Positions 1-28,698 of a stretch of DNA of 28,698 nt are shown here, in pieces; within the stretch, counting starts at the first letter, position 1; every line of letters begins with the position of its first letter. This DNA is from a virus. A model generated the notes under the pieces. It ran no database searches, was not told the origin of the DNA, and worked only from the letters and a program-made list of their open reading frames with translations. The stretch is from positions 1 to 28,698 of IMG/VR virus record IMGVR_UViG_3300006166_000573; one strand, given 5' to 3'. Made by a program: the position numbers and the translations under genes.

Positions 1-2
1 TT

Positions 3-284
3 GGAATAGCGCTCCATTTGGCTCGTAGCGAAGAAGCCCTAGCACTAGAGGTGGAGGAGTCTTATCCTGTGCCTCAGGAGCAGTGGGAAGTTTTTGTTGG
101 GAACTTCAGAAAACTTAATGATGCGCAAAAGGATGAATTCCGTGCTTGGTTCAATGAAACAGGATTTGGAGAGAAGCCGTTCAGAGGTATGGATGCTGAT
201 GCTTTTGAAAAATCACAAGTTGAAGTTATTCGTATGACTTTTGGGGCGGAAGAAGTTGAAGCACCTGTAGAAGAAACCTATTAG
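3..284 (+). CDS. C-terminal part of a phage protein of unknown function (cut by window edge)
   Basis: The frame is open from the first bases of the window and ends at TAG 282-284. A TTG at 18 could start an 88-residue protein, but no ribosome binding site precedes it and the frame stays open upstream. I therefore read it as the tail of a longer gene. The visible 94 residues are strongly acidic, with Glu-rich runs near both ends and a Trp/Phe-containing middle (KDEFRAWFNETGF). The position at the head of a recombination gene train would suit a recombination or annealing protein, but nothing seen proves that. Its stop overlaps the AGGAGA ribosome binding site of the next gene. Confidence 0.55.
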   Translation, partial: GIALHLARSEEALALEVEESYPVPQEQWEVFVGNFRKLNDAQKDEFRAWFNETGFGEKPFRGMDADAFEKSQVEVIRMTFGAEEVEAPVEETY

Positions 285-294
285 GAGAACAGTA

Positions 295-414
295 ATGAGC
301 GAAGTTAGAATGAAACAATATGCAACTGCTGACACCCTTACGAAGGCTGAATGGGAAGAAGCACGAGAAGCAGAAAAGAAAAAGTTTCAAAAAGAAAAGG
401 CATCTAAGAAATGA
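295..414 (+). CDS. Small hypothetical protein, 39 aa, charged helix
   Basis: ATG at 295 lies 6 bases after a good AGGAGA site (283-288), and the stop overlaps the next start in an ATGA junction at 411-414. The product is almost wholly polar, with a Lys/Glu-rich C-terminal half expected to form one long helix. No family is recognised. Translational coupling on both sides argues that it is a real gene. It could be a small accessory or binding protein; there is no functional clue. Confidence 0.6.
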   Translation: MSEVRMKQYATADTLTKAEWEEAREAEKKKFQKEKASKK

Positions 415-740
415 ACAACAACTCATTTTCTACCGATGCAATGGTGAAACGATTTAAAAAACGTGCCGAAGCAGTTAAAACCCGCAACATGCCTCCGATT
501 GCTGGTAATGAACGAAAAGTATTTATTGAACAAGCCGAACTTGATTATTTAGATTATGCGCTTATTGCTGATTCGACAATTAGTTTAGATGGAGGAATTC
601 TTACAATCGATCTTCGTCCTGCTATCTGTGATGCCGCTATTCGTAGTGAAGGTCCTCTCGAACAGGAAACTAAAATTGCTATGGAAAACATTTCTAAGGC
701 TCCGCCCGGTTTTAGTTTGACTCACGGCTATCTTGCATGA
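411..740 (+). CDS. Hypothetical phage protein, 109 aa
   Basis: Starts at ATG 411 overlapping the previous stop by four bases, and its end overlaps the next gene by four bases (ATGA at 737-740), so it sits inside a coupled operon. The basic N-terminal third (KRFKKRAEAVKTRN) precedes an acidic/hydrophobic middle (EQAELDYLDYALIADS). There are no cysteines that could form a zinc site beyond one Cys, no membrane segment and no recognised motif. Its place directly before a RecB/Cas4-like nuclease hints at a role in DNA processing, but that is context only. Confidence 0.7.
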   Translation: MNNNSFSTDAMVKRFKKRAEAVKTRNMPPIAGNERKVFIEQAELDYLDYALIADSTISLDGGILTIDLRPAICDAAIRSEGPLEQETKIAMENISKAPPGFSLTHGYLA

Positions 741-1495
741 CCCAGTTAGAACTACCAAAACATTTATCCGCTTCAAGCATTAGCACCTATGAGCAGTGTC
801 CTCTTAGGTTCAGGTTTTCTCGTATAGATCGGATACCAGAACCAACGACTGAAGCCATGATTCTAGGAACCTTTGTCCACGAAATTTTAGAAGAGGTTTA
901 CCGTTTAGAACCTGAAGAACGAACACTTGCAGAAGCAAGACGCATCGCTCGGGAACTTTGGGAAAACAAATTTGAAGAAGAAACATCTACAGTAAAAATT
1001 AAGAACCTTAACGATTTCCGTTGGCATGCTTGGTGGTGTGTCGAAAACCTCTTCGGCATGGAAGACCCTCCAGAAGTAAAAATACGTGGTGTAGAAGATA
1101 AGTTTTCTGGCTTAATTGAGGGTGTACCTTTGTTGGGCTATATCGATCGCTGGACAGAAGAAGCAGATGGATCTATAACGGTCACAGATTACAAAAGTGG
1201 TAAGGTGTCTAAACCGCAGTATGAAGGCGACAAGATATTTCAAATCGTACTTTATGCAGAAATGTTGGAAAGATTAAATAATATTCACGTTGATAATGCC
1301 GAAATAATGTACGTCAAGTTTAAAGAAACTAAGAGATATGACCCTACTCCTAAAAGGCGTGAGACCGTATTGCGTCTTGTGAATCAAACTTGGGAAGGCG
1401 TTCAAACTGGTTGTGAGACAGGGCTGTTTCCTACAAAAACAGGACCCTTATGCAACTGGTGTGCATACAAACGCATTTGTCCTGCATGGTCTTAG
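737..1495 (+). CDS. PD-(D/E)XK exonuclease, Cas4/RecB family, with Fe-S cluster cysteines
   Basis: 252 residues with the full RecB/Cas4 nuclease layout: N-terminal SxSxxxxYxxCP segment with Cys21, motif GTFVHE with His48, Glu120 in a GVEDKFS strand, Asp137 in LGYIDRW, then Asp151-Tyr-Lys153 (TDYKSGK), and Gln169/Tyr173 in the QxxxY motif. Cys239, Cys242 and Cys248 at the C-terminus, with Cys21, match the four-cysteine 4Fe-4S lock known in AddB/Cas4-type nucleases. Such proteins degrade DNA ends during recombination and are common in actinophage replication modules. All catalytic residues are present. Overlaps its upstream neighbour by 4 bases; the next gene begins after an AGGAGA site that overlaps the stop. 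Confidence 0.92.
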   Translation: MTQLELPKHLSASSISTYEQCPLRFRFSRIDRIPEPTTEAMILGTFVHEILEEVYRLEPEERTLAEARRIARELWENKFEEETSTVKIKNLNDFRWHAWWCVENLFGMEDPPEVKIRGVEDKFSGLIEGVPLLGYIDRWTEEADGSITVTDYKSGKVSKPQYEGDKIFQIVLYAEMLERLNNIHVDNAEIMYVKFKETKRYDPTPKRRETVLRLVNQTWEGVQTGCETGLFPTKTGPLCNWCAYKRICPAWS

Positions 1496-1502
1496 GAGAA
1501 AA

Positions 1503-1994
1503 ATGGATATACACGAGTTTGATAGATTGGTTTCGGAAGACGTAAAAAATCTTCTTCCACCTGAAAAGGTGGATTATCTTCGCTTGCCATCAAACCAGCA
1601 CAAGTGGAGAGACTCTCTTATGAGGTTGGTTAAAAATCTAGATGAACAAATAGCAGACCTTAGTCAAGACGAAACTCAAGCAACTAAAAGTCTCACGGGA
1701 CATTTAGTTACAGAATACAAAATTAATTCTGATGAGAAACGTACAAAAGTTGGTCGCTTTCGTTTTTATGTTATGCAACGTCTTGCCGAAGCAGAAAGAA
1801 TGATTGCATTAGGTGAAGATAGTCAAGATCCTGATTTGAAAATGGCTGACTTTCTTAAAAGGGCTATTTTAGAACATCGAACCTTAATGGAGCAACATGA
1901 GTTTGAACCCACTCCCATAGACCTAGCCTTATGGGAATCCGTAGAAGGAGAGTGGGGATTTTTAGGTCTTCAAAAAGAACTTGAAGATTATTGA
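1503..1994 (+). CDS. Hypothetical phage protein, 163 aa, mostly helical
   Basis: The frame is open further upstream, but ATG 1503 follows an AGGAGA site at 1493-1499 and lies just after the nuclease stop, so it is chosen. The protein is rich in Glu, Lys, Leu and Arg with several probable long helices (for example residues 30-60 and 95-140) and no cysteines or transmembrane segments. The stop overlaps the next start (TGATG at 1992-1996). No family recognised. Its constant proximity to the Cas4-like nuclease suggests an accessory role in recombination or replication, which is inference. Confidence 0.75.
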   Translation: MDIHEFDRLVSEDVKNLLPPEKVDYLRLPSNQHKWRDSLMRLVKNLDEQIADLSQDETQATKSLTGHLVTEYKINSDEKRTKVGRFRFYVMQRLAEAERMIALGEDSQDPDLKMADFLKRAILEHRTLMEQHEFEPTPIDLALWESVEGEWGFLGLQKELEDY

Positions 1995-3067
1995 TGAAAG
2001 TCGGATTTGCCACTGCCGACTGGTCATCCACGGTTGTCGAAGAAGACGGTAGCCCTTCACCCGGCGGTTCTGGTTGGATTCGCTTGGGACAATATTTGAA
2101 ATACCTTCCCATGGATCACACTATTGGCGTGTTGGTTTGGTCAAACAAACTAGGAGTTTTTGGAGTAACAGACCCTCAAGGGAAACATCATTTAGATTGC
2201 GACATCTTGTACATGCAGCGCTGGATGTTGAAAGGCATTCCTGAAAACATAGACATTGCCCGATCTAATGGCCAAATAATAATTAACGACCTAGACGACT
2301 GGTATTGGGGTTTGCATCATCGCCATCAAGCAAAAACATATATCGATCCTAGAAACAATAAAGATGAGAATACAGACATTTATCGTCAGGTTATTTCCAA
2401 GTCAGATTTGATAGTAGTTTCTACTCCCTTTTTAAGAGAAAAGGCTAAAGAAAAACTAAGAGCCAAAGAGGTGGTGATGCTGGAAAATTGTGTAGATTTT
2501 GACGCTTACCCACAAAGAGAACACGAACAGAATGGACCCATCATAATAGGATGGCATGGTTCAACTGGGCACAGAAGTGGCGACCTAGATGAAGTCAAAC
2601 AAGTGTTTCCACAACTAGCAGAAGAAGATTTTCGTTTTCATCACACAGGATTTTCCTCGCAAGCCCCACCTTTTTGGGAAGAAACCAATGTCCCTCAAGG
2701 CAGGGTGACGTTGTATCCCATGGTCTCTCCTACGAAACTTCCTATGATGCTTCCATTTGATATAGGCATTGCTCCTTTAAACGACATTCCTTTCAATCAT
2801 GCTAAATCTTGGATTAAACCTCTTGAATACATTGCCGCTGGTATTCCATTTGTTGCTTCTAAGGGTCCAGAATATGTTCGCTTACAGGAAGAATATGGAG
2901 TCGGTCGTATCGCCAAAAAATTTCTTCACTGGCAAAAAGCATTCAACGCTCTTCAAGATCCTGAAATTCGCATAGAGGAAGCACAAAAAAACCGAAAAGC
3001 AGTAGAGGCTCTAGATGTTAAGCAAGGTGCGCTAAGGTTGATTAAAATATTGGAAAGCGTTGGGTAA
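1994..3067 (+). CDS. Glycosyltransferase, GT-B fold (group 1/GT4-like)
   Basis: ATG 1994 is preferred to the in-frame TTG at 1991 because it gives the usual one-base stop/start overlap. The 357-residue product has the GT-B pattern: an N-terminal domain with a Gly-rich loop (PGGSGWIRLG), a mid-protein acceptor region, then a C-terminal domain opening with IIIGWHGSTGHRSGDL and containing the nucleotide-sugar binding strand-helix KPLEYIAAGIPFVAS. That last segment is the characteristic E-x(n)-G-xP-VAS region of retaining GT4 enzymes. Phages use such enzymes to glycosylate DNA, capsid or host surface. Here it stands among nucleases, so a DNA or protein target inside the cell is possible, but the acceptor cannot be read from sequence. 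Confidence 0.8.
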   Translation: MKVGFATADWSSTVVEEDGSPSPGGSGWIRLGQYLKYLPMDHTIGVLVWSNKLGVFGVTDPQGKHHLDCDILYMQRWMLKGIPENIDIARSNGQIIINDLDDWYWGLHHRHQAKTYIDPRNNKDENTDIYRQVISKSDLIVVSTPFLREKAKEKLRAKEVVMLENCVDFDAYPQREHEQNGPIIIGWHGSTGHRSGDLDEVKQVFPQLAEEDFRFHHTGFSSQAPPFWEETNVPQGRVTLYPMVSPTKLPMMLPFDIGIAPLNDIPFNHAKSWIKPLEYIAAGIPFVASKGPEYVRLQEEYGVGRIAKKFLHWQKAFNALQDPEIRIEEAQKNRKAVEALDVKQGALRLIKILESVG

Positions 3068-3432
3068 TGAGCAATATCTACGGAAAAGGAGCGAAGGGGA
3101 GAGCAACTAAATTACACGCACAAATCGTACGCTCAAAAGGTCAATGTGAAAAATGTGGAGCAGGAGAACAAGCCTTTCTTCAATGTGCACATATTATTAG
3201 TCGCAAATACTCATGGACTCGAACTGATTTAGAAAATGCTTTTTGTTTATGCGCTTCTTGTCATAGGTTCTTCACCGACAATCCAGTGGAATTCGGCATC
3301 TTCACGATTGATATGATTGGTGATGACAAACTCGATGAACTCATTATGAAACGAAACAGTATCGATAAATTTGATTGGGATGAAGAAGCCATACGGTTAA
3401 AAGATATTGCTAAAGAAAGAGGAATAATATGA
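3067..3432 (+). CDS. HNH-type endonuclease with zinc ribbon
   Basis: 121 residues. Two CxxC pairs (Cys27/Cys30 and Cys62/Cys65) would hold a structural zinc, and the HNH core is His42 (in CAHIISRK), Asn57 and His66 (CASCHRFF). This is the small free-standing HNH type found in phages, resembling NinG/Rap-like recombination nucleases that cut branched DNA. The ATG overlaps the glycosyltransferase stop by one base and the end overlaps the next gene by four, so it is translated as part of the operon. The C-terminal 40 residues are acidic and helical. Cleavage specificity cannot be told; it could act on recombination intermediates or on host DNA. Confidence 0.82.
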   Translation: MSNIYGKGAKGRATKLHAQIVRSKGQCEKCGAGEQAFLQCAHIISRKYSWTRTDLENAFCLCASCHRFFTDNPVEFGIFTIDMIGDDKLDELIMKRNSIDKFDWDEEAIRLKDIAKERGII

Positions 3433-3764
3433 GAAGTTCACCTATAAGCCCTGTTGAAGTAGAAGATAATATTATTCGACTTGTTGATGAATTAGAAGAA
3501 CACACAGAAGCCTTTGAGGTTCTTGCCGTAGACCAATCCAAGAAAGAGGCTAAATACAAGTCTGCTTGGGCACACGAATACCTTTCCGCTAATGGCTCCA
3601 TAAAAGAACGTGAATCGTGGGCTGACTACAAGCAAGCCGACCAACATTATGAGGTAAAAATTGCTGATGCACTGTTGAAAGCAAAGAAAGAAAAATTGAA
3701 CTCTATTCGCACAGCGTTGGATTCTTTACGCACTCTCGCCGCAAATGTAAGGGCACAAGTATGA
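3429..3764 (+). CDS. Phage helical (coiled-coil) protein of unknown function
   Basis: 111 residues, nearly all helix-forming, with heptad-like Leu/Ile/Val spacing and no cysteine. The pattern of an N-terminal VEVEDNIIRLVDELE helix and a C-terminal SIRTALDSLRTLAANVRAQ helix recurs in many actinophage proteins located beside recombination genes; their function is not established to my knowledge. It overlaps by four bases both the HNH nuclease upstream and the ParB-like gene downstream. Likely a small multimeric accessory protein; that is inference from the coiled-coil character. Confidence 0.75.
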   Translation: MRSSPISPVEVEDNIIRLVDELEEHTEAFEVLAVDQSKKEAKYKSAWAHEYLSANGSIKERESWADYKQADQHYEVKIADALLKAKKEKLNSIRTALDSLRTLAANVRAQV

Positions 3765-4486
3765 AACATAAAATAAGTCCAGATTTAGAAAACCTACTTA
3801 CCCCTATAGAACAACTAGAAACACTTCCGGGTAATCCACGTAAAGGAAACATAAAAGCCATTGCCGCTTCATATGAAGAATTTGGGCAAGTTAAACCAAT
3901 AGTCGCCGTTGAAAATGAAGATGGCACAGGAACTGTTATTGCAGGCAACCATCAATTGCAAGCAGCGAAAGAACTCGGATGGACACACATAGCAGTGTTG
4001 CACGTTCCTTTTGACCACGACAAAGCCATTGCTTTTGCATTAGCCGACAACAGGACTTCCGATTTAGGAGAAGACGATCAAACACTTCTTCACGACATGT
4101 TGATGTCTGTTGTAGACGAACGACCAGATTTTTTTGAAGGACTCGGATGGGATGATTTTGAAATCGCAACAATAGAAACTCCTACCGCTGGATCTTCTTC
4201 TGCCGTGATTCCAAACGATGGATGGACTCCTCCAATTATGCAGATACCCGGAACAGATATAACAGATGAAACACAAAAATCAATGATTACTCAAGGCGCC
4301 ACTGCTATAGATTCAGCAGGCGCAAAAACAAATATTCAATACACGCTTGTATTTAATGCCGCAGAACAGCAAGCAACTTGGTATGCCTTCTTGCGATACC
4401 TGAAATCAAATCCAGATTTTTCTGTATTACCTACAACAGCAGAACAAATAATTGCCTTTATAAATAAACAAATTACTTTGGAGTAG
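3761..4486 (+). CDS. ParB/Srx-fold nuclease-like protein
   Basis: 241 residues. Residues about 14-100 match the ParB N-terminal fold: an LPGNPRKG box, a conserved GQVKPIVA strand, then VIAGNHQLQAAKELGW, which occupies the place of the ParB GxxR motif, with Gln instead of the usual Arg. The C-terminal part (about 185-241) is a separate domain of the kind found in phage ParB-like proteins (QYTLVFNAAEQQATWYAFLR). In phages this fold occurs as a DNA-binding or nuclease module, often paired with methyltransferases, rather than in partition. Last gene of the leftmost + operon; its end overlaps by 14 bases the convergent gene that follows. Confidence 0.82.
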   Translation: MKHKISPDLENLLTPIEQLETLPGNPRKGNIKAIAASYEEFGQVKPIVAVENEDGTGTVIAGNHQLQAAKELGWTHIAVLHVPFDHDKAIAFALADNRTSDLGEDDQTLLHDMLMSVVDERPDFFEGLGWDDFEIATIETPTAGSSSAVIPNDGWTPPIMQIPGTDITDETQKSMITQGATAIDSAGAKTNIQYTLVFNAAEQQATWYAFLRYLKSNPDFSVLPTTAEQIIAFINKQITLE

Positions 4487-4694
4487 CCAACTTCATAGTG
4501 CACTGAAAAATAGTGCCCTCTTCTTCAGGATCAACACCGACGACGGTGAGGTCAGTTGCTTCTAAAAGAATATCTACCATCTCTGTAAAATCTTCTCTAA
4601 TATCTTCAGCGTCTTCTTCTGTCATCGCTACCAGATCCATACAAACATCAATCATGTGTTCTCGAATAATGAGGATGGAGTCATCTGTATTCAT
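4473..4694 (-). CDS. Small acidic protein, 73 aa
   Basis: Minus-strand gene with AAGGGG upstream of its ATG and its own promoter in the divergent spacer toward the SSB gene. The product is very acidic (AMTEEDAEDIREDFTEMVD) with a predicted alpha/beta content and two cysteines. The opposing frame on the + strand is a Ser-rich artefact, so the minus reading is preferred. Overlaps the ParB-like gene end by 14 bases tail to tail. Acidic small phage proteins can mimic DNA or bind host proteins, but no such motif is recognised and function is unknown. Confidence 0.6.
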   Translation of the reverse strand: MNTDDSILIIREHMIDVCMDLVAMTEEDAEDIREDFTEMVDILLEATDLTVVGVDPEEEGTIFQCTMKLATPK

Positions 4695-4705
4695 GGGAAG
4701 TCCCC

Positions 4706-4753
4706 TTGCAATAGCCTATTAACAACGATACACTTTTATTACCGAGCATACAA
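4706..4753. promoter_or_regulatory. Divergent promoters with overlapping -10 boxes (SSB / acidic protein)
   Basis: On the + strand TTGCAA (4706-4711), 17 bases, TACACT (4729-4734) faces the SSB gene. On the - strand TTGTAT (4753-4748), 17 bases, TATCGT (4730-4725) faces the acidic protein. The two -10 boxes share bases 4729-4730, so the polymerases would exclude each other. The SSB message would have a leader of about 36 bases ending in an AGGAGA site. Confidence 0.55.
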
Positions 4754-4777
4754 ACAAACTAGTAGTAGGAGAAAATT

Positions 4778-5224
4778 ATGGCACGCTCAGAATCAAATAT
4801 GACCCTTAGGGGAAACAACGTCATTGACGTTGAACTAAAATATAGCAGTAACAACACGGCGATGTTGCGTCTTCGTTTAGCAGTAGACAAATGGAAACGC
4901 GCTAACGAAGGTTGGGAAAAAACCAACACCTCATTTTTTAATGTGCAACTTTGGGGCGATCTTGCAGAACACACCGCAGGTATCGTTGAAAAAGGAATGC
5001 GCGTAGAGGTAAAAGGACCAATGGAAGAACGTAGTTGGGAAACCGATGAAGGTGAAACACGTTACGCCTACCAGTTGACCGCCCGTGAAGTTTTGATTCC
5101 TGTCGAAGACATTGAAAGTCTTGTCAGAGTAAAACGCAATAAAGACGGTGAAGGCTCCACCCCAGCGGCAAAACCTGCGGCAGAGTCGAACCAAAATCCT
5201 TTTGATGAGGAATTAGACTTTTAA
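4778..5224 (+). CDS. ssb: Single-stranded DNA-binding protein
   Basis: 148 residues with an OB-fold of SSB type: N-terminal beta strands (about 3-60) with alternating aromatic residues, NTSFFNVQLWGDLAEHTAG at about 50-68, GMRVEVKGPMEERSWET, then YAYQLTAREV. A Pro/Ala/Asn linker follows and the protein ends in the acidic tip DEELDF, the tail through which bacterial SSBs recruit replication and repair proteins. It coats ssDNA during phage replication and recombination. A good AGGAGA site precedes the ATG, and the gene has its own promoter, independent of the left operon. Confidence 0.93.
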   Translation: MARSESNMTLRGNNVIDVELKYSSNNTAMLRLRLAVDKWKRANEGWEKTNTSFFNVQLWGDLAEHTAGIVEKGMRVEVKGPMEERSWETDEGETRYAYQLTAREVLIPVEDIESLVRVKRNKDGEGSTPAAKPAAESNQNPFDEELDF

Positions 5225-5239
5225 ACACCGAGGTTGATG

Positions 5240-5252
5240 TAAACTCGCTTCT
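5240..5252 (+). promoter_or_regulatory. Putative -10 box for a leaderless start at 5253
   Basis: TAAACT at 5240-5245 lies seven bases before the ATG at 5253, and no ribosome binding site precedes that ATG. The same GTAAACT sequence stands six bases before the ATG at 6113. No convincing -35 box is seen, so the call rests on spacing and on the repetition. Confidence 0.4.
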
Positions 5253-5981
5253 ATGTTAGAAATCATCAACCACATCCTTACTGATGGCAAAAAAGGAACG
5301 CCCCTGCCGGCTGAAGGTTCTAAATTAGTTTTAGAAGCAACAGACACACAAACGGCAGAGGCGGCTATCAGGGGTTACGAAATGGATGGCAGTGCACACC
5401 GTCCTCACTATGTCCTAGATCCCGACAAGGATCGCATTTATAAAATTTTAGACACCTCGCACTCTGTCGTGGGCGACTTCCACCCAACAGCGCCACATCG
5501 GAATTCTCGCTGTATTTTTGTTGCAATTGTTAAGAACACAACGATATCTCCTGATGCAAATACGTGTAATAGAGTTGGGCGACTGTTGCGCTCTTTATGC
5601 GATTTAGAAGGAGTGCCCGCGATTCGTCATGCTTGCATAGGAAGCGGAGAATACGGTTTTGATACTCTCAAAAAAATGGAAGGCATTGTTTGCAAACACG
5701 TCTTTCCGGGCAACCCTGAAGAACTTACTCCCGGTTATTTTGATTGGAAAAGCCTCGACGATGGACTTCAAGGCTTTGACGCACCTGCTTTAGTTGGAGT
5801 TGTGAATGATGGTGAAACTTTAGTTTTTGAAGAAAAGCCCGATGTGGCACAAGAAACACCTACTGAAGATTTAAATACATTAAAAGTTGCTGAATTAAAA
5901 GAGATTGCATCTGAACTTGGTTTGTCTTTTTCGGGTTTGAAAAAAGCAGAACTGATTGACGCTATTACAGCCGCCCGCTAG
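5253..5981 (+). CDS. Degenerate N-acetylmuramoyl-L-alanine amidase-fold protein with SAP-like C-terminus
   Basis: 242 residues. Residues about 20-170 follow the amidase_2/PGRP layout: an LVLEAT strand, RPHYVLDPDKDRIYKILD, a central IFVAIVKN strand, and CKHVFPGNPEELTPGYFDW, which matches the end of active amidases. His149 keeps one zinc ligand, but the first-strand His is replaced by Glu28 and the Asp of the usual DPG is Thr159, so catalysis is doubtful. Residues about 207-240 (LKVAELKEIASELGL then SGLKKAELIDAI) form a SAP/Rho-N-like helix-turn-helix that commonly binds nucleic acid. No signal peptide. It may be an endolysin remnant or a repurposed binding protein. It sits between SSB and a strong terminator. 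Confidence 0.65.
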   Translation: MLEIINHILTDGKKGTPLPAEGSKLVLEATDTQTAEAAIRGYEMDGSAHRPHYVLDPDKDRIYKILDTSHSVVGDFHPTAPHRNSRCIFVAIVKNTTISPDANTCNRVGRLLRSLCDLEGVPAIRHACIGSGEYGFDTLKKMEGIVCKHVFPGNPEELTPGYFDWKSLDDGLQGFDAPALVGVVNDGETLVFEEKPDVAQETPTEDLNTLKVAELKEIASELGLSFSGLKKAELIDAITAAR

Positions 5982-6030
5982 TCCAAGTAGTACAATACGT
6001 CTGCCTGCCGAGGTGCTATAAACGAGTCGC

Positions 6031-6095
6031 GGATAGGGGGTTGGGTCAGGCGCTTTCCTCCTTCGGCTCCTTAACCCCACCCCCTGTCCGTTTTT
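6031..6095 (+). terminator. Rho-independent terminator
   Basis: A long stem pairs the G-rich run at 6031-6050 (GGATAGGGGGTTGGGTCAGG) with the C-rich run at 6069-6089, with a few mismatches and wobbles, and is followed by TTTTT at 6091-6095. It ends the SSB/amidase-like transcript, 50 bases after the stop at 5981. Confidence 0.8.
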
Positions 6096-6100
6096 CGCTG

Positions 6101-6112
6101 TAAACTATAAAC
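6101..6112 (+). promoter_or_regulatory. Putative -10 box for a leaderless start at 6113
   Basis: TAAACT (6101-6106) six bases before ATG 6113, directly after the terminator. There is no ribosome binding site, so transcription probably begins at or next to the start codon. A -35 box is not evident. Confidence 0.45.
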
Positions 6113-7264
6113 ATGCCACGAAGACGCCTTTTTTTAGATATGACAGTTGTGGAAGCGGCACAACAACGGATGGAACATGTGTATGACACCTTCGATACCG
6201 TCTGTGTTCAGTTTAGCGGTGGAAAAGATTCTTCCGCAGTTTTGCTTTTGGCTAAAGAGATTCACGAAAAGCGTGGTCTTGGTCCAGTAAAAGTAATCTT
6301 CCGAGACGAAGAAATGGTCTCCCCCGCCGTAGTCAAATATTTGGAATGGGTTAAAGATTTAGACTGGGTTGACATGGAATGGTATGCCTTGCCATATGGA
6401 CAAGAAGTTTGGGTTTTAGGACGCAGAGAATACGTTTTACTTTGGTCAAAAAAACGACAAGAAGAAGGTCGACTTGTAAGAGAGATTCCTCCATGGGCTA
6501 TTACAGCCCAACATTTTGGACTAGACAACAATAGGGTTATGCCCCAACCAGTGGATTACTACACAATGCAGGGCAAAGAAGGAAGAGTCGCTTTCCTCAC
6601 AGGAGTTAGAGCGAACGAATCGATGATTCGCTACCGTTCCGTGGTTCAAAAACTGCATGAGAATTACATCAATCGCCCTTACCGACTAAGCAAGGCAATA
6701 CCGTTGAGGCTGGTGAAACCAATTTATGATTGGACTACAGATGATGTTCTCAAATATGCGGCAGAACACGATTTCCCATATTGCGAATATTATGATCTTG
6801 CCGCCATCTCTGGCGCCAATACGAGAGTTGGCATTCCATTGCATTCAGTAGCGGCTCGCAGGCTAAACGATGTGGTTGTTACAGAACCCGATTTCTACGA
6901 TTCTTTATACAATGCTTTCCCTCATATCGACGCTCAACGAAGGTTATGGGCAGATTTTGATGTGGAAAGTTTAATCAATTCATATTCTGCGGATAAATGG
7001 GATGGTGTTCGCCGTTGTATTAATGACAACATGCTCTCGCCGGGAAAACATAAAGATGCAATGAAGTTTGCAGCCGAATTTAGAAAAAAACGAACAAAAG
7101 ATGCCTTTGGGTATCCCATAGATCACTTGATTCGCACCTTGCTGCTAAATGAATTTCGCCATACAGCACCATCACCTGTTGGTCCTAAAACAAAAGCACA
7201 TAGAATGAGAATGGCTGCTATAGCAGACGCAGACGATTTAGATAAAATGGATGACCTATTATGA
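6113..7264 (+). CDS. PAPS-reductase / PP-loop ATPase family protein (IbrA-like)
   Basis: 383 residues. The PP-loop SGGKDS is at residues 35-40 after a hydrophobic strand (TVCVQF), as in the PAPS reductase/DndC/IbrA superfamily, which activate substrates by adenylation. GVRANES (about 165-171) corresponds to the conserved G-x-R-x-x-ES segment of these enzymes, and KPIYDWTTDDVLKYA is the typical W-x-x-x-DV motif. The C-terminal third is longer than in plain PAPS reductases and is followed, with four bases of overlap, by a ParB-like gene, the same pairing as IbrA/IbrB. Substrate is unknown; sulfur modification of nucleic acid is one possibility. It has its own terminator-promoter boundary upstream. 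Confidence 0.82.
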   Translation: MPRRRLFLDMTVVEAAQQRMEHVYDTFDTVCVQFSGGKDSSAVLLLAKEIHEKRGLGPVKVIFRDEEMVSPAVVKYLEWVKDLDWVDMEWYALPYGQEVWVLGRREYVLLWSKKRQEEGRLVREIPPWAITAQHFGLDNNRVMPQPVDYYTMQGKEGRVAFLTGVRANESMIRYRSVVQKLHENYINRPYRLSKAIPLRLVKPIYDWTTDDVLKYAAEHDFPYCEYYDLAAISGANTRVGIPLHSVAARRLNDVVVTEPDFYDSLYNAFPHIDAQRRLWADFDVESLINSYSADKWDGVRRCINDNMLSPGKHKDAMKFAAEFRKKRTKDAFGYPIDHLIRTLLLNEFRHTAPSPVGPKTKAHRMRMAAIADADDLDKMDDLL

Positions 7265-7770
7265 CAGAACTTTTAAAACCAGAAAATCTTAAAAGACCCG
7301 ATTGGAGAACTACTTATATTCTCAAATCAGATCGTGTTGGATTAACTGTTTCTATTAAATCTTTTGGGATTCTTCAACCAATTTTGACAATGGAAGATGG
7401 AACTATTATTGATGGGTGTGCAAGGTGGGCTATTGCACATGATCTTGAATTAGAAGAAATTCCAGTTAATAGAATTAAATGCACTGTGGGAGAAGCAATT
7501 TTAATTCATATACAAATGAACAGAAGTCGTGGGTCGGTTGTTCCTTACAAATTAAGTCGTTCTATTAGAACCTTGCTTAAAATTATGGGCGACAGAGAAA
7601 TCATGGATGCTCTCAACATGTCAGAAGATGAATTCGACATATTAGAAGATGGAACTCTTTTAAAGAAACGAAAAGTTAAAGAGCATAATTACAACAATGC
7701 TTGGATTCCTATTGAGTCTTCTGCAAGCGAAGACTTTCACATAGAGCGCCCCTCAACACCGGACAAATAA
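7261..7770 (+). CDS. ParB-like protein (IbrB-like partner)
   Basis: 169 residues, starting four bases inside the PAPS-reductase-like gene. Residues about 20-95 show a ParB N-domain: VSIKSFGILQPILTM, then IIDGCARWAIAHDL, in which the GxxR motif is intact, unlike the ParB-like protein at 3761-4486. A helical region with a possible helix-turn-helix (IMDALNMSEDEFDILEDG) follows. The strict coupling to the PP-loop gene suggests one complex, as for the IbrA/IbrB pair. Last + gene before the convergent SNF2 helicase. Confidence 0.78.
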   Translation: MTELLKPENLKRPDWRTTYILKSDRVGLTVSIKSFGILQPILTMEDGTIIDGCARWAIAHDLELEEIPVNRIKCTVGEAILIHIQMNRSRGSVVPYKLSRSIRTLLKIMGDREIMDALNMSEDEFDILEDGTLLKKRKVKEHNYNNAWIPIESSASEDFHIERPSTPDK

Positions 7771-7806
7771 AAAGCAAAGGGATGGGCCGGAGAACCGACC
7801 CATTCC
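7764..7806 (-). terminator. Terminator of the SNF2 helicase transcript
   Basis: Read on the minus strand, ATGGGTCGG, loop TTCT, CCGGCCCAT forms a nine-base stem with one T-G wobble, followed by a T-rich run complementary to 7764-7778. On the plus strand the stem carries a C/A mismatch and no T run follows, so it works mainly for the minus transcript. A second hairpin (GGTTCC, 7 bases, GGAACC at 7842-7860) lies between it and the helicase stop. Confidence 0.7.
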
Positions 7807-7899
7807 CATTACGGTGTTCGGTTCACCTCCATGCTCTCAGGGGTTCCCTGCCGAGGAACCATCCAAATTGCTTACAGAAGAGATGTTACTCGGTGGTCA

Positions 7900-9816
7900 T
7901 TATTCAGGTAGAAAGTCTGCCATAAGACTTGCGGCATTTGTAGATTCTTCTTCCATCAAAACGCCTTCTGTCGCCGCATCAACCACTACTCGTTTGTTTT
8001 TGATCAATTCAAAAATTTCTTCGTCAATTGTTCCAGCCGCTAAAGCATGAGTTATTTGCACGGCACCCTTGGTTCCCAAACGATGTATTCTCGCCGACAC
8101 TTGGTCAACATCTGCTGGAGTCCACGGATGTTCTACAAAAATCATGTCTTCCGCAATGGTCAAAGTGTGACCACTTTTTGCCGCTTGAATAGATAACACA
8201 ATTACAGGAAAATCTTCAACAGACCCTTCCATGAAATTTGTTTTGGCTTCTTCAACCTCATCAGGAGTCATTCCTCCTTGTATCTTTAAACCACCATACT
8301 TGTCTGCTAATGAACTAACTATTTCACGATGATGAGCGGCAATAACAACTTTACGCCCTTCATTGATGCGATTTTCAACCCATTCATCAACAGCCTTTAA
8401 TTTCATCTTGGCTGCAATTCTTTTTAAAACTGACAACCTGATAAGAAACTCATGGGCTTCTGCTCCAAGTTTTGCTCGAACAGCGGCACTGTGCGGATTT
8501 GCGCCTATTTCTTTGGCTAGTTCTGCCGCCCTGTCAGCGACATATTGAGCAATGTCGTTTCTAGCCGTTTCATATTCTTTCAAATATTTAGGATCAGGAT
8601 CAATTCTCCATTCAGAATGACGAATTGGTGGAAGGTCATCTAGAACTTGAGGTTTAGTGCGTCTGATATAACAAGATGCTCTTAAACGATCATTTAATTC
8701 ATCTAAGTTTGTGGCTCCATCAATATGCCATTGTTTAAATCTGTCCCGAAAAGCACCGCAGTATCTCTTATAAAAAGCCCACAGTCCACCGAACTCTTTG
8801 AGTCTTCCAATAATTTCTAATTGAGGACCATATTCTGCTGGTCGGTTTGTTATAGGCGTTCCCGTAAGGCAGATAATTATTCCACCTTTCGGCGCTGTTT
8901 TTGAAAGTTTCTGAGCACATTTTGTTCTGTTTGCTTTGGGATTTTTTAAATAATGGCTCTCGTCAAAAACGTAGGACTTGAAACCCTTCAGGGCTTCTGG
9001 ATGGTAGTCGATATTGGAATAACCGACAATGGTGTAGTCCGCTTCTTCTTCTGGAAACTCGGAACGATTTTTTACACGCTTCCACGTTCTCGTAGGAAAG
9101 AATTTGTCAATTTCTTTAGCCCAGTTCAAAGCCAAGTTGGGTGGACATACAATCAAACATGGGAACGCATCTTCATGTTGGATGCTTGCCAATGCTTGAA
9201 CTGTTTTTCCTAAGCCCATTTCATCGGCTAAGAAAACTTTTTTATGTTCAATGATGTATTCAACTCCAGCCTTTTGATAGGGAAGCAGTTCTCCGTTTAA
9301 GTCAGGAATTTCGATATCTGACTTCACCGCTCTTGAAGCGGCGATTCCCTTGGCGTGGCGTTTTTTAATTTCTTCTTGCATTTTTTCTAATTCTTCTGGA
9401 ACATGCAATTTGAAATTTTTAGCAAATTTGATTACTTCTGGCAAAGCATCGACAGGCGCAAGCCATGCTTTCTTTTTTGTATCCCAATGAGAAGCGGGGA
9501 CTTCTCTGACAGCGGAAACCCTCACAGCGTCATAGGCAAATCTAATTACAAGATTGTTATCTTCTAGTTGAATGCCTTGTTTTTCATATGGATGTTCAGG
9601 TAAATCTAAAACACGCAAATCTGGATCCATCCAATAGTCGAATTGAATAGCATAAGTTTTAATCTGTTTTAAACTAGATACAGGAATTCGCCAAACTTTG
9701 CCCAAACGATCCCATTTCGCTCCTGAAATTTCCCTGATTTTATTAACTTCCTCAGAATCATAGGGACTATCTAAAACTATCTCATCATCATGGAGAAGGA
9801 TCTTTTTCTCGCTCAT
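7900..9816 (-). CDS. SNF2-family DNA helicase/translocase with HARP-like repeats
   Basis: 638 residues. Two similar N-terminal units, SGAKWDRLGKVWRIPV (31-46) and PASHWDTKKKAWLAPV (107-122), resemble the HARP motifs of SMARCAL1-type annealing helicases. The motor follows: LLPYQKAGVEYI (177-189), Walker A DEMGLGKT (198-205), Walker B DESH (285-288), TGTP (318-321), and motif VI QVSARIHRLG (572-581). Such enzymes translocate on duplex DNA and re-anneal or remodel replication forks. Known actinophage genomes carry relatives near their replication genes. It is the only gene of its transcript, with a promoter in the spacer shared with the DUF932 gene and a terminator beyond its stop. AAAGGG just before the ATG is too close to be a good ribosome site. 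Confidence 0.93.
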   Translation of the reverse strand: MSEKKILLHDDEIVLDSPYDSEEVNKIREISGAKWDRLGKVWRIPVSSLKQIKTYAIQFDYWMDPDLRVLDLPEHPYEKQGIQLEDNNLVIRFAYDAVRVSAVREVPASHWDTKKKAWLAPVDALPEVIKFAKNFKLHVPEELEKMQEEIKKRHAKGIAASRAVKSDIEIPDLNGELLPYQKAGVEYIIEHKKVFLADEMGLGKTVQALASIQHEDAFPCLIVCPPNLALNWAKEIDKFFPTRTWKRVKNRSEFPEEEADYTIVGYSNIDYHPEALKGFKSYVFDESHYLKNPKANRTKCAQKLSKTAPKGGIIICLTGTPITNRPAEYGPQLEIIGRLKEFGGLWAFYKRYCGAFRDRFKQWHIDGATNLDELNDRLRASCYIRRTKPQVLDDLPPIRHSEWRIDPDPKYLKEYETARNDIAQYVADRAAELAKEIGANPHSAAVRAKLGAEAHEFLIRLSVLKRIAAKMKLKAVDEWVENRINEGRKVVIAAHHREIVSSLADKYGGLKIQGGMTPDEVEEAKTNFMEGSVEDFPVIVLSIQAAKSGHTLTIAEDMIFVEHPWTPADVDQVSARIHRLGTKGAVQITHALAAGTIDEEIFELIKNKRVVVDAATEGVLMEEESTNAASLMADFLPE

Positions 9817-9822
9817 CCCTTT

Positions 9823-9850
9823 AATCTACACTATTTTAGCAATCTCACAA
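9823..9850 (-). promoter_or_regulatory. Promoter of the SNF2 gene, probably leaderless
   Basis: On the minus strand TTGTGA (9850-9845), 16 bases, TAGATT (9828-9823), then six bases to the ATG at 9816. Transcription would start at or beside the start codon. Confidence 0.5.
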
Positions 9851-9856
9851 CATGAG

Positions 9857-9885
9857 TTGTTAAACATGCTGGCTTCGGATAGTAT
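9857..9885 (+). promoter_or_regulatory. Promoter of the DUF932 operon
   Basis: TTGTTA (9857-9862), 17 bases, TAGTAT (9880-9885). The expected start near 9892 leaves a leader of about 30 bases with an AGAGGAAG ribosome site before ATG 9923. Confidence 0.6.
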
Positions 9886-9895
9886 TGTTTTATCA

Positions 9896-9909
9896 GGATA
9901 AAACTATCC
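9896..9909. promoter_or_regulatory. Operator-like palindrome GGATA-AAAC-TATCC
   Basis: A perfect five-base inverted repeat around AAAC, lying just downstream of the predicted transcription start of the DUF932 operon, where a repressor would block initiation or elongation. A further GGATAG half-site overlaps the -10 region (9877-9882), and TTTTAT/ATAAAA flank the centre. The same 14 bases recur exactly at 22510-22523. Confidence 0.5.
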
Positions 9910-9922
9910 AGAGGAAGGCGAT

Positions 9923-10927
9923 ATGGCACACGAATTAGAAATGAACGAAGAAGGGGAAGCCAGTTTTGTGTGGCGCAAAGAAGGTGGAGCGCCATGGCAT
10001 CGACTGGGGAAACCTGTAGCAGGACATCAAACAGCAGAGTCAATTTTAAAAATGGCAAATGCTGACTATGAAGTTGAACTGCTACCTGTTAGATACATCA
10101 CATCTAGTGGCGATTTACTGCCCATGAAAGATCGATTCATTACGGCACGAGTTGACAAAGATGGTGAAACCATTCCATTTGAAGTGGTTAAAGACAGGTA
10201 TCGAATTGTCCAAAATGAAATTGTTTTAGAAAAGGCTTTGAACGTCTGTGGCGCATCAAAAGGTGATGCAGTTATGGATACTTGTGGCGTTCTCAGGGAT
10301 GGTCGTGAATTTTTCGCCACCATTGATTTAGGAACATTAATTATCGACCCATCGGGAATTAACGATGAAATTGGCAGATACCTTGTTGTACACACCAGCC
10401 ACGATGGAACCACGCCTATAACATACGCAAATACTGACATTCGAGCAGTATGTAAAAATACAGTTAGATTTGGTCAAAATGTAGCAAAAGCAGTTATGAC
10501 CGCACGACACACGGCAAACTTCGGCAAAGCCTTAGAAGAAGCCAATCAAGTCCTTCAAATCTCAACCGACTGGGCAAGGTCGTTTAAAGAAACAGCAGAA
10601 AATCTTCTATCGGTTACAATTCCATCCGGTAGCAAGAAAATCGATACTGTTCTTAATGGGCTTTGGCCAGAAAAAGATGCAGATACTGATGGCAAAATGG
10701 CTAATCGAGAAAAGACATTGATGCTTGTTCGTGGATTATTCGTTAATAAAAAGAATGCCGCAGGCTATGGGTATAACGGTTGGAGTTTGTTTAATGCCGT
10801 AGGCGAATACTACGACCATCATTGGTTTGATGATCTTGATCGCAATGCAAAAGCGGCAATGCAAATTGGTAACAAGTCATACCAAATGAAAACAAAAGCA
10901 GCCGATCTAATCTTGGATCTTGTCTAA
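9923..10927 (+). CDS. DUF932 / phage-plasmid-like protein (TIGR03299-like)
   Basis: 334 residues with the family's hallmarks: an early PWHRLGKPV segment (about 24-32), a central VVHTSHDGTTPI beta region, NTDIRAVCKNTVRFG, and a C-terminal AVGEYYDHHW segment near the end. Members occur in many phages and plasmids; their biochemical role is not firmly known, though they travel with recombination and replication genes. First gene of the operon to 12404; AGAGGAAG precedes the ATG and an operator-like palindrome lies upstream. The stop overlaps the phosphatase start by one base. Confidence 0.88.
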   Translation: MAHELEMNEEGEASFVWRKEGGAPWHRLGKPVAGHQTAESILKMANADYEVELLPVRYITSSGDLLPMKDRFITARVDKDGETIPFEVVKDRYRIVQNEIVLEKALNVCGASKGDAVMDTCGVLRDGREFFATIDLGTLIIDPSGINDEIGRYLVVHTSHDGTTPITYANTDIRAVCKNTVRFGQNVAKAVMTARHTANFGKALEEANQVLQISTDWARSFKETAENLLSVTIPSGSKKIDTVLNGLWPEKDADTDGKMANREKTLMLVRGLFVNKKNAAGYGYNGWSLFNAVGEYYDHHWFDDLDRNAKAAMQIGNKSYQMKTKAADLILDLV

Positions 10928-11532
10928 TGTCTGAAGAACTTGACTCCCCGACATGGTGGAGACGACTGTGTGAAGTGACACCTAATTTAGTTTTATCAGG
11001 TGACCTGCATCACGACGAAGATAAAGCCATTATTCAAATAGAAGAATGGCGATCAATGGGCATTACCCATGTTATTGACTGTCGCAATGAGTGGTCTGAT
11101 AAAGAATTGGTTGCTACAAATGCACCTGAAATTACATATCACGAACACGGTACACACGACAGTGGTGGTGATCAGGAACAAGAATGGTATGAAACTGGTT
11201 GGTACTATTACACTCAAGCATTATTGGACAACCCAGATGCCAAAGTGTTAGTGCATTGTCACATGGGCGTCAACCGTGCTCCAAGCCTTACTTTTTTCTT
11301 ACTCGTTATGGCAGGTCATGGTGCAAGCCGATCATTAAGAATGATTCGCAACGCGCGTCCTATTGCGGCTTGCTACTACGCAGAAAGCGCATGGAAGGCG
11401 TACAGCAAAATGATGTCATCGTCTAGAGATGAAACAGATATGGGCATTTGGGACATAGAAGCATTTTTTTTAGAAAACGAAATTGACCTTACTGATGTAA
11501 TTCATAAAATTAGATTGGTGGAGCATGTCTAA
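10927..11532 (+). CDS. Dual-specificity protein phosphatase
   Basis: 201 residues. The signature HCxxGxxR-type loop is VHCHMGVNRAPSL with His110, catalytic Cys111 and Arg117, as in cysteine-based dual-specificity phosphatases. A strand ITHVIDCRNEW at about 46-56 and Asp78 in HGTHDSGGD, a plausible general acid, complete the fold. The C-terminal 40 residues are an acidic extension not usual in the family. Phage enzymes of this kind could reverse host or phage phosphorylation or dephosphorylate RNA ends; the substrate is not evident. Starts within the DUF932 stop and overlaps the next gene by 8 bases. Confidence 0.85.
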   Translation: MSEELDSPTWWRRLCEVTPNLVLSGDLHHDEDKAIIQIEEWRSMGITHVIDCRNEWSDKELVATNAPEITYHEHGTHDSGGDQEQEWYETGWYYYTQALLDNPDAKVLVHCHMGVNRAPSLTFFLLVMAGHGASRSLRMIRNARPIAACYYAESAWKAYSKMMSSSRDETDMGIWDIEAFFLENEIDLTDVIHKIRLVEHV

Positions 11533-11815
11533 AGAAACTGAATTAGAAAGTGCATTAGAACAACTCCACGAGTTAAATCCTAGTGCGCTACGTTTTAGCG
11601 ACCCTTCGTTTGATGAAGCCATTATTGGCATTGCATCTAGACAATTTTCTGGTGATCCTGTTCTCGTTTACGATGAAGGAAAAATGATTGAACTTCTTGT
11701 TTGGCGAGAAAAGTGGGATTACGAAGAAGCATATGATTTTCTTTGTTTCAACACTTTTTCCGCATGGATGGGTGACGGAACACCTATTGTTGTGCAGTCT
11801 ATTTATGAACTCTGA
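11525..11815 (+). CDS. Small acidic phage protein, 96 aa
   Basis: ATG 11525 follows GGTGGAG and overlaps the phosphatase end by 8 bases. The protein is acidic (about one residue in five is Asp or Glu) with an N-terminal helix ESALEQLHELN and a C-terminal segment YDFLCFNTFSAWMGDGTP ending near VVQSIYEL. This kind of short alpha/beta protein with WMGxGTP-like tail is familiar from phage replication regions, function unknown. No catalytic motif. Confidence 0.7.
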   Translation: MSKETELESALEQLHELNPSALRFSDPSFDEAIIGIASRQFSGDPVLVYDEGKMIELLVWREKWDYEEAYDFLCFNTFSAWMGDGTPIVVQSIYEL

Positions 11816-12404
11816 AGAGGAACAGGCAACACTGATTGTTGAACTAGAAGAATGGGAATGGCAACATGCAATATCCGTTGCCTCTTACCGAACTACACAG
11901 AATTGGCACAAAGAAGACGCTCAACAATATCAAGGCAATAAAAGTGCGATGGAAGACAACCGAACGGCAAACGAACGTACTTGTATTTGCGAACTGGCTG
12001 TGGCTAAAGGAACTAATCGTTATTGGTCAGGAAGCGCATGGCCAGCAAGTGCCCACAACAGACACAGAAGTCAAATAGCAGATGCAGGGCGAAACATTGA
12101 GGTTCGTTCTGTTCGCACAAGAGGTGGTTTAAAAATAAAAGAGACCGACACAGGTAAAGGCACAATTCTTTTTGGAGCGAGAACTTTAACAACCAATGGT
12201 AAAGAAGAATTGCGGAAAGTTGAAATTCTTGGACTCATTGATCTTGACAAGGCTTGGGAGGCCGTCAAAGACAATGACCCACCTGACTACATTAAATATG
12301 AAGAAACAATAGGTCGTCGCACGAGAGAAATACCCATCTCCATGCTTCAAAAGTTGCGTTTAGATGAAAACGGTAATTATATCGACAAGCGTCAATTGTC
12401 GTAA
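11805..12404 (+). CDS. Conserved phage protein, possible nuclease-like fold, 199 aa
   Basis: ATG 11805 is chosen because it overlaps the previous gene by 11 bases, although the frame is open upstream. Order of elements: an N-terminal helix rich in Trp/Glu (VELEEWEWQHAI), CICELAVAKGTN, a loop, then RNIEVRSVRTRGGLKIK and a strand-rich end VEILGLIDLDKAWEAV. The E-(helix)-...-EVR-strand order recalls PD-(D/E)XK-like folds of phage proteins, but I cannot confirm the catalytic residues. Last gene of the DUF932 operon; a hairpin terminator follows. Confidence 0.72.
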   Translation: MNSEEEQATLIVELEEWEWQHAISVASYRTTQNWHKEDAQQYQGNKSAMEDNRTANERTCICELAVAKGTNRYWSGSAWPASAHNRHRSQIADAGRNIEVRSVRTRGGLKIKETDTGKGTILFGARTLTTNGKEELRKVEILGLIDLDKAWEAVKDNDPPDYIKYEETIGRRTREIPISMLQKLRLDENGNYIDKRQLS

Positions 12405-12414
12405 AACCACACAC

Positions 12415-12446
12415 CACTACTAGTAGTAGTAGTGCTAGGCTATTTT
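12415..12446. terminator. Hairpin terminator, probably two-way
   Basis: CACTACTA (12415-12422), loop GTAG, TAGTAGTG (12427-12434) is a perfect eight-base stem. TTTTT lies at 12442-12446 on the + side, and TTTT follows at a distance on the - side, so it could end both the DUF932 operon and the convergent primase operon. Confidence 0.55.
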
Positions 12447-12466
12447 TAACTAACGGAGGTAATGAT

Positions 12467-12661
12467 ATGTATACCTGCCCGTCTTGCAAAAAGAATATAA
12501 GTGATTCAATAAACTCTGGATTAGAAACAGGGTTATGGAAATTTAGATTGAATTGTGAATGTGGAGCAACCCTGTTGTGGGAACGTAACCGTGTTACGGA
12601 TTTAGAAATTCCAGTACCACAAAAGGCCACTCATCGTCATGCCCACGACGCATTCGTGTAG
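12467..12661 (+). CDS. Small zinc-ribbon protein, 64 aa
   Basis: A near-ideal ribosome site (ACGGAGGT, 12453-12460) precedes ATG 12467. Cys4 and Cys7 (CPSC) with Cys29 and Cys31 (CECG) form a likely zinc ribbon; the rest is a short beta domain (KFRLNCECGATLLW). The last 68 bases overlap the 3' end of the convergent primase gene, which makes the C-terminal region His/Arg-rich and possibly not under selection. It may bind nucleic acid or a polymerase; no family is certain. Confidence 0.68.
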   Translation: MYTCPSCKKNISDSINSGLETGLWKFRLNCECGATLLWERNRVTDLEIPVPQKATHRHAHDAFV

Positions 12662-14273
12662 GCCACTCACGCTGATCCCTCATACCACGATAATGATTCA
12701 CTTCTAATACGGTTGGATCCGTGGGGTCTGGGCTAATTGATATTCCAAATTCAGACCATCTGCTCCACACCGCAGAGCCAAAAGGTCGTAAATCTCTACT
12801 GTTTCCAGAGCCTAAAGGAGCATGGTGTTCAAGCCAGCAAGCGCATCCGTATTCATGGCGAATATAGTCAAGGAATTTTGCTACTTCTGTAGTTACGGAT
12901 TCTGATGTTCGCCCACCCGGATCTATAAAGGCTTTATACAAAGGACCTAAAACAAGTAATTCTGGTTTAGTAGTTTCAACCCATTCGATTAGTTTGTTTC
13001 GATCTCTGGGTTTAAGAAGGTCGAGTCCATCAGGTTTAACAACGAGATGGGCTTCCATCTCTTTTGCTTTGCCGAAGTTCTCAATCCTGTCATAGATCCG
13101 TCTAGCAGTACGTCTAATGATTCGTTCAGGGTTTTCTAAATCTACAAAGAGTGTCCGAATTGGTGGCATTTTATCTCGCTTGAATGGATGAATGCCAGCC
13201 GCAGACATCAAAGCAACTTGTCTAGCCAAATAAGTTTTACCAACTCCTTCTGCGGCAACAACAATGACTCTTTCTTGTCTTTCGAGAAGATTGGGAATCA
13301 ACCAATCGAAGGTGTCGTTTGTTTCTTCTTTTATAAGGGTTGCCCAATCCACTAGCCGTTCAGATTCTTCTAAAGTGTTTTCATCGTTTTCAAATCCTTC
13401 TAACAAGCGTTTAGCCTTATTCACTCGAACACTTAAAGGCATACTGTGATCGAGACCTGCAAGAGTTTCTACCACCGCAGTGAATTCATCTCTAATTTCA
13501 CTAGCAACAACTTCTAAATCGCTTAAAGAACCTCCAGCACCCACATGGTCTGAAATGTCTTTACCTTTGGTCGGTTTAAATACTTTTACTTTTGAGTCAA
13601 CTTTTCTAAGTTCTGCGGCTACATGGCTAGCATGTGCAAAACCTGCGGTGTCGTCGTCGGCAATGATAATAACTTTTGAATTAGCCAAAGATTCCGTGTG
13701 GCTTGATAACCATTTATCTTGTCCTTCACCACCTGCTCCACCGGGGTTGCAAGTTGCAACCTTTCCAAGACGTTCTAATGTTTGAACATCTTTCTCTCCT
13801 TCGACTATATAAACAACGCCATCTTCAGAAATTTGTTTTAGAACTTCTGGAAGTTTGTATAAAGGTTTTTTTATATTTTGAGTACCCCACACCCATTCGC
13901 CGTTTTCATATCTTTGTTGTCGGAAAGTTTTATTTCCGTCTTCATCTTTAAAACGAATAACCTGCATCACGGGGGTTCCATCAGCATCTTCGTAAACGTA
14001 AGTGGCTTCTTTTCTTAATTGTGTTTTTGGTTTCTTATTAGATTCTGGCCACAAGTCATTGGGTTTTAGATTTAAAGCGTTACAAATATCTGTAAAAGAA
14101 CAAGCGGCACCACTATGACAATGAAGCAGTACCTGCCCTTCACGCCCTACGCCTATCGTTAGTGAAGGCTTGTCATCAGAATGAGAAGGACAACACGCTT
14201 CCCAACCACCACTGATTGAACGGACTTTATTAAGCCGACTAAGAACAAGGTCAACCTCAGGAGTCCGATCCAC
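12594..14273 (-). CDS. Bifunctional primase-helicase (zinc finger, TOPRIM, RecA-fold ATPase)
   Basis: 559 residues. Zinc finger of primase type with Cys28, His31, Cys52 and Cys58 (CCPSH and HCHSGAAC). TOPRIM domain with Glu158 (VVYIVEGEKD) and the acidic pair Asp206/Asp208 (IIIADDDTAG), which hold the catalytic metals of primer synthesis. After a linker, a RepA/AAA_25-like ATPase: Walker A AAEGVGKT (340-347), Walker B-like LFVDLENPE (375-383), and LEHHAP further on. This is the T7 gp4-like arrangement, where one protein makes primers and unwinds the fork. Last gene of the minus operon; overlaps the loader candidate upstream by 17 bases. All hallmark residues are present. Confidence 0.9.
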   Translation of the reverse strand: MDRTPEVDLVLSRLNKVRSISGGWEACCPSHSDDKPSLTIGVGREGQVLLHCHSGAACSFTDICNALNLKPNDLWPESNKKPKTQLRKEATYVYEDADGTPVMQVIRFKDEDGNKTFRQQRYENGEWVWGTQNIKKPLYKLPEVLKQISEDGVVYIVEGEKDVQTLERLGKVATCNPGGAGGEGQDKWLSSHTESLANSKVIIIADDDTAGFAHASHVAAELRKVDSKVKVFKPTKGKDISDHVGAGGSLSDLEVVASEIRDEFTAVVETLAGLDHSMPLSVRVNKAKRLLEGFENDENTLEESERLVDWATLIKEETNDTFDWLIPNLLERQERVIVVAAEGVGKTYLARQVALMSAAGIHPFKRDKMPPIRTLFVDLENPERIIRRTARRIYDRIENFGKAKEMEAHLVVKPDGLDLLKPRDRNKLIEWVETTKPELLVLGPLYKAFIDPGGRTSESVTTEVAKFLDYIRHEYGCACWLEHHAPLGSGNSRDLRPFGSAVWSRWSEFGISISPDPTDPTVLEVNHYRGMRDQREWPTRMRRGHDDEWPFVVLEFLNP

Positions 14274-14721
14274 TCGAATATCTTTCTATCTCTGTTTTCT
14301 TTACTAATCTTTCATAAGCAGAAAGAAACAACTCTCTATCAGAATTGGTTCTTAAACCAGCCCCATTTTTAGGAAATGATCTCATTGTTTTGCCGACGAT
14401 ATTATGAGGCTTTTCAAAAGGAATGCCAGATTCGGAAGCATCAATAGCAGAACGAAATTGAGACCATGCTTCTGAAGGGGAGGGAATCGAATCTTTTAAT
14501 TTCATATCTATTGCCAAACGTCTTACTTGTCCTACTCTTGGTGCAAATCTTTGATCTAAAAAAATAATCTGTTTAATGGCACTATTTACTAAATCAAATT
14601 CTAAATCGTGGAGATACTCCCACCACAACTTGCATCGTTCTTGATATTGCGGACCCATTGTGGGAAGGCTCCAATTAACAGATACATCTTTAACAACTGC
14701 TGCAAGTTCATGGTCTTCCAC
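14257..14721 (-). CDS. Putative helicase loader/inhibitor (G39P-like)
   Basis: 154 residues. The N-terminal half (ERCKLWWEYLHDLEFDLVNSAIKQII, seen as two helices with a W-x(3)-L pattern) followed by FAPRVGQVRRLA fits the helical N-domain of phage G39P/DnaB-loader-type proteins, which deliver the replicative helicase to the origin or block it. The C-terminal half is charged and probably flexible. It directly precedes and overlaps the primase-helicase gene, the expected neighbourhood. The family match is by pattern only. Confidence 0.6.
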   Translation of the reverse strand: MEDHELAAVVKDVSVNWSLPTMGPQYQERCKLWWEYLHDLEFDLVNSAIKQIIFLDQRFAPRVGQVRRLAIDMKLKDSIPSPSEAWSQFRSAIDASESGIPFEKPHNIVGKTMRSFPKNGAGLRTNSDRELFLSAYERLVKKTEIERYSSGSDS

Positions 14722-14727
14722 AAGCGA

Positions 14728-15075
14728 TTAAAAAGGTTCATCACCGTTGGCATAAAGTTCAAAAACCTTAATGCCACGATCTGCCGTGTCAGCGTAATCT
14801 AAAAACATCTCTATGTGCTTTTCGTCTCTCAATATGAGTTCAATGTCATCATATTTTTTTCCTTGTGGATTGTGTCCCATGTGCCACGGAGAATGAATAA
14901 CACCTCGTATCGCATCCTTGCAATCTTCAACTCCATACAAGGCAATAGCCTGCTTAATTTTACGTCTTCGCTTATCGCCCAGTATTGGCTTGCGTCCTCG
15001 CGCACTTGTCCTACAAGTAGCCACCCAATGTTGAAAGACTTCAAAAATTTCTGCTGGGGTGGGGTCTTCTGTCAT
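14728..15075 (-). CDS. Phage replication accessory protein, 115 aa
   Basis: A helical protein with the sequence order RRRKIKQAIALYGVEDCKDAIRG then SPWHMGHNPQGKKYDDIELILRD, which is the recurrent C-terminal module of phage replication initiators; here it is a free-standing protein. The N-terminal 20 residues include EIFEVFQHW. It probably binds DNA or the helicase/primase. ATG 15075 has no ribosome site but lies six bases from a strong -10 box, so it is likely the leaderless first gene of the loader-primase operon. Confidence 0.68.
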   Translation of the reverse strand: MTEDPTPAEIFEVFQHWVATCRTSARGRKPILGDKRRRKIKQAIALYGVEDCKDAIRGVIHSPWHMGHNPQGKKYDDIELILRDEKHIEMFLDYADTADRGIKVFELYANGDEPF

Positions 15076-15081
15076 TCGTCA

Positions 15082-15110
15082 ATGATACAAGAAGTATTAA
15101 GAAACGTCAA
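15082..15110 (-). promoter_or_regulatory. Strong promoter of the primase operon, leaderless
   Basis: TTGACG (15110-15105), exactly 17 bases, TATCAT (15087-15082), then six bases to ATG 15075. It is the best sigma-70-like promoter in the window and gives transcription starting at the start codon. It lies in the 41-base gap between two minus genes. Confidence 0.7.
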
Positions 15111-15116
15111 CTTCGA

Positions 15117-15515
15117 TTATTTAAGGTACCTCAATTGCCTGCGAGTGAAGGTCACTGTCGCAGAGTCAACTTCCATTATTCCATTAATATTGGAACGCAC
15201 AACAACATCAACCTGCTCTAAACCCACATCAAAACGACCAGCCAAAAGAGCCTTTATTTTCAACGCTTCGGCTTCGGCTTCTGAAAGATAATCATCCATA
15301 GGCACTTCTACGGGAGTTGCAAGACCTTGTGCCAATTCTTCAAAGTCGGATGCTTTTATACACTTAGTACACCCCAATACCCCAGTAGGAGATTTTCGTT
15401 TTCTTGTGATGGTGTGTCCACATATCAATTGATGTGCCCATAAAACATGCCCATATTTGCCTACTTTGGTAATAGACACTGATTCTCTACGAGGGGCATT
15501 GCGAGGACTAGGCAT
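15117..15515 (-). CDS. Phage protein with CGH...CxxC zinc site, 132 aa
   Basis: ATG at 15515 overlaps the preceding stop by 8 bases; a GTG at 15539 would add eight Lys-rich residues and is less likely. Near the N-terminus there is HQLICGHTITRKRK then GCTKC: Cys, His, Cys and Cys could bind zinc, as in several small actinophage proteins. The C-terminal half is alpha/beta with an acidic helix LSEAEAEALKIKALLAG. Basic N-terminus (PSPRNAPRRES) suggests contact with nucleic acid. Function unknown. Confidence 0.65.
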   Translation of the reverse strand: MPSPRNAPRRESVSITKVGKYGHVLWAHQLICGHTITRKRKSPTGVLGCTKCIKASDFEELAQGLATPVEVPMDDYLSEAEAEALKIKALLAGRFDVGLEQVDVVVRSNINGIMEVDSATVTFTRRQLRYLK

Positions 15516-15879
15516 TTTCTTTTTTATCGCACCAAACACTTGCTTCTTTTATTGCTTGTTCTAAATCATCAGACCAAGCCATACACAATTTTCCCCACCA
15601 AGGTTGATGATGCCATTCTGGATAAGGTTCTCCATTTAGTGGTGCGATTTTATGTAAACGACGAACCACATCGTCTACTTTAGGCCAAATTGCTTTTTGT
15701 GCGTCAATCCACTCTTTAGCCATTTTCAAAGCATTTTCATCTTCAGGATTCATTAAAAATTTATGTATTACAGGTGAGCCTTGTCGTGGTAGTTGACGTT
15801 CAAAAGAACTGACTTCAATGGCTTCAATCAAATCTTCTGGTATCTCAAATTTTTCAGAATCTTCTTTAGTTTTAGTCAT
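15508..15879 (-). CDS. Hypothetical phage protein, 123 aa
   Basis: The second ATG (15879) is chosen because GAAGG lies five bases or so ahead of it; the first ATG (15885) directly abuts that site. The product is rich in Trp, Lys, Glu and Pro (WHHQPWWGKLCMAWSDD) and looks globular and helical. No family recognised. First gene of a two-gene minus unit, divergent from the lysozyme-like gene. Confidence 0.7.
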   Translation of the reverse strand: MTKTKEDSEKFEIPEDLIEAIEVSSFERQLPRQGSPVIHKFLMNPEDENALKMAKEWIDAQKAIWPKVDDVVRRLHKIAPLNGEPYPEWHHQPWWGKLCMAWSDDLEQAIKEASVWCDKKENA

Positions 15880-15885
15880 GTTCAT

Positions 15886-16030
15886 CCTTCGGGGTTGTAA
15901 ACCCCCTATTTTCCGTATACCCTTATAAGGAGCCTTTCCTGTGGCGGTAAAGTAGACTTACACTACTAAGGGCTATTACCTATCATATCTGCAACAACAG
16001 GTATAGGTCAAATAAATGAGAGTAGAGAGG
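15886..16030. promoter_or_regulatory. Divergent control region with CCTTATAAGG palindrome
   Basis: Between the minus gene at 15879 and the plus gene at 16038. On the + strand TTACAC (15958-15963), 17 bases, TATCAT (15981-15986) is a fair promoter. Minus-strand -10 candidates overlap CCTTATAAGG (15921-15930), a perfect ten-base palindrome. A further inverted repeat, GGGGTT-GTA-AACCCC, sits at about 15889-15903, in the minus leader. Confidence 0.45.
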
Positions 16031-16037
16031 AGTGGTC

Positions 16038-16949
16038 TTGCTTTCAAAAATTACAGCCGGAATAGTCATAACTATTTTAGCGTGGACGGCTTCCTGTTTT
16101 GGGGGCGAAGAAAATACAACATTTGGAGTAAGTGGACTTTCTCTGTCTTCTCCTACAACGGTTCTTAGCGTTTTATCTAAAGAAGAACCAATTCAAACAA
16201 CTACAACAAGCATTCAAGCATCTGTAGTAACTGTTCTTACAACTACGACAACAACAACATTAAGTGTTGGCACATATAAAGAAGGAATAGATACAGAACT
16301 TAATGAAATGTATGAAGAAATGGTTGAACAAGTATTGGAGACCGAATACTCTTTTTATTCTCGCGGTCCTGAGATTAAAATTCTTCAAGAAGCATTAGGA
16401 CTAGAAAAGGTGGACGGCATCTACGGACCCGCCACCCGAGGTGCCCATCTAGAAAGTTTAGGAGGACCATTAGCGGCAATCCGTTTATGGTACCCATCAG
16501 ACTGGGGCGAAGAATTACATGAATATTATCCTCATTATCTAAACGAAGAAGAAGATCCTTATTGGCATGGAACGGGATGTGAAGGTCGCTTGCCCAATCC
16601 ATACACTTGTGATCGCTTGCCTACGTTAGATGATTTGATTAGAACTTATTTCCTTCCCGAAGATCGTGCTTGGGCTTTTCGCGTCGTTTTTTGCGAGAGT
16701 TCAGGGCAACCCGATGACGTATTCAACGAGGAAATTAGTAGCGCTCTTGCCGTAGGTTGGTTCCAGCACTTGAAAAAATACTGGGACACGGGTTATCGTA
16801 AGGGTCGTGCGTGGGATGCAGGATTTGGTGGATATTCCATTTTCGATCCAATCGCCAATGTTGGCGTAGCCGCACATTTATTTTATACATCAGGGGCACA
16901 TCATTGGAACCCCTCTAAACACTGTTGGAGGAACACACCACATGGGTAA
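16038..16949 (+). CDS. Exported lysozyme/transglycosylase-like protein, possible lipoprotein
   Basis: TTG 16038 is preferred to GTG 16032 because GAGAGGAG (16025-16032) is then properly spaced. 303 residues: a hydrophobic signal region (3-19) ending in TASC, where Cys20 could be lipidated though the -3 residue is atypical; a Thr-rich linker (about 54-75); a peptidoglycan-binding-like stretch (SRGPEIKILQEALGLEKVDG, 108-127); and a C-terminal lysozyme-like domain with VVFCESSG (probable catalytic Glu220), AVGWFQHLKKYW and FDPIANVGVAAHLFYTSG, the order seen in transglycosylases. It would cut peptidoglycan outside the membrane. It may serve lysis, or be made on infection to alter the wall. Confidence 0.78.
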   Translation: MLSKITAGIVITILAWTASCFGGEENTTFGVSGLSLSSPTTVLSVLSKEEPIQTTTTSIQASVVTVLTTTTTTTLSVGTYKEGIDTELNEMYEEMVEQVLETEYSFYSRGPEIKILQEALGLEKVDGIYGPATRGAHLESLGGPLAAIRLWYPSDWGEELHEYYPHYLNEEEDPYWHGTGCEGRLPNPYTCDRLPTLDDLIRTYFLPEDRAWAFRVVFCESSGQPDDVFNEEISSALAVGWFQHLKKYWDTGYRKGRAWDAGFGGYSIFDPIANVGVAAHLFYTSGAHHWNPSKHCWRNTPHG

Positions 16950-17145
16950 AGACGAATTAGTTGAATCAGATGAAAATCGGGATGTTTATAAAACACCTTT
17001 TGGTTTTCTTACTGTTTTCAAAAAAGATCAAGTAGGTATGGGTAAGAATAAAGGTAAAGCCGGAACCACACTTCTGGAGCCTTTTGAGGGTCAACCAGTC
17101 GCTCGTGAAATAAAACTAAGAAAGAAATATAGGCTCCAGTCGTGA
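16942..17145 (+). CDS. Small basic hypothetical protein, 67 aa
   Basis: ATG 16942 overlaps the lysozyme-like gene end by 8 bases, with TGGAGGA some 10 bases ahead. The acidic first 15 residues give way to a Lys/Gly-rich middle (GMGKNKGKAGTT) and a basic C-terminus (KLRKKYRLQS), all without a membrane segment. No family known. Coupled by overlap to the methyltransferase start. Confidence 0.65.
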   Translation: MGKDELVESDENRDVYKTPFGFLTVFKKDQVGMGKNKGKAGTTLLEPFEGQPVAREIKLRKKYRLQS

Positions 17146-17840
17146 ATAATGAAACCCAAGAGGCAGATCCAAATTTAGATTTGCCGCCATTACCCCCTCC
17201 TCATCCAGCAAAATTTTCTGCTAAACATTTGAATACAGTTATTGAGTTTCTTGGTAGTGATCCAGAGTTGACTGTATTGGATCCATTTGCAGGAATTGGA
17301 ACTATTCACGAACTTCCCTACACGACAAGAGGTATTGAACTGGAACCTGAATGGGCTTGTCAACACGCATTAACAGCCATAGGTACTTCCTTGAAAACTG
17401 GTTTCCCTAATGAATGTTTTGATGCTGTTGTTACATCCCCTTGTTTTGGGAATCGAATGGCAGATAACTTTGAGTCTAAAGACAATAGTAAAAGATACAC
17501 TTATAGACATTTTTTAGGTAGACCACTTACTAAAGGTAGTTCTGCAAGCATGCAATGGGGTGAGGAGTATAAAGAGTTTCACTTGCAATCATGGTTAGAA
17601 GCAAAGCGTGTTTTAAAAATAGGTGGACATCTCATAATCAATATAAAAGATCATATTAGAGGTGGAAAAATTCAACCTGTTACACAGTGGCATGCAGACA
17701 TTTGTGGCGAAATAGGATTCAAACAGGTAGATACCAAAATTATTCCGGTAAGAGGAATGACTCATGGAGAAAACGCTGAACACAGAATTCCCCATGAATC
17801 TCTTTTGATTTTTGTTAAACCAGAAAAATATAAGGGTTGA
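17142..17840 (+). CDS. DNA methyltransferase (N6-A/N4-C type) with unusual SPCF motif
   Basis: 232 residues; GTG 17142 overlaps the previous stop. Motif I LDPFAGIG (46-53) binds S-adenosylmethionine, GIELEPEW follows, and motif IV is TSPCFGNRMADNF (98-110), where amino-methyltransferases normally have (D/N/S)PPY. The TSPxxGNRMAD form is typical of phage enzymes of this type, but Cys-Phe in place of Pro-Tyr at 101-102 is unusual and may weaken activity. A later strand GHLIINIKDHIRGG completes the Rossmann core. Phage methyltransferases protect DNA from host restriction or tag it. The N-terminus is Pro-rich. Confidence 0.85.
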   Translation: MNNETQEADPNLDLPPLPPPHPAKFSAKHLNTVIEFLGSDPELTVLDPFAGIGTIHELPYTTRGIELEPEWACQHALTAIGTSLKTGFPNECFDAVVTSPCFGNRMADNFESKDNSKRYTYRHFLGRPLTKGSSASMQWGEEYKEFHLQSWLEAKRVLKIGGHLIINIKDHIRGGKIQPVTQWHADICGEIGFKQVDTKIIPVRGMTHGENAEHRIPHESLLIFVKPEKYKG

Positions 17841-17873
17841 CAGGTTGTTAAAGTCATAAGCACTCGATACTCT
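17841..17873 (+). promoter_or_regulatory. AGGTTG-type promoter, leaderless start at 17880
   Basis: ACAGGTTGTTA with TTGTTA at 17845-17850, 17 bases, TACTCT (17868-17873), then six bases to GTG 17880. An alternative TTGACA overlaps at 17837-17842. Member of a set of similar promoters across the right half of the window. Confidence 0.6.
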
Positions 17874-17879
17874 ATACTT

Positions 17880-18239
17880 GTGGCAACTAGCAAACTTCGT
17901 GCCGTAATTAGGCACAACGATAAAGAGATCCTTTTAGGAGACTTTAATTCTAAAGCACAGGTTAACGCCGCGCTTACAGCGGCAGAAGCCATTTTAAGAG
18001 CAATGGGAGAACACAAGTGTCCTCCACAAAAATTACCCAATCCCGAACGGCTAAAAGAATGTATCGACTTAGGTTTATACGATATCGAAATAGAAGAGAT
18101 AGCGAGATTAGCGGGAGCAAGGGAAAAATTTAAAAAATCTTTATCAATATACAAAAAGTTTCCTATGGCGGAGAAAACTTTTAAAGGTATCCCTCTCAAT
18201 AAGAGGACTCCGACACGGAAACTATCTGACCATATTTAA
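17880..18239 (+). CDS. Hypothetical protein, 119 aa, basic
   Basis: GTG start placed six bases after a -10 box, with no ribosome site, so leaderless translation is likely. The N-terminal VIRHNDKEILLGDFNSKAQ looks like two strands, followed by helical NAALTAAEAILRAMG. The C-terminal 40 residues are strongly basic (REKFKKSLSIYKKF and NKRTPTRK). There are no cysteines except one. No family recognised; a nucleic-acid contact is plausible from charge. Confidence 0.65.
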   Translation: MATSKLRAVIRHNDKEILLGDFNSKAQVNAALTAAEAILRAMGEHKCPPQKLPNPERLKECIDLGLYDIEIEEIARLAGAREKFKKSLSIYKKFPMAEKTFKGIPLNKRTPTRKLSDHI

Positions 18240-18259
18240 TAACTTATTAGGACTAACTT

Positions 18260-19201
18260 ATGTTAAAGGCAATGACCGCTTTGCTTATCTTTGCGGTGAC
18301 GTTTACAACCTCATCGGCTGTTGCGCACCACGATGCAATTTACACACCATGTGACACGACAACAGGTCATGTTCATATGACTTTTGAAGAAGTTTCCGCA
18401 CGCATATCCATAATGGAACAAGACGGAACTATTCCAGCAGGAATGATCTCACGTTACAACGAAGAGCGTGACGGTGGCAAAGGAAATGAAGATCCTCGCT
18501 TTGTTTGGGCAAGACACTTAGAAGAAGGACAAATACTTTCTTTAGGTAACTGGGCAAGCGGTGAACATCCCGAATTGGAGCAACTTATGTTCAGTTCAGG
18601 TCTTGTAGCCGAATGGCAATTAGATGCCAACAAACGAGTAAGGCGGTTTGATGATCCTTACTGGATGCAAGAGAATCCACTTTCACCATCATTTACTGTA
18701 TGGCAATCGTTGTGTATGGCTAATTTAGGCTACTCAATTCCCATGTTTGAAGTTAATGATGATGGACAATGGGTGTCTAATATTCCTTCGACAACAACCA
18801 CCAGTCCACCTGTGACGACCACAACAGAAGATCCAACTTTTGATGGCGGTACGTCAATACACATTGATGATCCAAACCTTATTCCTGTAATTACTACAAC
18901 AACTACAAGTTTTGCGGTGGGGGCTTCGACCTCGGAGGAACCCGCCACTTCTGTTCCGACCTCGAACCCCCTGCCGCAATTGCAACCTGTTTTAGCAGAA
19001 GATTGGACAAGTCGATACTTTGATGCAGAATGGGGCAACTTTCCATTTGAACAAACAGTTTTACTTTTAGAAGAAAGATATCCACCCACGACTTCCAACA
19101 AGTACCATTTCCGACTTTCTGTTGCTGTAGACTACTTGCGTGCTGGGGGGAAGATTAGAGGACTGGATAATGTTTGGAATTCTGGACTTCCTCTTCCGTG
19201 A
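18260..19201 (+). CDS. Secreted protein with Thr/Pro-rich linkers
   Basis: 313 residues; AGGA precedes ATG 18260. A clear signal peptide (MLKAMTALLIFAVTF, hydrophobic through residue 20) ends in SSAVAHHD, with probable cleavage after AVA. The mature part has an N-terminal domain rich in acidic and aromatic residues and lacking a known catalytic motif, two low-complexity linkers (TTTTSPPVTTTTE at about 178 and ITTTTTS at about 211), and a C-terminal domain beginning near WTSRYFDAEWGN. Poly-Thr linkers also occur in the exported lysozyme-like protein. It may act on the host envelope. Function unknown. Confidence 0.75.
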   Translation: MLKAMTALLIFAVTFTTSSAVAHHDAIYTPCDTTTGHVHMTFEEVSARISIMEQDGTIPAGMISRYNEERDGGKGNEDPRFVWARHLEEGQILSLGNWASGEHPELEQLMFSSGLVAEWQLDANKRVRRFDDPYWMQENPLSPSFTVWQSLCMANLGYSIPMFEVNDDGQWVSNIPSTTTTSPPVTTTTEDPTFDGGTSIHIDDPNLIPVITTTTTSFAVGASTSEEPATSVPTSNPLPQLQPVLAEDWTSRYFDAEWGNFPFEQTVLLLEERYPPTTSNKYHFRLSVAVDYLRAGGKIRGLDNVWNSGLPLP

Positions 19202-19225
19202 GCGAATCAAATTATTGGAGAGAAC

Positions 19226-19378
19226 ATGAAAACAATTTTACCTAATTTATTTTTTGGTATTATTTCCGTTATCGTCGCATGTGTTGTCGCTGGCGGTTTA
19301 GTAGGAGAATGGTGGGCGTTCGCCCCCATGATTGCAATAGGAAGTATTGCAGGATGGAAACTAGGCTCTCATATTTAA
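19226..19378 (+). CDS. Small membrane protein, 50 aa, holin-like candidate
   Basis: ATG 19226 after TTGGAGAGA. Two hydrophobic segments (about residues 8-26 and 31-46) separated by a tight GEWW turn, with a short basic tail (WKLGSHI). Too short for most families, but size, two membrane passes and closeness to secreted and lysozyme-like genes fit a class II holin or a small envelope protein. A holin role is inference. Confidence 0.6.
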   Translation: MKTILPNLFFGIISVIVACVVAGGLVGEWWAFAPMIAIGSIAGWKLGSHI

Positions 19379-19396
19379 TAACATATTTGTAACTTG

Positions 19397-19466
19397 AGGT
19401 TGTTTTTTTGACTAGTACGACGTTAGAGTGGTCATCCTAAATTAGAAAACCCAAGTAGGGCTTTTC
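19397..19466 (+). promoter_or_regulatory. AGGTTG-type promoter and leader hairpin
   Basis: GAGGTTGTTT with TTGTTT at 19400-19405, 18 bases, TAGAGT (19424-19429), start expected near 19436. The transcript then has a hairpin, GAAAACCC (19445-19452), loop AAGTA, GGG-C-TTTTC (19458-19466), and a ribosome site (AAGGAA) before ATG 19482. The hairpin may stabilise or regulate the leader. Confidence 0.5.
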
Positions 19467-19481
19467 GCTAAGGAATATATA

Positions 19482-20201
19482 ATGAGTACTAAAGCGTCGT
19501 CTAAGACGACAACTAAAGCCTCAGCAACAAAAGAAATTGCTAAGGCAAAAAAATCGACTGTAGTAGAGCAAGAAGAAACTACAGCAGAAATTCGTATTGA
19601 ACCTTTTAGACAGGAAACGATTCTTATTCCAATCAGAGGTATCAGTCCATTAATTCAACATGCGTTTTCTGAAAAAGCCAGAAAACAACTTTTAGACAGC
19701 ATGTCAGGCGTTAAAACTGTTAAAGCAGAACGCAAAGCAAAAGATCCAGTAGCCGAATTTGAGGATGCAAAGTATTTGCTTCCTGATGGTCGTGCTGGAC
19801 ATCCTGTTGTTGCTTTTAAAGCCGCGACGGTAGATGCATGTAGTTTGTTCGACAAGTCAGTAACAAAAGTTGCAATGAAACGAGCATTGTTCTTCGAGGG
19901 TGAAGGACCAGACATGCTAGTTCCTTTAGAGTATGACGAATGTGAAATGCGTGAAGACACACCACGAGTAGGCATGGGAAGCATCGATCTCAGATATCGT
20001 CCCGCCTATCATAATTGGAAATGTGTACTACAAATAACGTACCTTCCTCATTTGATCAACATGGATTCCGTTGTGTCTTTAGTTAATGCTGGAGGCTTAG
20101 GCGGTGTTGGCGAGTGGAGACCATCTGCACCTAAATCAAATAGTGGGGTTTTCGGACGTTACGAAGTTGATTTTGACCGTGGAATAACGGTGGTGCAATA
20201 A
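19482..20201 (+). CDS. Conserved phage protein with Gly-rich loop (GISPLI/FG family), 239 aa
   Basis: The N-terminal 35 residues are Lys/Thr/Ala-rich and probably disordered. Then follow IRGISPLIQHAF (51-62), DPVAEFEDAKYLLPDG (88-103), a helix, VLQITYL, and the Gly-rich GGLGGVGEWRPS (204-215) ending with GVFGRYEVDF. The opening GISPLIxH and closing GxFGRYEV recur in many phage proteins of unknown function located with recombination or replication genes. The Gly-rich loop near the C-terminus resembles RAMP-type RNA-binding loops, but this is only similarity by eye. The stop overlaps the start of its partner by one base. Confidence 0.7.
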   Translation: MSTKASSKTTTKASATKEIAKAKKSTVVEQEETTAEIRIEPFRQETILIPIRGISPLIQHAFSEKARKQLLDSMSGVKTVKAERKAKDPVAEFEDAKYLLPDGRAGHPVVAFKAATVDACSLFDKSVTKVAMKRALFFEGEGPDMLVPLEYDECEMREDTPRVGMGSIDLRYRPAYHNWKCVLQITYLPHLINMDSVVSLVNAGGLGGVGEWRPSAPKSNSGVFGRYEVDFDRGITVVQ

Positions 20202-20689
20202 TGAGCGAAGTACACGTATCAGAAAAACGTCAAGCGTTAATAGACATAGCAATTAATAACGGTGGCAACATACATGATTATGATGTAGTTGATGCTGCTT
20301 CTGATCCCGATCATATTTTACATAATGAATTTGAATGGGATAATAATATTGCAGGACCTAAACATCGTTTGACACAAGCACAAGGTTTAATAAAGCGACA
20401 CAAAGTTGTCGTAATAAAAGGTGAACCTACTGGAAAACCAATAGAAATGAAAGTTTCTTTGTTTTCAAGAGATGACCTAAGTGGTGATGGCGGTTACGCC
20501 TTAACCACAGACATGCTTACAGATCCTACTAGAGCGACAACTCTCATATCACGTCTTGAGAGAAAGGCTTTAACATTAAAAGGTGATATCGAAGCATGTC
20601 GAGGCATTGCTGATTTGGATGCAGATACCAAATGGGCGATTGTTTCTAAAGCAATTGATGATGCAGTTAAATCTCCGGTTTCTGTTTAA
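20201..20689 (+). CDS. Conserved phage protein, partner of 19482-20201
   Basis: 162 residues, starting in the stop of the previous gene. Contains EFEWDNNIAGPKHRLTQAQGLIKR (two helices) and a beta region KVVVIKGEPTGKPIEMKVSLF. The two genes together look like a conserved pair in actinophage genomes. Soluble, with a single Cys and no catalytic motif. Ends six bases before an A/T run and just before the strong terminator, so it closes the operon. Confidence 0.7.
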   Translation: MSEVHVSEKRQALIDIAINNGGNIHDYDVVDAASDPDHILHNEFEWDNNIAGPKHRLTQAQGLIKRHKVVVIKGEPTGKPIEMKVSLFSRDDLSGDGGYALTTDMLTDPTRATTLISRLERKALTLKGDIEACRGIADLDADTKWAIVSKAIDDAVKSPVSV

Positions 20690-20715
20690 ATAAAAAGACC
20701 GCAAGGTGGAGGAGG

Positions 20716-20748
20716 GGAGACGGTATCTATAGGTATCGTCTCCTTTTT
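20716..20748 (+). terminator. Strong Rho-independent terminator
   Basis: GGAGACGGTATC (20716-20727), loop TATA, GGTATCGTCTCC (20732-20743): 12 base pairs with two wobbles, followed by TTTTT (20744-20748). It ends the 19482-20689 operon and separates it from the repeat array. Confidence 0.85.
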
Positions 20749-20758
20749 CTCTAAAGTC

Positions 20759-21232
20759 TCGGGTCGGGTCGGGTCACGTACAGTCGTGATTAGGCTTGGC
20801 AGGGCAGGCACGTTGGGTCGAGTCCCGTTGAGGAGTGGAGCGGTGAGGCTTGGAACGGCAGGCGTGGAGAGTTGTGTCAAGGCACCTCGGGGCAAGGCGG
20901 GGCATGTCTAGGACCGATGAGGCAAGGCAGGCGTGGCAGTTCTGGTCGGGGCGAGTTTTGTCGAGGCGAGGAGAGGTGTGGAACGGCAGGCTTGGTAAGG
21001 CACATCGGGGCAAGGTGGGTCGTGTTTAGTCGAGATGAGGCGTGGAGAGGTAAGGCAGGCTTGGCAAGGCAAGTCAATCCATGATTTGGTACGGGTTGGC
21101 AAGGTACGGCAGGCAAGGCAAGGCGAGTAGCGTCGAGCCAAGGGGAGGCTCGGTCAGGCTTGGAACGGCAGGCACGACTAGGTAGGTCTAGACCCGGCGG
21201 GTTGGGGTACGCCAAGGCAAGGCAGGCATGGA
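20759..21232 (+). repeat. G-rich degenerate array with 5-base period
   Basis: About 475 bases with GG dinucleotides recurring roughly every five bases (GGCAA, GGCAG, GGTAA, GGCTT, GGGTC and variants). GGAACGGCAGGC occurs at 20852, 20980 and 21162. A diverged duplication links about 20852-20945 and 20980-21075. The + strand is poor in C. Long minus-strand frames inside it repeat Pro/Leu/Cys/Arg motifs every five residues, as expected of a 15-base frame period, so I do not call genes here. Role unknown: structured RNA, protein-binding array or remnant. Confidence 0.75.
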
Positions 21233-21260
21233 ATAGATATAAAAGCCCTTGTATAAACTA

Positions 21261-21293
21261 GAGGTTGTTAATTGACTTGAAGAAAGGTAATAT
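21261..21293 (+). promoter_or_regulatory. AGGTTG-type promoter, nearly leaderless start at 21298
   Basis: GAGGTTGTTA with TTGTTA at 21265-21270, 17 bases, TAATAT (21288-21293), then four bases to ATG 21298. GAAAGG at 21282-21287 is inside the spacer, so it could act as a ribosome site only for a longer upstream transcript. Confidence 0.6.
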
Positions 21294-21297
21294 AAGC

Positions 21298-21444
21298 ATG
21301 CCTTCAAAAAAGGCTAATAAAAGACCAGAACCATTACGAGGAGTAGTTCGCTGTATAGATTGTCTCACATACGTGGGGCGAGAAGCACTACGCAATCGTG
21401 ACGGGATCTGTCCAATCTGCGAAGCGGAGATGGAATGGAAATAA
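21298..21444 (+). CDS. Small zinc-ribbon protein, 48 aa
   Basis: Basic N-terminus (PSKKANKRPEP) then CIDC (Cys19, Cys22) and CPIC (Cys38, Cys41), a compact four-Cys zinc ribbon with YVGREALRNRDG between. Its last 10 bases overlap the WhiB gene start. Zinc ribbons of this size in phages bind DNA, RNA polymerase or other proteins; here the pairing with WhiB hints at transcription control, which is inference. Confidence 0.7.
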   Translation: MPSKKANKRPEPLRGVVRCIDCLTYVGREALRNRDGICPICEAEMEWK

Positions 21445-21800
21445 CATATAGGGAGAAACTAAGCGACATGGTTATATCAGAACCAATGCCGTGGACAAAA
21501 GAGGCGTTATGTAAAACGTCGTCCATAAACATGGACACCTTCTTCTTCGACGAGCACGGACTCAAACAAATAAAACTGGCTAAAGCCATATGTGCCGCAT
21601 GCCCAGTTCAAGAAGAATGCCTCGACTTCGCGGTACGAAACCTAGAAATAGGAATATGGGGTGGAACCACCACCAAAGAACGAAAAAAAATGAGAGCCAA
21701 CCACCTCAAAGAAACACGAATCCACAAAGGACTCAAACGAATAACCGAATCGTTCGGCAACCCCCAAAAAACCGCAACCCCCAAAAAAACAAGCACTTAA
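21435..21800 (+). CDS. WhiB-family transcription regulator
   Basis: 121 residues; ATG 21435 sits five bases after GGAG. The four WhiB cysteines are Cys26, Cys53, Cys56 and Cys62 (C-x26-C-x2-C-x5-C), binding a 4Fe-4S cluster, followed by the family turn GIWGG (73-77) and a basic C-terminal tail (KERKKMRANH and beyond) for DNA contact. WhiB proteins are confined to Actinobacteria and their phages, so this gene types the host. Phage WhiB proteins can block host WhiB function or regulate phage genes through the sigma factor. The 3' part of the gene is much poorer in G than its 5' part. Confidence 0.93.
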   Translation: MEITYREKLSDMVISEPMPWTKEALCKTSSINMDTFFFDEHGLKQIKLAKAICAACPVQEECLDFAVRNLEIGIWGGTTTKERKKMRANHLKETRIHKGLKRITESFGNPQKTATPKKTST

Positions 21801-21895
21801 AAATTTTTTTTTATAGGAGCGATATCGGGGCGGCGCAGTCGTCCCACGGATAAATCTATTTACAAACCTACAAGAGCACAAAACTAGGAGATACC

Positions 21896-22150
21896 ATGTA
21901 CGTATACAAAATAACAGAAGCCGGATGGGAAGTCGGACACTACACAACCCAACAAGGAGAAACACACTGGCACACAGAAACACTCCACAAAACCCAACAA
22001 GCAGCCATACAAAGAGTCAACTACCTAAACGGAGGAACAGGACAACCACAAACCAAAACATATGAAACATGGACAACAAGCCCATACAAAAACCCATACA
22101 AATACACAAACACAGCAAACAGGACACAAAATGGCAAGAGAAAAATATAA
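21896..22150 (+). CDS. Small hypothetical protein, 84 aa, Thr/Gln/Asn/Tyr-rich
   Basis: A good ribosome site (TAGGAGA) precedes ATG 21896. The N-terminal half (MYVYKITEAGWEVGHYTT) is a probable beta hairpin of a small domain; the C-terminal half is low complexity (TTSPYKNPYKYTNTANRTQ), hydrophilic and basic. G is rare on the coding strand. No family recognised; the next gene overlaps its end by 20 bases. Confidence 0.65.
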   Translation: MYVYKITEAGWEVGHYTTQQGETHWHTETLHKTQQAAIQRVNYLNGGTGQPQTKTYETWTTSPYKNPYKYTNTANRTQNGKRKI

Positions 22151-22292
22151 ACCCGAATCACTATATGCAGAACTCGCCAACCCCCACCATTGGGTACACT
22201 GGGTAGATGAAAACGGAGAACAACACCACACACCAAGATCACTAGCATCCCTCATACCCCCAACAGGAAAAATACTAAAGGACCAAACATGA
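22131..22292 (+). CDS. Small hypothetical protein, 53 aa, His/Trp-rich
   Basis: ATG 22131 after AGGAC, preferred to an upstream in-frame ATG at 22062 that lies inside the previous gene. Contains NPHHWVHWVDENGEQHH, with clustered His and Trp, and ends before the next start in an ATGA overlap. Could bind metal through the His cluster; unknown. Confidence 0.6.
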   Translation: MAREKYKPESLYAELANPHHWVHWVDENGEQHHTPRSLASLIPPTGKILKDQT

Positions 22293-22492
22293 CCGAAGAA
22301 ACAACCACCACAGAACTAATCGAAGAAGAAAACCTAGAACAACTAGACGAAGAACTCGACACAACCGTAGGCAACAACCTCATCGCCGAAATCGACAACT
22401 TCCTCACAACCATCACCTACCGAGACAACATCCCCGCCACCGAAATACAAAACCACCTCCTAGACATCAGAGCAATCGCCAAAAACAACTAG
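22289..22492 (+). CDS. Small acidic protein, 67 aa
   Basis: Starts four bases inside the previous gene. Glu/Asp/Thr-rich N-terminus (TEETTTTELIEEENLEQ) then amphipathic helices (NLIAEIDNFLTTITYRDNIPA). Very low in basic residues. Coding strand extremely G-poor; between 22381 and 22440 I count 27 C and 6 G. Last gene of the WhiB unit. Function unknown; an acidic inhibitor is one possibility. Confidence 0.62.
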   Translation: MTEETTTTELIEEENLEQLDEELDTTVGNNLIAEIDNFLTTITYRDNIPATEIQNHLLDIRAIAKNN

Positions 22493-22509
22493 TCAAACAC
22501 ACACCCCCC

Positions 22510-22523
22510 GGATAAAACTATCC
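22510..22523. promoter_or_regulatory. Second copy of palindrome GGATA-AAAC-TATCC
   Basis: Identical in all 14 bases to 9896-9909. It lies just after the WhiB unit stop and close to the point where base skew flips. No promoter is seen beside it, so it may be an operator, a protein-binding mark or part of a terminator or origin. Confidence 0.45.
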
Positions 22524-22606
22524 GCAAATCAATCAGCAAAAAAATATCCCACACACCTGCCCCCCCACATAGGGGTACTCGAAAAAGTTGAACCTCTTTT
22601 ATTTTT

Positions 22607-22632
22607 CGGGGTGGCTAGACGGGGTGGCTAGG
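22607..22632 (+). repeat. Two 13-base direct repeats (CGGGGTGGCTAGR)
   Basis: CGGGGTGGCTAGA (22607-22619) directly followed by CGGGGTGGCTAGG (22620-22632). The arrangement resembles short iterons. It sits at the skew flip, 85 bases after the 22510 palindrome. Confidence 0.6.
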
Positions 22633-22887
22633 TATTTGCTCCTTTTGAAGCGTCATCGTATCCGGTTTTGAGGTAGGTGTTTTATGCAGGTATTCATGTA
22701 TAGGAGGGTTTTTTGCATAGAGAGCGTTTGTGATGCATCGTTTATTTTTGAACTTTGATGGAAGTTTTGAGGGGATTTTGCGAGGAGGGTTTACGAGGAG
22801 GGTTTCGGGGAGTATTTTTGGTGGATTTTTGTGTCGATTTGTGTTGCGGTTTGAATATTTTGCATGAATTTGCATAGTGTGATGCAT
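22615..22887 (-). CDS. Possible basic protein, 90 aa, Lys/Asn/Pro/His-rich
   Basis: AAAGGA lies eight bases before ATG 22887 on the minus strand. The protein is basic and low complexity (SNRNTNRHKNPPKI, SKLPSKFKNKRC) without a recognised motif. Its coding strand is G-depleted like the + genes to its left, which supports it being a coding sequence. Against this, the region holds direct repeats out of frame with codons (13-base units), so it may be a non-coding control region instead. Confidence 0.4.
   Translation of the reverse strand: MHHTMQIHAKYSNRNTNRHKNPPKILPETLLVNPPRKIPSKLPSKFKNKRCITNALYAKNPPIHEYLHKTPTSKPDTMTLQKEQIPSHPV
22702..22806 (+). repeat. AGGAGGGTTT repeats and GCATAG...GTGATGCAT elements
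   Basis: AGGAGGGTTT occurs at 22702, 22783 and 22796, the last two within tandem 13-base units (CGAGGAGGGTTTA and CGAGGAGGGTTTC, 22781-22806). TTGCATAG followed by GTGATGCAT appears twice (22711-22738 and 22869-22887) with different spacing. Such clusters are typical of replication origins or operator arrays. Confidence 0.5.
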
Positions 22888-23039
22888 GTGTCATGTCCTT
22901 TCAGACCTACCCATCTGCCCTTGTATGCTCTTATCATTTATCCTTTAGTATCCCATCTACCTTTTGACATGCCATGACTTGTAACATGTACCGTTATTGC
23001 TCTCATGGCGAGCGTTTGTATCTATGTGTCGATAGTCAC
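22888..23039. other. Non-coding stretch before the GHKL unit
   Basis: A pyrimidine-rich segment (many CCTTT, CATCT and TATCC runs) with no gene that I can support. It ends in the promoter of the next unit. An ATG at 22974 is in frame with the next protein but would add a Cys-rich 35-residue head and lies upstream of the promoter. Confidence 0.5.
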
Positions 23040-23071
23040 AGGTTGGTTTTTGTATACAACCACGATAGAGT
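23040..23071 (+). promoter_or_regulatory. AGGTTG-type promoter, leaderless start at 23079
   Basis: ACAGGTTGGTT with TTGGTT at 23043-23048, 17 bases, TAGAGT (23066-23071), then seven bases to ATG 23079. Nearly the same sequence occurs at 25197-25229. It drives the membrane protein, GHKL-HExxH fusion and acidic protein. Confidence 0.65.
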
Positions 23072-23078
23072 GGTATGT

Positions 23079-23315
23079 ATGAAACTTACATATATAGAAC
23101 AATTAACTTGGATTGCTTGGGGCATCATAGGAATGCTTGGAGGTATACCTGTCGGATTACGACTCAGGTCTTACCTTGACAACCGAAAGTCTCAACGCAT
23201 CACATTACCTAAGTGGAATGGATCTTTCCTTTCCAAAGAAACACCTGACACGGATCAGATTCGTATCATAGGAACAGTCGATGATGAAGCAACAGAAGAA
23301 ACGGAAACACGATGA
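23079..23315 (+). CDS. Small single-pass membrane protein, 78 aa
   Basis: ATG 23079 is chosen because it stands seven bases after a -10 box. Residues about 8-28 (QLTWIAWGIIGMLGGIPVGL) form one membrane segment, followed by Arg residues (LRLRSYLDNRKSQR) that would keep the tail in the cytoplasm, then an acidic C-terminus (TVDDEATEETETR). The stop overlaps the GHKL-HExxH start (ATGA at 23312-23315), so the two proteins are likely made together and may interact, with this one tethering the ATPase at the membrane. Confidence 0.65.
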   Translation: MKLTYIEQLTWIAWGIIGMLGGIPVGLRLRSYLDNRKSQRITLPKWNGSFLSKETPDTDQIRIIGTVDDEATEETETR

Positions 23316-24832
23316 CTGTTAAAGATTTAGACATTCCGATAAGGGATAAAGAAGAACGACCTACAGTAACCATGAGCGACGAATGGATTCAAGTAGACCT
23401 TGAAGGATTCGGTCAATTGATGGCATCACGCCCAAAGGTATCTATCGTGTATGACCTATTGCAGAATGTGTTCGATGAGGATGCGTCTACTGCAACGGTG
23501 ATACTGCAATCTATTGATGGATCGTTGGCTCGACTCATCGTAGAGGATGACAGTCCTGATGGGTTCCATGACTTGTCCGATGCTTACACGTTGTATCAAC
23601 CTTCCAAGAAGAAGGGTGATCCTACTAAGCGTGGACGTTTCAATGAGGGTGAGAAGTATGTGCTGTCACAATGTGAGAGTGCGAAGATTAGTACCACCAC
23701 AGGTACTGTGCATTTCACAGCAGAGGGTCGTCTTGTTACTGACAAGTATGGTCGAACAGAGGGTTCGATATTCGATGCCATCGTGCGACTTACACCTAGA
23801 GAAGTGTCAGAGATCCTTGCCGATTTGGAACGCGTGCTGATACCAGAGGGTATTACCGTTTCCATCAATGGGCGAGTAATTGATAGCGTGACGCCGGTCG
23901 AAGAGATAGAACTCATATTGCCTACTGTGACATCAGAGGGTGATCAGAACGGTGTGATGCGACCTACTAGACGCAAGACAACAGTGCAGATCATGCACGT
24001 ACAATTCGACGAGCAGAAGCCTCATCTGTATGAGATGGGTATTCCAGTAGTCGAAGTGGACACGCCTTGGAACATCAACATTCAGCAGAAGGTGCCTTTG
24101 AATCGTGACCGTGACAATGTTACAGAAGGTTACAAGAAGGTACTCCTTCCTGCCGTATTGGAAGCAACATGCGACCTATTGACAGAACATGAGATAGCAG
24201 AAGCATGGGTTACAGAAGCAGTTGCTCATACTGATGAAGAGACCGTTAAGAACATAATGGACATTCGACATGGCGAGGGTTGGGTTATAGGTAGTCCGAG
24301 AGATCGGGAAGCAGATAAGAACGCCATCGCACATGGGAAGCAAGTTGTGAATGGTGGTACCTACAGTAAAGCAGTATGGAACGCCATCAAAGAGCACAAG
24401 GTTGCAAACCCATCATCAGAGAAGTACTCATTGAAACCTGAGACAAGTGACGGTGATCCATATGAACATGCAAAGTCTACGAAGTTGACTACCGCAGTTC
24501 AGACTTACGTGAAGAAAGCCGCCATGTATCTATTAGACGAGGATCATTTCGAGGTGAACATCTTGGATGATAAGCGTTGGACAGATGCTGTTGCTCGATA
24601 TGGCACACGTCGTATCGATTTCAATTGGCTTGCATTGAGAACATCAGGTTGTTTAAAGTTGGATGCAAAAGCATTTGGCTTGATGCTAGACAATCTGATC
24701 ATTCACGAGTGTGCACACAAGTTTGCGGGCGACCATTTGTCACGAGCATACTGGGAAGCATGCACGATGCTAGGAGCGAAGTTTAGAAATCATCCAACAA
24801 AATGGAAACTAGACCCAATGGAGAAACGATAA
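23312..24832 (+). CDS. GHKL-type ATPase fused to a metzincin-like HExxH domain
   Basis: 506 residues. The N-terminal part matches a GHKL (Hsp90/MutL/MORC-type) ATP site: N-box YDLLQNVFDEDA (47-58, Asn52 binding Mg, Asp48 where Glu is usual), G1 box VEDDSPDG (77-84), and G2 box GRFNEGEKYVLS (108-119), with a flexible KKKGDPTKRGRF lid before it. A transducer-like beta region follows to about 280. Near the C-terminus, IIHECAHKFAGDH gives His465, Glu466, His469 and His475, the HExxHxxxxxH spacing of metzincin zinc proteases. The fusion could be an ATP-driven protease or a switch. I know of no established function. Middle gene of a three-gene unit. Confidence 0.75.
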   Translation: MTVKDLDIPIRDKEERPTVTMSDEWIQVDLEGFGQLMASRPKVSIVYDLLQNVFDEDASTATVILQSIDGSLARLIVEDDSPDGFHDLSDAYTLYQPSKKKGDPTKRGRFNEGEKYVLSQCESAKISTTTGTVHFTAEGRLVTDKYGRTEGSIFDAIVRLTPREVSEILADLERVLIPEGITVSINGRVIDSVTPVEEIELILPTVTSEGDQNGVMRPTRRKTTVQIMHVQFDEQKPHLYEMGIPVVEVDTPWNINIQQKVPLNRDRDNVTEGYKKVLLPAVLEATCDLLTEHEIAEAWVTEAVAHTDEETVKNIMDIRHGEGWVIGSPRDREADKNAIAHGKQVVNGGTYSKAVWNAIKEHKVANPSSEKYSLKPETSDGDPYEHAKSTKLTTAVQTYVKKAAMYLLDEDHFEVNILDDKRWTDAVARYGTRRIDFNWLALRTSGCLKLDAKAFGLMLDNLIIHECAHKFAGDHLSRAYWEACTMLGAKFRNHPTKWKLDPMEKR

Positions 24833-25143
24833 TGGCGAGTAAAGACAGATACACCAGTACCGAAGATGGAATGACAGACCATCTCGACACCATGTGCATG
24901 TCCGTATGTCCATTGACTGTCGAACGAGTGTTCGATGTTCGTTGCTCGTTAGAAGTAGACCATTACGGCGTTCACATAGTGAGTAGCGTTAATGGTGAAG
25001 CAACTATCTGGTATCGCAATTGGGAAGACGAAGACATGGATCAGGACACCTATCGTCTGCCCATTGCAGAAGACAACTGGTTTCCTGAAAGGCGAGCATC
25101 TATAGATGATCTCATTGATTATCAAGCAGGTGCTTCAAAGTAA
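24832..25143 (+). CDS. Small acidic protein of the GHKL unit, 103 aa
   Basis: ATG 24832 overlaps the GHKL stop by one base. The N-terminal segment MASKDRYTSTEDGMTDHL leads into CMSVCPLTVERVFDVRCSLEVDHYG, probably a small beta domain, then an acidic tail (WEDEDMDQDTYRLP). Cys residues (CMSVC and VRC) could bind metal or disulfide. Translational coupling makes it a candidate substrate, regulator or partner of the ATPase. No family recognised. Confidence 0.7.
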   Translation: MASKDRYTSTEDGMTDHLDTMCMSVCPLTVERVFDVRCSLEVDHYGVHIVSSVNGEATIWYRNWEDEDMDQDTYRLPIAEDNWFPERRASIDDLIDYQAGASK

Positions 25144-25148
25144 GGTTT

Positions 25149-25176
25149 CTTCCATAACTATGTGTTGATATGGAAG
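25149..25176. terminator. Hairpin after the GHKL unit
   Basis: CTTCCATA (25149-25156) and TATGGAAG (25169-25176) pair perfectly with a 12-base loop, five bases after the stop codon. No T run follows on the + strand, so termination would be weak; it could protect the 3' end. Confidence 0.4.
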
Positions 25177-25196
25177 TAGTAATAAATACTGACTAA

Positions 25197-25246
25197 CAGG
25201 TTGGTATTTGAATAGCAAATAGATAGAGTCACTAAGTCCAACTTAG
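25197..25246 (+). promoter_or_regulatory. AGGTTG-type promoter with inverted repeat at the start site
   Basis: ACAGGTTGGTA with TTGGTA at 25201-25206, 17 bases, TAGAGT (25224-25229). Immediately after, CTAAGT-CCA-ACTTAG (25232-25246) is a perfect inverted repeat straddling the expected start near 25236: an operator or a 5' RNA hairpin. GAGAGG precedes the ATG at 25278. Confidence 0.6.
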
Positions 25247-25277
25247 GGACAACTACACGAGAGAGAGGCAAGCGCAA

Positions 25278-25580
25278 ATGCGTGAAGTTAAACACAAGTT
25301 CGCTCGCAATGCGGGCGGCAATGCCAAGTATGACTGGGACACGATCCTTAATGGTAAGACTTGGGAACTAGTGCAGGGTGAGGATTTCGAGATGGAACCT
25401 CGCACATTCGTGGCTCATTGTCACGGCACAGCCAAGCGACGTAACCTAAAGGTGCGTACACATACAGAACTGGCAACGAAGGCGGTCATTGTTCGTGCTT
25501 ACGATGAAGACGATGCTAAAGCACGGAAAACGGTTGGGTTACCTACTGTTGACCGTTTAAAAGTCGTTACCAATAAGTAA
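25278..25580 (+). CDS. Small basic phage protein, 100 aa
   Basis: The first half contains WELVQGEDFEMEPRTFVAH, a pattern of W-x(n)-GEDF then basic residues that recurs in short actinophage proteins; then CHGTAKRRNLKVRTHTE, a basic strand-helix, and a charged end (AKARKTVGLPTVDR). Probably nucleic-acid binding. First gene after the 25197 promoter. Exact function unknown. Confidence 0.68.
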   Translation: MREVKHKFARNAGGNAKYDWDTILNGKTWELVQGEDFEMEPRTFVAHCHGTAKRRNLKVRTHTELATKAVIVRAYDEDDAKARKTVGLPTVDRLKVVTNK

Positions 25581-25581
25581 G

Positions 25582-25619
25582 CAACGGATAACGCCGATTT
25601 GTACATTCGGTTGTCCTTG
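25582..25619 (+). other. Imperfect hairpin in the intergenic gap
   Basis: CAA-C-GGATAA near 25582 pairs with TTGTCC-TTG near 25611, around an inner CCGA/TCGG stem. No T run follows. It lies between two small genes of the same strand and may tune read-through. Confidence 0.35.
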
Positions 25620-25642
25620 AAGGCGAGTAAGGTAGCCTACAT

Positions 25643-25855
25643 ATGGCTCCCACACCCCTCCAAGGGCACACCGATAGGCATTTAGAAAAGTTAGAAACCG
25701 CCTACCACGCCACTGTCGAAGCGTTCCTTTTAGAGGACACGAAACTAATGGCGCAAGGATTGGGCATGCTAGAGCGTTGTGTCAGAGAGGCTACCTCAGA
25801 TTTGAGGGTATGGCGAATGATGGAACACTCGAAAGATTTAGATAGAAGCGAGTAG
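25643..25855 (+). CDS. Small helical hypothetical protein, 70 aa
   Basis: AAGGT is some 10 bases before ATG 25643, a modest site. Nearly all helix: HLEKLETAYHATVEAFLLEDT and GMLERCVREATSDLRVWR. No membrane segment or metal site. The next gene starts one base after its stop codon. No family recognised. Confidence 0.55.
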   Translation: MAPTPLQGHTDRHLEKLETAYHATVEAFLLEDTKLMAQGLGMLERCVREATSDLRVWRMMEHSKDLDRSE

Positions 25856-25856
25856 T

Positions 25857-26063
25857 TTGAAAGTTACATGCGAATTCTGTAACCGTGAATTGAACCCCAA
25901 GGGGCATGGCGTTTACAAACAAGTAATGGGTTGGATACAACCCGGAAAAACATCTGGATTGAAACTACCTACAGGTGGCGTTGGTTGGGCACATGGTAAT
26001 TGCATAGATTTGGAACACAGGAAAAGAAGTGGCACCTTCAAACAGGAAGAGTCTCTGTTCTAG
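25857..26063 (+). CDS. Small zinc-binding protein, 68 aa
   Basis: TTG 25857 follows the previous gene directly. CEFCNRE (Cys5, Cys8) and a later HGNC could hold zinc; VMGWIQPGK and a Gly-rich middle suggest a compact beta fold. Similar short CxxC proteins with a Trp-containing middle are common in actinophages. Ends with a basic tail (EHRKRSGTFKQEE). Confidence 0.6.
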   Translation: MKVTCEFCNRELNPKGHGVYKQVMGWIQPGKTSGLKLPTGGVGWAHGNCIDLEHRKRSGTFKQEESLF

Positions 26064-26155
26064 TTTCGTTTTTGCATATCGAGCCATGTAATGATGGCGA
26101 GCACCCCCAAGACACTGCACGCCACAATAGTAACCCATTCAATAATTTCACTCAT
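26060..26155 (-). CDS. Small single-pass membrane protein, 31 aa
   Basis: Read on the minus strand: a hydrophobic segment (IEWVTIVACSVLGVLAIITW) spanning the membrane, a basic end (MQKRN), and a stop overlapping the + gene end by four bases. TACTAT seven bases upstream of its ATG could be the -10 box of a leaderless message; no ribosome site is seen. Small membrane peptides of this kind are common in phages; existence is moderately supported. Confidence 0.45.
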   Translation of the reverse strand: MSEIIEWVTIVACSVLGVLAIITWLDMQKRN

Positions 26156-26207
26156 AAGTAAAATAGTATCGTATTAGTATAAGCACGTATTGGAATAATA
26201 GAGAGTA

Positions 26208-26381
26208 ATGAAACCCATGACAAACCCACAATACATGAATCACATCGACAGGCTACTGAGGAACCCGATCCCTACGAAGTTCAACATGTATGACTCTAGA
26301 GTGAACCCCTACCCAGAGATTCGCTTTGAAGCATTAGGCGAGCGTCGTTCTCTACTACTACCCCCTGCAAAACTAGAGTAA
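26208..26381 (+). CDS. Small hypothetical protein, 57 aa
   Basis: ATG 26208 after GAGAG; an in-frame ATG follows at codon 4. Rich in Asn, Pro, Arg and Met, with NHIDRLLRNPIP and EIRFEALGERRSLLL segments. No cysteine or membrane segment. Its stop overlaps the next AGGTTG promoter. Unknown; might be a small DNA-binding or anti-repressor protein, without evidence. Confidence 0.5.
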   Translation: MKPMTNPQYMNHIDRLLRNPIPTKFNMYDSRVNPYPEIRFEALGERRSLLLPPAKLE

Positions 26382-26414
26382 CAGGTTGTGACTAGGTGAA
26401 TACTTGGATACATT
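26381..26414 (+). promoter_or_regulatory. AGGTTG-type promoter of 26447 gene
   Basis: ACAGGTTGTGA with TTGTGA at 26386-26391, 17 bases, TACATT (26409-26414). The expected start near 26421 lies after the ATG at 26417, so the downstream ATG at 26447, with AGAGGAAAA ahead of it, is the likely start. Leader of about 25 bases. Confidence 0.6.
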
Positions 26415-26446
26415 AAATGAGTAGAAGATACGAAAGAGGAAAACCA

Positions 26447-26965
26447 ATGGGAATGGATGTATATGGAGTAGACCCCGACTCTAAACAAGGCGAATACTTT
26501 CGTCGTAATGTGTGGGGATGGCGACCACTGTGGATGATGGTTGAAGAATTGGCACCTGCACTGGCAGGAAAAGTCAAAGGCGCTCAATTCAATGATGGAG
26601 ATGGGCTAGATGCTAAAGATGCTAAAGAACTTGGCAAACTCCTTGAAGAGAAGATAAACGAAGGCACAGCAACAAAGTTGGTAGACGCATACAACTTGCA
26701 CAAATCTAACCTTCCCCAAGAGGACTGTTTTATCTGTGAGGGAACAGGTGTTCGTACTGACGCTGTGGGTATTCGAGATGGACAACATGAAAAGGCTCTA
26801 GCCAAAGAAGTGGCTGTCGTTGTAGGGCGTGAGTTTGGTTGGTGTAATGGCTGTGCAGGCTATGGCAAAAAGGAACATATGGATGCATCCTATGGAACTA
26901 GCGTTGAATGTCTGAAGGAATTCGCAACCTTCGCGTACCACTCAGGCGGATTTGAAATCTTTTAA
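26447..26965 (+). CDS. Phage protein with DnaJ-like CxxCxG zinc motifs, 172 aa
   Basis: Starts at MGMDVYG, the usual N-terminus of this phage family, preceded by AGAGGAA. The N-domain (MDVYGVDPDSKQGEYFRR, then NVWGWRPLW) is followed by a helical part (KDAKELGKLLEEKI), then CFICEGTG (Cys94, Cys97) and CNGCAGYG (Cys133, Cys136), two CxxCxG zinc knuckles like those of DnaJ. Ends in the family signature SGGFEIF. Likely a small zinc-binding protein for protein or nucleic-acid contact. Function not known. Confidence 0.75.
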   Translation: MGMDVYGVDPDSKQGEYFRRNVWGWRPLWMMVEELAPALAGKVKGAQFNDGDGLDAKDAKELGKLLEEKINEGTATKLVDAYNLHKSNLPQEDCFICEGTGVRTDAVGIRDGQHEKALAKEVAVVVGREFGWCNGCAGYGKKEHMDASYGTSVECLKEFATFAYHSGGFEIF

Positions 26966-26988
26966 GGATTTAAAGAAGGGGGAGGCTA

Positions 26989-27126
26989 ATGCCTGAATAT
27001 CAAATAGTGCTAAACATTGAAACTGAAATGGGTGACCCAAGGGAGTGGGATTGGAAGAGCCTAATCATTACTGATCCTGATGTTGAAAAACTCATTGACG
27101 TAGCAGTAACAACTAAGGAGGGCTAG
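26989..27126 (+). CDS. Small acidic hypothetical protein, 45 aa
   Basis: GGGGGAGG precedes ATG 26989 closely. An alpha/beta product with IVLNIETEMGDPREW then SLIITDPDVEKLIDVAV. The stop overlaps the next GTG by one base, which implies coupling. No family known. Confidence 0.62.
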   Translation: MPEYQIVLNIETEMGDPREWDWKSLIITDPDVEKLIDVAVTTKEG

Positions 27127-27332
27127 TGCCTACTTATGAGAACAGCAACGTGCAACAGCATGTTAATAAAGACAACATAGATCAAGAGGCGAGAGACGCT
27201 TGGCTGTGGGAAGGCATCAAGAATGGTTGGTGCAGTTACGATTGGTGCAGGCTCCATGACGACAGGCGTGGGAACAAATGCGTGATAGTCACCCAGTTGT
27301 TTGGCACCTGTGAGGACAGGCAACGCAACTAA
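27126..27332 (+). CDS. Small Cys/Trp-rich phage protein, 68 aa
   Basis: GTG 27126 after GGAGGG. Contains WLWEGIKNGWCSYDWCRLHD and a further Cys in GTCEDRQ, so a GWCS...C..HD pattern familiar from short actinophage proteins, with cysteines possibly binding zinc. The last bases overlap the convergent gene end by four. Function unknown. Confidence 0.65.
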   Translation: MPTYENSNVQQHVNKDNIDQEARDAWLWEGIKNGWCSYDWCRLHDDRRGNKCVIVTQLFGTCEDRQRN

Positions 27333-27763
27333 TAGTCAGGTCCCTGATAATTCTCCTCTGAGAGAATAGATTCACACTCACATTCATCGTGGCAAGGCCA
27401 CCCAAGAGCATGTATGTGCAATTCCGCTGTGGCGAGTACAGCCTTAACGCTGTGATTCATCTGCCTGTAAAGCAACTCAGGATCATCTCCAGACATCAGG
27501 TCAAAAGGTCCAAGCATAATAGCGAATTCGGATTTACTTGAATCTTTCTCTGCTTCACGAATAGTCATGTGTAGCCCTGAATGTGCACACATCGTTTGTC
27601 TGTCTAGTGGGTGTTCATCTTCACAATCTGCCCACAATTGCCAAGTGTCAAAACGGTACGAAAATCCGTAGTAGTTGCCTACGTCCTGCTGTTCAGAGAG
27701 CATCTGATTGAAAGCCACGAATTTGGAAAACATCAAACGAGCACGCTCAGGAGTCATTGGCAT
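27329..27763 (-). CDS. Hypothetical protein, 144 aa
   Basis: Minus-strand gene facing the small plus genes. Mixed helix/strand with MTPERARLMFSKFVAFNQML at the N-terminus, a Trp/Asp-rich middle (FDTWQLWADCEDEHP), and CHDECECES near the end, where three cysteines and a histidine might hold metal. No family recognised. Its start lies about 15 bases from a good promoter without a ribosome site, so a near-leaderless message is likely. Confidence 0.62.
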   Translation of the reverse strand: MPMTPERARLMFSKFVAFNQMLSEQQDVGNYYGFSYRFDTWQLWADCEDEHPLDRQTMCAHSGLHMTIREAEKDSSKSEFAIMLGPFDLMSGDDPELLYRQMNHSVKAVLATAELHIHALGWPCHDECECESILSEENYQGPDY

Positions 27764-27778
27764 TTAGTGAGAGTAACA

Positions 27779-27819
27779 CATATACAATTTGTTGTGTTGG
27801 AGCCAAGAGACGGTACACT
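27779..27819. promoter_or_regulatory. Overlapping divergent promoters
   Basis: Minus: TTGGCT (27806-27801), 16 bases, TATATG (27784-27779) for the gene at 27763. Plus: TTGTGT (27792-27797), 16 bases, TACACT (27814-27819), start near 27826, for a short transcript ending at the terminator near 27955. The two overlap and should compete. Confidence 0.5.
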
Positions 27820-27825
27820 AAATAT

Positions 27826-27955
27826 ATGGATACCTCCGGGTTTCTGTATAGATAGGAGAGTTGGTGACGTCACTGCCACCAGCAATCCGAGCCTAAGACG
27901 AACATTTTAGGTGAATGCCCCTCTCGGTTTTTTAACCTTTCCGGGAGGGGTTTTC
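27826..27955 (+). ncRNA. Candidate short transcript (about 130 nt) ending in a terminator
   Basis: Bounded by the plus promoter and the terminator. It contains no long reading frame; a GTG at 27862 after TAGGAGAG would encode only 10 residues (MTSLPPAIRA). TGACGTCA palindrome occurs at 27863-27870. It could be a regulatory RNA or a leader-peptide transcript; expression is unproven. Confidence 0.4.
27918..27954 (+). terminator. Rho-independent terminator
   Basis: CCCCTCTCGG (27918-27927), 13-base loop, CCGGGAGGGG (27941-27950) with one T-G wobble, then TTTTC. No gene on the plus strand lies upstream within 490 bases except the short transcript above. Confidence 0.75.
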
Positions 27956-27986
27956 TACGTGTAAGACGGAAGTGGCGGCGGAAGAA

Positions 27987-28039
27987 CGGGATCTCATATA
28001 GTCCCGTAGGTAATTAGTTATATATAGAAATCCGGGACT
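27987..28039. repeat. CGGGA / AGTCCCG / CGGGACT inverted-repeat cluster A
   Basis: CGGGATC (27987), AGTCCCG (28000-28006) and CGGGACT (28033-28039). The middle element can pair with either flank, giving two exclusive hairpins. Cluster B at 28547-28615 has the same plan, with the same 33-base offset between the last two elements. Confidence 0.55.
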
Positions 28040-28047
28040 ACAAGAGA

Positions 28048-28111
28048 ACCCCTACAGAGCGAAAGGAAGGGATGAAAACTAAACCCAAAATTCTCTGTAG
28101 AGGTATACCTC
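28048..28111. repeat. Long inverted repeat and 12-base palindrome
   Basis: ACCCCTACAGAG (28048-28059) pairs with CTCTGTAGAGGT (28093-28104) with one mismatch, around a 33-base loop holding a good ribosome site and a start codon. GAGGTATACCTC (28100-28111) is a perfect palindrome overlapping its right arm. Confidence 0.5.
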
Positions 28112-28152
28112 AGGCTAACAACACCTTCGGCTCTCTTGCATGTCCATCTTAG
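28072..28152 (+). CDS. Possible peptide, 26 aa
   Basis: ATG 28072 lies behind AAAGGAAGGG, one of the best ribosome sites in the window, but the product (KTKPKILCRGIPQANN and ten more residues) has no recognised features. The ribosome site is inside the loop of the long inverted repeat, which might control it. The stop overlaps the convergent gene end. No promoter for it was seen. Confidence 0.35.
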   Translation: MKTKPKILCRGIPQANNTFGSLACPS

Positions 28153-28358
28153 CCGTCATACATCCCCTGTGCTTGCGCCTTACGGTCTACGTAGGCATCG
28201 AAGCATTCTTGGTAACAATTCCAACACTTACAAGTAAGCACATCGTGTTTTGTGTCTAACATCCGCACGATAGCCCATGTGATGGCTACGCTCGCTGTGA
28301 GGGTGAGCAGGATGGTCGTGATAGGTAAGTCGGCTATGCTCAGGATGAGGTCTATCAT
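28149..28358 (-). CDS. Small membrane protein with Cys-rich cytoplasmic part, 69 aa
   Basis: AAGGGAA precedes ATG 28358. Two adjacent hydrophobic stretches (IDLILSIADL and TTILLTLTASVAITWAIV) form one long or two short membrane segments, followed by CKCWNCYQEC, a cluster of four cysteines able to bind a metal, and a hydrophilic end. The AGGTTG-type promoter at 28408-28441 would transcribe it. Possibly an envelope-associated small zinc protein; no family recognised. Confidence 0.62.
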   Translation of the reverse strand: MIDLILSIADLPITTILLTLTASVAITWAIVRMLDTKHDVLTCKCWNCYQECFDAYVDRKAQAQGMYDG

Positions 28359-28407
28359 TATTAAGTTCCCTTTCTGTTAAAGTCCCACCGTTGTGGTGCT
28401 GATATCT

Positions 28408-28441
28408 ATTGTATCCAAGTCAATGCTAGTTTTGCAACCTG
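28408..28441 (-). promoter_or_regulatory. AGGTTG-type promoter on the minus strand
   Basis: GCAGGTTGCAA with TTGCAA at 28437-28432, 18 bases, TACAAT (28413-28408), for the gene at 28358. Its ACTTGGATACA spacer end also occurs in the 26381 promoter, which supports the pair being related. Confidence 0.55.
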
Positions 28442-28464
28442 CCCTTTTCGGTGCGGTCTAAAGG

Positions 28465-28505
28465 GTCTTGCGGGCATGTGGCGTGTGGTGGTGCGCCCGC
28501 AGACA
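28465..28505. other. Strong GC-rich hairpin
   Basis: GTCTTGCGGGC (28465-28475) pairs with GCCCGCAGAC (28495-28504) with one bulged T; loop of 19 bases. No T run follows. Two overlapping frames cross it on opposite strands, but neither has coding character. It may be part of a structured RNA or a genome-end control site. Confidence 0.5.
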
Positions 28506-28545
28506 CCAGAACAAGCCCCGTATACGTTTTCTTTATTCTTTAGTA

Positions 28546-28615
28546 TCGGGACTGGTAAACCTAAGTACCTGTATAAGTCCCGAAGCAAATTCGATTACTT
28601 CGATAAAACGGGACT
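28546..28615. repeat. CGGGACT / AGTCCCG / CGGGACT inverted-repeat cluster B
   Basis: CGGGACT (28547-28553), AGTCCCG (28576-28582), CGGGACT (28609-28615). The first pair extends to eight bases (TCGGGACT/AGTCCCGA). The shared middle arm allows two exclusive hairpins, as in cluster A. Confidence 0.55.
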
Positions 28616-28698
28616 GCTCGGGATAATAGAAAAAAACTTGATAATGGGGTTGCGATAAGCGTAAGTATTGGATACTCGAAGATATTAGATTGTTACAA

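Follow-up and report, generated by a model that had tools for sequence, protein, structure and literature searches.

What does a viral protein do when an ATPase domain of the GHKL type and a zinc-protease-type motif occur in one and the same chain? The question is raised by a gene at positions 23312–24832 on the plus strand of a 28.7-kb virus record, the whole of which is called the window here. A first-pass annotation had described the product as a GHKL ATPase fused to a metzincin-like HExxH motif and had suggested an ATP-gated protease or a defense/anti-defense switch, with a pair of domains not known from any described phage system. The reading frame of 506 codons is uninterrupted, and the N-box, the G1 and G2 boxes and the sequence HECAHKFAGDH are all present at the residues named. 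Over the same interval, the translated frame of the reverse strand contains many stops. Translation may start at Met21 (position 23372), because the first ~20 residues have low confidence in the predicted structure and are missing from most relatives. In the alignment with relatives, the conserved part of the protein, referred to here as GHKL-zincin, starts at about residue 22.

Compared by itself with Pfam, PHROGs and NCBIfam, GHKL-zincin showed no significant match, and none was found among PDB sequences. The relatives obtained with the protein as sole query were one 485-kb phage record (37% identity) and six plasmids, and scanning the viral and genome collections with the one sequence returned no relatives. 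When an alignment of these first phage and plasmid relatives was used as the query, 80 viral loci and 32 genome loci were retrieved. The relatives are almost all full-length and co-linear with the window protein, and their labels in public records are hypothetical or ATP-binding protein. In a sample of one cyanobacterial phylum the gene is rare and patchy, being present in 3 of 386 genomes, one of which is the query locus's own. A GHKL-metallopeptidase fusion was not found in the literature searched, a search that did not reach many subscription journals, and a survey of GHKL-MORC proteins does not mention peptidases (PMC2292703). The earlier remark that no described phage system is known to have this pair agrees with what was found.

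Residue conservation was counted over 106 aligned sequences, which were drawn from viral contigs, plasmids and genomes. The N-box DLLQNVFD (23453–23476; all features of the gene are on the plus strand) contains Asn52 and Asp55, which are predicted to bind ATP and Mg and are present in 106/106 sequences. The G1 box DDSPDG (residues 79–84, 23546–23563) has Asp80 in 99 sequences and Gly84 in all 106. In the G2 or ATP-lid box RGRFNEGEK (residues 107–115, 23630–23656), Gly108, Gly113 and Lys115 are invariant, and Arg107 and Arg109 are each kept in 105/106. The other invariant residues are Phe135, Gly151, Arg221, Glu241, Gly243, Pro245, Gln259 and Arg267. Close to the C terminus, HECAHKFAGDH (24704–24736) provides a predicted zinc site and catalytic glutamate in the order His465-Glu466-xx-His469-x5-His475. 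When the protein was shuffled 20,000 times, an HExxHx5H pattern arose by chance in 18 cases (~0.1%).

The structure of the whole protein was predicted with AlphaFold from an 83-sequence alignment, with a pLDDT of 91 and a pTM of 0.80. The model contains a GHKL ATPase domain (residues ~25–190, 23384–23881), whose identification is based on structural matches to Hsp90, MutL, MORC and GyrB as well as on HATPase_c and HATPase_c_3 matches in relatives. Besides the ATPase and the zincin, there are two domains that had not been named earlier, a transducer and a middle domain. The transducer (residues ~197–290, 23900–24178; LYEMGIPV...QQKVPLNRDRDNV) is marked by Glu241, Gln259 and Arg267 in 106/106 sequences and by matches to topoisomerase II and GyrB. 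We take Arg267, from general knowledge of Hsp90 and the topoisomerases, to be a candidate gamma-phosphate sensor. The middle domain (residues ~298–372, 24203–24427) has a high-confidence fold in the model and is spanned by the profile alignment with a second family described below. Among PDB structures, residues ~22–330 match Hsp90, MutL, MORC, GyrB and topoisomerases. The matches of Hsp90, topoisomerase II and GyrB to the ATPase-transducer part have Z-scores of about 15–16, and fragments of topoisomerase II and GyrB that comprise ATPase and transducer match over residues about 23–330. Of the 83 members used for modeling, 64 match HATPase_c_3, 54 match HATPase_c and 67 match the NCBIfam sacsin N-terminal domain; the PDB profile matches of the N-terminal part are sacsin and MutL. 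With its N-box, the G1 and G2 glycines and a predicted Bergerat fold followed by a transducer, the protein is placed in the GHKL ATPase superfamily by sequence motifs and modeled structure.

The C-terminal part (residues ~374–495, 24431–24796) is predicted to be a zincin, that is, a domain of metallopeptidase type. Modeled separately, it reached a pLDDT of 93.4 and a pTM of 0.87. The HExxH motif starts within a helix of residues 452–468, and His475 is the third candidate ligand. Glu466 and His469 are each kept in 104/106 sequences, His465 in 102 and His475 in 99. The first-pass annotation had set its own checks, namely predicted GHKL and zincin folds and the conservation of the HExxH histidines and of Asn52. 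These checks were run; both folds are predicted and the residues are conserved, which supports a single chain that combines an ATPase with a domain of zinc-protease type, each of them strongly constrained.

The kind of zincin is less clear-cut. In a VIA-align search with the zincin domain, Wss1 (5xbn) ranked first, with a Z-score of 8.2 and 3.2 Å over 103 residues at an identity of only about 10%. It was followed by a YbeY-type structure (1oz9, Z 7.7) and other Wss1 entries (Z 7.5 and 7.3), and lower by BepA, selecase/jannalysin and Spartan (6mdx, Z 5.9); a Z-score near 8 is modest. A Foldseek search with the same domain gave no confident match (best E 0.1), so the assignment to Wss1 relies on VIA-align and on modest Pfam matches. 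The latter are YgjP-like in 10/83 members (best 1.6e-4) and WLM in 5/83 (1.5e-4), neither of which is found in the window protein itself, and a marginal M64 match in one member (E 0.07). A metzincin is argued against by the pattern around the site. HExxHxxGxxH with its glycine is present in only 4/106 sequences, the window protein having alanine, and no methionine that could mark a Met-turn occurs in an invariant or near-invariant column past His475. In addition, no M10 or M12 Pfam family is listed for the 83 members. The evidence to the contrary is the PDB sequence profile of the zincin, in which the astacin-type myroilysin comes first (E 0.0018), above WLM/Wss1 (0.08–0.3), and abylysin is also matched. 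We dropped the metzincin-like label. The structural rank of Wss1, the YgjP-like and WLM matches and the scarcity of the metzincin pattern suggest, with moderate certainty, that the tail is a small zincin closest to the WLM/SprT/YgjP type.

A true metzincin motif, HEIGHTWGLAGH, was seen in a different protein of 673–680 residues, encoded in two related phage loci (L010:1387–3429 and L012:1413–3434). Homologues of that protein in the window (16032–16949) and at L009 do not have the metzincin part, which suggests gain or loss of this domain between closely related phages.

The domains of GHKL-zincin diverge at different rates. Mean identity is 0.45 for the transducer, 0.41 for the GHKL ATPase and 0.30 for the zincin, which thus changes fastest while its catalytic residues stay; this would fit a protease with changing targets. 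The HExxH pattern is intact in 102/106 sequences. It is missing in four (L074, L078, L107 and L117), all of which have an intact ATP site, so proteolysis may be dispensable in some members. Two of the four, L107 and L117, appear truncated or frameshifted, and in L074 and L078 the HExxH is degenerate.

A second GHKL protein of 435–459 residues that ends in HExxH is encoded near GHKL-zincin in several large phages. Genes of this type were found at L031:4070–5383, L061:3510–4886 and L081:834–2138 on the plus strand and at L095:3053–4390, a Phycisphaerae locus, on the minus strand. An hhalign comparison of the two families covers residues 41–490 with the HExxH motifs in register (97.8%, E 1.1e-12). 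Four proteins of the pooled neighbor set, not traced to their individual loci, match phrog_6077 (best E 3.1e-64), and the second family is probably of this type. A tblastn search found a relative of it in 110 phage records. The phrog_6077-type proteins are related to the window protein over the full length, and many members from large phages (about 435–500 residues) end in HExxH; in contrast to the window family, the residues after the motif are typically spaced as HExxHxxGxDGxxxH, and many members have no zincin motif. The motif is absent from the proteins read from six cultured proteobacterial phages (Escherichia phage 4MG gp176, PaMx11, Ab18, PWH3a-P1, 1.170.O and Kashira), and CDS0173 of Moorella phage MTATph1 keeps HETLH. 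Among 80 viral loci retrieved for the second family, 28 keep HExxH near the C terminus and 52 have the ATPase part only, which points to an ATPase core on which a protease-like tail can be present or absent. Such a pattern is what would be expected if tails are exchanged on a constant ATPase core, a layout stated for rIIA orthologues (PMC7824862).

The genes surrounding GHKL-zincin give a mixed picture. The window encodes an exonuclease, a glycosyltransferase, a PAPS reductase, an SNF2-type helicase, a primase/helicase and a DNA methylase. ParB_N domains occur in two separate ParB_N-like proteins (3761–4486 and 7261–7770; E 5.9e-6 and a sub-threshold 1.2e-4), and a protein resembling dual-specificity phosphatases is encoded at 10927–11532 (PF00782, at the cut-off). 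Neither tRNA genes nor, by the searches made, a recognizable defense gene were found in the window. The TGA stop of the upstream ORF (22974–23315, plus strand), whose product has one possible membrane segment, overlaps the ATG of GHKL-zincin as ATGA. The downstream ORF (24832–25143, plus strand; 103 residues, no known family) starts in a TAATG overlap. Neither neighbor is conserved. An upstream membrane protein, as seen in the window, L041 and L104, was considered as a partner and rejected, there being no clear enrichment (5/29 versus a background of 12%). Clustering of the neighbors with BLAST and inspection revealed no conserved phage partner gene beyond near-identical contigs, in a set of neighbors called as longest ORFs, from which small or divergent partners could escape. 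The pooled phage neighbors include DNA polymerases, SNF2 helicases, recombinases, a methylase, a topoisomerase and an anti-restriction gene.

The cyanobacterial and alphaproteobacterial relatives form a separate branch with 100% SH-aLRT support in a quick tree, and the cyanobacterial clade is distant from the window protein (24% identity). Members of the cyanobacterial clade adjoin a DisA-type cyclase (PF02457, 1.3e-29) and a CHAT-TPR protein, or TIR proteins; TIR-TPR, a small TIR protein, DUF4145 and an Mrr-type restriction helicase also occur among the neighbors of the combined clade. These associations with immune-type genes come from a handful of loci. In Picosynechococcus sp. PCC 7002, a laboratory strain that is easy to work with, the relative is SYNPCC7002_RS15015 on plasmid pAQ6 and adjoins genes for a DisA-type cyclase and for a CHAT protein. 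The Rhodovastum copy is plasmid-borne and close to a SIR2-HerA pair. The DisA-type cyclase/CHAT-TPR or TIR setting of the Picosynechococcus plasmids (L006, L007 and L008) and of L110 and L114 resembles an undescribed immune cluster.

The best reading of these data, to which we assign a probability of about one half, is that GHKL-zincin is a single-chain ATP-gated protease, a GHKL clamp that controls a zincin, and that it is used in the conflict between phage and host. The earlier proposal of an ATP-gated protease or a defense/anti-defense switch was reasonable and, on our inference, has not been overtaken by a better one. In such a protein, binding of ATP would cause the GHKL part to dimerize, Arg267 of the transducer would sense the nucleotide, and a bound protein, possibly a DNA-associated one, would gain or lose access to the zinc site as the dimer clamp opens and closes. 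With less certainty, the phage proteins may act on host proteins or defense complexes in takeover or counter-defense, as protease-tailed analogues of the rIIA-like proteins, which have a GHKL part plus a variable tail, and the cyanobacterial and plasmid versions may be ATP-controlled parts of immune-type systems. The role in takeover or counter-defense is suggested by the divergence pattern of the zincin together with the analogies to rIIA (PMC7824862) and to VcSduA (PMC12137116). Patchy presence and fast divergence of the tail fit conflict better than housekeeping.

The main rival is that the protein maintains the phage genome, as a DNA-loaded ATP clamp that degrades stuck proteins in the manner of Wss1 and Spartan. 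Both of these are among the structural matches of the tail, Wss1 at the top, the GHKL relatives MutL, MORC and the topoisomerases work on DNA, and a DNA polymerase, an SNF2 helicase, a recombinase and a methylase are among the neighbors. These neighbors are, however, heterogeneous and not conserved, and the patchy presence and fast tail divergence noted above, as well as the immune-type effectors beside the cyanobacterial clade, speak for conflict; we consider genome maintenance rather unlikely. The absence of HExxH from four members with an ATP site that is kept in 106/106, and from most of the second-family members retrieved, could also mean that the protein works as an ATP-dependent chaperone or scaffold and that its zincin fold mainly serves as a structural or adaptor element, proteolysis being incidental. 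The motif histidines and glutamate are nevertheless retained in 102–104 of 106 sequences as the domain drifts to about 30% identity, which is the pattern of a catalytic site and makes a chaperone or scaffold improbable.

The immune-type setting of the cyanobacterial relatives, beside CHAT, TIR and cyclase proteins, and the plasmid copy of Rhodovastum near SIR2-HerA raise the further question whether the gene is an anti-phage defense gene of bacterial type that travels on phages and plasmids and acts against rival phages (superinfection exclusion). TmtA models of PADLOC match 40/83 members (best E 4.8e-8), but these E-values are modest and may stem from the common GHKL domain alone. The cyanobacterial clade is moreover distant from the window protein, on its own fully supported branch, and with no defense gene recognized in the window by the searches made we regard this explanation as very improbable, the least probable of those considered. 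An ATP-gated protease used in phage-host conflict thus remains the preferred reading.

A broader and more doubtful proposal, which we put forward tentatively, is that the two related families represent a widespread and undescribed class of GHKL-gated metalloproteases, in which an Hsp90/MutL-type clamp switches a WLM/SprT-type protease. Large phages would use such proteins against host or immune proteins, and bacteria would use them in immune-type systems with cyclase, CHAT and TIR components. ATP-driven proteolysis in bacteria usually depends on AAA+ machines. An ATP-switched GHKL protease in one chain of 500 residues would, if true, be a different design. The mechanism of the rIIA-like GHKL proteins is poorly understood (PMC7824862), and the second family, whose common ATPase core occurs with or without the protease-like tail, offers a handle on them.

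Each half of GHKL-zincin has counterparts among known proteins. Wss1 and Spartan, metalloproteases of the WLM and SprT-like types, have HExxH and are among the structural matches of the tail, the top-ranked Wss1 at about 10% identity, but to our knowledge have no GHKL ATPase. Sacsin, Hsp90, MutL and MORC share the N-box, G1, G2 and the ATPase fold, and we know of none with a zincin tail. Models of rIIA are among the viral fold matches of the window protein, with TM-scores of about 0.3–0.4 that reflect likeness at the GHKL level only. For T4 rIIA and the rIIA-like proteins of jumbo phages a zincin tail is not reported (PMC7824862), and we do not claim rIIA membership for the window protein. In VcSduA, a Shedu protein, an N-terminal GHKL ATPase is likewise joined to a C-terminal effector enzyme, which it is hypothesized to control as a dimer clamp (PMC12137116); that effector, in contrast, is a PD-(D/E)xK nuclease and not a protease, and the gene belongs to bacterial defense. 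By analogy of layout, rIIA and VcSduA appear to be the closest precedents for a GHKL ATPase combined with an effector.
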